Virus record (IMG/VR): IMGVR_UViG_3300035698_014029
Location: 1-64,000 of that record
Source of the DNA: a virus
Strand: one strand, 5' to 3'
Length of the DNA stretch: 64,000 nucleotides
The translations under genes and the position numbers were made by a program. Numbering within the stretch: the stretch's first letter is position 1; every line of letters begins with the position of its first letter. Positions 1 to 64,000 of this stretch are shown here, piece after piece. The notes under the pieces were generated by a model, which was not told the origin of the DNA, ran no database searches, and saw nothing but the letters and a program-made list of their open reading frames with translations.

Positions 1-1
1 A

Positions 2-511
2 ATGAAGATAAAAGATATAATAAAGTTGCATAATGCACATTTAAACGCCAATTATAATGGCAGGTTTTTTGCATATGCTATTACCAAGAACAAACCAATT
101 CTTGAGTTAGAGATAGAAAAGATAAAAGAGTTTAGAACATTCAGTGAAAGAATGTCTGAATTTATAAAAAAGATAGATGATCTTAAGAAAGACTTCTGTA
201 AGAAAGACGATGAAGGACAACCTATACTTACACCTAATCCAATAGCTGGTAAAAACGCAGCTACTTATGATATAGAAGGTGTTCAAGATGAAAATAGTGA
301 TTTTAGAAAAGCTGTATCTGCTTTAGAATTAGAGTATGCAGAAGATGTAAAAGATCAAGAGAATAAAGATAAAGAGTATATTGAGGTATTTTTAGAGACA
401 GAGATTGAACTACCTTTAGTTAAAATTCCATTCGAAGAATTACCAGAAAATATATCTCAAGAAGTTCTCGAAGGCCTCATTGACATTATCGAAGAACCAA
501 TAAATAAATAA
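2..511 (+). CDS. Hypothetical phage protein, possibly DUF1617-like
   Basis: 169-residue soluble, acidic protein. The N-terminus opens with a short helix (KIKDIIKLHNAH), then a charged helical stretch (about residues 35-65), then an ILTPNP loop and a second helical region ending in many acidic residues. This order faintly recalls the DUF1617 family of phage structural-module proteins, but I cannot confirm it by eye. The first ATG is at the very edge of the window, so a start further upstream cannot be excluded. It is followed after 2 bases by the next gene, which points to one transcript with the virion genes downstream. Function unknown. Confidence 0.6.
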   Translation: MKIKDIIKLHNAHLNANYNGRFFAYAITKNKPILELEIEKIKEFRTFSERMSEFIKKIDDLKKDFCKKDDEGQPILTPNPIAGKNAATYDIEGVQDENSDFRKAVSALELEYAEDVKDQENKDKEYIEVFLETEIELPLVKIPFEELPENISQEVLEGLIDIIEEPINK

Positions 512-513
512 AC

Positions 514-804
514 ATGGCAGCAGCAACGCAGACAGATGTTACTAACTATAGAAGTTATATTCGACAAGAATTTTCTAGGTATGGCAATCAATTAGCTAAT
601 TGGCATCAGCAAGGCAATAAGCCTGACTTTTCCAAAGAGGTTAAGTTTGTGCTATTACAAGCGTATGTTGAGATTGCTGAACTGTGGTTAGATCAATGGG
701 ATTCTACTACTGATGAAAACTTTTTCACAATAGCAGAATTTGAAGATATAATGAGACACATAAACGCAATATGTAATTCTTTCCTTTGGTTAGAATTAGA
801 ATAA
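514..804 (+). CDS. Small acidic hypothetical protein
   Basis: 96 residues, mostly helical, rich in Trp and acidic residues towards the C-terminus (LWLDQWDSTTDENFF). No signal peptide, membrane segment or known motif is visible. It starts 2 bases after the upstream stop with an A-rich leader (AATAAATAAAC) and no Shine-Dalgarno sequence. It is followed by a leader made of AAATA repeats before the large virion protein at 829. Its place at the head of a structural block suggests a virion or assembly role, by context only. Confidence 0.6.
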   Translation: MAAATQTDVTNYRSYIRQEFSRYGNQLANWHQQGNKPDFSKEVKFVLLQAYVEIAELWLDQWDSTTDENFFTIAEFEDIMRHINAICNSFLWLELE

Positions 805-828
805 TAAATAAACAAATAAATAAATAAA

Positions 829-2229
829 ATGGCTTCTTTAAGTACAACCAAAAGAGTTACTCCTAGAGCACAAGAATTCGTCGCATTTTTCGATGAAGAT
901 GGAGTAGCCAAGGTAAACATAGAAGGTACTGTAGCTATAGACGATGAAAGTTTAGTCGCTAATATAAATGTAGATAGTTCATCTGCATCATATGGCGGAA
1001 CTTATATAGGCAAAGCATCAACCGCAACTAACGGAGATTTTGATGTAGCTTATGCGTCAGTAGAAACATTGACCTTTAGTAATTATCCAGCAGGGGTTAG
1101 TGCCCTGGATGCGGATGATATAGAGCTAGTTCGTCAGATTGACACTAGCGGCGCGGTTGTAGAAAGTTACACTAGGGATGATGCTACAATGTCTATTGCA
1201 GGCGATGTACTCACAGTTAGTGGAGCTAACTTTGGCGCAGCAGATTCTTTCGTAATATTAACCAATATTCAATCAAGTAGTTCTGATTCAGGCACTTCCG
1301 TTGGAGGAGGTAATAATACATATAGTAATGCTAGTGGTGATTTCACTGCTGCTATTACAGATGCAACGACTAACATAACTATTACAGGATTAACTTTTAC
1401 ATTAGAAGATAAGAATGTAGCAATTGGCGCTATTAAGAAGATTGATTCTTCTGGTATAGTAACTAATGTTGCATTGACTGATATATCAGTAGCTGGTAGT
1501 GTTATAACATTAACTGATGAACCAGACTTTGCTACTGGAGATATAGTAGTAGTTAGTTTAATAGGTCCTGATAAAGCATATGATTCAGGTACAGATAGTC
1601 AAACGTCTACTGTATTGAATCCAGAATATGCTCATTACACTTCTTCAGAACAACTTATATCAGAGACTAATCTGTTAGGGTTGAAAGGAACTAGTAATGG
1701 TACTGATGTAGATACATTAACAATTGCCGCTGCAACTTTGCTAGAGGCTAATGTTGCTATTGGTTATACAGCTCATCAAACAGATGATACTGCAACAGCC
1801 TTAGTTGAGTCTTGGACAAGTACTTCTGAAATAGAAACTGCTACATTGAGTGGAGCTGCAACATGGGATACTAAAGCTTATTCAGTTCCTTATGTAGAAC
1901 GATACGAGATACCTATGGAAGGTTATAACTTTATGACTTTACATTGGAAGTTATATGCAACTACTTTTTGTAACGCCTACTTTAAAATATATGGCACATT
2001 GAATAGTGATGCAACAACTACTGACGATGATGATTGGGTTAATCTATCTGAAAAAATCTTAGGCGATAGCGATGGTATTTCCGTTGCTATTGGAACTACA
2101 GAAGAAGACATGGCTATAATTGATACACCAACAACTATGTTAAAGTACATGGCTAAGTTGGTTGTTGAAAGTAGTTCAGCAAGTCCAAATACAAATTCAT
2201 TCTCAGTATTCATTAAGAAATCAAGCTAA
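829..2229 (+). CDS. Putative virion structural protein with duplicated beta domain
   Basis: 466 residues, rich in Ser, Thr, Asp, Ala and Val, with no signal peptide or membrane segment; the composition is that of an all-beta virion or fibre protein. An approximately 80-residue unit appears twice: residues about 68-145 (GDFDVAY... then IELVRQIDTSG... then VLTVSGANFGAADSFVILTN) and about 165-245 (GDFTAAI... then IGAIKKIDSSG... then VITLTDEPDFATGDIVVVSL). Its base composition is visibly richer in GC (GGC, GCG and ACC codons) than the capsid and replication genes, a sign of separate ancestry. The leader is a run of AAATA units. Exact role (tail appendage or capsid decoration) is not known. Confidence 0.65.
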   Translation: MASLSTTKRVTPRAQEFVAFFDEDGVAKVNIEGTVAIDDESLVANINVDSSSASYGGTYIGKASTATNGDFDVAYASVETLTFSNYPAGVSALDADDIELVRQIDTSGAVVESYTRDDATMSIAGDVLTVSGANFGAADSFVILTNIQSSSSDSGTSVGGGNNTYSNASGDFTAAITDATTNITITGLTFTLEDKNVAIGAIKKIDSSGIVTNVALTDISVAGSVITLTDEPDFATGDIVVVSLIGPDKAYDSGTDSQTSTVLNPEYAHYTSSEQLISETNLLGLKGTSNGTDVDTLTIAAATLLEANVAIGYTAHQTDDTATALVESWTSTSEIETATLSGAATWDTKAYSVPYVERYEIPMEGYNFMTLHWKLYATTFCNAYFKIYGTLNSDATTTDDDDWVNLSEKILGDSDGISVAIGTTEEDMAIIDTPTTMLKYMAKLVVESSSASPNTNSFSVFIKKSS

Positions 2230-2239
2230 AAATAAGATT

Positions 2240-3256
2240 ATGGCAAATTGGTTAAGTAGAAATTTAGCAAGACTAGGCACCGGCGATTGGCATACACAAA
2301 ATCAGCCTACTGCCGATAGTGCTAGTAACGATCATGTCCAGGATGTGGTTGGAAACAAAACAGATACAGTTGGCGGTGATTCTATTATTGCTGGTAGTAA
2401 ACGTATAGAAGCAGATCTATCTAATGCGACAGATGGATTAGGGGCACTCAAGACGCTAATAGATAATTTGAATGATGTTTCCACAACACAAGTTAATACA
2501 GAAGTAGATGGCGCATTAAATACAATTGTCCCAGCTGCTCCAACAGCAGGTAGTATAAATGATGCCCTTAGTAAGGCTTCGGGAGGGAATACGTTTGACA
2601 AAGCCACAGACTCTTTAGAGGCTATTGCGGATTCAGTAGGCACAGGTTCGTTAGAGTTAGTTGCAGACGCAGGTAGTACAGCTACAAATATTGTTGATGC
2701 AGCAGCATTAACTCACGCTACAACTAATTGGTTTAGGAACGCCATGTTAGTTTCAATGGATGGAGATAATATAGGACAAGCTAGAAGAATTGTAGCCTTT
2801 ACGACAGGTACAGATTCAGTGGATGTATATCCAGCTTTCCTTGCCGCTCCTACAGCAGATGATAAATTCTTATTAATTTCATCATGGCAGCCTAATGTAT
2901 TAGATCAGCAACCTAATGTTGCAGTTACTGAAGCAGTGGGGACTACCCCTGTAGATGTATTTGATTTGAATACAGCAGGATTAACTTATCATGTAAATAA
3001 TTTGATATTAAAATGTGCTGATCCAGGAGCCGAAACCGTAACGGTCACTTTGACTGAATTGGTAAATGACGCGCCTGTAGCAGTAGATACATTTGATATT
3101 ACAACTGCTAATTATGCAAGTTACTTTTCATTATATGATATGTTTAGTAGAAATCGTTTAGCTGGAGATGATATTCAAGTTTCAATGGTAGCGAGTGCAG
3201 ATAATGCGTATGCTGTCACTGGACAATATCAATACGCAGAAACTTATACAGCATAA
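2240..3256 (+). CDS. Putative virion structural protein
   Basis: 338 residues beginning MANWLSRNLARLGTGDWHT. I chose ATG 2240 over an in-frame ATG at 2162, because 2162 would overlap the upstream gene by about 70 bases and 2240 has an A-rich leader. The N-terminal third is Ala, Thr and Asp rich with a helical stretch (LSNATDGLGALKTLIDNL); the C-terminal part (from about residue 230) is a compact beta domain (VAVTEAVGTTPVDVFDLNTA... VTVTLTEL). No catalytic motif. The GC-rich codon use matches the gene before it, so the two probably arrived together. Likely a tail or appendage component by context. Confidence 0.6.
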   Translation: MANWLSRNLARLGTGDWHTQNQPTADSASNDHVQDVVGNKTDTVGGDSIIAGSKRIEADLSNATDGLGALKTLIDNLNDVSTTQVNTEVDGALNTIVPAAPTAGSINDALSKASGGNTFDKATDSLEAIADSVGTGSLELVADAGSTATNIVDAAALTHATTNWFRNAMLVSMDGDNIGQARRIVAFTTGTDSVDVYPAFLAAPTADDKFLLISSWQPNVLDQQPNVAVTEAVGTTPVDVFDLNTAGLTYHVNNLILKCADPGAETVTVTLTELVNDAPVAVDTFDITTANYASYFSLYDMFSRNRLAGDDIQVSMVASADNAYAVTGQYQYAETYTA

Positions 3257-3266
3257 TAAATAAATT

Positions 3267-4865
3267 ATGGGAGCATTTACAAGTAAAGCTACAGGTAATT
3301 GGGATGCAGAAAGTACTACCACGTGGAATGAAGCAGGGCATCCTATAGCAGGAGATACTGTAACAGTTCAAAATGGGCACACTATTACATTGAATAGTGC
3401 TACAGCTTGTTCAACGCTTACTATTGATACAGGAGGTGTTTTAACTGATGCTACAAATAATCAAGGATTGACAATTTCAGGATTGACAGAGGTAGCAGGA
3501 ACATTAACTTGTGGAACTGCTGCTATGAGCTTTGGTAGTGGAGTGATTACAACAACATATTCGATTATTCTTAATAACGGAGGAGTATTTGTTGGTGGGT
3601 CTGGAACGCATACGGCAGGTTCGTTTTGCGGTGGAACTGGTAGTAATGTTACATATACCTCTGGTGTAATGACCCTAGATGGCGAGAACACTTCTGCTGG
3701 TGCTGTACAAATCCTATCTAATTCAATGACGTTTGACGATGGAAATGGTACTATAACATGTACCTACACAGGCGACGATACCATTTTCGATATGGGCGGA
3801 GAAACACACTATAACCTGATAATTAATGCAGCGGCTACCATTTACACATTGAGAGATTCTGGAACGTTTGCTAATAATTTGACGATTACTGCGGGAACAT
3901 TTGATACTGGGATTGATAATTTAACAGTAACAGGATTAACAAATGTATCAGGAACACTTATTTGTAATGCTTCAATTTGTAGTTTTGGTAGTGGTGTTAC
4001 TAATAATTTTGCTTTAACAGTAATTGGTACATTTATAGGGGGAAGTGGTACACATACAATGGGTTCGTTTTTCTTAGATAATGGAACTGCAACATTTACA
4101 TCTGGTGTTACAACATTAAATTCACGACAATTATCAAGTGTAGCGTTTGGTTCAGAGAATGGAACTTTTAATCATGGAAGCGGTACAATAACATTTACAA
4201 TGGCTAATTATCAGCTTATATATGATTTGACAAATACTGCAAAAACTTTTTATAATTTAATTATTAATAAAGCATCTAATCTTGTACAGTTTTCAAATAA
4301 TAGTGGTTATACGTTAACTGTAGCAAATGATTTTACAATTACTTCAGGAGAATTTGATACCTCTGAAAGAACAGGAGGAACAAGTAGGGATTTAATAGTA
4401 ACAGGAAATTTATCAAATACTGGAACGTTTACCCCTAATGCTTCATTAGTAACATTAAATGGTACAGCACAAAGCTTAACTGGTAGTTGGACATTTTGGA
4501 GTTTCACTAAAGCAATAACTGTTACAGATAAACTTACATTTGACAATACAGCAACATATACTTTTGGTGGAAATGTTACATTAAATGGGACAGCAGGAAA
4601 TATATTATCTCTTGCATCAGACAGTACAGGAGTTGCTTTTGATTTTATAATGAGTGCAGGAGCAGTAAAAACTAATTTAGATTATTTAGCTGTTAAAGAT
4701 TCAGATGCAAGTAGTTCAGATGTAGGTCATAAACCAATAGCACCTACTAATTCAACAGATGTAAGCGGTAATACAGATTGGTTTGGAGCAGCACCAACAC
4801 CACCAACATCTACAACAGGAAAAGGTGGATTTAGAGCAAAAAGAATAATAATAAGTGGAATTTAA
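3267..4865 (+). CDS. Beta-helix adhesin-like virion protein (tail fibre candidate)
   Basis: 532 residues made of short Thr, Gly and Asn rich beta repeats, the pattern of right-handed beta-helix surface proteins. The N-terminus (GNWDAESTTTWNE... GDTVTVQNGHTITL) matches the way bacterial and phage beta-helix adhesins with a G8-like cap begin. A larger unit recurs: SFGSGVITTTYSI... GGSGTHTAGSF near residues 90-120, and SFGSGVTNNFAL... GGSGTHTMGSF near 235-270. No signal peptide. Probably a receptor-binding or fibre component displayed on the particle. The C-terminus is basic (KGGFRAKRIIISGI). GC content falls through this gene towards the genome average. Confidence 0.6.
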   Translation: MGAFTSKATGNWDAESTTTWNEAGHPIAGDTVTVQNGHTITLNSATACSTLTIDTGGVLTDATNNQGLTISGLTEVAGTLTCGTAAMSFGSGVITTTYSIILNNGGVFVGGSGTHTAGSFCGGTGSNVTYTSGVMTLDGENTSAGAVQILSNSMTFDDGNGTITCTYTGDDTIFDMGGETHYNLIINAAATIYTLRDSGTFANNLTITAGTFDTGIDNLTVTGLTNVSGTLICNASICSFGSGVTNNFALTVIGTFIGGSGTHTMGSFFLDNGTATFTSGVTTLNSRQLSSVAFGSENGTFNHGSGTITFTMANYQLIYDLTNTAKTFYNLIINKASNLVQFSNNSGYTLTVANDFTITSGEFDTSERTGGTSRDLIVTGNLSNTGTFTPNASLVTLNGTAQSLTGSWTFWSFTKAITVTDKLTFDNTATYTFGGNVTLNGTAGNILSLASDSTGVAFDFIMSAGAVKTNLDYLAVKDSDASSSDVGHKPIAPTNSTDVSGNTDWFGAAPTPPTSTTGKGGFRAKRIIISGI

Positions 4866-4876
4866 AAAGTATAATT

Positions 4877-5458
4877 ATGAATATAAAAAACAAATATGAA
4901 TTTTTAAAGCTTTTTAATGAGGCTTTATCTGAAGAAAATAATGATATAAATTCATTACATTCACATGTTGATAGGATTGGAGGTCACGTATTATCTAATG
5001 ATATAACTATATCAGCAAATAATACATCAGCAAATATAGATTGTTTTCAAATAACAGGGAGTATAGAAATTTTGCGTATTTATGGAGCAATTAAAACAAT
5101 TACTACTTTAGCGAATTGTACTGCTGCATACTTTGATTTATTTACAGCAGGAGATGCTGCGGATGTGATTACTAAAAATAATGGAGTACTTTCTGGAATG
5201 GCAGTAGGAACTTTTTTTACAAAAGAAGCTGTAAAAACGGAAACGATGACTGTTATTAATAATGCTACAATAAGTGTTACAGAACCAGCTACAAATAAGA
5301 AAACATTTACACCATTTATTGTAACACAAAAAACAGGAGCAGATACATTTATCAGATTTAATTACACAACATCTGATGCTCCTGCAAATGCTGTATTTAC
5401 TGTTTATGTAGAATATAGAGAACCGCCAAATGAAGGAGGAAGTATAGTAGCTGTTTAA
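4877..5458 (+). CDS. Putative virion protein
   Basis: 193 residues. A short helical N-terminus (KNKYEFLKLFNEALSEENND) is followed by an all-beta body with Thr, Ala and Asn rich strands, ending YVEYREPPNEGGSIVAV. The helical head plus beta body is a common layout for small fibre or decoration proteins that bind the particle through the N-terminus. It sits 11 bases after the beta-helix protein and uses an A-rich leader. No known family recognised. Confidence 0.55.
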   Translation: MNIKNKYEFLKLFNEALSEENNDINSLHSHVDRIGGHVLSNDITISANNTSANIDCFQITGSIEILRIYGAIKTITTLANCTAAYFDLFTAGDAADVITKNNGVLSGMAVGTFFTKEAVKTETMTVINNATISVTEPATNKKTFTPFIVTQKTGADTFIRFNYTTSDAPANAVFTVYVEYREPPNEGGSIVAV

Positions 5459-5481
5459 TATAAATTTAAAACATTAAAGAT

Positions 5482-5862
5482 ATGAGTTTATTTATAATAC
5501 AAAAAGAACCAGTAGCCCAACCAGAAAAGACTTCTGAAACGGCAATGGCAATTTATGAAAAGTTAAAGGAATTTAAGGGCGATATAAGCGCTGTATTTTC
5601 AAGCGGAGCTGGTTATCCAGTGAGTTGGATAAAGTGGGTACATAAGGATGCAAAGAGGCTTGAAAAGGAATTATTAGCTATTGTGCGGGATAATAAGATT
5701 ATCACAGTTACCCAAGCGGCTAAATTATTAAATAGTTCTTATTTAACTATTACCACAGTAGGTTTAGACATCATACATTACAATCCTACATATGATGAGG
5801 ATAGAACGTTTAACCAATTCAAAGCTATATATTATGTAGCACCACCAGTAATTGAAGAATAA
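5482..5862 (+). CDS. Hypothetical protein in fibre module
   Basis: 126 residues, mixed alpha/beta. A helical part (SETAMAIYEKLKEFKGD) is followed by DKAKR-type basic residues and a region that looks like a small helix-turn-helix (IITVTQAAKLLNSSYLTITT), which might be chance. The last base of the stop codon is the first base of the next ATG (TAATG), implying translational coupling to the LamG-like protein downstream. Function unknown. Confidence 0.55.
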   Translation: MSLFIIQKEPVAQPEKTSETAMAIYEKLKEFKGDISAVFSSGAGYPVSWIKWVHKDAKRLEKELLAIVRDNKIITVTQAAKLLNSSYLTITTVGLDIIHYNPTYDEDRTFNQFKAIYYVAPPVIEE

Positions 5863-6890
5863 TGAAAGAGTCAAAATCTTCTGGAGATAATAATTGGATA
5901 TTATATGATCCTTTATTGGATGAATATTCAGTTCGTAGATTAGGAGCAACACCTACATCTGTTACTTTTGACCAAGGAACGGGAATTTTTGGAGGTACAG
6001 CTAGTAAAATAGTTTACCTTGCTAAAAGGGGTGTTAAATCGGTTCGAATAAAGATTGCATTAACCACTACCACAGAAGATATATTAAAATTAAGCTCCTC
6101 ACATAATATAGTAGTAAGTGCAGGAACAATAACAGCAAATGGATTTTCAAGCCCTACAATTTACGTTGATGGGGCTGCAACTGCAACAGTAACAACAGCA
6201 AGTAAAGAAATAGTAGTAACAACTGCAACGGCTTTCACTGCTGATGATATTCAATTAGGATATGTTTCAAGTTATTTGGATGGGATAGTAGATTTATTCG
6301 GGTTAAATAATACAACTCTTACGGCTAGTTATATTTCAAACCTATATAATAACAAGACCTATATAGAATTACCTGACAAGATAAGTTCAACAGTTTCTAA
6401 ATTATTAGATGTACACGCATTAAACGGAATTATTCAAACAAAATACGCTGATATAACTAATACTGATATTGTAGCCCACAAAGAAGGGGGTAATGTATAT
6501 TCAATGTATTTCGATACTGCAAAAGGAGTATTTGGGAATATTGGTACTATTGGTTCATTAAACCTAATCTTATTTTATGATGGAACAGATCAGGATGGAA
6601 TAATTGATTTGGATGGTGGCACAAATACAGTAGAACATGCAAGTGGTACGCTGACTTATTGGGGTGATAATGCATATATTAATGGTGTTGATACTGATAC
6701 ATTAAGTATGGGTGTGAATTATATAACTATTATAGATAATACTGGAACGGCTGCAAGTGCTTTTCAGATTGGGTATGATGATACTAATTATTTTGGGGGG
6801 AAGATTGGGCGATGTACCGTTTATTCTGGTGTTGAAAGTTTAGCCCAACACTCACAGTTTCGTTCATCAAATAAAAAATACTTTAGATAA
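5862..6890 (+). CDS. LamG/concanavalin-like virion protein
   Basis: 342 residues, beta-rich. The C-terminal approximately 130 residues carry a module with GTLTYWGDNAYINGVDTDT followed by a strand and FGGKIGRCTVYSGV, the typical end of a jelly-roll LamG-like domain (a strand pair followed by a statement of surface features). The same module is seen in the next gene (GTLSYAEFDNAYVDGVDSNT), so the two are related. It overlaps both neighbours by 1 base (TAATG junctions), so three genes in a row are translationally coupled. Likely a glycan-binding tail component; inference from fold and context. Confidence 0.6.
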   Translation: MKESKSSGDNNWILYDPLLDEYSVRRLGATPTSVTFDQGTGIFGGTASKIVYLAKRGVKSVRIKIALTTTTEDILKLSSSHNIVVSAGTITANGFSSPTIYVDGAATATVTTASKEIVVTTATAFTADDIQLGYVSSYLDGIVDLFGLNNTTLTASYISNLYNNKTYIELPDKISSTVSKLLDVHALNGIIQTKYADITNTDIVAHKEGGNVYSMYFDTAKGVFGNIGTIGSLNLILFYDGTDQDGIIDLDGGTNTVEHASGTLTYWGDNAYINGVDTDTLSMGVNYITIIDNTGTAASAFQIGYDDTNYFGGKIGRCTVYSGVESLAQHSQFRSSNKKYFR

Positions 6891-8647
6891 TGAGTAAAAT
6901 ATTTTCATTCAATAGAAAGAGTAATGGATTATACATAGATTCAATAAGTAAAGGAGTTTTATCAGGTTCTAAAGGGGAATTCAAAAAAACTTCAAAAGGA
7001 TATGCTTGGGAGGGGAATGGTATTGATTCTGAACTAGGTTTCATTAATATAAGTACAAATGATTTTCTTGGTTTATATGGAAGTATTACTCTAGTAAGTG
7101 CGTTTAAGATTACAAAAATACCTACAATTTCCAAGGGGGGTTCCTTATTTTTAAAAGGATCAACTACTAATTCATGGGGAATACAGGTTCAAAATAGTGG
7201 TGGTATATTACAAATTACAGGAGGTATTAGGGGAAATACCGTTAAAATTACAACTAGTAATATTTTATTAAATAAATGGTATTTAGTTGTATTAGAACTT
7301 AATGAAGCTAATTCTCAAATGTATATCAATAATGAAGGTCAAGGAGTTGTTGATCTAAGTGGGCATGGGTATTCAGCTACAAGTGATCGTATTACATCAT
7401 TTTCTCATGATATACTTGCTGGCACTGGTGAATTTATTGAAGGTGATTTACTTTATAATAGTATATATTCAGGTACTTTAACAACTAAAGAACGCAACGA
7501 TCTATACATTGACTTCCTCCGAAACAAAGGCACTGGAAGTTCACCATTTAAAAAGGACTTTCCTAATAAACCTACAGATTTAGGGTTTGATGATAAAGTT
7601 AAAGCAGCATATCGTTTCACAGAGGGTGTAAATGATACTGATATAACTAATAACGGATATTTAGCAACAGGAACAGCTAATTTTCTTACTAAGAATGGTA
7701 AAAAATATAATGGTACAAATTCCAAATCAGTAATTGGGAATTTAGGGAATATTTATGGGTTTTCATGTAGAATTAAATTATCATCTACATCTGAAAAGAT
7801 AATCGAAGGTGCAGCAAATGATAAGATGGTTTTTGCAAATGCAGGAACATTGAGCTATGCCGAGTTTGATAATGCATATGTGGATGGAGTAGATAGTAAT
7901 ACAATTTCAGCGGATACTTGGGTTTCTTTAAGTATTACAAGTTCAACAGTAGTTGATTTTTCAGCATGTACTTTAGCTTTGAATAATGCCACTTATGGAG
8001 AATTTGAGATTGCAGATTTAAGATTTCATACAAGGGAATGGACAGCAGCAGAGATGGTACAATACCATAATGACTTTATTCGTACGGTAATTGATGTTGA
8101 CTACAGACAAGATGCAGTAGGAATTTTTCCTAGAAATTTCGATCGTGGACCAGGAACATTTACTGTACAAGAAAGTGATGGGACAGATGGTTTAGATATT
8201 GGAACAAAATTTTTGCAATGTGATTCAGTAGGAAATTGTGCAATACAAAGTAAAACAGCTTACGGAGAATGGGAGTTTGATATTTATAATAAAGGAACAT
8301 TATCTATAAGATTTATAAGCGCAGATACACTTGGAATTACAAATTTATATCTGGTAACCTTTTATTCAGATGGAAGATTAAGACTTAGAAAAGATGGAAC
8401 TAATTTAATTTCAAAATTAGCTGGTTATTTAAGTCTTAATACACACTATCGAATTAAAGTGACAAGAACAAAAAGTGGGTTATTTACTGTATATATAAAA
8501 GGTGGAACATTTGGAAATAATGATTGGACAACTGTAGGTTCTGTGATAGAGAATACATATACTGAAAGTAATTATATTGTCCTATATTCCTCAGTTGTAG
8601 GTGGTAGTGTAGGAAAATTCAAAGTACAAAATGAAATAAGACAATAA
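6890..8647 (+). CDS. Two-domain LamG-like receptor-binding protein candidate
   Basis: 585 residues with at least three beta modules. Residues about 20-205 form one LamG-like jelly roll ending in FIEGDLLYNSIYSGTLTTKE; about 225-400 form a second with GTLSYAEFDNAYVDGVDSNT and ADLRFHTREWTAAEMVQYHN; the C-terminal 180 residues form a third beta domain (WEFDIYNKGTLSIRFISADT... LKVTRTKSGLFTVYIKGG type). Known members of this fold bind sugars or act as particle-surface lectins. Coupled to the upstream gene by a 1-base overlap. Probably host adsorption; not proven. Confidence 0.6.
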   Translation: MSKIFSFNRKSNGLYIDSISKGVLSGSKGEFKKTSKGYAWEGNGIDSELGFINISTNDFLGLYGSITLVSAFKITKIPTISKGGSLFLKGSTTNSWGIQVQNSGGILQITGGIRGNTVKITTSNILLNKWYLVVLELNEANSQMYINNEGQGVVDLSGHGYSATSDRITSFSHDILAGTGEFIEGDLLYNSIYSGTLTTKERNDLYIDFLRNKGTGSSPFKKDFPNKPTDLGFDDKVKAAYRFTEGVNDTDITNNGYLATGTANFLTKNGKKYNGTNSKSVIGNLGNIYGFSCRIKLSSTSEKIIEGAANDKMVFANAGTLSYAEFDNAYVDGVDSNTISADTWVSLSITSSTVVDFSACTLALNNATYGEFEIADLRFHTREWTAAEMVQYHNDFIRTVIDVDYRQDAVGIFPRNFDRGPGTFTVQESDGTDGLDIGTKFLQCDSVGNCAIQSKTAYGEWEFDIYNKGTLSIRFISADTLGITNLYLVTFYSDGRLRLRKDGTNLISKLAGYLSLNTHYRIKVTRTKSGLFTVYIKGGTFGNNDWTTVGSVIENTYTESNYIVLYSSVVGGSVGKFKVQNEIRQ

Positions 8648-8713
8648 TAAAAATGAAAATATAATTAAAAAACAATATTCGATAAAAAAGATTTATAATT
8701 TATTAAAAATATA

Positions 8714-9097
8714 ATGTCAAATAATGAAATTCAAAATATAGTAAAGGAAACTATAAAGCAGCAAAATAAACAATCAACAAGTTTACAAGGTTGGGTAAAA
8801 GTAATTATTATGTTTATTTTTATTCCTATTTTAACCGTTTATTCATCATTTAGAGTAATGGAGTGGAGAATTTGTAAGGTAGAGGATAGTTTTACTGAAA
8901 TAAAAACAAATCTTAGTGAGAAAGTGAATGTTGTTTGGTATGAAAGATATATTATTGGTCAAAAGGAATTAATTGAACGTTTAGAGGCAAATATTAATGA
9001 TGGAGATATTGAACTTGAACGTAAAATAAATGAAGTAAAAGAATATCTCGATAAACTTGTGAAAGAAAAAAAGTTATATTATAGAAGCAATACATAA
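8714..9097 (+). CDS. Small membrane protein with coiled coil
   Basis: 127 residues: a polar N-terminus (about 1-25), one hydrophobic segment (VKVIIMFIFIPILTVYSSF, about residues 28-46), then a long charged helix that looks like a coiled coil (IIGQKELIERLEANINDGD... ERKINEVKEYLDKLVKEKK). One membrane span followed by a coiled coil fits inner-membrane spanins or holin-associated proteins, but phage lysis genes are too diverse to call it. It lies between the fibre block and the capsid block, a frequent place for lysis or accessory genes. Confidence 0.6.
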   Translation: MSNNEIQNIVKETIKQQNKQSTSLQGWVKVIIMFIFIPILTVYSSFRVMEWRICKVEDSFTEIKTNLSEKVNVVWYERYIIGQKELIERLEANINDGDIELERKINEVKEYLDKLVKEKKLYYRSNT

Positions 9098-9142
9098 TAT
9101 ATATATAAACAATATTTGGGAAGTAATTATAAAAATGAAATA

Positions 9143-9685
9143 ATGACTAAAATTGAAGAAAGAATTCAAGAAAAAAATTTGGAAAGAGTAAACAGTATTT
9201 ATTACCGATTTACAAATGACCATGAATTAATAAAAGGAGTGGCTAATGATCTTGGATATACAGCTGATTTAAATATCAATAAAAAAGGTAAAGAAATCAA
9301 AGAGAAATTATCTACAGATATTATTACTACAAATAGTAAAAAATCAGATTGTTTTGCTGAAATGAAAATTTATATAAGTAAAATAAAGATTGCTCCTATT
9401 ATAGATATTTCAAACGAATACCCAGCAAAAGAGTATTCTAATGTATTAAAAATAGTACCTTATAGATATTGTAGAACTCAGATGTATCCAGAAGGAAGTA
9501 CTTATGAAACATTGGAAGATGAAGATAAAGTAAAGATTACTAATATGGTTAAATATAATCAAATAGTAAATGATTATATTAGAATAAGTATAGAGGTAAT
9601 AAAATTAAATACTGTTATAAATAATCTTCAAGATAATAAAAGTTATAAATTAAGTTTGGAGTTAGCGAGTAAATTAGGATTTTAA
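9143..9685 (+). CDS. Hypothetical protein upstream of capsid module
   Basis: 180 residues beginning MTKIEERIQEKNLERVNSIY. An upstream in-frame TTG at 9116 exists, but ATG 9143 has the usual A-rich leader (AAAAATGAAATA) and is preferred. The protein is charged and mostly helical, with a proline-containing segment (YSNVLKIVPYRYCRTQMYPEGS) in the middle and a helical C-terminus (IRISIEVIKLNTVINNLQ). No known motif. Too short to be a portal protein. Confidence 0.55.
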   Translation: MTKIEERIQEKNLERVNSIYYRFTNDHELIKGVANDLGYTADLNINKKGKEIKEKLSTDIITTNSKKSDCFAEMKIYISKIKIAPIIDISNEYPAKEYSNVLKIVPYRYCRTQMYPEGSTYETLEDEDKVKITNMVKYNQIVNDYIRISIEVIKLNTVINNLQDNKSYKLSLELASKLGF

Positions 9686-9718
9686 TAAATGTTATAATTG
9701 ATCATTAATATTATAAAT

Positions 9719-10957
9719 ATGGTAACGAAAGCATTAAAAAGATTTTTCAGGTTAGATTCTATTGAAGAAAAAATAGATCATTATATAGAACTTGAAAAGC
9801 AAGAAAGTATTCAAAAATCAGTAAGAGATGAACTTGCTATAGCTTATACTAATCAAAAAAATATTTTTGATAATAGTGTAATTTCAACTGATGAATTTGT
9901 AAAGGTAAAAGTTAAAGAAAAATATGATCTATTTATTGATAGTTATATGTCTGAACTTAAAAAAGCCAAAGGAGAATATGATCAATTAAAATCTAAAAGA
10001 GTAAAATTACTTCAAAATGAAGAATTTGCCAAAGCTGTAAAATTATATAAAGCTCGACAGTTATTTGATAATAATGAATTTTCTTTAATTGTATATGATA
10101 ATATTATTAAAGCGGTAACTAAAAAAGAAGTAAAATATGCAGATAGTATTGTATTTAATTCTAATCGTGAATTATTATTATTAAAAAGAGCTAAAGGTGA
10201 TGAAAATGCAGGTAAATGGGTTATTCCTGGAGGGCATGTTGATCCTGGAGAAATTTGGGAAGATGCTGCGAAAAGAGAATTAAAAGAAGAAGCCGGAATT
10301 GATTTAGATAAAATAGAAACATGTTCTGATTCAAATGTTTTATCGGGAGAATATAAAAAAAATGGAGTTCATATTAAATATTATATGTCTTATTTAAAAG
10401 AAAAGAATCCTACTATTCTTTTAGATGATAAAGAAACTCATGATTATGAATGGGTAAAGGTTGAAGATTTAAAAGATTATGAAATGGTTTTTGATATGAA
10501 AGAAAATATTGATAAGATTATTCATCCTTGGAAACAAAAAGTTATTCAATTAAAAAAATCATTAGATGATGAAATAATAACTCCTCAGATATTTAATTTA
10601 GCACTTAAAAATATAATAGAAAAAAGTAAAAAAGAGATTAAGGAAATAAATAATATAGAAAAAGCTGATAAATATTCAAAAGATCAGTTAAAAGATATGA
10701 TATCTGAACATGAGCGTTTAATTAAGATATTAAACCCTTACGCTAAAATGGATAAGAAAGTATCTACTGAGTTAGATATTCAAAATAAAGAGCTAGAAGG
10801 ATACAAAAAACAATTATCTACATTAACTAAAGGAAATGAAGTTGATGATAAATATACTTTATCGTTAAATGATTTTGAAAAATTAAACAATACTATAAAA
10901 AAAGCTGAAGAATTGGTACAAGAAGTAAATGAAAAAATTGAAGGATATGGAAAATAA
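9719..10957 (+). CDS. Nudix hydrolase domain with flanking coiled coils, capsid module
   Basis: 412 residues. The Nudix box is complete at about residues 180-202: GGHVDPGEIWEDAAKRELKE followed by EAGID, that is G-x5-E-x7-R-E-x-x-E-E-x-G-hydrophobic. Known Nudix enzymes hydrolyse nucleoside diphosphates linked to another group. Long charged helices precede (about 20-130) and follow it (about 280-410), which is unusual for a free enzyme and resembles scaffold-like proteins. ATG 9719 is preferred to TTG 9698. It ends ...EGYGK, with the stop codon inside the 14-bp sequence duplicated around the homing endonuclease. Immediately upstream of the prohead protease before that insertion, so a head-assembly or packaged role is inferred. 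Confidence 0.75.
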   Translation: MVTKALKRFFRLDSIEEKIDHYIELEKQESIQKSVRDELAIAYTNQKNIFDNSVISTDEFVKVKVKEKYDLFIDSYMSELKKAKGEYDQLKSKRVKLLQNEEFAKAVKLYKARQLFDNNEFSLIVYDNIIKAVTKKEVKYADSIVFNSNRELLLLKRAKGDENAGKWVIPGGHVDPGEIWEDAAKRELKEEAGIDLDKIETCSDSNVLSGEYKKNGVHIKYYMSYLKEKNPTILLDDKETHDYEWVKVEDLKDYEMVFDMKENIDKIIHPWKQKVIQLKKSLDDEIITPQIFNLALKNIIEKSKKEIKEINNIEKADKYSKDQLKDMISEHERLIKILNPYAKMDKKVSTELDIQNKELEGYKKQLSTLTKGNEVDDKYTLSLNDFEKLNNTIKKAEELVQEVNEKIEGYGK

Positions 10958-10958
10958 T
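10945..10958 (+). repeat. 14-bp direct repeat, left copy
   Basis: ATATGGAAAATAAT, identical to 11903-11916. It contains both the stop codon of the Nudix gene and the start codon (ATG 10947) of the GIY-YIG gene. Flanking bases differ, so the identity is exactly 14 bp. Confidence 0.85.
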
Positions 10959-11915
10959 TTTCAAAATACTGAAATAAATTATTTTGAAAATTTATCAGGT
11001 AAGATGATTGTTCATCCGTTATTTGATCAAATTATGAATTTTACTAAAGCAGATGATGATAAATATAAACTTATCTATCAAACAGTAAATTTAATAAATG
11101 ATAAAAATTATGTAGGTCAACATACTACAGATAATTTAGATGATGGTTATTTAGGATCTGGGTATAATTTAAAATTAGCTATTAAAAAATATGGGAAAAA
11201 TAGTTTTAAAATTAGATTTTGTTGTTTTTGCAATGATCAAGAAAATTTAGATAAAGCGGAAATTACTTATATTAAGTATTTTCAATCTTTAGATAAAGAA
11301 GGAGGTTATAATATATTACCTGGAGGTAAGTTTTTTTTAAATGAAAAAATAAGAAAAAAATCAGAAAAAATACGTAAAAAAAGATTTGAAAGTGGAGAAA
11401 TAGCTCCTTGGAATAAAGGTAAAATTGGAGTTTATTCTAAAGAAACTTTAAAAAAGATGTCTGAATCAAAAAAGGGAAATATTCAAACATCAGAGTCTAA
11501 TTTAAAAAGAAGTTTAGCTTTAAAGGGAAGAATTGTGTTAAAAGAATCAATTGAAAAAGCAAAAGAAACAAGAATAAAAAATGGGACATATAAACAGTCT
11601 CCATCGGAAGAAACAAAAGAAAAACTTCGTCAAGCTAATTTGGGTAAAAAACAATCTCAACAAACTATTAATAAAAGAGTTGAAAAAAACAAAGGGAAAA
11701 AGCGAAATTCTAAACAATTAGGTAATTTATCTAAAGGACAAAGAAAAAATCTAAAAAAAATAATTCAGAAAGATTTTGATGAAGATATAGTAAAAATTTG
11801 GAGTAATAGTTTTGAAGTTTGTGAATTTTATGTAAATTTTAATAAAACTGTATTATTAAGACAAACAAAATTAGGTAAAAAATATAAAGGATATATCTGG
11901 ACATATGGAAAATAA
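10947..11915 (+). CDS. GIY-YIG homing endonuclease with NUMOD motifs
   Basis: 322 residues from ATG 10947. The catalytic GIY-YIG domain runs from about residue 40 (KLIYQTVNLINDKNYVGQHT, then GYLGSGYNLKLAIKKYG, and a Glu-containing helix DKAEITYIKYF). The middle is very basic, with at least two NUMOD3-type DNA-binding repeats (SKETLKKMSESKKGN and SEETKEKLRQANLGKK). The C-terminus (SFEVCEFY... KYKGYIWTYGK) looks like a NUMOD1-type motif. Such free-standing enzymes cut homing sites in alleles lacking them. It overlaps the Nudix stop by 11 bases and the protease start by 11 bases, and is flanked by a 14-bp repeat, so it is a mobile insertion into an older tight gene junction. Confidence 0.88.
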   Translation: MENNFQNTEINYFENLSGKMIVHPLFDQIMNFTKADDDKYKLIYQTVNLINDKNYVGQHTTDNLDDGYLGSGYNLKLAIKKYGKNSFKIRFCCFCNDQENLDKAEITYIKYFQSLDKEGGYNILPGGKFFLNEKIRKKSEKIRKKRFESGEIAPWNKGKIGVYSKETLKKMSESKKGNIQTSESNLKRSLALKGRIVLKESIEKAKETRIKNGTYKQSPSEETKEKLRQANLGKKQSQQTINKRVEKNKGKKRNSKQLGNLSKGQRKNLKKIIQKDFDEDIVKIWSNSFEVCEFYVNFNKTVLLRQTKLGKKYKGYIWTYGK

Positions 11916-11916
11916 T
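11903..11916 (+). repeat. 14-bp direct repeat, right copy
   Basis: ATATGGAAAATAAT, identical to 10945-10958. It contains the stop codon of the GIY-YIG gene and the start codon (ATG 11905) of the prohead protease. Confidence 0.85.
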
Positions 11917-12723
11917 AAATTTAACTTTTGTATTCCTATAAATGATGAATGGATACAAAAAGCATCTAAAGAAAAAGGTGATAAAAAATATGATAATATG
12001 TTTGTGTCAGGAATTGGAAGTGACAATTCTGAAGATACTGATGAAGAAATTTTAGAACCAAATGGGTTTATTTTAGATAAATTTTTAAAATCTGGAATTG
12101 TTAATTGGGAACATATGTCTAAACAAAATCCTGAAGCTATAATAGGAGAACCAGTAGAAGCTAAAGTAGAAAATAATAAATTTTATTTAAAGGCAAAATT
12201 ATATAAAGAAGTTCCTTTAGCGAGAAAAGTATGGGATGCTATGATTAATATGAAAAAATCTGGCTCTACAAGACAGATGGGATGGAGTATTGAGGGGAAA
12301 AAATTAAAAAAAGATATTATAAATCCTAAAAAAATTACAAAAGCATTAATTACTGGGATATGTTTAACAATGATGCCAAAAAATTCTAATACGTGGGCAG
12401 ATATAGTTAAAGGAGAACAAAAAAAAGATTATATAGAATTTGATGATGATGCAAATGGTGGTAAAATTTATTTATTAGATATTACAACTCCAAAAGGAGT
12501 AAGATTAACAATAGATAAAGATTTTAATATAAAGATAGATAAAGCGATGACTACTGACTCTGCAAGAGCGTTAATTCCTGAGAGTTTAGATAATAAACTT
12601 GTTAATTTAAAAGGGAAAACGTTTACAAAAAATATAAAAGAGTTGAGTAATTATCATAAATCTACAGGGTTTAATAAAGACACTTTAAAAAAAATTAAGA
12701 AAAAAATTAAGAATTATTTTTAA
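11905..12723 (+). CDS. Prohead maturation protease
   Basis: 272 residues. The family pattern of HK97-type prohead proteases (serine protease, herpes-protease-like fold) is visible: GFILDKFLKSGIVNWEHMSK with His70 as the likely catalytic histidine, an EPVEAKVENNKFYLKAKLY strand pair, and MGWSIEG with Ser128 as the likely nucleophile, followed by ITKALITGICLTMMPKNSN. The enzyme would cleave scaffold and capsid N-termini during head maturation. The C-terminal 60 residues (from about 215) are basic and probably lie outside the catalytic domain. It is followed by scaffold and major capsid genes, the classical order. Start codon lies inside the 14-bp repeat next to the homing endonuclease. Confidence 0.82.
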   Translation: MENNKFNFCIPINDEWIQKASKEKGDKKYDNMFVSGIGSDNSEDTDEEILEPNGFILDKFLKSGIVNWEHMSKQNPEAIIGEPVEAKVENNKFYLKAKLYKEVPLARKVWDAMINMKKSGSTRQMGWSIEGKKLKKDIINPKKITKALITGICLTMMPKNSNTWADIVKGEQKKDYIEFDDDANGGKIYLLDITTPKGVRLTIDKDFNIKIDKAMTTDSARALIPESLDNKLVNLKGKTFTKNIKELSNYHKSTGFNKDTLKKIKKKIKNYF

Positions 12724-12764
12724 TTGGTCTAAATAAGCATTATATTTATAGCGATTATAAATAA

Positions 12765-12776
12765 GATATTTGGTAT
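12765..12776 (+). promoter_or_regulatory. Late-promoter-like motif before scaffold gene
   Basis: GATATTTGGTAT, 24 nt before the scaffold ATG. GATATTTG differs from the Bacteroidota -7 consensus TAnnTTTG at one base. Nearly the same sequence at the same distance precedes the capsid, sheath and 47651 genes. A -33 element is weak here. Confidence 0.5.
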
Positions 12777-12800
12777 AGATTATGGAAGATAAAAACATAA

Positions 12801-13613
12801 ATGGAAGATAATACTAAGAAGCCAGAAGCAAATCAAGATGAAATAAGAAAAAACTTGGCTGCTCTTGATTTCTCAAAAGAAGAAATTGATGATCTTTTAG
12901 TAAAAGCTGAAGCATCAAAATCTGAAGAAGAAATCGAAAAGGGTTCTAAAAAAGATCTTGAAGATTTAGAAAAAGCTTACAAAGAAATAGAAACCAAAGA
13001 GGGAGAAGTTGAAAAAGCTTATAAAACAGATAAAGAAGGTATTTCTGGAGAAAAAGAAGCCATGATGGCTAAAATGAAGGAAAAAGGATATAAACCTGCT
13101 GTTGAAAAAGCTGAAATTGATGAGCTGAATAAAACTAAGATTGAAAAGAAAGAAGAAATCGTTAAAAGTGAAGATCAGGAAAAGAAAGATGAATTAATAA
13201 AAGGTCTTTCTGAAAAAGTTGAAGAATTAGAAACTAAAGCTAATAATACTGAAGAAGTAGATGAACTTAAAAAGTCTATAGGAAGTGTTACAGAGTCTAT
13301 TTCTGAAATTAAAAAAATAGTAACTAGTATTGCTAATACTCCTAATGGGATGAAATCTCATCAATATAGTCAGTTTTTAGAAAAAGCTGAAGATAATGAA
13401 CTTAATAACGATAATAAAAAAGTTATTTCTTTAAGAGATAAAGAAACACTTACTAAATCTTTAGAAAATTTAGCTGATGCTACTGATGATGTAGATAAAA
13501 AAGCTTTTTTAGAAAAAGCTATAATGGATTATAATTCTAATCCAGAATCTCAATTATCAGGTCAACTAGTTTCTGAAATCCAAAAGGCTGAGAATTGTAC
13601 GTTTACAGCTTAA
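12801..13613 (+). CDS. Capsid scaffold (assembly) protein
   Basis: 270 residues, almost entirely charged helix with Lys/Glu heptad-like runs (EEEIEKGSKKDLEDLEKAYK and similar from about 35 to 190), the normal look of a phage scaffolding protein that templates the procapsid and is removed by the protease. It lies between the protease and the major capsid gene. The C-terminus (LSGQLVSEIQKAENCTFTA) is less charged and could be the capsid-binding end, by analogy with other scaffolds. A repeated string ATGGAAGATAA appears just upstream at 12781 but opens only a very short frame, so ATG 12801 is taken. Confidence 0.75.
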   Translation: MEDNTKKPEANQDEIRKNLAALDFSKEEIDDLLVKAEASKSEEEIEKGSKKDLEDLEKAYKEIETKEGEVEKAYKTDKEGISGEKEAMMAKMKEKGYKPAVEKAEIDELNKTKIEKKEEIVKSEDQEKKDELIKGLSEKVEELETKANNTEEVDELKKSIGSVTESISEIKKIVTSIANTPNGMKSHQYSQFLEKAEDNELNNDNKKVISLRDKETLTKSLENLADATDDVDKKAFLEKAIMDYNSNPESQLSGQLVSEIQKAENCTFTA

Positions 13614-13625
13614 AAAATCATATAA

Positions 13626-13637
13626 GATATTTGGTAT
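13626..13637 (+). promoter_or_regulatory. Late-promoter-like motif before major capsid gene
   Basis: GATATTTGGTAT preceded by TAA, 23 nt before the capsid ATG; 16 bases (TAAGATATTTGGTATA) match the site before the scaffold gene. A possible -33 element is TTTA at 13602, 20 nt upstream. The capsid gene needs very high expression, which makes a promoter here plausible. Confidence 0.55.
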
Positions 13638-13660
13638 AATAAAAAGAATAATAAACATAA

Positions 13661-15154
13661 ATGGACGATTTATATAATGCTGTTAATCAGCTTGATTCAG
13701 GCTCAGATGTTTTTGGGAATCCTCAAATAGTTGATGCTCTTATTAAAGCAACTACAGCAGGAAGTACAACAGGTAGAACTTTAGATAGCACAATAACATC
13801 AGGTGCTTCTTTAAAGGTTGAGTCTTTAGAACCAACTTTAAAAATTCTAACCAATAGAGACAAACATATTAAATTCTATAAAATGTTACCTAAGCAAAAA
13901 GCTTATAACACAGTAGAAGAATACAATCAATTAGTAGATTACGGTGGAACTTCAGGGATTTTCAATAGTGAAGGTGAACTTCCACAATTTACAGATTCTC
14001 AATACAGACGTAAATCTGTATTAATTAAGTACACAGGAATAGCTGGTGAAGTAACTCATCCTGCTATGCTTGTAAAAACTGGAAGTGGTGTTAGTGATTT
14101 ATTTGCTCAAGAAGTACAAAATAAAACAATGTATTTAATGAGAGCTTTAAATACTCAACTTTCTACTGCTAATAGTGATAATGTAGCAAATGAATTTGAT
14201 GGCTATTTTAAGCAACATTTTGATGGTATTGTTGGTGCAGGTGGAACATTAGCTAATTATAAAAACAGTTCAGCTGTAATTGATGCTAGAGGTGCTTCTT
14301 TAACTGATGCTAATATAGAAGATGCTGCTCATGCAATTGTAAACGATGGTTTTGGTACTGCAACAGGTATTATATCTGCTCCTGTAGTATTTAATGACTA
14401 TGTTAAACAATTCCATGAAAGTAAACGAGTAAATGTAGGACTTCCAGGAGATGCAACAACAGGTGCAACAATGGGTCAAAAAGTTAATCAAACTGCAACT
14501 CAGTTTGGAATGATTGATTTAGTAGATGATATCTTCTTTGACAGAAGATTACCAAAAGCTTATAACGCTGCTGCTGAAAATGCACAATCTCCTGCTGTAA
14601 TTATAGTTGATGGAGGAGCTCCTTTAGCTGTAGAAACAGATACAAGTAATGAATTTGCAACTGCTGGTGCTGGAGATTATTTCTATGCTGTAGCTTCTAA
14701 AAACAGATATGGTGAAAGTGCTATGACTATTATGAGCACAACTACATTATCAGTTAGTGCATCTCAATCTGTAGATATTAAATTTACAATTACAGATAAT
14801 GCTTATGCAGCAGAATCATTTGTAATTTACAGAACAGAAAAAGATACTCTTAATTATTTAACTGCTGATTTTTATCCAATTTTTACAGTTAATTTAGCTG
14901 AAAGAACTGCTGGATATGATGGTGGAATAGCTGGATTAGTAAGAGATCGTAACCGAGAGTTACCAAACACAAAAAGAGCTTTTGTATTTGATAATTCAAC
15001 TGAAATGTGGGGATTAAAACAATTAGCTCCTATCATGAGAATGGATTTAGCTGTTACTTCTCCAAGTAGAAGATTTATGATTTTAAGTTATCTAACTCCG
15101 GTGCTTTACGCCCCCAAAAAGCTTGCAATCGTGAAAAACATAGGTCGAGCTTAG
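13661..15154 (+). CDS. Major capsid protein with inserted Ig/FN3-like domain
   Basis: 497 residues. Position after protease and scaffold, length, and the sequence run (LKVESLEPTLKILTNRDKHI, then KAYNTVEEYNQLVDYGG, then LIKYTGIAGEVTHPAML) fit an HK97-fold major capsid protein. At about residues 308-425 there is an extra beta domain (VIIVDGGAPLAVETDTSN..., GDYFYAVASKNRYGESA..., SFVIYRTEKD) that reads like an FN3/Ig-like domain exposed on the shell. The HK97 fold resumes after it (TEMWGLKQLAPIMRMDLAVT). The last 20 codons switch to a GC-rich codon choice unlike the rest. A strong terminator follows. Confidence 0.82.
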   Translation: MDDLYNAVNQLDSGSDVFGNPQIVDALIKATTAGSTTGRTLDSTITSGASLKVESLEPTLKILTNRDKHIKFYKMLPKQKAYNTVEEYNQLVDYGGTSGIFNSEGELPQFTDSQYRRKSVLIKYTGIAGEVTHPAMLVKTGSGVSDLFAQEVQNKTMYLMRALNTQLSTANSDNVANEFDGYFKQHFDGIVGAGGTLANYKNSSAVIDARGASLTDANIEDAAHAIVNDGFGTATGIISAPVVFNDYVKQFHESKRVNVGLPGDATTGATMGQKVNQTATQFGMIDLVDDIFFDRRLPKAYNAAAENAQSPAVIIVDGGAPLAVETDTSNEFATAGAGDYFYAVASKNRYGESAMTIMSTTTLSVSASQSVDIKFTITDNAYAAESFVIYRTEKDTLNYLTADFYPIFTVNLAERTAGYDGGIAGLVRDRNRELPNTKRAFVFDNSTEMWGLKQLAPIMRMDLAVTSPSRRFMILSYLTPVLYAPKKLAIVKNIGRA

Positions 15155-15204
15155 TTGATAATCAAGTAGTTACAATAAAATAAGGATAGGGTATATCCCA
15201 AAAA

Positions 15205-15239
15205 AAAGAGTGGGTTATCATACTCACTCTTTCCTTTTT
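15205..15239 (+). terminator. Rho-independent terminator after capsid gene
   Basis: An 11-bp stem (AAAGAGTGGGT pairing with ACTCACTCTTT, one G-U pair) with a 6-base loop TATCAT, then CCTTTTT. It lies 51 bases after the capsid stop and would isolate high capsid transcription from the neck genes. Confidence 0.85.
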
Positions 15240-15273
15240 AAATTTAAAATATTAATAATTAAAAATTGTTATA

Positions 15274-15939
15274 ATGACTGTAAAAATACAAACAAGTAAA
15301 AAGAATAATTTTAATCAATCTGTACAATTTATAGATGGTATTAAAATTAAATTTGATGAAAAAGGAATAGCAATAGTAAAAGACAAAGAAACTGCTGAAA
15401 GATTAGTTGAAAATTCTGATTTCCTTTTTTATGAAGGACAAGTTCCAGAAGGAAAAAATATCATACATATTCCTATTGTTGATACAAAGAAAGATGATTT
15501 AATTATAGAACTTCAAAATAAATTACGTGTTTTAAATCAAAGACTAGATTCTTTAAAAGCTGATAATGGTTTATTAGAAGCTAATTTACAAGATTGGAAA
15601 AAAGAAGTTAATAAATTAATTAATGAAAATAAATCATTGAAAGAAATGGTTGGACCAATTTCAAATAAAGAAAAAGAAAAAAAGAAAAGTGAAAAAGTTA
15701 TTGTTGATCCTAAAATAGATCAACAAGAGAATAACGATGATAAAGGTAAAGATAAGAAAGAGAAAAGTGGAGAAGATAAAGAATTGTCTCTAGAAGAAAG
15801 AAAAGAAATTTTAGAAAAAGTTACCGTTCCAGATTTAAAAAATATGTGCAAGGATGCTAACTTAGATAGAGGTGAATGGGAAACACTTAAAAAACCTGCT
15901 TTAGTAAAATATTTGCTTGAGAAATCAGAAAAAAAATAA
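15274..15939 (+). CDS. Coiled-coil protein with C-terminal SAP/HeH-like motif
   Basis: 221 residues. Residues 1-65 form a beta-rich head (SVQFIDGIKIKFDEKGIAIV); 70-120 are a leucine-rich coiled coil (ELQNKLRVLNQRLDSLKADN...); 125-165 are very charged and probably disordered; the last 50 residues (VTVPDLKNMCKDANLDRGEW... ALVKYLLEK) look like a SAP or HeH helix-extended loop-helix motif, known for nucleic acid binding in proteins placed just after phage capsid genes. First gene after the terminator, 3 bases from the connector gene, so probably a head-completion or head-decoration protein. Confidence 0.6.
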   Translation: MTVKIQTSKKNNFNQSVQFIDGIKIKFDEKGIAIVKDKETAERLVENSDFLFYEGQVPEGKNIIHIPIVDTKKDDLIIELQNKLRVLNQRLDSLKADNGLLEANLQDWKKEVNKLINENKSLKEMVGPISNKEKEKKKSEKVIVDPKIDQQENNDDKGKDKKEKSGEDKELSLEERKEILEKVTVPDLKNMCKDANLDRGEWETLKKPALVKYLLEKSEKK

Positions 15940-15942
15940 ACT

Positions 15943-16743
15943 ATGCCTAGCATAAGGTATAAAACTTTATATAAAAAAAATACAGGGCTTTTATTTTCTC
16001 CAGAAGAATTAATTGCTTTGTATTTTTATGGTATCGATGTAAAAAGTAAAGATGGAACAGATTTAGATAAATCTACTCTTGAATTTAATATCCGACAAGC
16101 TCAAGAAAGAGTTGAAAAATTCTTAGGTATTAAATTAAATAAAATGCTTAAGAATGAAAAAGTAGATTATTTTAGAGGAGAGTATTTAGATAAATTCCCT
16201 GTATTTTTTGTAACTTACCCAGTAACCGAAGCATTAACTTGTATAGGGTTAATGGGTCAAGTAGAACAGGTTGTATATCCCGAAGATTGGTTATTTAATA
16301 GTGGTAATAACAGAGGAGTTCCACATAGAAAAATAAGTATAGTTCCAGTAAGTTCAGCTACAAGAGGAGTTCAAGCAGGTGGAGATTTAATATATACAGG
16401 AGTTATGACTGAAATAGGGTTAAGAAGTTATTCACATGTTCCCTTTTATTGGTCATTACAATATTCTACAGGTTTTACAGAGATTCCATATGATTTAATG
16501 AACATTATAGGGAAATATGCAGCTATTGGTATTTTAGCTATTTTAGGAGATATAATCTACGGGACACCAGGATTAGCATCGCAATCGCTTAGTATTGACG
16601 GCCTTAGCCAGACAATTAATACGACGAATTCTGCAATGTATTCTGGCTTTTCTGCGAGAATTGGTCAATATTCTAAAGAAGTAGAAAAGTATTTAAAAGA
16701 AATGAAAAATTATTATAAAGGTTTTAATTTTGCAAGTTGTTAA
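15943..16743 (+). CDS. Head-tail connector (adaptor-like) protein
   Basis: 266 residues. The N-terminal part (LLFSPEELIALYFYGIDVKS, then NIRQAQERVEKFLGIKL) resembles the helical start of head-tail adaptor proteins of the gp6/gp15 type, which sit under the portal ring; the remainder has a beta insertion and a helical end (YSKEVEKYLKEMKNYYKGF). Follows the capsid genes and precedes other neck genes. Codons around 16560-16660 are more GC-rich than the flanks (CTTAGTATTGACGGCCTTAG), an odd local patch. Confidence 0.6.
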   Translation: MPSIRYKTLYKKNTGLLFSPEELIALYFYGIDVKSKDGTDLDKSTLEFNIRQAQERVEKFLGIKLNKMLKNEKVDYFRGEYLDKFPVFFVTYPVTEALTCIGLMGQVEQVVYPEDWLFNSGNNRGVPHRKISIVPVSSATRGVQAGGDLIYTGVMTEIGLRSYSHVPFYWSLQYSTGFTEIPYDLMNIIGKYAAIGILAILGDIIYGTPGLASQSLSIDGLSQTINTTNSAMYSGFSARIGQYSKEVEKYLKEMKNYYKGFNFASC

Positions 16744-16763
16744 AAATATAAAAATAATCAATA

Positions 16764-17558
16764 ATGGCAAAAAGCATTAGACAAGATACACCTCAAAACG
16801 TCATAGGACAACCTACTCCATTTTTTGATGAAAGTGCTTTTGATGCTGCAATTTGGAATAAAGGTTACGATATAGTAATTGAAAAAGCGATACGTTGTCC
16901 ATGTAAAGATAAACAAACTACTAAAAATTTATCTACGTGTCAAAATTGTAGAGGGTTAGGGTGGTTTTTTATAAATCCAATTGAAACAAAAGGAATTATA
17001 ACCGGAATAAATAAAGATTTAAAATATAAATCTTTCTCTCCTGAGTTTATAGGGGATATATCATTAACAATAAGAGATAATATTCGTCTAGCATATATGG
17101 ATAGAATATTATTTAAAAATGATTATTCTATTCTCAGTGAAGATAAAATTGTAAGAGAATTTGAAGAAAGTGGTTCTATAAAATATTTTGTATTTTTAAG
17201 TTATGAAGCTGAAACAATAGAAAGTGTATGGGTATTTAATGGAAGCGCAAATCCATTAATAAAACTAACTTCAAGTCAATATTCTATAAATAGTACTAAT
17301 GGGTTTGCATTAGATTTAGATTATGATTTTACTTCTATAACAGATTTTAGTGGGAATATAGGTGTAAGATATAAACATGAAGTTCAACATCATGTAGTAG
17401 AATTACCGCATGATTTAAGACGTTCATTTAAGATAGATAATAACGGAAAAGAAGAAAAATTACAATTACCAGTTAATGCTATATGTAGAGTAGCTCATCA
17501 AGTGTTAGATTTAGCAAATTATGATGGAGATGGTATAATTGACAATAGTTATTTATAA
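16764..17558 (+). CDS. Neck protein with zinc-binding Cys cluster
   Basis: 264 residues. Near residues 50-70 it has CPCKDKQTTKNLSTCQNCRG followed by LGWFF, a four-cysteine set likely to bind zinc, then a beta-rich body (GIITGINKDLKYKSFSPEFI, then a strand with NIRLAYMDRILF). A similar Cys pattern before a beta barrel occurs in phage head-closure or stopper proteins, but this is an inference from gene order. The C-terminus includes VELPHDLRRSFKIDNNGKEE. Between adaptor and tail-completion genes. Confidence 0.55.
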   Translation: MAKSIRQDTPQNVIGQPTPFFDESAFDAAIWNKGYDIVIEKAIRCPCKDKQTTKNLSTCQNCRGLGWFFINPIETKGIITGINKDLKYKSFSPEFIGDISLTIRDNIRLAYMDRILFKNDYSILSEDKIVREFEESGSIKYFVFLSYEAETIESVWVFNGSANPLIKLTSSQYSINSTNGFALDLDYDFTSITDFSGNIGVRYKHEVQHHVVELPHDLRRSFKIDNNGKEEKLQLPVNAICRVAHQVLDLANYDGDGIIDNSYL

Positions 17559-17573
17559 AGTAAATTTTTAAAA

Positions 17574-17906
17574 ATGGATCAATGGGAAAAAGATTTAAGA
17601 TCTCATAATATTTTAAAAGGAATTAATGTTATGGTTAATTCTGGTGATTTATTAGAGAAAGCTCAAGTAGGTGGTTTTTATGCCGATACTCCTCAAAACA
17701 GAGAAGGTGGTATAGTTGGTATGCCTTATGCTAAAAAAAGCAGTGGAAGTGCTGCTAAACAAAATTCTGCGGTAGGTAGCGGAGGTGTTAAAAAAGAAAT
17801 AAGCCTATTAAGAAATAAAATAGTTGAATTAAGAAAAGAAGGCAAAACAGTAGAAGCTAATAAATTATCAGCAGCATTAAAAGAAAAAATAAAAAAATTA
17901 TCATAA
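17574..17906 (+). CDS. Small hypothetical neck-region protein
   Basis: 110 residues. A Gly/Ser rich central linker (AKKSSGSAAKQNSAVGSGGV) separates an N-terminal segment (LRSHNILKGINVMVNSGDLL) from a basic helical C-terminus (ISLLRNKIVELRKEGKTVEA). No recognised family. Short spacing to both neighbours places it in the neck operon. Confidence 0.55.
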   Translation: MDQWEKDLRSHNILKGINVMVNSGDLLEKAQVGGFYADTPQNREGGIVGMPYAKKSSGSAAKQNSAVGSGGVKKEISLLRNKIVELRKEGKTVEANKLSAALKEKIKKLS

Positions 17907-17914
17907 AATAATAT

Positions 17915-18685
17915 ATGATTCCTATTACTATAAATATTGGGAATTTAGCAAATGAAATATCCTTAACTCCTACAGAAGTTAAGTCTTTTGCTAAAATGAC
18001 TTTAGATAGAGTTGTTACAAGATATGAAACTTTATTAAACGAACAAATTAATAAAAAACTTCATAAAACTAAACAAGCTTATCGACAAAGTTTAAGTTTC
18101 GAATATTTAAATGATTATAAAGCTGTTTTTATTTTATCAGGAAAAGGAATAGGGAAATTAGCTTTAATGATGGAAAGAGGAGCTTCTCCTTGGGATATGA
18201 AAGGATCATTCTTAAAATCATCTAAAGCTAAAACAGGTAAAGACGGTAAAAGATATTTTACAGTTCCATTTAAACATGCAACAAGTGAAGCTATAGCTGA
18301 ATCATCTACTTTTTCAAATAAATTAGTACAGGAAGCTCAATTAATAGCTAAAAATCAACCCGGAGTTCCTTTAGGTTTTAATCAATTACCAGCAGGATTA
18401 CAACAAAAAGGAATAAGGCAACCTGTAACAAGAAATGGAATAACATCTCCATCTTATGAGCATAAAACTCCTATATTTCAAGGGTTAGTTAAATCAGTTA
18501 ATCCTAAACATTCTGGATATTTTACATTTAGAAGAGTAAGTGAAAAAAATGCTGATAGTTGGTTTCATCCTGGATTTGAAGAATATGATTTAATGGGAAA
18601 AGCATTAAATGGATTAGAAAAAGAAATAAAAAGAATAACTTTTTCTTGTAAAGAAGAATTTTTAGATTTAAAATTTGGAAAGTAA
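17915..18685 (+). CDS. Tail completion / HK97 gp10-like neck protein
   Basis: 256 residues. Basic protein with a helical N-terminus (ALNEQ-type helices near residues 25-60), a segment KGIGKLALMMERGASPWDMK, and an ending WFHPGFEEYDLMGKALNGLE that resembles the conserved Phe-Pro-containing end of HK97 gp10-type tail-completion proteins. Overlaps the tail terminator gene by 1 base (TAATG). Assigned from gene order and this motif; moderate certainty. Confidence 0.55.
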   Translation: MIPITINIGNLANEISLTPTEVKSFAKMTLDRVVTRYETLLNEQINKKLHKTKQAYRQSLSFEYLNDYKAVFILSGKGIGKLALMMERGASPWDMKGSFLKSSKAKTGKDGKRYFTVPFKHATSEAIAESSTFSNKLVQEAQLIAKNQPGVPLGFNQLPAGLQQKGIRQPVTRNGITSPSYEHKTPIFQGLVKSVNPKHSGYFTFRRVSEKNADSWFHPGFEEYDLMGKALNGLEKEIKRITFSCKEEFLDLKFGK

Positions 18686-19395
18686 TGGCTAACATACCTT
18701 TATTAACATTAAAAAAAGTATTAGATGGTTTGATTCAGTGGGTATCTGATAATCAAAATGATACTAATATACCAGAAGATGAGAAATGGCTATATAGAAA
18801 TTTTAATGATGTTGAATTAGGAACATATAAGTTTTTAGACCAATTACAAAATATGGTGTTAAGAACATCTAAAAATGCGAGGAAATTAGAGACAAGATTA
18901 ATGTTCGATATGGATAGAGCTAATTTTCCTACAATTCATATACATTTACCACAAGAAAATGCTGGTGCTCAAAATGCTATAGGTACTAATATTTCAAGTG
19001 AAATGTATTTAAATACAGATAATACTGCAAATTATATACATGGTAGATCTTTTGATTCTTCATATGATTTAATTATTACAAGTGATAATGATATGGAAGT
19101 GATAATGATTTATGAATTTTTAAAATGTTTATTTGTAGCAGCAGCAGAAACATTGGCTGAAAATTTCACTGTTTTTGATTTCTCAGGAAAAGAATTGATA
19201 CCAAATTTTGAAGTTGTTCCTAATGGTGTATATTTTAGAGCATTAACAGTTAAATTAGATCAATTAGTAGAAACACCTAGTATAGTTAAAATAAACACAA
19301 TAACTAATTTTGACAGTATTGTAGGAACACCTGTTGAAGAACTTAATGTCGGTATTGGAGCAATGATAATTGAAAATACATTTATAATATCTTAA
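18685..19395 (+). CDS. Tail terminator-like protein
   Basis: 236 residues. Alpha/beta protein with an N-terminal helix (LTLKKVLDGLIQWVSDNQ), a central part FDSSYDLIITSDNDMEVIMI and a helix EFLKCLFVAAAETLAENF, the usual arrangement of tail-terminator proteins that cap the tube and sheath at the neck. Gene order (after gp10-like, before sheath) supports this. Translationally coupled to the gene before it. Confidence 0.5.
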   Translation: MANIPLLTLKKVLDGLIQWVSDNQNDTNIPEDEKWLYRNFNDVELGTYKFLDQLQNMVLRTSKNARKLETRLMFDMDRANFPTIHIHLPQENAGAQNAIGTNISSEMYLNTDNTANYIHGRSFDSSYDLIITSDNDMEVIMIYEFLKCLFVAAAETLAENFTVFDFSGKELIPNFEVVPNGVYFRALTVKLDQLVETPSIVKINTITNFDSIVGTPVEELNVGIGAMIIENTFIIS

Positions 19396-19405
19396 ATTTA
19401 AAAAT

Positions 19406-19855
19406 ATGAGTCAAGTTAGCAGAACAGTTTTAAAAACTTATTTCAATACTGGAGATACTCCAAATGAAGCACAATTTGAAAATTTTATTGAAAGTGTACC
19501 TAATATAACAGATGATGAGGCCATAATGCATGTAGCAAAAGCAGAGGTATTATTTTCAAATGTTGCACAAACAACTATTGTAACATTGCCTGCGGATGCG
19601 GTTGTTTGGGCTATATCGTATGAAGTTATAACTGGGTTTAATGATAGTGGAACTAATGTTATTGATTTTGGAGTAACAGGGGATTCAACAAAAATATTCA
19701 CTATGGATGATGGGGATATCGATTCGCCTACTTTTTCAATTGTAAGTACACCTTATAAAACAACTGGTGAAACAATCACATTTCAATATGTAGGACAAAA
19801 TTCAGATGCAACAACAGGAGCAGCATACGTTTATATACATTATACAGAACATTAA
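19406..19855 (+). CDS. Small appendage/fibre-type protein
   Basis: 149 residues. The N-terminus (SRTVLKTYFNTGDTPNEAQF followed by ENFIESV) is a motif I associate with fibre or appendage proteins of Bacteroidota phages, where it precedes variable beta domains. The rest is a compact beta domain (AKAEVLFSNVAQTTIVTLPA, ending AAYVYIHYTEH). Its location between neck and sheath is unusual for a fibre, so a neck appendage is possible. Confidence 0.55.
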   Translation: MSQVSRTVLKTYFNTGDTPNEAQFENFIESVPNITDDEAIMHVAKAEVLFSNVAQTTIVTLPADAVVWAISYEVITGFNDSGTNVIDFGVTGDSTKIFTMDDGDIDSPTFSIVSTPYKTTGETITFQYVGQNSDATTGAAYVYIHYTEH

Positions 19856-19866
19856 AATATAAAAAA

Positions 19867-20040
19867 ATGAAACAGACTAAAGAAATAACTAAGTCACTAA
19901 AATATGATTGTTTACAAATAGCAATAATATTACAATTAGGTAAATTAGATAGAGAAGTTGTAAGGGTTAAATATCCAAAAGAAGTTTTGACAGAAAAACA
20001 ATGGAAAGACCTATTAAAAAAAATTGGTTATAATTTTTAA
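19867..20040 (+). CDS. 57-residue hypothetical protein
   Basis: Short frame MKQTKEITKSLKYDCLQIAI... ending KDLLKKIGYNF, basic and probably helical, 11 bases after the preceding stop with an A-rich leader (ATAAAAAA). It fills an otherwise empty 260-base gap before the sheath gene, and its codon use matches its neighbours. No known family. Confidence 0.5.
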   Translation: MKQTKEITKSLKYDCLQIAIILQLGKLDREVVRVKYPKEVLTEKQWKDLLKKIGYNF

Positions 20041-20078
20041 TTGATATAAATAAATTGTACATTTAACCAATTAAAAAA

Positions 20079-20090
20079 CACATTTGGTAC
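20079..20090 (+). promoter_or_regulatory. Late-promoter-like motif before sheath gene
   Basis: CACATTTGGTAC, 24 nt before the sheath ATG; CACATTTG is one base from TAnnTTTG. A TTG at 20055, 21 nt upstream, could be the -33 element. Same position relative to the start codon as before scaffold and capsid genes. Confidence 0.5.
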
Positions 20091-20114
20091 AAAGCGTTAT
20101 GATATTTAAAATAA

Positions 20115-21788
20115 ATGCCAACAAAATTTCGATTTGGAAACAGAACAATAGTTCTTCCAGGATCATATTCAAGAATACTTTCAGGAAGAAATAATCCTCC
20201 ACAAGACTTAGATTATGGAAGAATTTTAATAATAGATAGTCCTAATTTAAATTCTAGTTTAACAACTAAAAATGGAATAATGGGAGGATCAGGAGTAAAT
20301 GGAGCTCTTAAAACAGGTAAAGATTCAATCTATTCATTTAATAGAATTCAAGATTTTCAAGAATTTGTAGGACATGGATGGTGGTATAAAGCTGTTGAAT
20401 TTCTATTTAAACCAGATGGCACTAATTTAGGGGTAAGTAATATAGATGTTATTAAACCTGCAACAACAGTTAATTCATTGTTAACTTTTACTGCTGCTGG
20501 TGCTGCTACTGGAGGTGGGTCTTTTAAAACTAAAACTAGAGATGAAGGAGTGCAAGCTAATGGAGTTATTGATGGAGTAGGAGCAGCTAGTTTATTAACT
20601 ACTGGATATGCATATACTGTTGATTCTGGTGTTATAGATACAGCTAAATGGATATATAAAATTTGGAGAGGAACTTATAGAGGGGCTTATTCAGATACTC
20701 AACCATATAATGAAATTTCAGAAACAGTAGCTCAAAATAGTCCTCAATTAATGGCACAATCTCCTGAATTTGATAATATTCAAGATTTAATAGATTGGGC
20801 TGATACAGATGAAATATATAATTTATATTTTGTAAAAGATACCACAAGTGCTGGAGTAGGAGCAGGAGATGTAATTGCATCTGATGTAACTGCTGTAGTA
20901 GGATATAATGTTTCTGCTGGAGGTACTGAAGTTTATGGAACTACAGATTTAGACGATGCTTTAGAAGCTGTAGCTGATTTAGATTATAATGTTGTAATTA
21001 CAACTTATGCTGATTCTACTTCACCACAAACAGATGCTAATGTTATAAAAATTAAAGCTCATCTTACAGATAGTGATACTTCTTTTACTAAATATTTAAT
21101 GCTTTATGGAGATGACAGTGTATTAGCTACTAATATAACTGCTGCTGCTGCTTTAGATACTGAAAGAGATATATTAACTCATGGAGGTATTCTTAAATTA
21201 GCATCAAAAACTGTTGCACCTACAGGATTAAGAACATGGAGTTCATTTTTCCATATGTGTTATCAATTAGGAAGAATGTTAGGATTAGAACCACAAGTTC
21301 CATTAACATTTAAAACTCTTGATGTTCAAGGATTACAAGATAATTTAACTATTCAAGAGCAAATACGAGCTTTAGATGCTGGTTTGTTATGTACAGTCTT
21401 TGATACATTGGTTAATGATTTCGTTGTTCTTCAAGATGTAAATACATTACAAGCAAATACTGTTACGTTGAATCCTGATGGAACAAGTCATGTAATTCAA
21501 TTTAATAGAATTAAAGCTCAATTAAATAAAGAGCTTAAAATTAATGCACGTAGAGATTTATTAGGAGACCCATTAGGAGTAAATAGAAACACTCTTAGCG
21601 AACAAGCTGTTATTAGTTATGTTAAATCTTATTTAATGCGTAAGATAGCAACTACTAATGATGATAATTTAATTTTAAGTTTCCAAAATGTAAGTGTAAC
21701 TAGAGATCAAGATGCTTATAGCGTAACTTATGAATTTGTTCCTAATGATGAAATTAGAATCTTATTATTTACAGGGTTCGCATTATAA
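20115..21788 (+). CDS. Tail sheath protein
   Basis: 557 residues. The C-terminal domain has the sheath hallmarks: a long stretch on hub and arm (QFNRIKAQLNKELKINARRD, then GVNRNTLSEQAVISYVKSYL, then an ending strand VTYEFVPNDEIRILLFTGFAL-type). The N-terminal part (RFGNRTIVLPGSYSRILSG) is the usual sheath start. Length is normal for the family. It forms the contractile outer tube around the tail tube encoded next. This gene is the main evidence that the phage is a myovirus. Confidence 0.85.
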   Translation: MPTKFRFGNRTIVLPGSYSRILSGRNNPPQDLDYGRILIIDSPNLNSSLTTKNGIMGGSGVNGALKTGKDSIYSFNRIQDFQEFVGHGWWYKAVEFLFKPDGTNLGVSNIDVIKPATTVNSLLTFTAAGAATGGGSFKTKTRDEGVQANGVIDGVGAASLLTTGYAYTVDSGVIDTAKWIYKIWRGTYRGAYSDTQPYNEISETVAQNSPQLMAQSPEFDNIQDLIDWADTDEIYNLYFVKDTTSAGVGAGDVIASDVTAVVGYNVSAGGTEVYGTTDLDDALEAVADLDYNVVITTYADSTSPQTDANVIKIKAHLTDSDTSFTKYLMLYGDDSVLATNITAAAALDTERDILTHGGILKLASKTVAPTGLRTWSSFFHMCYQLGRMLGLEPQVPLTFKTLDVQGLQDNLTIQEQIRALDAGLLCTVFDTLVNDFVVLQDVNTLQANTVTLNPDGTSHVIQFNRIKAQLNKELKINARRDLLGDPLGVNRNTLSEQAVISYVKSYLMRKIATTNDDNLILSFQNVSVTRDQDAYSVTYEFVPNDEIRILLFTGFAL

Positions 21789-21798
21789 TATTTGATAG
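21787..21798 (+). promoter_or_regulatory. Late-promoter-like motif before tube gene
   Basis: AATATTTGATAG, 23 nt before the tube ATG and overlapping the sheath stop codon. Similar to the motifs before scaffold, capsid and sheath genes, but with GATAG in place of GGTAT. No clear -33 element. Weaker than the others. Confidence 0.35.
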
Positions 21799-21821
21799 AA
21801 ATTTTTTATAATATAAAATAA

Positions 21822-22304
21822 ATGCCAGCAAAACAAGTAACAATGACAGCTCCAAGAGCAGTTATAAGTGTAAATGGAAACCCAATTGGATTAATAAGAA
21901 ATTTGAGAGCAACTGAAACTATTCAGCGTGGTTCTGTTATGGGATGTGGTAGACTTACTAAAAAAGAAATGCCAGCTTTATCAATTACCTGTACATGGTC
22001 ATGTGATCAATATTTGATTGATTTAAGTAAAACAGGTATTCCGGGGTTAAATCCTAGAAATGTTAATTCTCGTGAAATATATAAAGATACATTAATATTA
22101 GCTGAAATTTCTGTAGATATTTTAGTTTCTAAAAAAGAAGCAGTTACAACTGAAGATGGTATTGTTACAGAATCAAAAGAAGGTGATTTCTGTACTCTTA
22201 CAGATGTATATTTAAATAGTTCAAGTTGGGATGTTACTGAGAATCAAATCTCAGCACATAATCAATCAGGAGAATATTTAGAGCCAGTTATATTAGCAAA
22301 ATAA
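21822..22304 (+). CDS. Tail tube protein
   Basis: 160 residues, beta-rich (RAVISVNGNPIGLIRNLRAT, then MPALSITCTWSCDQYLIDLS, ending ISAHNQSGEYLEPVILAK). Size, the order sheath-tube-chaperone-tape measure, and the strand pattern all match inner tube proteins of contractile tails. The tube is the conduit for DNA. Four Cys residues are present, uncommon but not diagnostic. Confidence 0.8.
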   Translation: MPAKQVTMTAPRAVISVNGNPIGLIRNLRATETIQRGSVMGCGRLTKKEMPALSITCTWSCDQYLIDLSKTGIPGLNPRNVNSREIYKDTLILAEISVDILVSKKEAVTTEDGIVTESKEGDFCTLTDVYLNSSSWDVTENQISAHNQSGEYLEPVILAK

Positions 22305-22323
22305 ATTAAATAAAAATTAGAAA

Positions 22324-22680
22324 ATGACAGATTCGATTAAATTTGAGATTAAAAGTGTACAATACACTTCTGAAAAAATTAACGTTGGAAGAGTGATGGA
22401 TTTCATGAGAATGAAAACAGCTATTTCTGGTGGAACATATGGTTTGATGTATAGAGAAGCTTTAAAAGCGCATGATGCAGCTTTAATAATGATAGATTGT
22501 GAAGCTTTCTTTACTTCTTTTTGTCCTAAATTTGTAGAAAATTTAAAACCTTCCTCATTCCGAGATTTAGGTCTTAATGATTTTAAGGAAATAAAGGATG
22601 TTTATATAAAAACAATCAAACCTTGGATAGATGATTTGGAAAAAACTTTGGGAGACACTAACGAGGAAGAAAGTAAGTAA
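22324..22680 (+). CDS. Tail assembly chaperone, first reading frame
   Basis: 118 residues, mostly helical (KINVGRVMDFMRMKTAISGG, then MYREALKAHDAALIMIDCEA), between the tube and the tape measure gene, where chaperones of the lambda G type lie. The next open frame overlaps its last 50 bases in the +1 frame with no gap, the classical layout for a programmed frameshift that makes a longer GT-type fusion coating the tape measure. The C-terminus ends in acidic DTNEEESK. Confidence 0.7.
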   Translation: MTDSIKFEIKSVQYTSEKINVGRVMDFMRMKTAISGGTYGLMYREALKAHDAALIMIDCEAFFTSFCPKFVENLKPSSFRDLGLNDFKEIKDVYIKTIKPWIDDLEKTLGDTNEEESK

Positions 22681-23008
22681 CTATAATCCTATTATCCTAA
22701 ATGAAATAGACAAGAATTATCCAAAAGACTTTATTTACGAATGGAATCATAAATTCCCTATTGATAGATGGTGGAGGCAAAAACATAAAGTTGCGTTTAA
22801 TTCTTCTATTCATAGGGAAATTTCTTTTATAGATATGCGTATGGAATGGGAAGAAGATATTTTATTTAATAAGATATCTAAAGATTTTGAATACATTCCT
22901 AATATAGGTGATTTTATGAAAGAGAATACTGATATTAGAACTGAAGAAGAAAGAGATATTGATTTCCAAAATGAATTCAATAATACATTTAAAAAAAATT
23001 CGGATTAA
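22631..23008 (+). CDS. Tail assembly chaperone, second frame (frameshift extension)
   Basis: The frame opens at 22631, immediately after an in-frame TAG at 22628, and lies in the +1 frame relative to the gene at 22324. The part that looks conserved begins after the overlap (NYNPIILNEIDKNYPKDFIY, then EWNHKFPIDRWWRQKHKVAF). No start codon with an A-rich leader exists; ATG 22631 would give MIWKKLWETL, which lies in an unrelated coding frame. A -2 or +1 shift in the overlap (A6 run GGAAAAAAC at 22639-22647, or AGTAAGTAAC at the stop) would fuse it to the first frame. It could also be translated independently. Confidence 0.6.
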   Translation: MIWKKLWETLTRKKVSNYNPIILNEIDKNYPKDFIYEWNHKFPIDRWWRQKHKVAFNSSIHREISFIDMRMEWEEDILFNKISKDFEYIPNIGDFMKENTDIRTEEERDIDFQNEFNNTFKKNSD

Positions 23009-23028
23009 CTTAATAACGATGAATAATT

Positions 23029-24924
23029 GTGGCTGATGAAAAAAGGATAGGGGTAAGTATTGACACTTCCGGTTACGATGAAGGATTTAATAGAATTCAA
23101 CGTAGAGCTGATGAGTTAGCTACGGATATGATTCGTAATTCTCGTGAAATGGGTCAATCTTCTAAAGACATAATTAAAGATTTAGAAGAACAAATTCGAA
23201 TTATAGAAAGAAGAAATAAATTAGCTTCTCAGTATAAACAAGAACAATTAGAAGTAGGTAGATTACGTGGAGATGTATCTCAAGAAAAATTTCAAACAGG
23301 TCAAAGACAAATAAAAATTGAGACTTCAGAAGAGAAAATGCATACTTCTCTTTTGAAAGAAATAGCTGATAATATAAAATCAGGAGATAAAGACAGATTA
23401 AGAGAATCTAGAAGTAGTTCTGAGAGACTTTATGAAGGTATAAAATCTGATGAATTAAAAGAAGCTGGGCTAGAAGAGGGAGATGCAGGAGAACCGGGAG
23501 TTAATAGACCTACTAAAGGTAAAAGAGCAGGTGGAGGAGTATATGGTGTTGGTTATACTAATAAAATAGTAGGAGCTGGTAACATTTATGAAACAGGAGC
23601 AGGAGTATTGGCAGAGGGTACTCGTAGAGGGATGGGTTTAGCTGGAATGGGTTTAGTTGGAACATTAAGTGCTTTAGGTGTTGGAAAAGCTATTCAAGCT
23701 GCTTTTCCTTATGAAAAAGCTTTAGGAGAAAGTGCAGCTATATCAGGAGGAAGTTATTCTAATTATCAAGGATTTTTAAGAGATCAAGGTGAGCGAATGG
23801 GTTTTGGAATGGAAGAAACTCTAGGAAGAAGAGGTGATATAGCTAGAGCAAGAATGTCTAGTAAAGAAGTAGCAAGTAAAACATTAGAATCTTTACAATT
23901 AGAAAGATTAAATTTTGATCCATCTTTATTAATAGGAATGGAAACACTTACTCGAAGTGGTGGACAAGGAGCAATGGAAAGTACTCAACAAATGTATGCT
24001 GCTTTAAAATCTACAGGAGTAATAAAAGGAGAAGGTATAGAAGCTATGCCTGAATATTTACAAACATTAGTTTCAATAAGTCAAGATCAACTTAAAACTT
24101 TAGGACATGTAAGTGATGGTAATATTCAAATGATTGCTGGGATTTCTAATTTAGATGAATCTTTTAAAAATCCAGTTGTTTTACAACAAGTAATGGGTCA
24201 AATTTATCAAGGACTAACTACTGCACAAACACCTCAACAAGAGGCATTACAAATGAACGTATTAAGTAAAATACGTCCGGGACAATCATTATTTGATTAT
24301 CAAGTAATGAGAGAAAATCCTTTTGCAAAAGAAAATCGTCAATATCTTCCTATGATAATGCAAACATTGGAAGATATGAGTATGGGAAATGAATCTCTTT
24401 TTGGAAGTCAAATAAGGGGATATTTTGGAGGATCAGCGACAATAGCAAAAAAGATGAGAGGTGGTTGGGAAAAAGGAACTTTAGTATCAGATATAGAGGC
24501 AGAATATGGAGAAGGAAAAGATTCTTTAGGTATAAAAGAACGAGTTGAAGGTGCAACTCCTAAATTATTAAAATCTATGAAAGAATTTAATAATTTCTTT
24601 GCAGTAGGAGGAGAAAAATTAATATCTGAAATGACAGATATTACAACTGGTTTTATAGATACAGTTGTAGCTATAAAGAGCTATATAGAAACAATGAAAG
24701 AGTTAAATGAATTAGAAAAAACAAATTATAAATTAGCTAAAGAAAAACAAGAAATACTTATTGCGGAAATTGATGCAAATGTAAGTCCTTATGATGCAGC
24801 TATGGCTAGAGCATATTTAAATTTTGGAGATACTACACCAGAACAAAAACTTGTTAGAGAACTTGCTAAAGATGCAGCTAAACAATTTGTAGAAGAATTA
24901 AAGAAAATGTTACCGTTTAATTAA
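23029..24924 (+). CDS. Tape measure protein
   Basis: 631 residues, starting at GTG (no ATG in frame before residue 34). N-terminal coiled coil (about 10-110), a Gly/Ala rich hydrophobic region at about 165-235 (GRAGGGVYGVGYTNKIVGAG-type and AGMGLVGTLSALGVGKAIQA), and helices to the end. This is the standard layout of a tail tape measure, whose length sets tail length; membrane-inserting hydrophobic segments are typical. 631 residues would correspond to a fairly short tail (roughly 95 nm at 0.15 nm per residue, a rule of thumb). It follows the chaperone frames as expected. Confidence 0.78.
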   Translation: MADEKRIGVSIDTSGYDEGFNRIQRRADELATDMIRNSREMGQSSKDIIKDLEEQIRIIERRNKLASQYKQEQLEVGRLRGDVSQEKFQTGQRQIKIETSEEKMHTSLLKEIADNIKSGDKDRLRESRSSSERLYEGIKSDELKEAGLEEGDAGEPGVNRPTKGKRAGGGVYGVGYTNKIVGAGNIYETGAGVLAEGTRRGMGLAGMGLVGTLSALGVGKAIQAAFPYEKALGESAAISGGSYSNYQGFLRDQGERMGFGMEETLGRRGDIARARMSSKEVASKTLESLQLERLNFDPSLLIGMETLTRSGGQGAMESTQQMYAALKSTGVIKGEGIEAMPEYLQTLVSISQDQLKTLGHVSDGNIQMIAGISNLDESFKNPVVLQQVMGQIYQGLTTAQTPQQEALQMNVLSKIRPGQSLFDYQVMRENPFAKENRQYLPMIMQTLEDMSMGNESLFGSQIRGYFGGSATIAKKMRGGWEKGTLVSDIEAEYGEGKDSLGIKERVEGATPKLLKSMKEFNNFFAVGGEKLISEMTDITTGFIDTVVAIKSYIETMKELNELEKTNYKLAKEKQEILIAEIDANVSPYDAAMARAYLNFGDTTPEQKLVRELAKDAAKQFVEELKKMLPFN

Positions 24925-24933
24925 AATTAGAAA

Positions 24934-27081
24934 ATGGCATTAGATTATAAAATATATCCCTTCTGTGATAGTTCAATTACAACTGTTGATGAGTTTTTAA
25001 ATGCTTCTAATTCTATAATGAGGTTTTTTATAGGAAAGGAAAGAGATTTTTTAGATTTTCAAGATGAGAATGGTGTATTTAATTCTGAACAAATATGGGG
25101 AGCTTATGATGATGATCAACGAGAAGAATATCCTGATTTTACAACTATAGATAAAGATTCTCCATTAAATGTAGGAACTGTTTTATATCTTCCTAAAGAT
25201 TATATGAATAACGAATTAACAGAGTTAATAGGGGCTGGTCACTTCTATAAAAAACAGAATTATAATGCGTTTTTAGGCGATAAATTACAAAAGCTACTTA
25301 CTGATCCAGATTATGTAAAATCTTCAAGGATTGAGTCTATTTCGGGTAAATCTGATGTAAATTATGTACAGTTGTTTTCTCAAGTATGGATTTATATAAG
25401 AGCTTTAAATAGAATTATAGATATAACTCCTTTTATAAATGATTTAAATACTACCGTATCTAAAGGAGGAGGAGGTTTTTCTTTTTCTTTATCTCCAATA
25501 AATGATTTAACTACTTTATTATATACCAGTACAACAGTAATAAATTATTTACAAATAGAAAAAGATAATTTTGTTCAACCATTTTTTCATAAATATATTC
25601 AACAAAATGATATTGTTTTTATAAGTTTTGAAGAATTAGAATTTGAAAAAGAAGGAAGAATTTTAAAAGATATAGAAAATTTAGATATAAGTGAAACAAA
25701 ACTTCCTAGTCAAAATTTTGATATGATAGGGTTAGTAGATGAAAATGGATTATCATATAGTTCAATTTCAAATGAACCTGAAATAAATATATCAGGTAGA
25801 GATTTTACTAAATTATTAACTGAAGATGGAAGTTATTTTTATCCATATGCTTTAGTAAAAGGGAGTGCAGATTTTTTTGTAAATAGCAAACAAGACAGTA
25901 GATTTGAAAATAGAATTTTTGTAAATGGTGAACTTGCAATATTATTTGCTTATTCATTAAGGTCTATTAGAGATACATTAGGTTTTATATTTAATCAATT
26001 AACCAATGTAGGAGTATTACCAGATAATGTTGATTTATTTAGTAATTATGGAAAAGAAAAAACTAAAAAGAAAAAAATAAATGGAGGAAATAAAAACTAT
26101 TTAAAATCAGTAGAAGTAAAAGGTGTATGGGAAATAGTTGATTTTGTCGTAGATGAAGCTGTAGATGATAGAACAGTAGCTAATTCGGGAATAACTAAAC
26201 CAGATGGAACATTACTTGAACAAGTAAATAAAATATGTCAAGATCCATTTGTAGAATTTTTTGGAGATACATATGGAAATAAATATACTTTTATAGCAAG
26301 ACAACCTATTTTTACTAGAAGTCAAATAACTGATTTTATAAAAAATACTAATTTAATAAGAATTACAGCTCAAGATGTAGGACAAATTAATTTGAATTGG
26401 GAAACAGAATATTATTCTATGTATCAAATTCAACCACAAAATTCGTTTTTAGGTAAGAGTGATTTTATAGCTTTGGCGCATATTCCTGTTGTATATTTTC
26501 CAGAATATGTAAATTCTTTTGGAAATCATAGAAAAATAGTTCCATGTAATTATATATCGTATCAAGCATTAAATGGAGAAAAAGGGAGAACTAATACAGA
26601 TTTATTTAGATCTGCTATTGTAAATGATTTTGCTTATATAATAGAAACTAATATGTATTTACCATTTACAAGAAGAGGTTCTATAACAATTGAGGGAGGA
26701 GATAGAAGAATAAAAAGAGGAACATGGGTATTATTTGAACCTACAGATGAATTATTTTACGTTGACAGTGTTAATAATACCATGAATACATCTATGACTG
26801 ATTTACAAAGACAAACAAGGTTAAATGTAAGTAGAGGAATGAAAATGGATTATATTAACCCTAAACCAAAAGAGACAGATAATCCAGAGAATAGGTGGCT
26901 TAAAGCAGGAGAAAAAGAAATTGCTACTAAACCTAGTTATTTTGATATTATAAATACAGATATAATTTCTAAAACTTTAAAAAATGCATTTTCTGGAAAA
27001 CAAATTAATAAAGATCAAACAGAATTAATATTAGATGAAGATATTTTTAATTTCTTTTTACAAAGAAAACAAATGGGATAA
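24934..27081 (+). CDS. Baseplate hub / tail protein
   Basis: 715 residues. An N-terminal region (VDEFLNASNSIMRFFIGKER) is followed by a central region INISGRDFTKLLTEDGSYFY that resembles the start of hub proteins of the gp44/gpD type in contractile tails (ISGRD is typical of the first hub barrel), then domains with WNTEYY-like and RGSITIEGGDRRIKRGTWVL segments, which fit the later part of a hub. It lies after the tape measure and before the spike genes. It would join the tube to the spike. Confidence 0.65.
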   Translation: MALDYKIYPFCDSSITTVDEFLNASNSIMRFFIGKERDFLDFQDENGVFNSEQIWGAYDDDQREEYPDFTTIDKDSPLNVGTVLYLPKDYMNNELTELIGAGHFYKKQNYNAFLGDKLQKLLTDPDYVKSSRIESISGKSDVNYVQLFSQVWIYIRALNRIIDITPFINDLNTTVSKGGGGFSFSLSPINDLTTLLYTSTTVINYLQIEKDNFVQPFFHKYIQQNDIVFISFEELEFEKEGRILKDIENLDISETKLPSQNFDMIGLVDENGLSYSSISNEPEINISGRDFTKLLTEDGSYFYPYALVKGSADFFVNSKQDSRFENRIFVNGELAILFAYSLRSIRDTLGFIFNQLTNVGVLPDNVDLFSNYGKEKTKKKKINGGNKNYLKSVEVKGVWEIVDFVVDEAVDDRTVANSGITKPDGTLLEQVNKICQDPFVEFFGDTYGNKYTFIARQPIFTRSQITDFIKNTNLIRITAQDVGQINLNWETEYYSMYQIQPQNSFLGKSDFIALAHIPVVYFPEYVNSFGNHRKIVPCNYISYQALNGEKGRTNTDLFRSAIVNDFAYIIETNMYLPFTRRGSITIEGGDRRIKRGTWVLFEPTDELFYVDSVNNTMNTSMTDLQRQTRLNVSRGMKMDYINPKPKETDNPENRWLKAGEKEIATKPSYFDIINTDIISKTLKNAFSGKQINKDQTELILDEDIFNFFLQRKQMG

Positions 27082-27085
27082 AATT

Positions 27086-27117
27086 TTTGGAGATAAGATA
27101 TAATTTATATACTTTTG
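27086..27117 (+). promoter_or_regulatory. Bacteroidota-type promoter
   Basis: TTTG at 27086-27089 and TACTTTTG (TAnnTTTG) at 27110-27117 with a 20-nt spacer that contains AAGATATAA. It stands at the end of the hub gene and would drive 27156 onward. The A-rich leader to ATG 27156 is about 38 nt. Confidence 0.7.
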
Positions 27118-27155
27118 AATAATAAATAAAATTAATAATTATAAAAAGAAATATA

Positions 27156-27494
27156 ATGAAATATACAGTAGACTATAAACAAAGTAATAAAGTTGAAAAT
27201 TATTCTTTATGTGATGGCATTATATATGATTGTTTATTAGATCAAACTCCATTCGGTGAAATGGTTTATATTATTCCATTTTTAATTGATGAAAATAAAA
27301 ATTTTATAAATACTGATATTATAAAATTTAATACTGCTATTATTTGTTTTAATATAAAAAAGGGGTTTATTATTGAAACGATAGATGATATATATAATAT
27401 TTATGATAATAATAACAATATCATAGCGAAAAATCTTATTTATAAAAGAACATTTCCACTTATAGATATTAATGGTAAAATATTAGAAAAGTAA
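27156..27494 (+). CDS. Hypothetical protein
   Basis: 112 residues, Ile and Asn rich, with alternating hydrophobic strands (YSLCDGIIYDCLLDQTPFGE, then IIKFNTAIICFNIKKGFII). No signal peptide or known motif. First gene of a small operon behind the promoter at 27086, followed by two unrelated short genes. Confidence 0.55.
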   Translation: MKYTVDYKQSNKVENYSLCDGIIYDCLLDQTPFGEMVYIIPFLIDENKNFINTDIIKFNTAIICFNIKKGFIIETIDDIYNIYDNNNNIIAKNLIYKRTFPLIDINGKILEK

Positions 27495-27502
27495 TAAATA
27501 AA

Positions 27503-27886
27503 ATGGATATTTCAAAAGATTATATAGAAATGTGCTCAAAAGCACAAGAAATACAGGGGTTAAAAAATAAATACATAAATAAAGACAATAAAGACTTTTT
27601 TTATGTTATAGATAAAGATGGAATATATACTCCATGTATTAAAAGTAAGTTTATATATGTTTCATATGGTAAAATAGTTTGGCTTCCAAGACAGGATCAA
27701 TTACAAGAGATAACAGAACTTACTCCTTTAGGGTGTGTAAGATTATTGCGCCATACAGTAGAAGAAGTAAGAGAAGGAGAATATGATAAATTCATATCTA
27801 TGGAGCGAATATGGTTAGCGATAGTTATGGATTGTATATATGATAAAAAATGGAATCCAGAAATTAAAGAGTGGGAGAAAGAGTAA
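27503..27886 (+). CDS. Small paralogous-family protein, copy 1 (WLPR family)
   Basis: 127 residues. Begins MDISKDYIEMCSKAQEIQ and has WLPRQDQLQE in the middle and MERIWLAIVMDCIYDKKWNP then EIKEWEKE at the end. The same three blocks occur in genes at 28682, 53386 and 53814, so this is a multi-copy phage family of unknown function. The first 47 bases are identical to those at 53386. Stop and next start overlap by 1 base (TAATG). No known catalytic motif. Confidence 0.65.
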   Translation: MDISKDYIEMCSKAQEIQGLKNKYINKDNKDFFYVIDKDGIYTPCIKSKFIYVSYGKIVWLPRQDQLQEITELTPLGCVRLLRHTVEEVREGEYDKFISMERIWLAIVMDCIYDKKWNPEIKEWEKE

Positions 27887-28335
27887 TGAAAATAACAAAT
27901 GTAACAATAGTAGGTGATTTATTACCTGAAGGAATGGAACTTAGTTCTTCTAAAGATATTCAAAATAACGAAGAGATTATAGGATATATAAAAATACCTT
28001 ATCAAAAGAAAATTAAAAAAGATTTTAAGTGGAACGTAAAGGGATATTTTAATAAAAATACTGATATATTTAAAACTGATTATAAAGAATTAATTATAGA
28101 TAATATAATGAGTGAAACAAATTTTCTTTATCAAAAATGGGAGATTATTCCTTTTGGAATTAGAGTGGGTATTTTGAAATTTATTTGTGATGATATTAAA
28201 TATAGTTGGATAGATTCTTTATATCATATAAGACAAGATGATTTGTTAACACATATAAGTATTGAGTTATTAATATCAGGACTTTGTCCTAAATCATTTA
28301 TAAAATCATTTAATAATGACTTTAAATATCATTAA
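27886..28335 (+). CDS. Hypothetical protein, C-terminus shared with 56169
   Basis: 149 residues from ATG 27886 (an in-frame ATG at 27871 would overlap the upstream gene more; the TAATG overlap is the better start). The last 75 residues (KWEIIPFGIRVGILKFICDD, then IKYSWIDSLYHI) align well with the C-terminus of the gene at 56169 (RWDLISFEIKIGLLKLICDG, then LKYSLWFHDLIEI), giving a second small paralogous pair. Function unknown. Confidence 0.6.
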   Translation: MKITNVTIVGDLLPEGMELSSSKDIQNNEEIIGYIKIPYQKKIKKDFKWNVKGYFNKNTDIFKTDYKELIIDNIMSETNFLYQKWEIIPFGIRVGILKFICDDIKYSWIDSLYHIRQDDLLTHISIELLISGLCPKSFIKSFNNDFKYH

Positions 28336-28415
28336 ATAAACTTTGGGATTTTAAAAATAAAGAATATTGGATATGTAAGGACTGTAATGAAAAATTTAAT
28401 TTTAAACCAATTTAA
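28326..28415 (+). pseudogene. Possible remnant of a WLPR-family gene end
   Basis: An open stretch without a start codon reads LWDFKNKEYWICKDCNEKF then NFKPI before TAA. LWDFKNKEYWI resembles the family ending at 53814 (FWNLKNKNWEI), and it lies between two family members. It may be a decayed C-terminus; the stretch is short, so chance cannot be excluded. Confidence 0.25.
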
Positions 28416-28436
28416 AAATAAGACATATTATTAATA

Positions 28437-28664
28437 ATGGACAATATGAAAAAAAATAAATTTGATAAAATTTTAAAATTAGTACCAAAAGAATATAAAT
28501 ATTGGATAAATTTAGAAGATCAAGAAAAATATATAAAAGCAATAAAAAAGATATTTAAAAATAAAAATGATAGAATGATTTTGGATAAATATAAGTATAT
28601 AGGATTTCCACCTATTTGTCCAAATTACAAAGAAATAGCGAAAGATTATGAATTAAATATATAA
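28437..28664 (+). CDS. Small basic hypothetical protein
   Basis: 75 residues, Lys-rich and helical (MKKNKFDKILKLVPKEYKYW), with IGFPPICPNYKEIAKDYEL near the end. A-rich leader. No family recognised. Placed between a possible pseudogene remnant and WLPR-family copy 2. Confidence 0.5.
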   Translation: MDNMKKNKFDKILKLVPKEYKYWINLEDQEKYIKAIKKIFKNKNDRMILDKYKYIGFPPICPNYKEIAKDYELNI

Positions 28665-28681
28665 AAAATTGGATAAATAAA

Positions 28682-29131
28682 ATGGACGTTTCGAAAGAAT
28701 ACATAGAAATGTGCTCAAAAGCACAAGAAGTACAAGAATATAAAAAAGGTTTATTTTGTGAATTATGTTTAGATATTAAACTTTGTGGAAATTTTTTTTG
28801 GGATAGGTATTGGGAAGAAATAATGATGTCAAATTGTGGTTTTTGTAAAAATAATTTAACCTTTACAAGATTTGATAACTTTCATAAAGATATTAAAATT
28901 ACCAATCCTATAGATGTTTTAATTTGGCTTCCAAGAATAGATCAATTAAAAGAAATTTATGGAGAAAATTTTGGAGGAATTCTTAGTAAATTATTATCTC
29001 CTATTCAAGATGACTATGCTTCTTATTATTCAAAATTTGGGTGGAATAATTTTGAACAAATGTTATTAGCTTTTATTATGAAGGAAAAGCATAATAAACA
29101 ATGGAATAGGGAAACAAGAGAATGGGAATAG
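28682..29131 (+). CDS. WLPR-family protein, copy 2
   Basis: 149 residues starting MDVSKEYIEMCSKAQEVQ, with IWLPRIDQLKEIYG in the middle and FEQMLLAFIMKEKHNKQWNR then ETREWE at the end. The middle carries an insertion with Cys residues (FCELCLDIKLCGN and NCGFCKNN) that could bind a metal, absent from the other copies. The bases encoding IEMCSKAQE are identical to copies 1 and 3 although the preceding codons have changed at silent positions. Function unknown. Confidence 0.6.
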   Translation: MDVSKEYIEMCSKAQEVQEYKKGLFCELCLDIKLCGNFFWDRYWEEIMMSNCGFCKNNLTFTRFDNFHKDIKITNPIDVLIWLPRIDQLKEIYGENFGGILSKLLSPIQDDYASYYSKFGWNNFEQMLLAFIMKEKHNKQWNRETREWE

Positions 29132-29159
29132 TTTAATAAAGGAGATATAAAAATTAATT

Positions 29160-30137
29160 ATGTCAAAAGGAAGAGGAATAGCAAAAGATCCCCCTTATAA
29201 TAGCAGGATTGCTATGAATACAGGATATATAATCATACCATCTAATGTGGACAGAGATGATTATGTTGAAAATTGTTTTCGAAGAGAGAAAGTAAGTATT
29301 CTTGTTGAAGATGGAGGAGGAGTTGTAAATGATTGTTATATAACAAGACAAGTATTAAATGATATTGAATTCCCATCTAAGTCTGTTGCAGATAAACTTA
29401 ATGAAACAGCAACAGAAACAGATTCATTTTTAGGGAGTGCGGTATGTTTTATAAGTGAACCATATCATGATCAACCTATTATATTTGGAACGGTATCTAA
29501 AATAGATGAAAGTGGATTATTAACAGAAGGACGATTTAAATTATTTAAGTTTAAAGATGGTAAATTTGTAAGTGTACAAGGAGATGCTAAATCAGGAACG
29601 ATAAGTATAGATGTTTCGGGTGGAGATGATGATGGTAGTTTAAACATTAATGTTCGAAACAATAATGAAACTGCTAAATTAAATGTTAATGTTAGAGGAG
29701 ATTTTAATACATTTGTAAAAGGAAATGAAGTTAAAAAGGTTCAAGGAAATGTTACTAATACTATAATTAAAAATAAAACTCAAACTATTAATGGTAATGA
29801 AATCCAAAATATAGAAGGTAATAAAGATATAAATGTAAAAGGAGATATTAATCAAAAGCCAGAAGGTGTATTTAATATTGGAGAAGGAAAAGAACCGATA
29901 TTATTAGGAGATTCTACAGAAGAAGTTTTAACAGATGTACAAAGTGTTTTAAATAGTATAAATACTGATTTAATTACTTTTACAGCAACTCAAGTAATTG
30001 CATCTGTAGGAGTATTAGCTCCGTTGGCAGCTGGATTTACCACTTTAGGTGTAAATTTAGGAACATTAACAACAACTATAGCAGGATTAATAACTAAAAT
30101 TGGTCAGATTAAATCAACAAAATCGTTCACAGATTAA
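29160..30137 (+). CDS. Baseplate spike protein (beta-helix)
   Basis: 325 residues. An N-terminal OB-like part (residues about 40-115, with EDGGGVVNDCYITRQVLNDI and SAVCFISEPYHDQPIIFGTV) is followed by a repetitive beta-helix-like stretch (GNEVKKVQGNVTNTIIKNKT, QTINGNEIQNIEGNKDINVK), the layout of gpV/gp5-type central spikes. The C-terminus is hydrophobic and Gly/Ala/Thr rich (TATQVIASVGVLAPLAAGFT), which is unusual for a spike and may be an inserted extra helix pair. Would sit at the tip of the baseplate and pierce the outer membrane. Confidence 0.7.
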   Translation: MSKGRGIAKDPPYNSRIAMNTGYIIIPSNVDRDDYVENCFRREKVSILVEDGGGVVNDCYITRQVLNDIEFPSKSVADKLNETATETDSFLGSAVCFISEPYHDQPIIFGTVSKIDESGLLTEGRFKLFKFKDGKFVSVQGDAKSGTISIDVSGGDDDGSLNINVRNNNETAKLNVNVRGDFNTFVKGNEVKKVQGNVTNTIIKNKTQTINGNEIQNIEGNKDINVKGDINQKPEGVFNIGEGKEPILLGDSTEEVLTDVQSVLNSINTDLITFTATQVIASVGVLAPLAAGFTTLGVNLGTLTTTIAGLITKIGQIKSTKSFTD

Positions 30138-30170
30138 AATAAAATCGTTATATTTATAAAAAAATAGGAA

Positions 30171-30938
30171 ATGGCAGATTTTAAAGACCTTCAAAAACAA
30201 ATTCATGGACAGCTAGTAAGTTTTGGCAAAGAAGGATTAAATGCTCTTTTCCCAAGAGATTTTGAACTTTATTTGATATCTTTAGAATTAGTTGATTCTG
30301 CCGGAGATACTATTGATTTTTTTACATTTCCAATAACTCCTAAGTCTTTTAATAAATCTGAAATCGAAAGAACAACAATAAGAAAAACATTAAGAGCTAC
30401 AACTGTTATCCAATCAGATAGCTTTGTCCCACAAGATTTATCTATATCAGGTAATTTTGGAAGAAATATGAAATTTTTATTACCAAATATATTTGGGATT
30501 CCTTCTAGCAAAGCATTGAATTTTTCTATTAAATCTGGAGTATATGGGTCTGAAGATGTAAATTCATTGATACCTACAAAAGTTCCAACATTTAATCCTT
30601 TAGCAAAAACAGGGTATGGATGTATTAAAATATTGCAATCTATAATAAGCAAAGCTAAATCTCATGATAATGGGAAACCATTTAAATTATATTTTTATAA
30701 TCCAGCATTAGGTGAAAGTTATTTAGTAGTACCAACTAAAAACCCATTAACTATAAATCAAACAGAACAAGAAAATATGATTTGGAGTTATAATTTAAAT
30801 CTTAAAATAATTGCTGATTTATCTAAAATAAGAATAGATAAAAATTCTGTAAAGAATAATCTTAGAATAATAGGTTCTGGAGTTATTCAACAAGACGTAA
30901 GTACGTTAGCTAATAAAGTAAGTAAATTTATACAATAA
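30171..30938 (+). CDS. Baseplate protein (hub-associated)
   Basis: 255 residues. Segments DFELYLISLELVDSAGDTID then FFTFPITPKSFNKSEIERTT are typical of a Bacteroidota phage baseplate protein family I have seen annotated as DUF6046, with a beta N-terminus and helical tail. It lies between spike and the next baseplate gene and shares a 1-base overlap with the latter. Putative role: hub ring or LysM-type hub component. Confidence 0.55.
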   Translation: MADFKDLQKQIHGQLVSFGKEGLNALFPRDFELYLISLELVDSAGDTIDFFTFPITPKSFNKSEIERTTIRKTLRATTVIQSDSFVPQDLSISGNFGRNMKFLLPNIFGIPSSKALNFSIKSGVYGSEDVNSLIPTKVPTFNPLAKTGYGCIKILQSIISKAKSHDNGKPFKLYFYNPALGESYLVVPTKNPLTINQTEQENMIWSYNLNLKIIADLSKIRIDKNSVKNNLRIIGSGVIQQDVSTLANKVSKFIQ

Positions 30939-31852
30939 TGAATTCAGTTGAAGAATTTTTTAACATAACAGGGTATAGTATATCTAATTATTTTAGTGAA
31001 TTTAAGAATTTTGTAAACACTTATTATGATAATATAATAGATTATTATAATGGCAATGCAGATATAAATAAAGATGCCTTTAAAATATTAAATGATTTAA
31101 TAGATAAATCGTCAATTGTTTCTGATTTATTTTCTATAAATAAAGATAATTTATCAATAGATACAGGTTTTTGGGATTTATTAGAAACATTCGAAGATAC
31201 TTTTATAAAATTACAAACAATACAAAATACTCCTGCTTGGAATAGAAGTAGTTTTAGTAATGATTATAGTAATAAATTAGATATTGATTATTCTTTAGGA
31301 CAGCATGAGACTTTAGAAAAGGCAGCTAGAGAGCTTGGATATAGAGATTCAGATAATGATTATATTGAACTTGCATTAAGAAACAAATTAACTGAAGAAG
31401 ATTATGATGAAGAAGGAGGGGTTGTATTAAGAGTTTCTTTTGAAAATACTACAAATGTAAATATATTAACAACTATAGATATATTTACAGGTATAAATGC
31501 AATGGGTAAAGATTATCCTGTAAAATTTGAAATAAATGAAACTGACGAAGATTTTACAATATTAGAACCATTACCAACATCAGAACAAACAAGTGAAGTT
31601 TTATTAGGATTAACAAAAGGATCAATACCAGAAAGACCTACAGATGGAATAAGTAATTTTATAGGTCAAAATAAAAACTTTACAAAATTCCCTATACTGT
31701 TTAGACAGTTATCGGAAGTTTTTAAAGATGATGATACTTATAAAGGAATTGAATTGATAAATATAGAATATGAACAAGATGCAATTAGAGTAGATGTTCG
31801 AATTCTAACAAAAATAAACGATATTAATTATGAAAAAACATTAGTAATGTAA
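30938..31852 (+). CDS. Baseplate wedge-like protein
   Basis: 304 residues. Acidic, with a helical N-terminus and a C-terminal beta domain ending (FPILFRQLSEVFKDDDTYKG, then IELINIEYEQDAIRVDVRIL) that reads like the small baseplate component near gpJ in contractile systems (gp25-like or DUF2634-like). Coupled to both neighbours by 1-base overlaps. Assignment depends mainly on gene order. Confidence 0.5.
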   Translation: MNSVEEFFNITGYSISNYFSEFKNFVNTYYDNIIDYYNGNADINKDAFKILNDLIDKSSIVSDLFSINKDNLSIDTGFWDLLETFEDTFIKLQTIQNTPAWNRSSFSNDYSNKLDIDYSLGQHETLEKAARELGYRDSDNDYIELALRNKLTEEDYDEEGGVVLRVSFENTTNVNILTTIDIFTGINAMGKDYPVKFEINETDEDFTILEPLPTSEQTSEVLLGLTKGSIPERPTDGISNFIGQNKNFTKFPILFRQLSEVFKDDDTYKGIELINIEYEQDAIRVDVRILTKINDINYEKTLVM

Positions 31853-33039
31853 TGGCTATCAAAGATAAATTAACAACAAGACTTCTTACTACTCAACAAA
31901 TAAAGCAAATTTATTTTGAAATATTAAGAAACAATACTGATAAAATAACAAAGTTTACTAATAAATCGGTAAACAATGCTCATGGTTATGGAGTATCTAA
32001 GTTATTTCAAAGAGGTATGAAGGACGTAGCTGTACAAGAATCAATTATATTTCCAGATACAGCAACAGGAAGTGATTTAGATGCAGCAGCAGATTTATTT
32101 GGTGTTTCAGATAGATTGGCCACTATAGGAAGCTCAACCTTTGTACAAATAAAAGCAACAGTAGCTACTCAATATATACAAGGTGTTAATATATTTAAAT
32201 CAACAAATGGTATTGAATTTGACATTGTAGGAATTCATACTGCAGATGCTAATGGATTTGCATATATACCTGTAAGATCAATTGGAACAGGTGAAAATAC
32301 AAATGTAGAAGCTGGAACAATTACAACAATCACTCCTAAACCTACTGGACATTCTGCTTGTACAAATGAATATATGGCTGTTGGAGGAAGAGATGCAGAA
32401 GATGGTGAAACATTTAGATTAAGAATTAAAAATCATCCTAATTTAATAGCTAAAGAAACCTTACAATATATTTTAGAAGTAATTAAAGAATTTAATACTG
32501 ATGTTTTAAGAATATTTAATTTAGGTTTAGATGATGATTCAAAATTAAATATAGGGTTAGCTACTGTAAATGGTGCAGAATTAACAGATTCAGAATTATC
32601 TGAATTAGAAGAAAATATTAAAGATTTTTTAGCTTTGTGTGATGTAAGCTCTTTTGGTAATATATTAAGTTTTAAACTTATTAATATTACATTTCATGAA
32701 GTTGGGAGTACAGCTGGAGTTGATTTTAGAGTTGATATTATTAGTAGTTATGATGTAGAAGATGTTCGAAAGAACATTCAAATAGCTATGACTAAATATC
32801 TTGATTTTAGATTTTGGGATGTAAATGATAAAGTAGAATGGGATAATTTATTAAGCATAGTAAAAAGAACACAAGGAGTTAGATATGTTCCTGATGAATA
32901 TTTTTTACCTGCTGTTGATGAAAGTATAACAAGAGGCCAATTACCAAGAATTGTAAGTTTTAAAATGAGAGATTTAGATGGTACTCTTTTATTTGATAAT
33001 TCAAGTACTACGCTTTCGGTATATTATACAAATGATTAA
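31852..33039 (+). CDS. Baseplate J-like protein
   Basis: 395 residues. Typical gpJ/gp47 features: FPDTATGSDLDAAADLFGVS near residue 65-85, FDIVGIHTADANGFAYIPV and RSIGTGENTNVEAGTITTI (about 120-160), GGRDAEDGETFRLRIKNHP (about 180-200). Baseplate J proteins form wedges that lead to fibres. It follows two baseplate genes and precedes fibres, as in other myoviruses. Confidence 0.78.
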   Translation: MAIKDKLTTRLLTTQQIKQIYFEILRNNTDKITKFTNKSVNNAHGYGVSKLFQRGMKDVAVQESIIFPDTATGSDLDAAADLFGVSDRLATIGSSTFVQIKATVATQYIQGVNIFKSTNGIEFDIVGIHTADANGFAYIPVRSIGTGENTNVEAGTITTITPKPTGHSACTNEYMAVGGRDAEDGETFRLRIKNHPNLIAKETLQYILEVIKEFNTDVLRIFNLGLDDDSKLNIGLATVNGAELTDSELSELEENIKDFLALCDVSSFGNILSFKLINITFHEVGSTAGVDFRVDIISSYDVEDVRKNIQIAMTKYLDFRFWDVNDKVEWDNLLSIVKRTQGVRYVPDEYFLPAVDESITRGQLPRIVSFKMRDLDGTLLFDNSSTTLSVYYTND

Positions 33040-33044
33040 ATAAT

Positions 33045-33698
33045 ATGGGAATAGATAGATTTAATAATGAATTTTTTAAAGATTTTTTTGAATATAATGA
33101 TTCAGGATTAGCTAAAATTGCTAATAATTTATATGAAAAAATAAAAGGAAATGGAATACTCCCTAGATATGTTGAAAGAGAACAAGAAATTAGTAGAATT
33201 AATGTAAATGCTATTTTAACTGTTTTTGATGATTGGTTTTTACCTTCTTTAGATGAATTACAAGCAATGTATAATAACTTAAAGGTGTCTGGAGTAGGTG
33301 ATTTTAATCAAGCAGCATATTGGTCAAGTTCTGAAGAAAATAGTGCTAGTACGAAAAACACATCTTTTACGACAGGAGCTTCGTCAAACACTCCAAAATC
33401 TGCATCGTTAGGAGTTCGTGCTTGTCGATCATTTACAGCAACAGCAGGAGCTTATTCTTTACGAGATGTTGGACAAGCAGGAGGATTAATATTTTATATC
33501 GATGGTACAACATTTTATGAAGCAGCACCAACAGATCAGTCATCAAGTGTAGCATGGAGTGATATAATAGATGCTGCAATAGGTACAACAGGAACAGTTA
33601 TTGGAACTGGACAAGCAAATACAACAGCTATATTGGCTCAGTCAGCAACAGCACCAGCAGCTAAATTATGTAATGATTTAAGTATTACAATTGAATAA
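33045..33698 (+). CDS. Baseplate protein with DUF1566/FGE-like lectin domain
   Basis: 217 residues. N-terminal about 50 residues (FFKDFFEYNDSGLAKIANNL) probably anchor to the baseplate. Residues about 60-130 (DWFLPSLDELQAMYNNLKVS, AAYWSSSEENSAS, GVRACRSF) match the DUF1566/Lcl-type C-type-lectin-like fold, and about 140-175 (GQAGGLIFYIDGTTFYEAA then P) repeats the usual second half. Such folds bind ligands on phage surfaces. No reverse transcriptase or template repeat is seen nearby, so a diversity-generating element is not supported. Confidence 0.65.
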   Translation: MGIDRFNNEFFKDFFEYNDSGLAKIANNLYEKIKGNGILPRYVEREQEISRINVNAILTVFDDWFLPSLDELQAMYNNLKVSGVGDFNQAAYWSSSEENSASTKNTSFTTGASSNTPKSASLGVRACRSFTATAGAYSLRDVGQAGGLIFYIDGTTFYEAAPTDQSSSVAWSDIIDAAIGTTGTVIGTGQANTTAILAQSATAPAAKLCNDLSITIE

Positions 33699-33715
33699 TA
33701 TAAAAAATAAATATT

Positions 33716-36655
33716 GTGACAGTAATTAGTTTAACAGATGATTTAAAATTTACTTTTGGTAAATGTATAGATAATGTAGGATTGTTATCTTTATTAGAAT
33801 TAGCGAATATAGGGAAGGTTCATGATATTACTATAGAGTTTGTACATCATACTTTAGCAAATGATTTAAACGCTACTATATTAACAAATATCGGCATAAT
33901 AACTACTACTACTGGAACTGTTTCGTCTTTAAGTTATACAGATGGAACTTCAACTGTAACTTGGGGAACAAATCCATTACCAGTAGATACAGATTTACAT
34001 ACTATAAAATTTATAAGAAATCATATTAATGTTTCATTATATATCGACACAGTATTAATTTCAACACTTGTATTAACAACTAATGAAGATTTTATAATTA
34101 CAACACTTGTAAGTAGTGGGCAATATGGCAGAGCAGGGAATATTAAAATTACTAATACTCAGGATGTTATTTTACATTGGTGGAAATGTAATACAATTAT
34201 AGATAATGAGTTATATGATGAAGGGTTAAATGATGAAGATTTTTATACATATTGGTATTCAGTAGCTTATTTATTTGCTATTTTAATAAAATATGATCAA
34301 GAGTTATTAAATATTACAGATAACGTAGAACAGTTAAGAAAATTTATTGAAACAAAAGGAATATATATTAGTTCAGATATTTCTACTGCTGATTTAACAT
34401 ATATATATGAAAATTGGATAACTGAATTTGAGAAAAGAGGAACAGCTCAAATGTATTTACCTAAACAAGAAACAGTTCTAGGGAGATGTATCCAAACATA
34501 TTATGACACAGGAAATCAATTCCAAGATATATCTTTTTATGACGGAACTACAGCTTATAATTTAGGTAAAAGTTTAGAATTTGAATTTAAATGGAAACCT
34601 GATGATCATTTTTCAGGAACAGTTATTTTATTAGGGAAATTTCAAATAACTAATACTTCGGGGAGTCTTTATGAATTTACATATTTTAGTGATGTTACTG
34701 CTAGATGGTCTGATATAACTATATCTCAATATGATGTTACTTTTATTAAATTTATTCGTATTGGAGCTCAAATATGGTTACTTGTAGATAATGTAAATCA
34801 AGGAGAAAAGAGTTATGCTGCTAATGCAGATCATGGAATAGGATTTGGATCAGTTCCTATTGAAATTTTAACAGGTAGAATAGGGAGAATGTCTAATTTA
34901 AAGGTAAAATATGGAACAGATTCTTTAAACTGGACAATGACAGAAGTAGATGGAGTTAATTGTTTAGAAATAACCAAAGACCCTGTTAATGATTTAAAAA
35001 TAAATTCAACAATTGATTCAGATGTTGCTTCAAATATATTAGAAAATATAAGAATTACAGATGATGATTTTGACAATATAGTAACTACACCGATAGATGG
35101 CGAAATACTTAGATTATTAGGTTATAGTTCTAGTGATGAATTTATAATAGGTCAAATAAGAAATCCAGAATTAGGATGGTATTTAGGAGTATCTTCTCCA
35201 GATTCTCATCAAACATTCCCTATTATAAATTTAAATAAATCTTATGATAGACAACCGAATATAGAAAATGTATTTAGATATCCAGAGATTCCAGACTCTT
35301 TAGAAAGAGTAGTGTTTGATAGTAAGACTTGTTTTAAAGTAGATGTAACAGGAAGTATAACTACAAATGTTTATAATGTAGATATGGATACTCTTTCTTT
35401 ACAGGCTGATGTTAATTTTACTTATCTTTCTGCTATTGAGGATGATGCTGCTTATGATTTTTTTAGACAATTAGATTTAGGGGTAAGTTATGAAATAGTG
35501 TTTGAAATTCTTATACCAAATACTTCTACAAGTTCTATATTTTTAGCAGATAGTGGTTATGCAGTTAATGGAATAAGAATTGAAACAAGAGCAAATGCTG
35601 TAAGTAATCTTTTATATGATGTAGAATATATGGGAGCTGTTTTTACATCAGTTGGGAATACAGCTACAGTTGAAACATTAAAACTTGTTAGAGCTGCAGG
35701 ATTTGTTGAATTATTTATCAATAATATTTCTCAAGGGTCTGTAGCTGTTTCAAGTAGTGTTTTAGCTCATACAATTGATATTTTTGCTCAAAATGATGGA
35801 GATGGTACTAGATATAGTAATGTTAAAATTATTCAAAGTACTGTATTAACTCATTGGTGGAAATGTAATGAAGTAGTCTCAACTATAACAAGTGCAGTAC
35901 CTACATTTTCAAATGTGTTATTAGATTTAGGTTATCATGGAACAAATGTTTCTGGACAAAATGGAATACATTCAGATTATATAGCATTATATGATTATAC
36001 TAATCCTGATATTTATATTCCAGTTGATGTAGATCTTAGTTATGAGATATCGTTTATGTTATATTTTGCAAATGAAGCAAATGTTGAACCTTATTTTATA
36101 GATTTTGGAATAACTGGGTTTGATGCAAGTTTTAACAAAATACCAGATGCTTTTATAGGAGTAGAATCAGGGATAAGCTCTAATAATTCATTTATGAAAT
36201 ATATTCCTGAGTATGGATTTTTAGATGATGGATTAAATGCAGTTACAAGTAAATTTCATGATATACGTCCAGAATTTCAAGCTGGAGTAAAAGGAAAATG
36301 GTTATTTATTAGAGGAATTATTTATGGATCAGATGTTACAGCAATAAATAGAGAAGAAAGATTAAATTTAGGATTTGGAGAAAATTTAGAATTTGATGTG
36401 GCATCAACTTATATAGTCCCTAATATTAATATATTATCAACTAGTGAAGTAGTTTCAGGTAGTAACTTGTTTTATATACATAATATCAATGTTAGACCAT
36501 TAAAATTACCTATAGGAAAAGGGTATATAGATACAAGAAATGTATTTATAAATTATTTAAAAAACAATGATCGTTTCTCAGAAACAGAAATAAATAGTAT
36601 ATTTGGGGATGATTTATTCCCATACAATTCGTTTATAAAAAATAAATATATATAA
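33716..36655 (+). CDS. Large fibre/baseplate protein with four LamG-like modules
   Basis: 979 residues, starting at GTG. Four beta modules of LamG/jelly-roll type can be followed: about 30-160 (ending VILHWWKCN), about 280-420 (GKSLEFEFKWKPDDHFSGTV), about 585-720 (ending TVLTHWWKCN) and about 780-930 (SYEISFMLYFANEANVEPYF). LHWWKCN/THWWKCN closes modules 1 and 3, which argues for duplication. A helical part (about 165-270, with DNVEQLRKFIETKGIYISSD) probably joins to the baseplate. Likely the main host-binding arm; inference. Confidence 0.6.
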   Translation: MTVISLTDDLKFTFGKCIDNVGLLSLLELANIGKVHDITIEFVHHTLANDLNATILTNIGIITTTTGTVSSLSYTDGTSTVTWGTNPLPVDTDLHTIKFIRNHINVSLYIDTVLISTLVLTTNEDFIITTLVSSGQYGRAGNIKITNTQDVILHWWKCNTIIDNELYDEGLNDEDFYTYWYSVAYLFAILIKYDQELLNITDNVEQLRKFIETKGIYISSDISTADLTYIYENWITEFEKRGTAQMYLPKQETVLGRCIQTYYDTGNQFQDISFYDGTTAYNLGKSLEFEFKWKPDDHFSGTVILLGKFQITNTSGSLYEFTYFSDVTARWSDITISQYDVTFIKFIRIGAQIWLLVDNVNQGEKSYAANADHGIGFGSVPIEILTGRIGRMSNLKVKYGTDSLNWTMTEVDGVNCLEITKDPVNDLKINSTIDSDVASNILENIRITDDDFDNIVTTPIDGEILRLLGYSSSDEFIIGQIRNPELGWYLGVSSPDSHQTFPIINLNKSYDRQPNIENVFRYPEIPDSLERVVFDSKTCFKVDVTGSITTNVYNVDMDTLSLQADVNFTYLSAIEDDAAYDFFRQLDLGVSYEIVFEILIPNTSTSSIFLADSGYAVNGIRIETRANAVSNLLYDVEYMGAVFTSVGNTATVETLKLVRAAGFVELFINNISQGSVAVSSSVLAHTIDIFAQNDGDGTRYSNVKIIQSTVLTHWWKCNEVVSTITSAVPTFSNVLLDLGYHGTNVSGQNGIHSDYIALYDYTNPDIYIPVDVDLSYEISFMLYFANEANVEPYFIDFGITGFDASFNKIPDAFIGVESGISSNNSFMKYIPEYGFLDDGLNAVTSKFHDIRPEFQAGVKGKWLFIRGIIYGSDVTAINREERLNLGFGENLEFDVASTYIVPNINILSTSEVVSGSNLFYIHNINVRPLKLPIGKGYIDTRNVFINYLKNNDRFSETEINSIFGDDLFPYNSFIKNKYI

Positions 36656-36667
36656 AAATATAAAATT

Positions 36668-37960
36668 ATGTCAGGTTCATTAAATTTTTACAATTATGCA
36701 GGATTAGAATCAGCTGAATTAAAACAACTTGATTTTGATTTAAGACAAGAATTTTCTTTATTGTTAGAATATTTAGGAGGAAACAGTAGCAGTGATTCTT
36801 CTATAGGATGTTTAATAAAAAAAACATCTCCTACATTAGCAGCTAATTTATTAGTAGAAAAAGATACTATAGTTACTACTTATTTTACTTTAAAAATCAC
36901 TTTACCGGGTTATGGAGTATTTGATATGCAATATGGATATGTTGATGCTTTAGATGCTGTAGTATTAGATGATGAAAATAAGTTATTAGATTTAGGAAGA
37001 ATGATTTTAGATAGACCTAGTATTTCTAATTGGGAAGTTCCTGGGATTTCAGGGTTAGGAGCAGGAGTAGTTAGATATGTAGGATTAAAACCTTCATATG
37101 ATCCAAAAGAAGGAGGATTATTAGCTATAAGTGGAACAACTAATCAAGTAACGAAAGCAGGAGGAGATGACTTTACTGCTAAATTAAGAGAACAATCATC
37201 TGGGTCTCCAGTAAAGATTAGATTTTTTGACGAAGATGGAGTTGTTGCTACTAATAATGGGATTTATGAAGTTATAGATATTGTAGATGCAAATACTATA
37301 ACTATATCTGGAGATTTAGTTAATGAAGCAGATGTAAAATATGTTATAGTGGGAACATTTGATTTATTAAATCAATTAGCATCTAATTTAACTGATAAAT
37401 CTATTTATCTTAATATGTCAACTGAATTTTCACTTCAAACCAATATATCTGATTTTACAGGAGCAGGAGGATTTCCATTAGCTAAATTAACTTTTGATGC
37501 TGCTCATGATTTTACTGTTGAAGATTTAAGAGAAGATTATTTATTTAATGTGTCAAATGTAGATCAAGCTTGGATTGATTTATCTGCATCTTTAACTTTT
37601 AATGCTACATATGTTACTTCTGGGACATTTGAATATAGAGTAATGTTAGATGGAACTATTGAATTTAGAGGAATTTTAGTTTTCCCAGGAGGAGCAGCAA
37701 CAAATTCTTTTAATTTATTTACTTCTTTTCTTTCAGCTGATTTATTTGGAGGAGGAAGAAAAATAGATAGAAGATATGGTGGATTTTTTTTAACAAGTAA
37801 TGTCAATACTACTACATTACAAGACGAACAAGCTTTAGGGAGAATAGATTTTGATTCTGCAACAGCTAATACTTTAATTGTAAACGTTGATTTTACAGAT
37901 GTAGCAGCGTTAACTGATCCTGGATATGGATTTTATGCTAGAATACCAGCAACTTATTAA
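36668..37960 (+). CDS. Putative fibre/virion protein
   Basis: 430 residues. N-terminus (FYNYAGLESAELKQLDFDLR, helical) could attach to the fibre upstream; the body is Gly and Thr rich beta (GISGLGAGVVRYVGLKPSYD, GTTNQVTKAGGDDFTAKLRE); the C-terminal 130 residues form a beta domain (LTFNATYVTSGTFEYRVML then FRGILVFPGGAATNSFNLF) ending YARIPATY. Position after the LamG arm suggests a distal fibre part. No known enzyme motif. Confidence 0.55.
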   Translation: MSGSLNFYNYAGLESAELKQLDFDLRQEFSLLLEYLGGNSSSDSSIGCLIKKTSPTLAANLLVEKDTIVTTYFTLKITLPGYGVFDMQYGYVDALDAVVLDDENKLLDLGRMILDRPSISNWEVPGISGLGAGVVRYVGLKPSYDPKEGGLLAISGTTNQVTKAGGDDFTAKLREQSSGSPVKIRFFDEDGVVATNNGIYEVIDIVDANTITISGDLVNEADVKYVIVGTFDLLNQLASNLTDKSIYLNMSTEFSLQTNISDFTGAGGFPLAKLTFDAAHDFTVEDLREDYLFNVSNVDQAWIDLSASLTFNATYVTSGTFEYRVMLDGTIEFRGILVFPGGAATNSFNLFTSFLSADLFGGGRKIDRRYGGFFLTSNVNTTTLQDEQALGRIDFDSATANTLIVNVDFTDVAALTDPGYGFYARIPATY

Positions 37961-37972
37961 TAAACAAATACC

Positions 37973-38539
37973 ATGAAATTATATTATACAACAAGTGCAG
38001 GACAAGACCAAGTACAAACTGACCCAGCTAAATCTTTAGGTGGGTATAGATCTGCTACATTATTACCAAATGGAAAATTACATAGTATATTTGGAGAAAT
38101 AAGTAGATATACTATTTCGAAAGACTTAGAAGAATATATAGGTGTTATATTAAAAAACGATAACGGAGCAGATGTAACAGATATAATGATTTGGTTTGAT
38201 GTTCCAGATGATAGTTATTCTAGTTATGAATTAGCTGCAGTAAGTTTAGCTGCCGATACAGATGGAGTATTAGCTATGGAAAGAGTAGGAGATAGAAATT
38301 CTCAACCATTAGTAGGTGTTTTTGTAGATGCAACCGCAGAAGCAAATAAACAGAATGTAGGAGATATTGCTGATACTGGAATGATAGGTCTTTGGTTTAA
38401 ACGTACATTAGAAACAACTCAAATACAAACCGATCAAGATGATTTAATCTATAAAGAAACTACAGCTGATAAAGTATATATTCAAAGAGAACTAAATACC
38501 AGTGATGAAATAGGAATAAATATAGAATGGACACAATAA
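37973..38539 (+). CDS. Putative virion protein
   Basis: 188 residues, beta-rich, beginning MKLYYTTSAGQDQVQTDPAK. Contains GEISRYTISKDLEEYIGVIL and DIMIWFDVPDDSYSSYELAA. Last gene of the tail block: its stop codon lies inside the stem of a terminator. Exact role unknown. Confidence 0.55.
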   Translation: MKLYYTTSAGQDQVQTDPAKSLGGYRSATLLPNGKLHSIFGEISRYTISKDLEEYIGVILKNDNGADVTDIMIWFDVPDDSYSSYELAAVSLAADTDGVLAMERVGDRNSQPLVGVFVDATAEANKQNVGDIADTGMIGLWFKRTLETTQIQTDQDDLIYKETTADKVYIQRELNTSDEIGINIEWTQ

Positions 38540-38554
38540 TTGTCCATTTTTTTT
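38526..38554 (+). terminator. Rho-independent terminator ending the tail block
   Basis: 8-bp perfect stem (AATGGACA with TGTCCATT), 7-base loop CAATAAT, then a T run to 38554. The stop codon of 37973 is inside the loop. The T run leads directly into the TTTG of the next promoter. Confidence 0.85.
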
Positions 38555-38584
38555 GTGATAAAAGATATAAAAACTATATCTTTG
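38552..38584 (+). promoter_or_regulatory. Bacteroidota-type promoter fused to terminator
   Basis: TTTG at 38552-38555 and TATCTTTG at 38577-38584, spacer 21 nt with AAAGATATAA. ATG 38589 follows only 4 bases after the -7 element, so the transcript for the cassette gene would be leaderless or nearly so. Confidence 0.7.
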
Positions 38585-38588
38585 TTAA

Positions 38589-39104
38589 ATGGTAAAAAAG
38601 GTTATTGGAATATATCAATTAGTATATGGAAAATATATCAATAATCTTCGATATAAATTCAATAACTCTAAAAGAAATCAAAAATACATAGAAAATTTCA
38701 TTAAGTTAGTTAATGAAAAAGTAGGTTCAGAGTCTATTGATGAAACTTTTTTTTGGAACTTTACTTTATTCCAATTTGAGTTTTTTAACGGCTCTAATGG
38801 AAAATCTGATGTAGATATACAAGTTAATTGGATATATGGCAAGAAAGCCTTTGAAAGGTGGCTAAAAAGGGATATGATTCATTGGGAATACTTCGTAGAT
38901 AACTTTAAAAAAGAATTTAATATTAAAACTCCTATTAAACTTACTATAAATATAGAAGAAGGTGCTGAATATCGAAGAAATATAGAACGTAAAAGATTTT
39001 ATAATACAGAAGAAGGGTTTTATTACTGTCAAATGATGATTCTATTTGATGAAGACAATGATATATGTAAGGAGTGTAAATTTTTAAAAGATTGCAGATT
39101 ATGA
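38589..39104 (+). CDS. Unknown protein coupled to PAPS-reductase-like gene
   Basis: 171 residues, mixed, with Trp/Tyr rich segments (FWNFTLFQFEFFNGSNGKSD, NWIYGKKAFERWLKRDMIHW) and IEEGAEYRRNIERKRF. The C-terminus ends CKECKFLKDC then RL, four Cys that could bind a metal or an Fe-S cluster. It overlaps the next gene by 4 bases (ATGA), so the two are likely co-produced and may act together. First gene behind the terminator-promoter at 38526-38584. No known family; see findings. Confidence 0.6.
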   Translation: MVKKVIGIYQLVYGKYINNLRYKFNNSKRNQKYIENFIKLVNEKVGSESIDETFFWNFTLFQFEFFNGSNGKSDVDIQVNWIYGKKAFERWLKRDMIHWEYFVDNFKKEFNIKTPIKLTINIEEGAEYRRNIERKRFYNTEEGFYYCQMMILFDEDNDICKECKFLKDCRL

Positions 39105-39910
39105 TTAAAAATTTAGAAGAAAAAGCTATACAGTTTATTAAAACAGTTGCAAACAATACAACCCAGATATTATATGCAGGAAATTCGGGTGGTAAGGATA
39201 GTGCAGTAGTAGATAAATTACTAAAATTAAGTGGTATCACATATTATAGTTTTTACACAAACACAACTATTGATCCACCTAAAACAATTTCACACATACG
39301 TAAATATTATCCACATACTGCTATACTACAACCAAAAGAAACATTCTATCAATTAGTAGAGCGAAAAGGATTACCAACAAGATTAAATAGATATTGTTGT
39401 GAATATTTAAAAGAGTATGGTTCTGTTGGTAAAATGGTATTTGAAGGTGTAAGAAGCGTAGAAAGTAGAAATAGACAAAATAGAGATTATATTCAATGCG
39501 ATACAAGAAAGTGGCAAAAAGGAGCGCAACATATTTATCCTATTTATGATTGGACTGATAAAGATGTATATGCATTTATTGATAAATATAATATTGAACT
39601 TGCACCACATTATAAAACTGGAGCCTGTCGTTTGGGTTGTGTTGGTTGTCCTCTTGTTAGTAGAAAAGGAGCAAGGCAATCAGAATTTGACTTATATCCT
39701 AAATATTATGAATTAATCAAAAAAGCAATAGGTAAGGGGATGAATAAAAATTCACAATGGAAATTAACTTGTGCTACTGGTGGTGATGCAGAATTAGCTA
39801 TGCAATGGTGGTTAAGTGGTAAAACAATGAATGAATATTTTAATGATTATGTATTTGAAGAACCGATAAGACGACAAGGATGGATTAAAAATAAAAAAAA
39901 TGCAGTCTAA
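39101..39910 (+). CDS. PAPS-reductase-family PP-loop protein
   Basis: 269 residues from ATG 39101 (an in-frame TTG 39092 is less likely because ATG overlaps the upstream stop as ATGA). PP-loop NSGGKDSAVVDK at about 28-39 binds adenylate. Cysteines: RYCCEYLK (C99, C100), and GACRLGCVGCP (C176, C180, C183), positions where relatives bind an Fe-S cluster. A conserved WTDKDVYAFIDKYNI follows. Relatives reduce PAPS/APS or, in DndC-like proteins, provide sulfur for DNA phosphorothioation; which applies here is not shown. Overlaps the HNH gene by 11 bases. Confidence 0.82.
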   Translation: MIKNLEEKAIQFIKTVANNTTQILYAGNSGGKDSAVVDKLLKLSGITYYSFYTNTTIDPPKTISHIRKYYPHTAILQPKETFYQLVERKGLPTRLNRYCCEYLKEYGSVGKMVFEGVRSVESRNRQNRDYIQCDTRKWQKGAQHIYPIYDWTDKDVYAFIDKYNIELAPHYKTGACRLGCVGCPLVSRKGARQSEFDLYPKYYELIKKAIGKGMNKNSQWKLTCATGGDAELAMQWWLSGKTMNEYFNDYVFEEPIRRQGWIKNKKNAV

Positions 39911-40337
39911 ATACGAAGAAATACCTTGTAGAGAATGTTATAACAATCATTTTATAACCAATAGAAAGTATTGGTTATGTGATAATTGTAATTTTAAACG
40001 ATTACATGAGGGAAAATCTAAACAAGAAGTATATAAAGAACGACAAAAAGGAAAACAGAAAAAAAGAAAAGTTACCGGAGAAAGAGTTTTAAATTTAGAA
40101 ATATGGTGTGAACGAGAAAGAATATGTAAACAATGTGGAGGAAAATTAGGAAATATCCCAAAAGTGCATATGTTTGCACATTTAAAATCAAAAGGTTCAA
40201 GAGGAGATTTAAGACTTTGTAAAGACAATATTATATTGTTATGTCTTAAATGTCATTATGCTCTAGATTTTAGAGGTTTAGATGCATATAATGCTCGAAA
40301 AGATATTAATATAGGAGAATATGTTGGAGATAATTAA
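39900..40337 (+). CDS. HNH endonuclease-like protein
   Basis: 145 residues. Two zinc-binding sets: C10, C13, C27, C30 in the N-terminus, and CKQCGGKLGNIPKVHMFAHL (C76, C79, H94), then CKDNIILLCLKCHYALDFRG (N110, C115, C118, H119), the usual HNH pattern. The middle is very basic (KGKQKKRKVTGER). Overlaps the PP-loop gene by 11 bases, so it belongs to the same cassette; free-standing homing endonucleases often use such positions, or it could work with the PP-loop protein. Confidence 0.75.
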   Translation: MQSKYEEIPCRECYNNHFITNRKYWLCDNCNFKRLHEGKSKQEVYKERQKGKQKKRKVTGERVLNLEIWCERERICKQCGGKLGNIPKVHMFAHLKSKGSRGDLRLCKDNIILLCLKCHYALDFRGLDAYNARKDINIGEYVGDN

Positions 40338-40353
40338 AATATAACAGTTAAAC

Positions 40354-40385
40354 TTTGGAAGAAACATATAAATAGTATATTTTTG
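40354..40385 (+). promoter_or_regulatory. Bacteroidota-type promoter
   Basis: TTTG at 40354-40357 and TATTTTTG at 40378-40385, spacer 20 nt with ACATATAA (one base different from the GATATAA box of the other four). ATG 40406 follows after 20 nt. Confidence 0.65.
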
Positions 40386-40405
40386 TAAATGTAAAGAAAA
40401 ATAAT

Positions 40406-40936
40406 ATGAATAAATATTTTAATTCAGCTGTAAGTAGATTTAAAAAGAAATTTGAAGAAGAATTTAAAATTTCTCCTATTTCTGAAAAAGATGCAGAAGT
40501 TATTGTTGAAATAAAAGAAATCTTAAGAAAGAATGGTTTAAATGATATAAAAGAATTCTTAGAAGACTATAAGTTTTTAGCAGATCAAGAAATCTTGGAT
40601 AAATTAATGCAATACAACATCGATAATCCAGAAATAATCGATAAAGATAAGCAAGAAAAACTACCAAGAAAATTTATAATAGCTAAAGGTCAAAGAATAG
40701 AAGCGATATATCTATATGGATACCAAAAGAAAATCAAAAAAGATTTTGAAACTTACGACAATAAATACTACATTTTATTAAATCCTACTCCTCCAGAAGT
40801 AAAAAAAGTACCATTATACGGGAATCATTTAATACAATTAGATTCTCAACAAGAAATGGAAAAGTATGTATTGATATTAGATTCATTAATGGAAGGAAAT
40901 AATTGTGAATTTTTAGATATTGATGAAGAATTTTAA
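40406..40936 (+). CDS. Hypothetical protein, first gene of packaging/replication operon
   Basis: 176 residues. Helical and charged N-terminus (NSAVSRFKKKFEEEFKISPI), then DRQEI... and a C-terminus with LLNPTPPEVKKVPLYGNHLI and DSLMEGNNCEFLDIDEEF. Soluble, no known motif. First gene behind promoter 40354 and followed by the exonuclease and terminase, so a DNA metabolism role would be an inference only. Confidence 0.55.
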   Translation: MNKYFNSAVSRFKKKFEEEFKISPISEKDAEVIVEIKEILRKNGLNDIKEFLEDYKFLADQEILDKLMQYNIDNPEIIDKDKQEKLPRKFIIAKGQRIEAIYLYGYQKKIKKDFETYDNKYYILLNPTPPEVKKVPLYGNHLIQLDSQQEMEKYVLILDSLMEGNNCEFLDIDEEF

Positions 40937-40950
40937 ATAATAATAAAAAA

Positions 40951-41163
40951 ATGGATGATAGATATTTAGTAATTAATTTAACATTAACTAAACTTACTAT
41001 TTTTATTAATGAAAATTTTGTTAAAAAAAGTGGAAATAAGTTTAGAATAGCAGATACACAAGGTTATATAAAAAGAGGATATTTACCTACTTATTTAGGA
41101 GGTAATTCTATTCAGAAAAATGATGATATTCCAGGTGTAAGTTTATATAATATTGAAAAATAA
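40951..41163 (+). CDS. Small hypothetical protein
   Basis: 70 residues (LVINLTLTKLTIFINENFVK, then KRGYLPTYLGGNSIQ). No membrane segment or known motif. Immediately precedes the exonuclease gene. Confidence 0.5.
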   Translation: MDDRYLVINLTLTKLTIFINENFVKKSGNKFRIADTQGYIKRGYLPTYLGGNSIQKNDDIPGVSLYNIEK

Positions 41164-41168
41164 AAATT

Positions 41169-41825
41169 ATGGCGAAATTGCAGGCTCCGTACATTATTGT
41201 AGCAGATACAGAATCAGGAGGTTTACCGAGTAAGACCAAATTAGCTTTTCATAATATAGCTTTAGTAGAAATAGCTGCTGTAGTTATTGATGTAGCAAAA
41301 TTAGAAATAGTTGAAAAAGCTAGTTGGTTAATAAAACCTTATCAAGATGATTTGATATATTCAGAAGGTGCTTTTAATGTACATGGTATATCTAAAGAAA
41401 TGTTAGAAGAAAAAGGTGAAGATTTAAAAGATGTTTATAAATATTTTAAAGACATTCTTAAAAAATATAAATCTGGTAGATGGTTGCCTGTATTAGCTGG
41501 ACATAATTTTGAAAAATTTGATATTCCTTTTATACAAGGGATGTTTGGAACATTTAAAGACGATGTGTATGAATATATACAAGGAATAGAAGAAACATTA
41601 AGATGGTCTTCTTATAAATGGAAAGAATCTACTAATTATAAATTAGGAACAGTTTGTGCTAATATGGGTGTTGAATTAACAGAAGCTCACAGAGCTTTAA
41701 GAGATACAGAAGCAAATGCTGAACTTATGATTAAGTTTATACAATTATTAAGAAACGAAACTATTCAAAAAGAAGATAGGTTTCGAGATAAATTTAAAAT
41801 GGATGCTAAATTTGATAAATTTTAA
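41169..41825 (+). CDS. DEDDh 3'-5' exonuclease (proofreading candidate)
   Basis: 218 residues of DnaQ/RNase T type. Motifs visible: Exo I VADTESGG (D13, E15), Exo II AGHNFEKFDIPF, and Exo III EAHRALRDTEANAEL with His and Asp. Removes 3' nucleotides. DnaE-type polymerase of this phage has a degenerate PHP domain, so this enzyme may supply proofreading in trans. Shares a 1-base overlap with the terminase gene. Confidence 0.82.
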   Translation: MAKLQAPYIIVADTESGGLPSKTKLAFHNIALVEIAAVVIDVAKLEIVEKASWLIKPYQDDLIYSEGAFNVHGISKEMLEEKGEDLKDVYKYFKDILKKYKSGRWLPVLAGHNFEKFDIPFIQGMFGTFKDDVYEYIQGIEETLRWSSYKWKESTNYKLGTVCANMGVELTEAHRALRDTEANAELMIKFIQLLRNETIQKEDRFRDKFKMDAKFDKF

Positions 41826-43489
41826 TGAGTAGAGCTAGTTTAAATTATAAACAGCTAACCCAAGTTCATGAAGTAACAAATAGAATCATAAATTCCTTAC
41901 CGGATAAAACCTTAAATCAAGTATTAGATTCATATGATAGAGATTTAAAGGAATTTGTAGATGATTTATATAAAACAGTTTATAAAGTATTACGATTAAA
42001 TCATTATTCTCCTAAGACTAATTATTCTTATTTAGATGGTTTAGAAGAAACAATAGATGAAGTTTTAAAGAAAACTAATTATAATTATTTTAAAACTGTT
42101 TGCTTACCTGAATTTGAACAAAGCTGGCGAAATATAGAATGGGGAAATCTTGTAATGCTTTATGATTATTTAGTCATAATTGCTTCAAGATCAAGTGGTA
42201 AATCATATGAATTTGGTAAAAAAGCATATCCTTTATGGAGAATGTATCGATATGATAATCCTTCTACATTAGCTCCAGGTGTTACTAAAAGAGAAAATCA
42301 ATTAAATAAATGGGGTGTATTAATGTCAAATACTATGACATTAACTAAAAAACTTCTAGAAGAGCTTGTAGAAGAGATTAGAATGAATGATTTAGTTGGT
42401 TATAAACTTAGACCAGATCATCTTTCTGATTTAGGTAAAGAAAGTATGAGGTCTAAAAATGGTTGTATAATTGATTTAAGAACTAAAGATGCAGGACCAA
42501 GGGGATTACACCCTGGATGGATAGCAATGGATGATATTTTAGATAAATCAGTTATATATTCTAAAGAACAAAGAGAAAAGTTACGAACAGAGCTGTTTTA
42601 TGCTGAAACTTTACCTGCGTTAGAGCCTGGAGGTCAGATGATTGTCTCGGGGACCCCATTTTCCTCTGACGATTTATATTATTATTTAAAACAAGATAAA
42701 AGATTTAGAGTATTCGAATACCCAGCTATATATCCAGATGGTAAATTATTAGCACCGGAAAGACTTTCTTATAAAAGACTGATGGAAGAAAAAGAATCTT
42801 TAGGATCTCTTATTTTTTCTAGAGAGTATTTAGTAAAGCCAATATCAGATGCAGCATCTATTTTCCCTTGGGAATTTTTAAGAAAATGTTACAATTCAGA
42901 TTTAGGATTAGTAGAGAATATAGAATCATTTCCTATTAAATTAAAAAGAGTAGTAGTTGGTTGTGACTTTGCTATATCAGCAAATATTGGAGCAGATTAC
43001 AGTGTGTTTACAGTTTGGGGTTTAAGTGAAGATAATAAATTTTATCTTTTACATATGTTTAGGGATAAAGGGTTAAGTGCAGAAAGACAAGTAGCTCAAA
43101 TTATTAATATTAATAGTAGATTTAAACCTAATATTATTGTAGCTGAGGATAATGGTTTCCAAAGAACAATTATTGAAATGGTAAGGTCTCGTGGAGTTAA
43201 AAACATACAAGGATTTACTACTGTATCTAATATTAAGAAAGATTTATATTCTGGATTACCTAGTTTAGCAGCTCTATTTGAAAGAAGAGATATAGTACTT
43301 CCAACAGGAGATGAAAAGAGTAAAAGAGCTATAGAAACTATGTGTGGAGAATTTAATTCAATTACTTTTATTGAAGAAACTTCGAAACTTGAGTCGGTAT
43401 CAGGTAAGGATGATTGTGCTATGTCTTCATTTTTTGCCTTATATAATCTAAGAGAAAAATCTAATTCATTAAAAATTCATTATATATAA
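41825..43489 (+). CDS. terL: Terminase large subunit
   Basis: 554 residues. ATPase part: Walker A ASRSSGKSYE (about 120-129), Walker B WIAMDDILD (about 232), coupling motif SGTPFSSDD (about 276). Nuclease part: VGCDFAISA (about 377), VVAEDNGF, and GKDDCAMSSFF near the end, the RNase-H-like acidic residues. Drives DNA into heads and cuts concatemers. No small subunit is recognised next to it. The segment 42613-42668, coding around SGTPF, is strikingly GC-rich compared with its flanks. Confidence 0.88.
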   Translation: MSRASLNYKQLTQVHEVTNRIINSLPDKTLNQVLDSYDRDLKEFVDDLYKTVYKVLRLNHYSPKTNYSYLDGLEETIDEVLKKTNYNYFKTVCLPEFEQSWRNIEWGNLVMLYDYLVIIASRSSGKSYEFGKKAYPLWRMYRYDNPSTLAPGVTKRENQLNKWGVLMSNTMTLTKKLLEELVEEIRMNDLVGYKLRPDHLSDLGKESMRSKNGCIIDLRTKDAGPRGLHPGWIAMDDILDKSVIYSKEQREKLRTELFYAETLPALEPGGQMIVSGTPFSSDDLYYYLKQDKRFRVFEYPAIYPDGKLLAPERLSYKRLMEEKESLGSLIFSREYLVKPISDAASIFPWEFLRKCYNSDLGLVENIESFPIKLKRVVVGCDFAISANIGADYSVFTVWGLSEDNKFYLLHMFRDKGLSAERQVAQIININSRFKPNIIVAEDNGFQRTIIEMVRSRGVKNIQGFTTVSNIKKDLYSGLPSLAALFERRDIVLPTGDEKSKRAIETMCGEFNSITFIEETSKLESVSGKDDCAMSSFFALYNLREKSNSLKIHYI

Positions 43490-43502
43490 ATAAAAATTTG
43501 GT

Positions 43503-45251
43503 ATGATAAAATTTAAAAATGTAGTAAGTTTATTTGATGGACATAGTGGAGGAAGGATTGCATTAGATATTCAAGGTATAAAATATGAGAATTATTATTC
43601 TAGTGAAATAGATAAATATGCAATACAGGCTTCTGATGCTGTTTTCCCAGATAATATAAAACTTGGGAATGTTATTAAATTACGAAGATATTTAGAAAAG
43701 CCATATTTATTTGAAAGAATGTATAATTGTTCTTTTGTAAAAAAAGAGAATAAACAATTAATATTACATTGTACTGATTTATTATTAGACGGAGTAGATT
43801 TATTAATGGGAGGTTCTCCTTGTACTGGATTTTCATTTGCAGGTAAACAATTAAATTTTAATGATTCGCAAAGTAAATTGTTTTTTGAATTTATTAAAAT
43901 AAAAAATATTTTAAACCCTAGGCTTTTTCTTCTTGAAAATGTAAGGATGAAAAAGGAATATTATGAAGCTATTTCTAAATACGTAGGAGTTGAAGCAATA
44001 AAAGATGAAAAAGGTAAACCTTATATTAATTCTGCTTTAGTAAGTGCTCAAAACAGGATGAGATCGTATTGGACTAATATTGAGGGAGTTAAACAGCCAG
44101 AAGATAGAGGTATTTTATTAAAAGATATTTTAGAAGATGAAAATTCTATAGATGAAAAATATTACATAAAAGGAGTTAAGTTTGATAAATTCTTAAGTGA
44201 ATTAAAAGGGAGATATCTTAAGTTAAATAAAAAAGGTAATTTAAAGCAGAATCAAGATAAGGCTTCTACTTTAACTGGGGGAGGTCATTCAGGGGGCAAT
44301 CATTCAGATATGGATATTCTTCTTGTTGATTACTCACATCAAAATGAAGGGTTGCGTTTTTATGAAGGGAAAGCCCCTACTTTAAATGCTAGAGACTATA
44401 AAGAGCCTAGATGTATTTGTGTAGCACAAAGAGGTCGAAATATAGTTGATGGGAAAAGAAAGGATTATAATGGAGCCCCAACTGAACAACGATTAGAGCC
44501 AAATCTTGACGGCAAAACAAACTGCTTAACTACCGTAGGTAAAGATAATTTAGTATTAATATCTAATTCTAAAAAAAATACAATTACAGATAAATCTATA
44601 TATTATGAAAAGGATACAAGAACCCTTACGATATTGCAAGAATTGCAAGAAATTATTAGAGAGGAAAAGAATGGGGAATGGGCGGTGGCAATCTATGCAC
44701 GATTTTTTAAGGATGACCTACTGTTCAAAAGAATGTATGAAAGTTTCATTTTCAAAGAACAAAAAGGATGTAGTTACAGAGAGGACGAGCAGAGAGAGGG
44801 CACAAAAAATGATAAAGCCGTCTCTATGTGTGAAATGCAAAGTGAAGAATGGACTGGACGTCCATCATATAGATATGAATCCTCTAAACAATTCATTAAA
44901 CAACTTGCAGAGGTTATGTCGGAGCTGTCACTTGAAGATTCACAGACCGAAAAAAATATGTACCGTTTGTGGAAAACCACAAAAAGGGTTAGGTTATTGC
45001 GAAAAGCATTATCAACGATTCAAGAAATATGGAGACCCATTAAAATTGAAACAGAAGAAATCAACATAGATAAAAATAGTTATAAACTAAGAAGGTTAAC
45101 AGTAAGAGAATGTGGTCGTTTACAGACCATTCCTGAACCTATTTTAGATAAAATTTTAGCAAGTGGAGTATCAAATAGTCAACTTTACAAAATATTTGGA
45201 AATGGTTGGAATGTAGAAACAATAGCTCATATATTTAGTTTTATAAAATAA
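43503..45251 (+). CDS. DNA cytosine-5 methyltransferase with nested HNH insertion
   Basis: 582-codon frame. C5-methyltransferase motifs: I FDGHSGGRIALDIQG (11-25), IV GGSPCTGFSFAGKQ with catalytic Cys107, VI LLENV (about 144-147), VIII QNRMRSYWT, IX RRLTVRECGRLQTIPE, and the ending IFGNGWNVETIAHIF. Between TTVGKDNLVL and NSYKLRRLTV, residues about 368-522 are an out-of-frame reading of an HNH endonuclease gene, yet contain no stop. Without them, the enzyme would be about 430 residues, normal for the family. Likely protects phage DNA from host restriction. Whether the long form is active is unknown. Confidence 0.85.
   Translation: MIKFKNVVSLFDGHSGGRIALDIQGIKYENYYSSEIDKYAIQASDAVFPDNIKLGNVIKLRRYLEKPYLFERMYNCSFVKKENKQLILHCTDLLLDGVDLLMGGSPCTGFSFAGKQLNFNDSQSKLFFEFIKIKNILNPRLFLLENVRMKKEYYEAISKYVGVEAIKDEKGKPYINSALVSAQNRMRSYWTNIEGVKQPEDRGILLKDILEDENSIDEKYYIKGVKFDKFLSELKGRYLKLNKKGNLKQNQDKASTLTGGGHSGGNHSDMDILLVDYSHQNEGLRFYEGKAPTLNARDYKEPRCICVAQRGRNIVDGKRKDYNGAPTEQRLEPNLDGKTNCLTTVGKDNLVLISNSKKNTITDKSIYYEKDTRTLTILQELQEIIREEKNGEWAVAIYARFFKDDLLFKRMYESFIFKEQKGCSYREDEQREGTKNDKAVSMCEMQSEEWTGRPSYRYESSKQFIKQLAEVMSELSLEDSQTEKNMYRLWKTTKRVRLLRKALSTIQEIWRPIKIETEEINIDKNSYKLRRLTVRECGRLQTIPEPILDKILASGVSNSQLYKIFGNGWNVETIAHIFSFIK
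44605..45069 (+). CDS. HNH homing endonuclease nested out of frame in methyltransferase
   Basis: 154 residues in the +1 frame of the methyltransferase. Real protein features: three zinc-binding sets (C11, C14, C40, C44; C75, C78, C105, C108; C119, C122, C132, H135) and an HNH core LDVHHIDMNPLNNSLNNLQR (H87, H88) then LCRSCHLKIH. Start ATG 44605, stop at 45069. GC content is visibly higher than in the methyltransferase around it. Such genes cut DNA at uninserted sites and copy themselves. The full length lies within the methyltransferase frame, which stays open across it. Confidence 0.85.
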   Translation: MKRIQEPLRYCKNCKKLLERKRMGNGRWQSMHDFLRMTYCSKECMKVSFSKNKKDVVTERTSRERAQKMIKPSLCVKCKVKNGLDVHHIDMNPLNNSLNNLQRLCRSCHLKIHRPKKICTVCGKPQKGLGYCEKHYQRFKKYGDPLKLKQKKST

Positions 45252-45260
45252 AAATTTGGT

Positions 45261-46622
45261 ATGGATCAATATTTAACTGATAAATTTTTACAAGAATTAT
45301 TTAAACTTTGTTTTGTAAAAAAAAGTATTTTAGATATAGTTAGTGTTAATTTAAAATACGAATATATTCCTAATGAACTAATGAGTTATAAAAAAATACT
45401 CAAATCATTAGTTAATCATTATAAAAAATTAGGAACATCTCCATCTATAGGTTATGTAAGTAATGAAATAAGAGGAGATGATAATGTTCAAAGAATTTTA
45501 AGTGAAATACAAGAATGTGAACTTGTAAATTCAGATGAAACGTTAAGTGCTTTAGAAACCTTTATAAGGCACGTTAAGTTTGAAATACTTCATACAAGGG
45601 TAGCAGAAACCTTTAACAATGGGAATCAAAATGATGCTATTAAAACATTAGCAGAAGAAAGCCAAGAAATTAATGATTTCTCTATATTAAAAAATACAAA
45701 TGCTTTTACAAATGTAATGGAAGGGTTCTGGGATGACTTAGAACAAATAAATAATGACGAAAATACAGTATTCCATGAAAAAGTTCCATTCGGCATAGAC
45801 CCATTAGATGATATTACTTATGGAGGATTAGATAAAGGAGACACTGCTTTATGGATTATGCCATCAGGAGTAGGTAAATCTACAGCTTTAAGATATACTG
45901 GTATGTGGGCTGCTAAGTTAGGATATGGAGTTTTACATGTTCAACTGGAAGGAAGTAAAAGAGAAGCTAAGAAAAAATATAATCAAATTTGGACAGGATT
46001 AAAATACAATGAAATAAGTACTGGTAAAATAAGTGAAGAAAAACTTGAAAAGATAAAAAAATCTTATAATAAATTTAAAATTAGAAATAGAGATGTTCAA
46101 TTATATTCTTTTGAACAATTTGAAGAAGCCTCTATGAAAGATATTAGAGATTTAATTTTAAAATATTTTAAGCAATTTGGTAAAATACCTGATTTATTAA
46201 TAATTGATTATTTAGAACTTGTAAATCCTGGAGATGGTTTTAGATATAATCCTACTGATCCTGCAGCTATAAAAGCTAAATTAACAGGGAATGCTCGAAG
46301 AATGAAGAATTTATGTTTAGAGTTTCCAGAATTAAGAGTTTTAACTGCTACTCAAACAAGTAGTGCTCCTTGGACTAAATCTGATGAAACAAAAGTTATT
46401 ACTAGACATGATACTAAAGGAGATAAGAATTTAGTTGATGCATTTTCCTATGTATTTACTGGAAATCAAACTGATACAGAGTATAAGAATAGAATAATGC
46501 GTATTTATATAGATAAACTTAGAAATTATAAAGCTAAACAGATTGTAAAAATAGCTACAGAATACGATACAGGAATGCTTTATGATCGAAGAAGAAGTAT
46601 AGCTATTAATAAAGCAGCATAA
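45261..46622 (+). CDS. Replicative DNA helicase (DnaB-like)
   Basis: 453 residues. N-terminal helical part, then a RecA-like ATPase: PFGIDPLDDITYGGLDKGDT, Walker A MPSGVGKSTALR (about 200), VLHVQLEGSKREAKKKYNQI, Walker B LLIIDYLELVNPG (about 313), then LTATQTSSAPWTKSDETKV. Unwinds DNA ahead of the polymerase. Primase gene starts 2 bases after its stop, as expected for a primosome pair. An AAAATTTGGTAT string overlaps the ATG. Confidence 0.82.
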   Translation: MDQYLTDKFLQELFKLCFVKKSILDIVSVNLKYEYIPNELMSYKKILKSLVNHYKKLGTSPSIGYVSNEIRGDDNVQRILSEIQECELVNSDETLSALETFIRHVKFEILHTRVAETFNNGNQNDAIKTLAEESQEINDFSILKNTNAFTNVMEGFWDDLEQINNDENTVFHEKVPFGIDPLDDITYGGLDKGDTALWIMPSGVGKSTALRYTGMWAAKLGYGVLHVQLEGSKREAKKKYNQIWTGLKYNEISTGKISEEKLEKIKKSYNKFKIRNRDVQLYSFEQFEEASMKDIRDLILKYFKQFGKIPDLLIIDYLELVNPGDGFRYNPTDPAAIKAKLTGNARRMKNLCLEFPELRVLTATQTSSAPWTKSDETKVITRHDTKGDKNLVDAFSYVFTGNQTDTEYKNRIMRIYIDKLRNYKAKQIVKIATEYDTGMLYDRRRSIAINKAA

Positions 46623-46623
46623 T

Positions 46624-47616
46624 ATGGATAAGAACAAAATCATAAAAGAATTAGGTTTAAGAATGATTGGTTCTAAGGGATGGTACAATAATAAAAACTT
46701 ATTATGTCCTAAGTGTGGTAAAAATGGTGGGAAATTTAATATATTATTTACAGGAACAGGAGGAGCAATTGTTAATTGTTTTAAATGTAAATACAAATCT
46801 TCTATATATGAATTATTACAATCAATAGATAGATTAGATTTATATTCTAAAGAGAGTACTGTTGAAATTAAAAATAGATTAGATACTCCGTTCATTAAAA
46901 TCAAAGATAAAGACGAAATTAAGACTATTCCTTCAATAAAAAAGCCTTTAGGGTATATTCCTATAAAAACAAAGGATGTTTACTTAAATGGTCGTAAATT
47001 CATGAAAGAACACTATGATTTATTTAAACCCGGTTATAGTGGAATAGCTCCTAAAATTACAAAAGATCATATTATATTTCTAATATATCAAAATCATGAG
47101 TTAGTAAGTTGGTTAGCAAGAAGTAAAAGAAGTAAAGAATGGCATAAAAATAATCTTGAAAAATATAAAGAAGATAAAGAAAGTTTAGTATTAAGATATT
47201 ATAATTATACAGGAACTTCTCTTTCTCATATGTTAGGTGGTTATGACGAAATAACTCCATTAACAGATACATTAATATTAGTAGAAGGTTTATTTGATAA
47301 AACATCTGTAGATTATGAATGGCAGTTATATAAACAGGATAAAGTAAAATGTTGTTTTACATTTGGAGATAGTTTAAGTATAGAACAAGTAGATTTAATA
47401 AAACAAACAAATATTAAGAATGTAATACTGTTCTATGACTACAATACGATTAAAGAAAGTAAATCTGCAAGTATGAAACTTTTAGATAATGGTTTGATGG
47501 TTAAAGTGGCAGAAATTAAAAATGATACAGATCCCGGAGAAATGATTTTAGAAGAAATGTCTGAAATATTTTCTGATTTGAAAGATTCTTTGTATTTTTA
47601 TGCAAATAAAGTTTGA
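46624..47616 (+). CDS. DNA primase (zinc finger plus Toprim)
   Basis: 330 residues. Zinc finger CPKC (28-31) and CFKC (52-55). A central region IFLIYQNHELVSWLARSKRS is typical of primases of the T7/DnaG type. Toprim motifs: LILVEGLFDKTS (about 221) and VILFYDYNTIKE (about 262), with DTDPGEM near residue 301. Makes RNA primers for lagging strand synthesis; helicase gene immediately upstream. Overlaps a motif resembling late promoters at its end. Confidence 0.82.
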   Translation: MDKNKIIKELGLRMIGSKGWYNNKNLLCPKCGKNGGKFNILFTGTGGAIVNCFKCKYKSSIYELLQSIDRLDLYSKESTVEIKNRLDTPFIKIKDKDEIKTIPSIKKPLGYIPIKTKDVYLNGRKFMKEHYDLFKPGYSGIAPKITKDHIIFLIYQNHELVSWLARSKRSKEWHKNNLEKYKEDKESLVLRYYNYTGTSLSHMLGGYDEITPLTDTLILVEGLFDKTSVDYEWQLYKQDKVKCCFTFGDSLSIEQVDLIKQTNIKNVILFYDYNTIKESKSASMKLLDNGLMVKVAEIKNDTDPGEMILEEMSEIFSDLKDSLYFYANKV

Positions 47617-47626
47617 TATTTGGTAT
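47615..47626 (+). promoter_or_regulatory. Late-promoter-like motif before 47651 gene
   Basis: GATATTTGGTAT, 24 nt before ATG 47651 and one base different from TAnnTTTG in its first eight. TTTG at 47589-47592, 22 nt upstream, could be a -33 element. Same core and distance as before the scaffold and capsid genes. Confidence 0.5.
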
Positions 47627-47650
47627 TTTAAAGTTTGTAATTAGTTTAAA

Positions 47651-48157
47651 ATGATTGATAGAACAAATCCGAATGGGAAGATAAAAACAAGAGAAATTTC
47701 TTTCCCAGACTACTTCACTAGAAAACAAATTGAATGGATAAGTTATAAGTTTCGAGAAAAAATTTATGATCGTGAATATGAAAAAGTAAAATTTAACGAT
47801 ATTTGCAATAAGATTAAGAAAACTATTGATGATATGTGTTTTAAAAACCAAAAGGCATCAATATTTACTTCAGAAACCGTAAAAGAAAAATATTTAAATA
47901 TGTTTTTCAATGATTTTGGGATTCCGAACCAACAATATCGCGATGAATATCAACGTAAAGTAAAAGGAATGTGGGATAGGATATATTTCTTTAAAGTAGG
48001 ATTTCCAGTTAAAATAAAAGATTCAGATAGAATTGGTAATATTTCAAATTATAATGTTAAGACTGGAGAAGTTATTATAGATCATAATGATGGAAATATT
48101 ACAAGTATTCATGAATCACAAGTAAAAGTAGATAAGGTATTTGATTTATTTGAATAA
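47651..48157 (+). CDS. Hypothetical protein behind own promoter, before terminator
   Basis: 168 residues, charged and mixed (ISFPDYFTRKQIEWISYKFR, then KYLNMFFNDFGIPNQQYRDE), with a C-terminal part that looks like a small beta barrel (FPVKIKDSDRIGNISNYNVK then GEVIIDHNDGNITSIHESQV), similar in feel to KOW/SH3-like folds. It is isolated between a late-type motif and a terminator, which suggests separate, perhaps high-level expression. Not recognised. Confidence 0.6.
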   Translation: MIDRTNPNGKIKTREISFPDYFTRKQIEWISYKFREKIYDREYEKVKFNDICNKIKKTIDDMCFKNQKASIFTSETVKEKYLNMFFNDFGIPNQQYRDEYQRKVKGMWDRIYFFKVGFPVKIKDSDRIGNISNYNVKTGEVIIDHNDGNITSIHESQVKVDKVFDLFE

Positions 48158-48182
48158 TAATTTAGAATAAGTATAAATAACG

Positions 48183-48212
48183 AAATAGGAAGCATAAACT
48201 TCCTATTTTTTT
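48183..48212 (+). terminator. Rho-independent terminator
   Basis: 10-bp perfect stem (AAATAGGAAG with CTTCCTATTT), 6-base loop CATAAA, T run to 48212. The T run merges with the TTTG of the following promoter. Confidence 0.88.
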
Positions 48213-48242
48213 GCAATATAAGATATAATATTTATATGTTTG
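48210..48242 (+). promoter_or_regulatory. Bacteroidota-type promoter fused to terminator
   Basis: TTTG at 48210-48213, TATGTTTG at 48235-48242, spacer 21 nt with AAGATATAA. The ATG inside TATGTTTG (48236) is in frame with the next gene but lies in the -7 element, so the true start is ATG 48251, 8 bases after it. Confidence 0.75.
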
Positions 48243-48250
48243 TAAATAAT

Positions 48251-48508
48251 ATGAAAGAAGTAAAAGCAATAATGAAAGTAGATGCTACTTTCCAAAAACA
48301 TATATTACATGATGATGATATTGAATGGATAAAGAAACACGGATGTACTGTTGAAACTGTTTATAGAACAGTAAAAAAGGGAGAAGAAGTAATATGTGAA
48401 GTTTATTCTACACAAAATTTTTTCTTAGCTGCTCCTTATTATTCGACAATAACTTCAGATGGATATAATTGTTGTTTAATTACTAATTGTGTTGATTTAA
48501 AAAAATAA
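48251..48508 (+). CDS. Hypothetical protein, start set by promoter
   Basis: 85 residues from ATG 48251: MKEVKAIMKVDATFQKHILH, then HGCTVETVYRTVKKGEEVIC and a Cys/Tyr rich end (APYYSTITSDGYNCCLITNC). ATG 48236 is rejected because it lies within the -7 element. First gene of the replication operon that contains the polymerase. No known motif. Confidence 0.55.
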   Translation: MKEVKAIMKVDATFQKHILHDDDIEWIKKHGCTVETVYRTVKKGEEVICEVYSTQNFFLAAPYYSTITSDGYNCCLITNCVDLKK

Positions 48509-48520
48509 AAAAGAAATAAT

Positions 48521-48739
48521 ATGGTACCAATTTTATTTGAATTAGGAATGTTACTTGTTGTTTGTAGTTTAACTCTTAGTGGAGTTAATAGAATATTAAA
48601 GAAAGATAAATTAATTTCTGATTTAATGGATCATATTGAAAGATCAGAAGATTTCTATATAGAAGATGGTGAAGTTGCAAATAAATTTTATAATGCAGCT
48701 TTAAATGATATAAAATATTGGATAAATAAAAAAAAATAA
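48521..48739 (+). CDS. Small membrane protein
   Basis: 72 residues. One hydrophobic segment (VPILFELGMLLVVCSLTL, about 2-19) followed by a charged helical tail (VNRILKKDKLISDLMDHIER). A-rich leader, 13 bases after the previous stop. Function unknown. Confidence 0.55.
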   Translation: MVPILFELGMLLVVCSLTLSGVNRILKKDKLISDLMDHIERSEDFYIEDGEVANKFYNAALNDIKYWINKKK

Positions 48740-48745
48740 AAAATT

Positions 48746-48877
48746 ATGACATTATTTATAGCTTTTATATTGTTATTTAATATAGATGCTCCTTGGTATA
48801 TGTATGTAGTTGCAATTTTCATATGGGTGTTAAGAACATGGTATTACAATCGACAATTTAATGGTATTAAATATTAG
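48746..48877 (+). CDS. Tiny two-span membrane protein
   Basis: 43-residue frame: MTLFIAFILLFNIDAPWYMY then VVAIFIWVLRTWYYN, two hydrophobic stretches divided by DAPW. It starts 7 bases after the upstream stop with an A-rich leader (AAAAAATAAAAAATT) and fills the gap before the next gene. Small, hydrophobic and next to another membrane gene, so a real product is plausible. Confidence 0.45.
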   Translation: MTLFIAFILLFNIDAPWYMYVVAIFIWVLRTWYYNRQFNGIKY

Positions 48878-48892
48878 AATAATGTTAAAGAA

Positions 48893-49150
48893 ATGATAAA
48901 ATACACAATTAAATTAACTAAAAAACAAGAACAAGTTTTAAATAAAAAATTTATTGCTTGGAATAATCCTTATGGAGTTGAAATATGTCATATAGATTTT
49001 AAAAATTATGTGATTAATGATGAATTAATAGAAACAAGAAAAGAATTATGTAAACTTGGGATTTTAGAATATTATAAGGTTGATGATACTTTACATTATT
49101 ATAGATTAACTGGGATTGGTAATAAACTTTATTATTTAATAAATAAATAA
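48893..49150 (+). CDS. Small hypothetical protein, possible winged helix
   Basis: 85 residues: LTKKQEQVLNKKFIAWNNPY, then NYVINDELIETRKELCKLGI then LEYYKVDDTLHYYRLTGIGN. Helix-helix-wing order (a recognition-like helix then a beta wing YYRLTGIG) hints at a winged helix, but no family is recognised. It ends 5 bases before the polymerase ATG. Confidence 0.5.
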   Translation: MIKYTIKLTKKQEQVLNKKFIAWNNPYGVEICHIDFKNYVINDELIETRKELCKLGILEYYKVDDTLHYYRLTGIGNKLYYLINK

Positions 49151-49154
49151 ATAA

Positions 49155-52100
49155 ATGGATAAATTCAAAGAATACCTATTAGATAATAAAATACAATTCA
49201 AAGAAGCAGGGTTTAATAAAGTAAATATAAGTGAAAATATATATCACTTAGTAAGTTCTAATGAAGAGGGTAAGATATTTACAGAAGATTTAATCCTTAT
49301 TACAGAGTATGAAGAATGTGATTTTTATGCTTTTGAATTTGGTGGAAGATATTTCTATACTCCTGTTGGAACTGAAGAAGATATACAATTTAATGAATTA
49401 AAATATATAGGTAAAGCTGAGAATTATACAGAGATATACGCTCCTTTTCTTGGAATACATGGTTCATACGAAATATTAAATGGAAGCCGAGAATATAAAG
49501 ATTGGATTAAAAAAGCAAAATTCCTTGGATGTGATACATTAGGAATATGTGAAAAAAATACTTTGGCAGGAGCAATGAAGTTTCAAATGGAGTGTGGTTA
49601 TAATGGTATTACTTCTATTCTTGGTGCTACATATAGTATATATAATGCTAAGAAAGACTTTAAGTATGATATTAAATGTTACGTAAAGGACGGAGAAGGT
49701 TGGAACAACATTCTAAAAATTAATAAAGAAGTAAATGCTGGGAATGGATATATTTTAGAAGCAGACTTTTTAAAATTAATGAGCGGACTTATTACAATAT
49801 TTAATCCATCTACTTTAAAGTTCGAAGATAATTTTATATTAGATTTAAATGGAGTAGAATATTTCCAATTAGACCCAATAGAATATACTAATAATAAAAG
49901 GGATAAAGATTATCTTTTAAATTTACAAAAATATTATAATTCAATTCCGAAACTTAAACCAATATTTATAACTGATGCTTATTATTTAGATAAAGAAGAT
50001 AGTATTGCTAAATTATTATTAAATGAAATAAGTGGAGTTCGAGAACCAGAAGCAAAAAACCAATATTTTAAATCTGTAGATGATTATTTTAATGAATTAT
50101 CTCCATTATTTTCAAAAGACAATAATTTCCTATTAATGTTTATTGAAGCTATTGAAAATATAAAAGAAATAGTAAAAGAATGTGATTTTAAGATAGATAT
50201 TATGCACAAACACCTTCCTAAATATATTATGACAAAGGAAGAAGAAAAAGTATATAAAACCAATGAAGATTTATTCTGGGGAGCTATTGAAGATGGATTG
50301 GCTACAAGAAAATTAAAAGAGAGTCAAGATGTATGTATCGATAGAATTGGAAAAGAATATAGTGTCATTTCAGCAGGTAAACTACAAGATTATTTTTTGA
50401 TAAATAAAGATCAGATGAGATTTTGTGATGAAAATGAAATATTAACAGGTCCAGGAAGAGGATCAGCTTCAGGATCACTTATCAGTTATTGCATGGGAAT
50501 TACAAAAGTAGATCCATTTGAATATAACTTAATTTTCGAGAGATTTTTGACTGAAGAACGTGCTAAGAATAAAATTGCTGATATTGATATAGATCATTCA
50601 CAGGAACGTAGAAATGAAGTTAAGGTTTATTTAAAAGGAAAATATGGTGAAAATCAATGTTGTTCGGTAGGAACATATACATCTTTAGGTCTTAAAGGTT
50701 GTATAAAAGATATTGCTAAAATATTAGGAGGTTCTAATTATGATTATGCTACTGTAAATTTTGTAACAACTGTTATAGATAATAAAGATGAAACATTAAA
50801 AGATTTATTTAAATTAGCTTCGAAAAAAGAAATTGTAAAGAACTATATTATAAAAAATCCTAATGTATTTTATAATTTACCATTAATACTTAATTCATTA
50901 AGAACAAAATCAACTCATGCTTCTGCATTTATAATTACTCCTACAAATAAAACCTTATTTGAATGGATGCCTGTTAGAGTAGAAAATAAAGATGGTATAA
51001 AGGTTTTAGTTAGTGAATGGGAAGGTACTGAATTAGAAGATGCTGGATTTTTAAAACAAGATATATTAGGACTTTTACAGCTTGATAAATTTAAAGATCA
51101 AATAGATTCTATTAAAGAAATTGAAGGAATTGATATAGATATTGAAAATATACCTTTAAATGATGGAAAAGTTTATGAATATTTTTCTAAAGGGTGGTCA
51201 AAAGACACATTCCAATTTGGAACACATGGATTAACTCAATATACTAAAAAATTAAAACCTGAAAATATTGAAGAATTAATTGCTGCAGTTTCTTTATATA
51301 GACCTGGAGCAATGGAATCTGGATTTCATGAAGATTATATTAAAATTAAACATGGTGAAGAGAAACCTGAATATATGTGGGGATGTAAAGAAATTACTCT
51401 AAATACCTATGGATTAGTGATTTATCAAGAACAAATTATGTTTATATGTCAAAAAGTAGGAGGTTTTAATTTAACAGAAACCGATGAGATTAGAAGAGCA
51501 ATGGGTAAGAAAAAAATGAAACTTATCTTAGAATATAAAGATAGATTTGTTGATGGAGCTTTAAAAAATGGATGTCCTAAAGAAGAGGCTGAAGATATTT
51601 GGAGTAAATTAGAAAGATTTGCTGAATATGGATTTAACCTTTCACACGCTACTACATATGCAATTATAGGATATAGAAGTATGTGGTTTAAAGTTAATTA
51701 TCCAGTTCATTTTTGGTCTACATCTATTAATAAAATAATTGGAAAGAGTGATTTTGATGAGAAGATTTCAGAATATCTTTCAGAAATTTATCAAATTGGA
51801 AATATTCAAATTAAGTCTCCAGATATAAATCAATCAGAAACAGCAGTTAAGACAGATTATAAGAATAATATCATATATTGGGCATTAACAGCAACTAAAC
51901 AAGTTGGAGATGTAGCAACAGCTCAAATTATAAAAGATAGAGAAGATGGTTCTTATTTTTCATTCTCAGAGTTTTATTCAAGACATAAATATAAAGGGAC
52001 TAAAGTAAATAAATCTGTATTTGAAAATTTAATATTAGCAGGAGCTTTTGATGAAATAGAAGAAGTGAGGCATCCTAGTGATAGATTGATGTTAATCCAA

Positions 52101-52574
52101 GATTATAGAAAAATGGATAGTGTAAAACCAAATAAAGAAAAAGATTTATTTGAATTAAATAAAGATAAATTAGCTTTAGATTGGTGGTGGACTCTTCAAC
52201 AAAAGAATGTTTCCGGTATAGCTTTTTGTGATTATCAAGGATTAGTTGAAAAGGATGATTATTTTAAAGATGCATATATTAGTGCTGATGAATTTGTATT
52301 ACCTGAAAATAAAGAAGAAAATTGTACAATAGGTGGATATGTTTCTAATTTTATTGAAAGAGAAACAAAAAAAGGGAAATATTGTGTAATAACATTAGAA
52401 ATAAATTATCAATTTATTGATGTTATTATATGGCCAGATCAATATAAGTATTTAGATGTTATAATAGAACCTAAAACTATATTGTTAATATCTGGAACAA
52501 TTAAAGAAGATACATATAGAAATAAAAATACTTTATTCTCTAATACAGATACAAGTGTTAAAATTTTGAAGTAA
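49155..52574 (+). CDS. dnaE: DNA polymerase III alpha subunit (DnaE-type)
   Basis: 1139 residues. A PHP-like domain starts near residue 100 (LGIHGSYEILNG, GICEKNTLAGAMKFQMECGY) but key metal ligands are changed (His-Gly instead of His-x-His, Glu-Lys instead of Asp-His), so its nuclease is probably inactive. Polymerase core: PGRGSASGSLISYCMGITK (about 432), ADIDIDHSQERRNEV with the catalytic Asp pair (about 475), GFLKQDILGL with the third Asp, YQEQIMFICQKVGGFN and RRAMGKKK. C-terminal OB-like region follows. Replicates the phage genome. Separate DEDDh exonuclease at 41169 could proofread. Confidence 0.88.
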   Translation: MDKFKEYLLDNKIQFKEAGFNKVNISENIYHLVSSNEEGKIFTEDLILITEYEECDFYAFEFGGRYFYTPVGTEEDIQFNELKYIGKAENYTEIYAPFLGIHGSYEILNGSREYKDWIKKAKFLGCDTLGICEKNTLAGAMKFQMECGYNGITSILGATYSIYNAKKDFKYDIKCYVKDGEGWNNILKINKEVNAGNGYILEADFLKLMSGLITIFNPSTLKFEDNFILDLNGVEYFQLDPIEYTNNKRDKDYLLNLQKYYNSIPKLKPIFITDAYYLDKEDSIAKLLLNEISGVREPEAKNQYFKSVDDYFNELSPLFSKDNNFLLMFIEAIENIKEIVKECDFKIDIMHKHLPKYIMTKEEEKVYKTNEDLFWGAIEDGLATRKLKESQDVCIDRIGKEYSVISAGKLQDYFLINKDQMRFCDENEILTGPGRGSASGSLISYCMGITKVDPFEYNLIFERFLTEERAKNKIADIDIDHSQERRNEVKVYLKGKYGENQCCSVGTYTSLGLKGCIKDIAKILGGSNYDYATVNFVTTVIDNKDETLKDLFKLASKKEIVKNYIIKNPNVFYNLPLILNSLRTKSTHASAFIITPTNKTLFEWMPVRVENKDGIKVLVSEWEGTELEDAGFLKQDILGLLQLDKFKDQIDSIKEIEGIDIDIENIPLNDGKVYEYFSKGWSKDTFQFGTHGLTQYTKKLKPENIEELIAAVSLYRPGAMESGFHEDYIKIKHGEEKPEYMWGCKEITLNTYGLVIYQEQIMFICQKVGGFNLTETDEIRRAMGKKKMKLILEYKDRFVDGALKNGCPKEEAEDIWSKLERFAEYGFNLSHATTYAIIGYRSMWFKVNYPVHFWSTSINKIIGKSDFDEKISEYLSEIYQIGNIQIKSPDINQSETAVKTDYKNNIIYWALTATKQVGDVATAQIIKDREDGSYFSFSEFYSRHKYKGTKVNKSVFENLILAGAFDEIEEVRHPSDRLMLIQDYRKMDSVKPNKEKDLFELNKDKLALDWWWTLQQKNVSGIAFCDYQGLVEKDDYFKDAYISADEFVLPENKEENCTIGGYVSNFIERETKKGKYCVITLEINYQFIDVIIWPDQYKYLDVIIEPKTILLISGTIKEDTYRNKNTLFSNTDTSVKILK

Positions 52575-52595
52575 GATATAATAGTTATATTTTTG
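52565..52595 (+). promoter_or_regulatory. Bacteroidota-type promoter
   Basis: TTTG at 52565-52568 (in the end of the polymerase gene), TATTTTTG at 52588-52595, spacer 19 nt with AAGATATAA. ATG 52624 follows after a 28-nt leader. Confidence 0.7.
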
Positions 52596-52623
52596 TAAAT
52601 AACATTAATTAAAAATTAGAAAA

Positions 52624-52818
52624 ATGGCAAATTCAAGTAGTAGTTCAAGTGGAATAGGAGTTTTTGGGGTATTAGGAATAGTATTCGTAGTATTAAAACT
52701 TATTGGAACAATAACATGGAGTTGGTGGTGGGTAACATTACCATTTTGGGGTGGATTAGGTCTTGTGCTATTAATATTATTAATAATAGCATTAATAGCA
52801 ATTATATTTAATAAGTAA
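52624..52818 (+). CDS. Small transmembrane protein, Ser-rich start
   Basis: 64 residues: a Ser-rich head (MANSSSSSSG), then hydrophobic span VFGVLGIVFVVLKLIGTI, a Trp-rich turn (TWSWWWVTLPFWGG), then LGLVLLILLIIALIAIIF. Two membrane spans. This matches a recurrent phage membrane protein type annotated as Fragile-X-F-like; function unknown. First gene behind promoter 52565. Confidence 0.65.
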   Translation: MANSSSSSSGIGVFGVLGIVFVVLKLIGTITWSWWWVTLPFWGGLGLVLLILLIIALIAIIFNK

Positions 52819-52819
52819 T

Positions 52820-53386
52820 ATGGCAAAAGAACAAGTATTTGTATATATAGGTAAAAAAGTTATTACATTAACTTTTGAAGATTTTGATGATAATATTGAT
52901 GTTGATGACTTAACCCGTATTCATTATGAGAATTTATATGGGGAATCGGTTACAATTTCTGCACTTTTAAATCGTATAGGACTTTTAAAGGCAGATGTAG
53001 AAGAAGCTTTAGAATTAGGTAAAATTGCTTTATCTGTATATGAAGCTACTTGTCGTAAAAATTTTAGAAGAGAAGCAGCTGAAAATGCTGGTAAATGTAA
53101 AATAAAAGACAATATAACTGAAAAAGTAGATTGGATTAAATTAACAGAAAAATCCATTGAAGATTTCGTCCTATTAGATAAAGGATGGCAAACGAAAAAG
53201 AAAAATGTTGCAAAACGTAAAAAAGACTTAGAATATGTAGATTCTCTTTATTGGGCTATCCAAAGTAAAGATAAAAAGCTTAATAATTTACTTCCTAAAT
53301 CAGTTCCAGAAGATTTTGCTGATGAAATAATTGCAGGAAGTATAAATTGTATTATGTTAAAGATAACAAATAAAAAATATAGCTAA
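52820..53386 (+). CDS. Putative recombination mediator (UvsY-like)
   Basis: 188 residues. The C-terminal part (DKGWQTKKKNVAKRKKDLEY then VDSLYWAIQSKDKKLNNLLP) has the K-rich, W/L-spaced helical pattern of T4 UvsY-type recombination mediators, and it lies upstream of the ssDNA-binding protein and near RecA. UvsY helps load the recombinase on SSB-coated DNA. Assignment is by pattern and context, not certain. Overlaps the WLPR-family copy 3 by 1 base. Confidence 0.45.
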   Translation: MAKEQVFVYIGKKVITLTFEDFDDNIDVDDLTRIHYENLYGESVTISALLNRIGLLKADVEEALELGKIALSVYEATCRKNFRREAAENAGKCKIKDNITEKVDWIKLTEKSIEDFVLLDKGWQTKKKNVAKRKKDLEYVDSLYWAIQSKDKKLNNLLPKSVPEDFADEIIAGSINCIMLKITNKKYS

Positions 53387-53814
53387 TGGATATTTCAAAA
53401 GATTATATAGAAATGTGCTCAAAAGCACAAGAGATTCAATTCCCAAGTGAATTAATGTTTAGTAATGGAAGTTTTATTTTTAATAAATCAGCAAATGATG
53501 GGAATGGTTATTTATTTGTAAATCATCTTATTCAACCTAATGAAGATAGTAATTTATGGGAACTTGAATATAGAGAAGATCAATATGCACATCATAATAT
53601 ATTTCTTCCTCGACAAGATCAATTACAAAAGATAATGTTTAAACATTATGGAGATGGTTGTGATGTTGGAAGATTACAAGAATATTTAGATGTGTATTGG
53701 GATGTTTATGTGTTTGATGTTAAGTCATTTGAACAACTCTGGTTAGCTTTCGTAATGAAAGAAAAATATAATAAACAATGGAATTCAGAAATTAAAAATT
53801 GGGAGAAAATATAA
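53386..53814 (+). CDS. WLPR-family protein, copy 3
   Basis: 142 residues starting MDISKDYIEMCSKAQEIQ, with FLPRQDQLQKIMFK in the middle and FEQLWLAFVMKEKYNKQWNS then EIKNWEKI at the end. The first 47 bases equal those of copy 1 at 27503, more than 25 kb away. Middle is different from the other copies. Function unknown. Confidence 0.65.
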   Translation: MDISKDYIEMCSKAQEIQFPSELMFSNGSFIFNKSANDGNGYLFVNHLIQPNEDSNLWELEYREDQYAHHNIFLPRQDQLQKIMFKHYGDGCDVGRLQEYLDVYWDVYVFDVKSFEQLWLAFVMKEKYNKQWNSEIKNWEKI

Positions 53815-54365
53815 TGGATATTTCGAAAGATTACATTTTAATGTGTAAGAAAACTAAAGAGATACAGAAATTAAGGAAAAAAATTGACCTTAGTAATTGG
53901 AAATTGGATGATGTTTTCCATGAAGAACATCCAGAAATAAATAGTAAAGATAAAAGTGGTTTAGATTGGACATATATATATTGTCAAATTATGGGAACTG
54001 AGAGTTTTAATAGGTATCCTTATATTTGGCTTCCAAGAATAGACCAATTAATAGAATTACTTAAGGGTAGCTTAATTGATAAAATAAAATTATTTAACCT
54101 TATATTTATTCAACCTATTTTAAAAATAAATGAAATGGGAGAAATGAGTCAAGAAGACATTGCTAATTTAAAATTAGAATGGGAAAAAGTATGTAAACAA
54201 ACTAATCCTATAATTATTAGTTCTGATTTAGATGTTGAAGTAGTTTGGATGGGAGTTAATCCATTAAAATCTATGGAACAATGTTGGTTAATGTTAGTAA
54301 TGAAAGAAAAGTATAATAAATTTTGGAATTTAAAGAATAAAAATTGGGAAATAATTAAGAATTAA
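53814..54365 (+). CDS. WLPR-family protein, copy 4
   Basis: 183 residues from ATG 53814 (TAATG overlap with copy 3 preferred to ATG 53799). MDISKDYILMCKKTKEIQ, then IWLPRIDQLIELLK and MEQCWLMLVMKEKYNKFWNL then KNKNWEI. Tandem with copy 3. It lacks the MCSKAQE bases that form the hairpin in copies 1-3. Ends just before the ssDNA-binding gene. Confidence 0.6.
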   Translation: MDISKDYILMCKKTKEIQKLRKKIDLSNWKLDDVFHEEHPEINSKDKSGLDWTYIYCQIMGTESFNRYPYIWLPRIDQLIELLKGSLIDKIKLFNLIFIQPILKINEMGEMSQEDIANLKLEWEKVCKQTNPIIISSDLDVEVVWMGVNPLKSMEQCWLMLVMKEKYNKFWNLKNKNWEIIKN

Positions 54366-54424
54366 CAACTCTATCTATAAGGATAGAATAATATAAATTA
54401 AATGTTTAATTAATAAGAAAAACA

Positions 54425-55798
54425 ATGAGTGTAGATTTTAGAAAAAGGTTAAAAGGCTCAAAATTATCCACAATACAAGAAGGAAAGAAAGAAGCCGAGA
54501 GTAGAACCAAAAGTTATTCAAAAAAAGGGTATGTAGGTAATCATGACGTTGAAGATGGAGAAAATTATTTTCGATTGATGCCAGCTCATAATGCTCAAGT
54601 TGATCCTCCATTTCAAGCAAACAAGACAACTTTTTTACAAATAGAGTCTCCTGTTTATGAAGATGGAGAAAAAACAGATAAAACTTCGATAAGACCTAAA
54701 CCAATATTTATTGCAACAACACATGGTTTAGATAAAGAAGGAAATTTGATGACTAAATGCCCTATTGAACTTTATATAAATAAAGTTTATACAAAAGTTT
54801 TTGATGAAACTCAAGATGAAAAGGAACAAACGAAAAAATTAGCTCCTTTAAAATCATTTCCAGGTGGGATTATGCCAAAAACTGTGTACACCTATTATGC
54901 ATGGAAAGATGGTAAATTAGCTCGATTAGACCTTAAACCTTCTGTTGTTAATCAAATGGAAGAAATAAGCTTAAAAAGCTCTAAATCTGGGTCAGATATT
55001 GATGTTTTCACAGATATAGATGATGGTATTAGATTAGTTGTTACTAAAAGAGGTAAAAAACTTGAAACTAAATATGTTGCATCTAAGGATGAGATTGATA
55101 ATATCATGGAACTTGATGGTGATGATTTATTAAAAGCTAAAGCTGAATTCAAGAAAAGACAACAATTAAGTGATCCTCAAATAGAAGAATTTTTTAAAGT
55201 TAAACCTTTGAAAGAACTTTTAGGTCCGGGAGTTTATAAAATGACAGATTTTGATTTTGCTGTAGAAGGATTAATGAGATTTGATGAAAAAAATGGTTTT
55301 GGTATTTTCGAAGATGAGGATTATATAAATCAATTAGAAGAAATCAAATCTATGATTCCTGAGAAATCTGACGATAGCGAAGAAGAAAATAATCCACTTA
55401 TTGAAGCTGGTAAAAATGATAAAGCTTCGAAAGTTCATCCTAAAACAACTGAAGATAAAAAAGCAGAAGTTACAGATGATATTTCTACTTGGAATAAAAT
55501 CAAATGTAAGAAATTATTAAATCCTTATATTGAAGAGAACTATGGTTCAGATCATAAACTTCCAGATTTAGAATTAGATAAAATGAGAGAATGGGCTAAA
55601 TTAGCTAAAGACGGAGATGAATTACCTTTTGATAATGTCACTCTTCCAGAAACTAATGAAAATTTAGAAGCTAGTGAAGATTTAAGTGCAACAACTAATA
55701 CAGATGTTCCTGATGATACTATTATTAATTCGGAAGCAGAAACAACTAGAGATGTTATTCAAGAGAGATTAAATAAACTCAAAAATAAGAATAAATAG
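54425..55798 (+). CDS. Single-stranded DNA-binding protein (gp32-like role)
   Basis: 457 residues. An N-terminal basic/helical part (SVDFRKRLKGSKLSTIQEGK), the segment GENYFRLMPAHNAQVDPPFQ that is characteristic of phage ssDNA-binding proteins of this kind, an OB-fold-like body with Phe/Tyr rich strands, a long acidic segment (PEKSDDSEEENNP) and an acidic C-terminal tail, which in SSBs recruits partners. Between a putative mediator and nuclease/RecA genes. Coats single strands during replication and recombination. Confidence 0.65.
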   Translation: MSVDFRKRLKGSKLSTIQEGKKEAESRTKSYSKKGYVGNHDVEDGENYFRLMPAHNAQVDPPFQANKTTFLQIESPVYEDGEKTDKTSIRPKPIFIATTHGLDKEGNLMTKCPIELYINKVYTKVFDETQDEKEQTKKLAPLKSFPGGIMPKTVYTYYAWKDGKLARLDLKPSVVNQMEEISLKSSKSGSDIDVFTDIDDGIRLVVTKRGKKLETKYVASKDEIDNIMELDGDDLLKAKAEFKKRQQLSDPQIEEFFKVKPLKELLGPGVYKMTDFDFAVEGLMRFDEKNGFGIFEDEDYINQLEEIKSMIPEKSDDSEEENNPLIEAGKNDKASKVHPKTTEDKKAEVTDDISTWNKIKCKKLLNPYIEENYGSDHKLPDLELDKMREWAKLAKDGDELPFDNVTLPETNENLEASEDLSATTNTDVPDDTIINSEAETTRDVIQERLNKLKNKNK

Positions 55799-55804
55799 TT
55801 TAAT

Positions 55805-55981
55805 ATGGGGGGAGAAATCTCCCCTAATTTTAAAAAATATAAATTGATAACATTTAAAGAGTTTAAAAAAAAATATCCATATTTAAAGGTATATACAGAA
55901 GAAATTCAAGAATTAGCTTACGAATGGTTTATTAAAATACCAAAATTTAATGTGCAAAAATTTTTAACATTTTATAATTAA
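55805..55981 (+). CDS. 58-residue hypothetical protein under a hairpin
   Basis: Frame MGGEISPNFKKYKLITFKEF... ending NVQKFLTFYN, basic and aromatic. The start codon is followed at once by the hairpin GGGGAGAAATCTCCCC (55808-55823), a 6-7 bp stem, which could hide the start region in mRNA or act as a weak terminator (it is followed by TAATTTT). Codon use resembles its neighbours. Whether this is a coding gene is uncertain. Confidence 0.4.
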   Translation: MGGEISPNFKKYKLITFKEFKKKYPYLKVYTEEIQELAYEWFIKIPKFNVQKFLTFYN

Positions 55982-55986
55982 AAAGA

Positions 55987-56172
55987 ATGTCAATATTAAC
56001 AGATGAAAGTCTTATGCCTTGGGGTAAATATGAAGGTGAAAGTATGTGTAACGTACCTGCTAATTATTTCATGTTTTTATATAATAATAACAAATATGAT
56101 CATGATGTAGGGGTATATATTAGGAATAATTTAGAAGTATTTAAAGCAGAATTAAAACAACAAGGTAAATGA
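55987..56172 (+). CDS. DUF3820-like small protein
   Basis: 61 residues: LMPWGKYEGESMCNVPANYF then MFLYNNNKYDHDVGVYIRN. The motif MPWGKYEG followed by VPANYF matches the DUF3820 family, small proteins of unknown function common in phages and bacteria (some near exonucleases). Overlaps the next gene by 4 bases (ATGA). Confidence 0.7.
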   Translation: MSILTDESLMPWGKYEGESMCNVPANYFMFLYNNNKYDHDVGVYIRNNLEVFKAELKQQGK

Positions 56173-56843
56173 AACAATATCCTCAATTAATAGATAAAAA
56201 AGTAAAATTCCCAAAAGGGAATGAAATTGATTTTTTTCAAGATTTTAATTTTTTAAGTGGTATTCCATTTAATATAGAATTTACCATAGAAAGTAAAACA
56301 AGTAGTAAAAATAAATATTGGTTAATTGGGAAAGGATACGGACAAAAAGGTTTTTATGGAAATGGTAGAATATGTGTTGATTATAAAGATATAATTACAA
56401 TTATAAGCAAAGAAATGAAAATAACAAAAGACACAAAGATAGGTGATTTAATACCTGAAGACCATGAATTTGATTATTGTAATGGAGAACCTAATGGGAG
56501 TGATGATAAATCGCAAATTCATATTCATATTAAAAAGAAAGAAATTAAAAATTTTGATTGGTATGTAGATAAGTATATTGAATTAAAAAAAGGATTATAT
56601 AGTGAATACGTACCTTTAGTTTTAAGAGAAAATATAAAAACACAAAGATGGGATTTAATATCATTCGAAATAAAAATAGGATTATTGAAATTAATATGTG
56701 ATGGTTTAAAATATTCTTTATGGTTTCATGATTTAATTGAAATAAGTAAAAGATTAGATGGACAAAAACCAGAAGATTTACCTATTATTAATGAAATATT
56801 TAATATTTGTCCGAAAGAATTCTTAATTTCAATATTTAAATAA
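56169..56843 (+). CDS. Hypothetical protein, paralogous C-terminus with 27886
   Basis: 224 residues. N-terminal about 130 residues contain beta strands (IEFTIESKTSSKNKYWLIGK) and GDLIPEDHEFDYCNGEPNGS; the C-terminus (RWDLISFEIKIGLLKLICDG then LKYSLWFHDLIEI) matches that of the gene at 27886. Ends with PKEFLISIFK, like PKSFIKSF there. Unknown function. Starts inside the previous gene and ends directly before the nuclease gene. Confidence 0.6.
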   Translation: MKQYPQLIDKKVKFPKGNEIDFFQDFNFLSGIPFNIEFTIESKTSSKNKYWLIGKGYGQKGFYGNGRICVDYKDIITIISKEMKITKDTKIGDLIPEDHEFDYCNGEPNGSDDKSQIHIHIKKKEIKNFDWYVDKYIELKKGLYSEYVPLVLRENIKTQRWDLISFEIKIGLLKLICDGLKYSLWFHDLIEISKRLDGQKPEDLPIINEIFNICPKEFLISIFK

Positions 56844-57884
56844 ATGAAAAAACCAATATTAATAATAAGTAGTGATTGGCATATTAAGCCATCTAATATA
56901 GACTCTATTATAGAACTTATTAAGCAAAAAATAAAATTAGCTAAAAAATTAAATTGTACTAATTTAGCTTGTCTTGGGGATATATTTCAAAGTAGACAAT
57001 CACAGCCGTTATCAGTTCTAAAATGTTTTGAAATTATATTGGATTTAATTAAAGAAGCAGAAATGGAATTAGTATGTATAAGTGGGAATCATGATAAAAC
57101 TGATTATCAATCAACTAATTCATTTTTAGATCAATTTCAATGGCATCCTGCTTTAAAATTAATAAGAATATACGAAGGACTTCTAATAAAAGACGATATT
57201 AAATTATGGTTTTTACCTTTTTTCGAAGAAAAATTATGGTTAGATGACTTTGATGAAAATATTATTAATAAGGTAAAAGAACAAGATAAATATAAACATA
57301 TCTTAATGTCTCATCAATCCTTTAATGGTTCAGTTAATAATGATGGAAGTAAACAAGAAAATTCATTAAAGGTAGGATTATTTAAAGATTTTTTTAAAGT
57401 ATTTTTAGGACATTTCCATAATATGCATCAAATAGGGAAAAATATTTATCACCTTCCTTCTATTCAGGCTAATAACTTTGGAGAAAACAATGAGAAAGGA
57501 TTTACAGTATTATATGATGATGGAAGTCATGAATTAATACAAAGTACATTCTCTAAATATGAAACTATTAAAATTGATTTAGATAAAACTTCTAAAAAAG
57601 ATTTAAACAAATTAATCACAAGTCACGGTGGAAGTGATGATCATATAAGATTTAAATTAATTGGAGCTGAAGAAAAAATAAAAGCAATTAAGAAAGAAGA
57701 ATTTTCAGTTGCAGGAATAGAAGTAACATGTGATATTACAGATGCAGAATATGAAGCTTTAGAAATAGAACAAGTAGAACTTACTAAAGATACCATTAAA
57801 GATGAATTTAAAGTATGGTGTGATAAAAATGAAAAAGATTATAATACTGGAATTGAATATATAAATAAAAAATTTGGAAAATAA
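56844..57884 (+). CDS. Mre11/SbcD-like nuclease (gp47-like)
   Basis: 346 residues. Calcineurin-like phosphoesterase motifs: SSDWHIKP (D11, H13), LGDIFQSR (D46), SGNHDKTD (N82, H83, D84), MSHQS (H157), LGHFHNMH (H190, H192). Forms a complex with the SbcC/Rad50-like ATPase encoded two genes on, processing DNA ends for recombination. Shares a 1-base overlap with recA, so expression is coupled. Confidence 0.85.
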
Positions 57885-59905
57885 TGGCAAAAGGTAAATT
57901 AGACGATTTAATAGAAGATATAGAAAAGACTTTTGGTAAAGGAGCTGTTTCTGATATGGAACATAAAGTTGAAGGTATTGAATGGATTCCTTCCGGTTCA
58001 TTAGGAGTAGATATTGCTACTGGAGGTGGATATCCAAAAGGTAGAATAATTGATATAACAGGATTAGAGAGTTCCGGGAAAACAACATTAGCTATTCATG
58101 CTATGGTAGAAGCTCAAAAGCAAGGTGGAATAGTTGGTTTTGTAGATGCTGAACATGCATTTGATGTTTATTATGCAAGAAATTTAGGATTAGATACAAA
58201 TAAAGATAAATGGTTAATTTCACAACCCTCGTCTGGAGAAGAAGGATTAGAAATAGTTGAAAAGTTTGTTAGGTCTGGATTATTTTCAGTTGTAGTAATA
58301 GATTCTGTTGCTGCATTAACTCCTAAAGCTGAAATAGATGGGGCGTTTGGTGATGCGAAAATGGGACTTCAAGCAAGATTAATGTCTCAAGCAATGAGAA
58401 AATTAGTAGGAATAGTTCATAAAAGTAATACAGTTGTTATTTTTATTAATCAAATAAGAATGAAAATTGGAGTTATGTTTGGATGTTTTTCTTATAATTC
58501 TAGAATTATTTTAGAAGATGGATCTACTGAAAAAATAGGTAAAATAGTGAATCAAAAATTACCTATAAAAGTAATGTCATTTAACCAAAAAACAGGAAGA
58601 TGTGAATCTAAAAAGATATTAAATTATTATAAAAATGGTAAAGCTGATAAATTTTATAAATTTATCATAGAAAAACCTTATGGAAATGGCAGAAGTCAAT
58701 TTAAATGTACTCCTAATCATTTAATATTTACCCCATTTGGAGAAAGAATGGCTGAAGAGTTAGAGATAAATGATTTAATTTTAGCTAAAGATATTTATTT
58801 ATTAAGTAAAATTCAAAAGGAAATTATTTATGGATCTTTACTTGGAGATGGTTCAATAAAAAAGAATGGTGTATTTAGAATAGGTCATGGTGGAAAACAA
58901 ATAATATATTGTAAATGGAAACAGTCTTTTTTTAGAAATATAGTAACAAGTAGTTATGAAAATTCTAAAAAAGGATGGAATTTTGAAATAAAAAGATGTG
59001 CTGAGAATAGTAAACTTAGAAGAGAATTATATTTAAAACAAGGAAGATTTTTATCATCTAATTTTTTAGATAAATTAACTCCATTAAGTATATCTATTTG
59101 GTATATGGATGACGCATGTTTAAGTGGAAGTCATAAAAAATGGGGATATGGTAAAATTGAAATATCTGTAAAAAAATATGATACAGATCTTATTGAGTTA
59201 TTAGCTTATCAATTAAATAAAGAATTTTTAATATTTCCAACTATAACAAGTAGAAAAATTTTATTATTTTCAGGGGAAGAATCAAAAAAGATACAGGAAT
59301 TAGTATGTAAATATATTCATCCATCAATGCAATATAAATTGTCTCATCATTTTCAAAATAAATTTGAGACAATTTGGACAACATTTAAAAAACCTACATG
59401 GGAAATGACTAAAATGAGAATTTTAAGTAAAAAAGAAATAGTTATGCATTCTAAATATATGACTAAATTTGATTTAGAAATTGAAGATAATCATAATTAT
59501 TTAGTAGATGGAGTTGGAGTTCATAATTCACCCGAAACTTCTCCTGGAGGATTTGCTCTTAAGTTTTATTCTTCTATTCGAATTGATATACGAAGAATTG
59601 GTCAAAATAAAGATGGTGAAGAAGTAGTATCTAATAGAACAAGAGTTAAGGTTATTAAAAATAAAGTAGCCCCACCTTATAAAAAAGCTGAGTTTGATAT
59701 TGAATTTGGTACAGGAATTTCAAAAATTGGAGAAATAATTGATTTTGGAGTTGCTGGAGAAATTATTAAAAAAAGCGGTTCTTGGTTTAGTTATGGCGAA
59801 ACAAAACTAGGACAGGGAAGAGAAGCTGTTAAACAACTTTTAAAAGATAATCCTGAATTAACAGAAGAACTTGAAATAAAAATTAGAAAAAAATTAAAAA
59901 TATAA
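57884..59905 (+). CDS. recA: RecA recombinase interrupted by an intein
   Basis: 673-codon precursor. RecA part 1, residues 1-200: FGKGAVSDM, Walker [10 protein letters not shown] (60-68), [33 protein letters not shown]. Intein residues 201-548. RecA part 2, from 549: [20 protein letters not shown], then the C-terminal acidic-basic end. After splicing the recombinase would be about 325 residues, typical. The insertion lies in DNA-binding loop L2 just after the Gly equivalent to about position 204 of E. coli RecA, a conserved site. Catalyses strand exchange; partners are the neighbouring Mre11/Rad50-like pair and SSB. Confidence 0.9.
58484..59527 (+). mobile_element. RecA intein with LAGLIDADG homing endonuclease
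   Basis: 348 residues in frame. Starts with Cys201 ([14 protein letters not shown]) and ends with VDGVGVHN followed by Ser as the +1 residue, all of which fit a splicing-competent intein (Cys1, TPNHLI block B His, His-Asn end). Block [17 protein letters not shown]. The homing endonuclease has two LAGLIDADG-type motifs, YGSLLGDGS and [12 protein letters not shown], so both acidic residues are kept. Probably an active mobile element. Confidence 0.9.
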
Positions 59906-59909
59906 TAAT

Positions 59910-61787
59910 ATGTGGCAACCAATTAAAATTCATATTAAAGATTTTATGTCTTTTCCCGAAGAAGAAATGTCTTTTTTGTTAAGTATTCCTGCTATTATTC
60001 AAGGAGAAAATAAAAGTGATGATGGTCAAGAATCAAATGGTTCTGGTAAATCTGCTCTTCAAGAAGCTTTTTATAGAAATCTTACTGGTTCATCTATTCG
60101 AAAAGGAATTAGAGATAAAGATTTGATTAAAAACTTTTGCAATGAAGCAATTATTGAATCTTGGCTAAAAAACACTATTACTAAAGAAGAACTTTATATA
60201 AAAAGAACTATTCATCAGAAAAAATCTGAAATTCTTTATATAGAAATTAATGGCGAAGATCAAAAAGATAAATTTGCTACTATTAAGGACGGAAATAGAG
60301 TTTTATTAGAAGATATTTTATGTATTACTAAAGAAGATATTGATAATTGTTATATTCTTAATCGAGAGAAATATGTTTCTTTCTTCTTTACATCTGATAC
60401 TAAAAAGAAAGAACTTATTGGAAGATTTTCAAATGCTAATTTAGTTCAAGGAGTAGATAAATATGTTGAAGCAGATGTAGATGTTATCCAAAAACAATAT
60501 GACAAGCTAAATAATGATATAACATCTATAAATGGTAAAATAGAGTACCTTAATGAAGAGTTAACTGAGTTTGACATAGAAACACTTAAAGAAGAGAGAA
60601 AAGAAGAAATTGAGGCTTTAAATGAGAAAATTAAAGTATTAAGTAAATCATCTAAAGAAGATATAGAATATTTAGCAGTTCTTGTAAAAGAAGTTAATAA
60701 ATTAGATGAATCTAAACATGGGATAGAATTAAAGAAAATACAAGAATATTTAAATGAAGCTTCTAATATTAAGATTGACTTAAATAAAGAAATCGAAAAT
60801 TCAGAAGAATTAATTGATGAATATCAAGATTTAATTGCTGAATTGAAAAATAAAATTAGAGGTCAGGTAACTTGTCCTAAATGTGCTAATATATTTGTAG
60901 CAGGAGACCCATCTATAATTATAGAAAAAGTACAAAAATCTATTTCTGATAAAGAAGCAGATGTGGATGAAGTACAAAAAACCATAGATAAAAAACAAGG
61001 GAATGTAACTGAAGCAAAAGAGATTTTTAGTGATCTCACTACAAAAGAAGATGTTATTCGTAAAAAAATAACAAAGATTTCTGATGAGAAAACCACTATT
61101 CAAAAAGAAGTTCAGAGGTTAGAAGTTTCTACTGTTGGAGATAAAGAGAAATTAAAAAAATACAATGAAGATATTAAAGATTTGGGAGAAGAAATAGAAG
61201 ATAAAACATCCAATATAAAAAAGAAAATATCAGAATTTGAAAAAGATATCTTAAAAGTTGAGAAACAGAAAAAGATAAAAGAAGATGATATGTTTGAAAT
61301 AAAGCAATGGATATTTAATTTCAAAAGTTTCTTCTCTCATTTAACTAATAAATCACTTAAACTAATTGAATTCAAAACTAATGAACAATTAGAAGCAATG
61401 AGAAGTGATTTACGTATTCGAATTGAAGGAATTAAAGTATTAGCTACTGGAGAACTTCGTGAGAATATTACTCCTGAGATATTAAGGGATGGTTTTGTAA
61501 CCGGAGTATTTGGTAAACTATCTGGCGGTGAACGTGTTAGAGTTGAAGCTGGGAATATATTAGCTCGACAATCAATTATTAATAACACTTCTAAAAAAGG
61601 TGGATTAGACTTTATTTGGATAGATGAAATTTTTGATCAGTCAGATAAACTAGGGATTGATTTATTAATGAAAGCCTTAGAACCATTAAAGAAAACTATA
61701 CTTATAACAACTCAAATACAGTCTGATTTTAATCATACAACTATTAAAGTAGTTAAAGAAAATGATGAATCTAAAATTGAAATATAA
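59910..61787 (+). CDS. Rad50/SbcC-like ATPase (gp46-like)
   Basis: 625 residues. N-terminal ATPase half: IHIKDFMSFPEEEM, Walker A in GQESNGSGKSALQEAF (a loop is inserted before it); long coiled coil with a zinc hook CPKC (about residue 321) in the middle; C-terminal half: LSGGERVRVEAGNILA signature, FIWIDEIFDQSDKLG Walker B, LITTQIQ switch. Short for SbcC but normal for phage gp46-like proteins. Works with the Mre11-like nuclease; RecA gene between them. Confidence 0.85.
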   Translation: MWQPIKIHIKDFMSFPEEEMSFLLSIPAIIQGENKSDDGQESNGSGKSALQEAFYRNLTGSSIRKGIRDKDLIKNFCNEAIIESWLKNTITKEELYIKRTIHQKKSEILYIEINGEDQKDKFATIKDGNRVLLEDILCITKEDIDNCYILNREKYVSFFFTSDTKKKELIGRFSNANLVQGVDKYVEADVDVIQKQYDKLNNDITSINGKIEYLNEELTEFDIETLKEERKEEIEALNEKIKVLSKSSKEDIEYLAVLVKEVNKLDESKHGIELKKIQEYLNEASNIKIDLNKEIENSEELIDEYQDLIAELKNKIRGQVTCPKCANIFVAGDPSIIIEKVQKSISDKEADVDEVQKTIDKKQGNVTEAKEIFSDLTTKEDVIRKKITKISDEKTTIQKEVQRLEVSTVGDKEKLKKYNEDIKDLGEEIEDKTSNIKKKISEFEKDILKVEKQKKIKEDDMFEIKQWIFNFKSFFSHLTNKSLKLIEFKTNEQLEAMRSDLRIRIEGIKVLATGELRENITPEILRDGFVTGVFGKLSGGERVRVEAGNILARQSIINNTSKKGGLDFIWIDEIFDQSDKLGIDLLMKALEPLKKTILITTQIQSDFNHTTIKVVKENDESKIEI

Positions 61788-62224
61788 TGGATGAAATATT
61801 TGAAATAAAAACAGATAATTTAGGATTTATGACTAATATGCCAGATTTTAAATCTATAGGAGATGCAATGAGACATGGTATTAATGTCGCAGAATATTAC
61901 AAATCAAAAGGAGTTTTAATGTATGCTTTTTCAGGAGGACCAATGCATCCTTTATCTGGCAATGCATCAAGATTAGAAAAGTATGACATTAAAGCATTTG
62001 CAACTAATGGTTGTGAAGTTACTTCAACCTCAGAATCATGGCAGAAATGTTTTAATATTGTTATGAATTATTCAAAAATTCCTAAATTAGATACTATACT
62101 TGAAATTCTTATTGGAGATATAATTTATAAAGATAAAGAATTTTCTAAAGAATATGATGATCTTTACTATACTCAATTTAAGAAAGGGGTAAGTCCATCA
62201 TCTATTAATTTTATTTATATTTAA
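61787..62224 (+). CDS. Hypothetical protein
   Basis: 145 residues, mixed (GDAMRHGINVAEYYKSKGVL, MYAFSGGPMHPLSGNASRLE, then WQKCFNIVMNYSKIPKLDTI). No motif recognised. Overlaps the SbcC-like gene by 1 base, so it is part of the recombination operon. Confidence 0.55.
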   Translation: MDEIFEIKTDNLGFMTNMPDFKSIGDAMRHGINVAEYYKSKGVLMYAFSGGPMHPLSGNASRLEKYDIKAFATNGCEVTSTSESWQKCFNIVMNYSKIPKLDTILEILIGDIIYKDKEFSKEYDDLYYTQFKKGVSPSSINFIYI

Positions 62225-62241
62225 TTTAAAAACTAAATAAT

Positions 62242-62469
62242 ATGTGTAAAGATTGTGAATGTGGGGAACACAATAATATCCAATCAGTAACAGAGCAAGA
62301 CCTAGCTCAACAATTTCAATCAGATACAGGTTCTATGCCTAATCTAAAGCCAGATGAATATCGTAAATGGTTAGAAAGAAGAGTAATTAATCAACAAAAT
62401 CATCGGAAAGTAATTAAATCTTGTAACGATGAAATTAATAAAGTAATGGATGACGATCTAAATGAGTAA
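62242..62469 (+). CDS. Small Cys-containing hypothetical protein
   Basis: 75 residues. N-terminus CKDCECGEHNN could bind zinc (three Cys and one His); the rest is helical and charged (QDLAQQFQSDTGSMPNLKPD, YRKWLERRVINQQNHRKVIK). Overlaps the resolvase gene by 8 bases, suggesting translational coupling. Function unknown. Confidence 0.55.
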   Translation: MCKDCECGEHNNIQSVTEQDLAQQFQSDTGSMPNLKPDEYRKWLERRVINQQNHRKVIKSCNDEINKVMDDDLNE

Positions 62470-63013
62470 AGATATCTATATGGGTATAGACCCAGGAAAG
62501 CAAGGATTTTTTACCTTTAATATAGGTGAAGAATTGTTTTTTAAACATATGGAAAATTTTGTCATAGGTAAAGAATACTCTTCTTTATTAATTGGAGAAT
62601 TCTTTAAACAATTTGAAGGAATTTCTATGCATGTAGTGTTAGAAGATGTTCATTGTGATCCTCAGTGGACCGCCTTAACTAACTGGTCTTTAAGTAGAAA
62701 TAAAGCTTTAATAGAACAAGCTCTTGCTGATTATAAGATACCTAATACTCTTGTTAATCCTCAAACATGGCAAAAAGAAATGTTTCAAGGAATACCTGAA
62801 ATGAGAAAACCTTCTGTAACAGTTAAAAGAAAAGATGGGACTACTTATTTAAAGAAGGGTAGAAGAGAAACTAAGCCAATGTCAATATTGGCAGCTCAAA
62901 GACTTTTCCCTAATGTTAATTTAGCTCATGGTAAAACAGCAAGAGCTACTAAACCTCATGATGGTAAAAGTGATTCGTTATTAATATATGAATATTGTAG
63001 AAGAAAATTCTAA
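62462..63013 (+). CDS. RuvC-like Holliday junction resolvase
   Basis: 183 residues. RNase-H-fold resolvase motifs: GIDPGKQGFF (Asp10), VLEDVH (Glu61), then VNPQTWQK and the C-terminal acidic pair in PHDGKSDSLL (Asp167, Asp171). Would cut four-way junctions in replicating concatemers before packaging. Overlaps the gene before it by 8 bases. Confidence 0.83.
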   Translation: MSKDIYMGIDPGKQGFFTFNIGEELFFKHMENFVIGKEYSSLLIGEFFKQFEGISMHVVLEDVHCDPQWTALTNWSLSRNKALIEQALADYKIPNTLVNPQTWQKEMFQGIPEMRKPSVTVKRKDGTTYLKKGRRETKPMSILAAQRLFPNVNLAHGKTARATKPHDGKSDSLLIYEYCRRKF

Positions 63014-63017
63014 AAAA

Positions 63018-63128
63018 ATGAATAAACAAGAAGAATATACTAAGAAAAAATATCAAAAACGTGACAGAATAATAGCTATTATTGTATTAATAGTTGTCAC
63101 TATATTTGTAATAATTAATTTATTTTAA
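63018..63128 (+). CDS. 36-residue membrane peptide
   Basis: MNKQEEYTKKKYQKRDRI then a hydrophobic span IAIIVLIVVTIFVIINLF. One predicted membrane helix with a basic N-terminus. It starts 4 bases after the resolvase stop with an A-rich leader and fits the space before the next gene. A very small protein; lysis regulator or spanin-like partner of the amidase would be guesses. Confidence 0.45.
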   Translation: MNKQEEYTKKKYQKRDRIIAIIVLIVVTIFVIINLF

Positions 63129-63131
63129 ATA

Positions 63132-63449
63132 ATGAAAGTAGAATTAAATACAGTCGAAAAAACTATAAAAATACAAGAGTCTGTAGAGATAGGAGAATTT
63201 ATAGATATGTGTAAAAACCTTTTCCCTAATAATATATGGAGAGGATTTACATTAGAAACCAATACTATTATAGAATGGATTAATCCTATACCTTGGACAT
63301 ATCCTATTTATTATGAAGGAACAACAGCTCCTATATGGCCACCAGATAGAACTTGGATAACTTGCTCTGGAAATTCATCTCCTGATGAATATACTACTAA
63401 TATTCAATTAACTCCTGGAACATTTTGTATAGATTACATAAGACAATAA
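63132..63449 (+). CDS. Hypothetical protein
   Basis: 105 residues, Thr/Pro/Trp rich (TIIEWINPIPWTYPIYYEGT, then WPPDRTWITCSGNSSPDEYT), beta-type. No family recognised. It lies directly upstream of the amidase gene, 4 bases apart, so it may be lysis or virion related. Confidence 0.55.
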   Translation: MKVELNTVEKTIKIQESVEIGEFIDMCKNLFPNNIWRGFTLETNTIIEWINPIPWTYPIYYEGTTAPIWPPDRTWITCSGNSSPDEYTTNIQLTPGTFCIDYIRQ

Positions 63450-63453
63450 AGAT

Positions 63454-64000
63454 ATGGGAAAATTAAATAAATTAATGGTACATTGTACTGACAGCCCAGC
63501 AGGAAGAGCAGTATCATCTGGAGAAATTCATCAATGGCATAGAAGCCCATTAGAATTAGAAAATGGAGAAATAAAATATATGCGTAAAGTATATTCATCC
63601 AGAAAAGATCTTCCTAATGAGAAAATAAACGGAATAGATATTAAATTACTTTCTGGTCGAGGATGGTCTAAAGTAGGATACACAGCTATGATTCATTTAG
63701 ACGGAACATTAGAAGTCTTAGTAGATCATAATGAAGATAATTGGGTAGACTCTAGTGAGATAACTAATGGAGCTGCAGGGTTTAATGGAAATACTCGACA
63801 TATCGTTATAGTTGGAGGAACAGGCTTTAATATGGCAGATTTTGATGAAGTATTAACTTCTCAACAATTTGTTACTTTACAAATTTATATTAAAGAATTC
63901 CTTGGAAAACATCCAGAATGTCAAGTGTTAGGTCATTATCAAGTAAACCCTAATAAAGGTTGTCCTGGATTTAATATGCCAAAGTTTTTAAAGTTTATCA
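63454..64000 (+). CDS. N-acetylmuramoyl-L-alanine amidase, T7-lysozyme type (cut by window)
   Basis: 182 codons visible; the gene runs past the right edge. Amidase_2/PGRP pattern: MVHCTDSPAGR (His10), GRGWSKVGYTAMIHLDG (Tyr76), NGNTRHIVIVGG, and VLGHYQVNPNKGCPGFNM (His161, Lys168, Cys170), with three zinc ligands His, His, Cys as in T7 lysozyme. Cleaves the bond between muramic acid and the peptide in peptidoglycan, so it is the likely endolysin. No signal peptide seen. Confidence 0.82.
   Translation, partial: MGKLNKLMVHCTDSPAGRAVSSGEIHQWHRSPLELENGEIKYMRKVYSSRKDLPNEKINGIDIKLLSGRGWSKVGYTAMIHLDGTLEVLVDHNEDNWVDSSEITNGAAGFNGNTRHIVIVGGTGFNMADFDEVLTSQQFVTLQIYIKEFLGKHPECQVLGHYQVNPNKGCPGFNMPKFLKFI

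What the first reader, a model, noticed from the sequence alone, without database searches (positions are those of the whole stretch)
44605..45069. HNH gene nested out of frame inside a methyltransferase that stays open
Seen: the frame of the cytosine methyltransferase is open from 43503 to 45251, and a complete HNH protein with three zinc sets is encoded in the +1 frame at 44605-45069. In the methyltransferase frame this stretch reads as about 155 residues with no resemblance to the family, between the target-recognition side and motif IX. An AT-rich 465-base stretch with no stop in a second frame is unlikely by chance. The stretch is visibly more GC-rich than its flanks. Inference: a homing gene was inserted while sparing its host gene by remaining open in two frames, an overlapping double-coding solution instead of an intron or intein.
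Basis: partly seen in the sequence, partly recalled or inferred. Interest (0 to 1): 0.85.

Follow-up and report, generated by a model that had tools for sequence, protein, structure and literature searches.

The report
Homing gene hidden inside methyltransferase gene
A phage DNA-cutting gene that probably copies itself between genomes sits inside a DNA-methylating gene, read one letter out of step and without breaking it, and the same trick recurs in at least 43 different phages and prophages, which extends to new genes and hosts a strategy first published in 2025 for mycobacterial phages.

Summary
The C5-cytosine methyltransferase frame is open from 43503 to 45251. A 154-residue HNH protein with three zinc sets lies inside it at 44605-45069, in the +1 frame. 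Given that HNH protein and the phage's codon usage, a stop-free methyltransferase frame has probability 1.6e-15.

A search by HNH sequence found 43 non-redundant homologues. All 43 lie out of frame inside a methyltransferase-frame reading frame that stays open through them, at 28-69% flanking G+C, in phages and prophages of several phyla. Nearly all sit just before motif IX. HNH and methyltransferase trees conflict strongly, and one 97%-identical cassette sits in two divergent methyltransferases, so the unit moves. Hidden start codons are enriched for Shine-Dalgarno sites. No intron family matched and no intein was recognised.

Selection keeps the methyltransferase frame open but does not detectably preserve the spacer peptide's sequence.

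The kind is published: the "ShiLan domain" of mycobacteriophages (PMC11855218). This lineage differs in methyltransferase class, HNH family, frame and host range. A further hidden HNH family was found in other C5 methyltransferases. Cleavage, homing and methylation are untested.

The parts
43503..45251 (+). C5-cytosine DNA methyltransferase ORF, 582 aa, open through the nested gene
   Evidence: Pfam DNA_methylase E=3.2e-29, TIGR00675 dcm 116 bits against cut-off 100.65, phrog_116
43503..44552 (+). Methyltransferase part before the insert: motifs I-VIII and target-recognition region; catalytic Cys107 at 43821-43823, ENV motif at residues 145-147, QNRMR motif VIII at residues 183-187
   Evidence: alignment with the uninserted homologue L001, 59% overall identity; AlphaFold core pLDDT 71-96 over residues 1-230
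44553..45077 (+). Inserted cassette, about 525 nt (borders good to a few codons)
   Evidence: present in the window, absent in L001 between KDNL(V) and YKLRRLT; the same site in L004 against L088 and in L037/L035/L013 against L135/L136
44605..45069 (+). Hidden HNH endonuclease gene, 154 aa, +1 frame relative to the methyltransferase; three zinc sets; ATG start, TAG stop
   Evidence: HNH families; alignments A1/A7; AlphaFold mean pLDDT 87
45090..45101 (+). Codons for RRLT of methyltransferase motif IX, just 3' of the insertion site; in 27 of 42 relatives these codons supply the HNH stop codon in the other frame
45078..45251 (+). Methyltransferase C-terminal part, motifs IX and X
   Evidence: phrog_17284 and phrog_116 matches to the C-terminus; alignment with L001; pLDDT 84-95 from residue 531

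Best explanation
A selfish HNH homing-endonuclease gene is carried as an out-of-frame passenger inside a phage C5-cytosine methyltransferase gene, immediately upstream of the conserved motif IX. One mRNA is read in two frames. Ribosomes that start at the methyltransferase ATG read straight through the insert as a roughly 175-residue spacer that splits the protein between its target-recognition region and motif IX. Ribosomes that start at the internal ATG make the HNH protein. The HNH protein probably cuts or nicks uninserted methyltransferase genes at or near the conserved motif-IX coding sequence during mixed infection. Recombinational repair then copies the cassette, with flanking sequence, into the cut allele. 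No splicing is needed, because the methyltransferase frame is kept free of stops. Shown here: the architecture, the purifying selection against stops in the methyltransferase frame, the common insertion site, the mobility relative to the host gene, and ribosome-binding sites at hidden starts in relatives. Inferred: DNA cleavage, homing, and retained methylation.
For: Both frames open far beyond chance. 43 of 43 non-redundant homologues are nested in the same phase with the other frame open; nearly all were found by HNH sequence alone. They include a cultured Staphylococcus phage, CUB-EPI_14, and prophage-like loci in Virgibacillus, Treponema, Peptococcaceae, Methylococcaceae and Dokdonella assemblies. 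Nearly all share the site before motif IX. HNH and methyltransferase trees reject each other (AU p=3e-54 and 5e-16). L035 and L037 share a ~97%-identical cassette running from about 45 nt before the ATG through motif IX, while the sequence upstream is only about 40-75% identical in most blocks. Shine-Dalgarno matches of 5 nt or more occur at 15 of 42 hidden starts against 27 of 355 control ATGs (p=2.6e-6). No Rfam intron. The methyltransferase core is modelled as an intact C5 fold.
Against: No cleavage or homing data. In the window itself there is no Shine-Dalgarno site before the hidden ATG; the methyltransferase and helicase starts also lack one, and the terminase is close to that of Bacteroides phages, whose hosts are known to initiate without it, so this is not decisive. 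Full methyltransferases with the spacer are modelled with low confidence in the spacer (pLDDT below 50), so retained activity is unproven. In L059 and L065 a TAG interrupts motif IX just after the insert, and in L028 and L029 the N-terminal half is disrupted, so some hosts of the cassette may have lost the methyltransferase. The trees could also conflict because methyltransferase domains recombine among themselves.
Confidence: 0.85

Rival explanations
1. The insert is an RNA-level or protein-level splicing element (intron or intein) that carries an HNH gene, and the open methyltransferase frame is incidental.
For: HNH genes are typical cargo of group I introns, and the site, next to a conserved motif, is typical of introns and inteins (general knowledge).
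Against: No Rfam intron family matches the window region even at E up to 1, apart from one spurious sub-threshold lncRNA hit, nor five relatives at gathering score. The in-frame peptide matches no known Pfam family. HNH ATG to stop fills almost the whole insert, leaving only about 60 nt for a ribozyme. The frame is open in 43 of 43 relatives with combined probability about 1e-248 under the codon model; an intron would not need that.
Confidence: 0.04
2. The spacer read in the methyltransferase frame is itself a functional domain, for example an added target-recognition module, so that both frames encode selected proteins.
For: The spacer peptides look alike across phages (alignment A2) and are partly modelled as helices. 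For divergent pairs the excess similarity over codon shuffles is somewhat higher in the methyltransferase frame than in the third frame (z=4.5 against 2.2).
Against: Most of the similarity is forced, because methyltransferase codon positions 2 and 3 are HNH positions 1 and 2. At sites free to vary, changes show no consistent excess of conservative replacements over the control frame. The model has pLDDT below 50 there. HNH deletions in L018, L073 and L078 shorten the spacer while the frame stays open.
Confidence: 0.08
3. The insertion has inactivated the methyltransferase, and the open frame is a leftover or serves only to keep ribosomes on the mRNA for the HNH gene (translational coupling).
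For: Some host genes are damaged elsewhere: TAG in motif IX in L059/L065, split or disrupted N-terminal halves in L028/L029. Ribosome traffic through the region could help expression of an internal gene.
Against: In the window and most relatives the methyltransferase motifs on both sides are intact. Selection against stops acts on the insert, and motifs IX and X downstream stay in frame and conserved.
Confidence: 0.15
4. A chance open frame or an assembly or annotation artefact.
For: None beyond the general fact that metagenomic contigs contain errors.
Against: P=1.6e-15 in the window alone. The arrangement occurs in the isolated and sequenced phage CUB-EPI_14, where it was annotated only as one methyltransferase gene, and in dozens of independent assemblies.
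Confidence: 0.005

Closest known systems
ShiLan domain: out-of-frame ('hidden') HNH endonuclease in a mycobacteriophage DNA methylase (Arsenault, Gosselin and Gogarten 2025, PMC11855218; first described in PMC9957025)
   Same: HNH gene with flanking zinc sites inserted in a phage DNA methyltransferase gene, encoded in another frame; the methylase frame stays open; no intron or intein; patchy distribution suggesting homing; stop codon at the very end of the insert.
   Different: ShiLan gp65 is a different methyltransferase class (DPPY amino-methylase; read from L024). Its HNH lies in the third (+2) frame with a GTG start and no detectable ribosome-binding site. Its HNH sequence is only remotely related (hhalign probability 81; no useful BLASTP match). 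Reported only from mycobacteriophages, whereas the present lineage spans phages and prophages of several phyla and sits before motif IX of C5 methyltransferases.
Pacc40 gp60 hidden HNH insertion (same paper), with free-standing relatives in phages Sashimi and Tiff81
   Same: Out-of-frame endonuclease-like ORF in a phage methylase, as a second independent case.
   Different: Helicase-methylase host protein and an AP2/HNH-like 160-aa product; sequence not compared here.
Free-standing phage HNH homing endonucleases (PHROG 1271, 144 and others)
   Same: HNH core and zinc knuckles; distant stand-alone relatives exist (L031, L032, L079-L085; phage phiKX1).
   Different: Those lie outside other genes and have many stops in the other frames; none of the close homologues of the window HNH is free-standing.
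Group I intron-encoded HNH homing endonucleases (I-HmuI type) and inteins
   Same: Presumed homing logic: a nuclease gene inside a conserved host gene near a conserved motif.
   Different: Those are removed from RNA or protein; here no splicing element was found and the insert is translated through.

Membership tests
ShiLan-type hidden HNH elements (kind) | HNH ORF in an alternative frame inside a phage methyltransferase gene whose own frame stays open | tested here: met
ShiLan-type hidden HNH elements (kind) | Not a recognisable intron or intein | tested here: met
   No Rfam family; no Pfam match for the in-frame insert
ShiLan-type hidden HNH elements (kind) | Disjunct distribution, mobile relative to the host gene | tested here: met
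   AU tests; L035/L037 cassette; empty-site relatives
ShiLan domain proper (the specific element) | Same host methylase family, insertion site and frame as ShiLan gp65 | tested here: not met
   C5 against DPPY methylase; +1 against +2 frame
ShiLan domain proper (the specific element) | HNH sequence homologous to the ShiLan HNH | tested here: inconclusive
   hhalign probability 81% over the zinc-HNH-zinc layout; BLASTP E=0.024 with scattered fragments
HNH (His-Me finger) endonucleases | HNH sequence motif with zinc-binding cysteines | tested here: met
   HNH_3 and HNH match below Pfam's cut-offs but with E=3e-4 to 3e-3; phrog_1271 E=3.6e-14; H87, H88, N100, H109 and H113 invariant
HNH (His-Me finger) endonucleases | DNA cleavage activity | not testable with these tools
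   Needs purified protein
Homing endonucleases | Cuts the uninserted allele at the insertion site and is copied into it | not testable with these tools
   Only the traces (shared site, cassette transfer, tree conflict) were shown
C5-cytosine DNA methyltransferases | Conserved motifs I, IV (PC), VI (ENV), VIII (QxRxR), IX, X in order | tested here: met
   motif IV reads PCT instead of the usual PCQ
C5-cytosine DNA methyltransferases | Methylation activity with the spacer present | not testable with these tools
   Needs expression
Group I or II introns | Conserved ribozyme structure | tested here: not met
   cmscan
Inteins | Splicing domain in the in-frame product | tested here: not met
   No Hint or intein family in the Pfam scan of the full protein or the insert

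The most novel reading that the evidence does not exclude
Out-of-frame nesting is a general and repeatedly invented life style of HNH homing genes, distinct from introns and inteins. At least three sequence lineages (the one here, a helix-turn-helix HNH family after motif VIII in other C5 methyltransferases, and ShiLan) use it, and two of them exploit conserved motif codons of the host gene as ready-made signals in the other frame. RRLT codons of motif IX give the stop codon (E-D-stop), and the AGA-AGA-AGG-AGG arginine codons of motif VIII give the Shine-Dalgarno site. This would explain why the insertions sit exactly there and why one frame relation is fixed for each site.
Probability: 0.55. 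Interest if true: 0.8.

Novelty: new variant of a known kind. Interest (0 to 1): 0.66.

Why it matters
It turns a curiosity reported from mycobacteriophages into a widespread pattern with a measurable selective signature: 43 independent hidden genes, every one leaving the host frame open. It bears on a question the first report left open, how such genes are translated, because many hidden starts here carry ordinary ribosome-binding sites. It also shows a third way, beside introns and inteins, for a selfish gene to live inside a conserved gene without destroying it, and a natural source of long overlapping genes. Genome annotation tends to miss these genes; CUB-EPI_14 was annotated as a methyltransferase alone.

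Tried and rejected
1. Apparent strong conservation of the spacer peptide in the methyltransferase frame (z about 20 over codon shuffles) was tested against the third frame as control. Most of the excess is shared ancestry and HNH constraint, so I do not claim a functional spacer domain.
2. The high G+C of the insert as a sign of recent transfer was rejected as an argument by the regression over 42 loci.
3. Intron families: nothing; one spurious sub-threshold hit to a lncRNA family.
4. Foldseek for the HNH model gave no significant match; the best HNH-type hit is the Geobacter nicking enzyme 4h9d, probability 0.87 but E=0.5.
5. Plasmids hold no close homologue.
6. A class-wide genome search around the prophage-bearing genomes was not possible, because such loci carry no taxonomic handle.
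7. Search for a close pair of phages differing only by the insert: the best empty relatives are still divergent (about 59-75% protein identity outside the insert), so borders are good to a few codons only.

Full report
WHAT IS THERE. The methyltransferase frame is open from 43503 to 45251 (582 codons). It is a C5-cytosine methyltransferase by Pfam, NCBIfam and PHROGs. At 44605-45069 the +1 frame encodes a 154-residue HNH protein with three zinc sets. It is the only same-strand nested ORF of 80 residues or more in the window. Against the uninserted homologue L001 (59% overall identity) the cassette occupies about 44553-45077, between ...GKTNCLTTVGKDNLV and YKLRRLTVRECGRLQ, that is, directly before motif IX. 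The phage is an IMG/VR record of 73.5 kb. Its terminase is closest to those of an unannotated phage from human faeces (42%) and of Bacteroides phages (31%), so a Bacteroidota host is likely.

CHANCE. I computed exactly the probability that the methyltransferase frame is stop-free if HNH codons are drawn from the synonymous set with the phage's codon usage: 1.6e-15 for the window. The reciprocal test (HNH frame stop-free given the methyltransferase-frame peptide) gives 7e-6. The third frame has 17-18 stops over the same stretch.

RELATIVES. Searches with the HNH sequence (viral contigs; genome contigs; phage records), which say nothing about context, plus one search with the spacer peptide (which added L095 and L105), gave 43 non-redundant homologues. 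One is in the cultured Staphylococcus phage CUB-EPI_14, where only a methyltransferase was annotated. In every one the frame at -1 relative to the HNH gene is open through the gene; in most it runs from the methyltransferase N-terminal motifs to motifs IX and X. For the 42 with a clear ATG the product of the probabilities is about 1e-248. These are related sequences, so that figure is not a number of independent events, but HNH identities of about 45-60% leave synonymous sites close to saturated. Truncated HNH remnants (L018, L073, L078) also leave the methyltransferase frame open. L105 carries a divergent version in the C-terminal part of what looks like a split C5 methyltransferase. More distant zinc-repeat relatives are free-standing with many stops, as is one in phage phiKX1.

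SELECTION ON THE SPACER PEPTIDE. Compared with codon shuffles, the methyltransferase-frame peptides are more alike than expected (z=20.6). The third frame, used as a control, shows much of the same excess (z=14.5). For divergent pairs the values are 4.5 and 2.2. A direct test of free sites shows no consistent excess over the control frame. So what is selected is absence of stops; the spacer sequence itself looks tolerated rather than functional. AlphaFold agrees: confident C5 core, spacer below 50, and the core matches C5 methyltransferase structures.

MOBILITY. Trees of 25 HNH proteins and of their methyltransferase N-terminal parts reject each other (AU p=3e-54 and 5e-16). In L035 and L037 the cassette is about 97% identical from 45 nt before the ATG through motif IX. 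Upstream blocks are mostly about 40-75% identical and downstream identity falls to about 80%. This looks like a transferred unit with co-converted 3' flank. Empty-site relatives exist for the window (L001), for CUB-EPI_14 (IME-SA4, SpP) and for L037 (Roseobacter phage CRP-821, Pseudanabaena phage Pan4).

TRANSLATION. Matches of 5 nt or more to the Shine-Dalgarno sequence precede 15 of 42 hidden starts against 27 of 355 control out-of-frame ATGs in the same genes (p=2.6e-6); examples are L004 AGGAGG, L095 TAAGGAGGT and L014 AAGGAG. The window has none, in keeping with a Bacteroidota phage whose neighbouring gene starts also lack one. In 27 of 42 loci the HNH stop codon lies in the RRLT codons of motif IX, read +1 as E-D-stop. 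In the window the HNH gene has its own TAG 20 nt earlier.

A SECOND HIDDEN FAMILY. The methyltransferases of L008 and L012 carry another HNH gene, of helix-turn-helix HNH type, just after motif VIII and in the other alternative frame. All homologues at 54% identity or more over the full length (L107-L117, L012) are nested with that frame open, against 17-25 stops in the third frame; the more distant or partial matches (L118-L128) mostly lie where both other frames have stops. Their ATG follows AGAAGAAGGAGG-type sequence made of the motif VIII arginine codons.

COMPARISON WITH WHAT IS KNOWN. The kind was published in 2025 as the ShiLan domain (PMC11855218). I fetched ShiLan gp65: an amino-methylase of the DPPY type with HNH in the +2 frame, only remotely similar to ours. 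Further literature searches found only mycobacteriophage cases. The present lineage is therefore a new variant of a known kind. What it adds is the breadth across phyla, the quantified selection for an open host frame, the ribosome-binding sites, the cassette borders, and a second family in the same class of host genes.

LIMITS. No experiment shows cleavage, homing or methylation. L059 and L065 have TAG in motif IX after the insert, and L028 and L029 have disrupted N-terminal halves, so the cassette can outlive an intact methyltransferase. G+C contrast alone is not evidence of recent transfer (slope 0.70, r=0.93 over 42 loci).

Noticed in passing
L008:2676-3284, L012:2523-3128, L107-L117: A second, different hidden HNH family (helix-turn-helix plus HNH) nested in C5 methyltransferases after motif VIII, in the opposite frame shift from the window's HNH; L008/L010 and L012 carry both hidden genes in one methyltransferase gene.
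   Followed up: partly
L008, L112, L117 just upstream of the second HNH: The arginine codons of motif VIII (AGA AGA AGG AGG) form a Shine-Dalgarno-like sequence about 8 nt before the hidden ATG, so the host gene seems to supply the ribosome-binding site.
   Followed up: partly
L073:2481-3128, L074:2544-3011, L078:2868-3380, also L008 and L012: A further conserved ORF (N-terminus MNQLTFFAEE or MDQLTFLSEA; end ILETGDVPQRYFLSPKACAGILRRAEKRGK-LPP) overlaps the N-terminal half of these C5 methyltransferases in another frame.
   Followed up: no
L059 and L065 near 4106-4130; L006:4294; L025:638: Motif IX is altered just 3' of the cassette: an in-frame TAG in RRLTPL*LECC (L059, L065) and three-codon insertions (L006, L025). 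Possibly repair scars or cleavage-resistant alleles.
   Followed up: partly
L105:2130-3914: A divergent copy of the hidden HNH sits in the C-terminal part of what looks like a split C5 methyltransferase whose N-terminal part is encoded in another frame upstream; the host frame is open here too.
   Followed up: partly
L028:2418-3134 and L029:1689-2276: Additional HNH- or AP2-like endonuclease genes interrupt or abut the 5' part of methyltransferase genes that also carry the hidden HNH.
   Followed up: no
L074:2213-5017: The C5 methyltransferase frame runs on into a second, Dam-like adenine methyltransferase domain, apparently a fused two-domain methyltransferase that also hosts the hidden HNH.
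   Followed up: no
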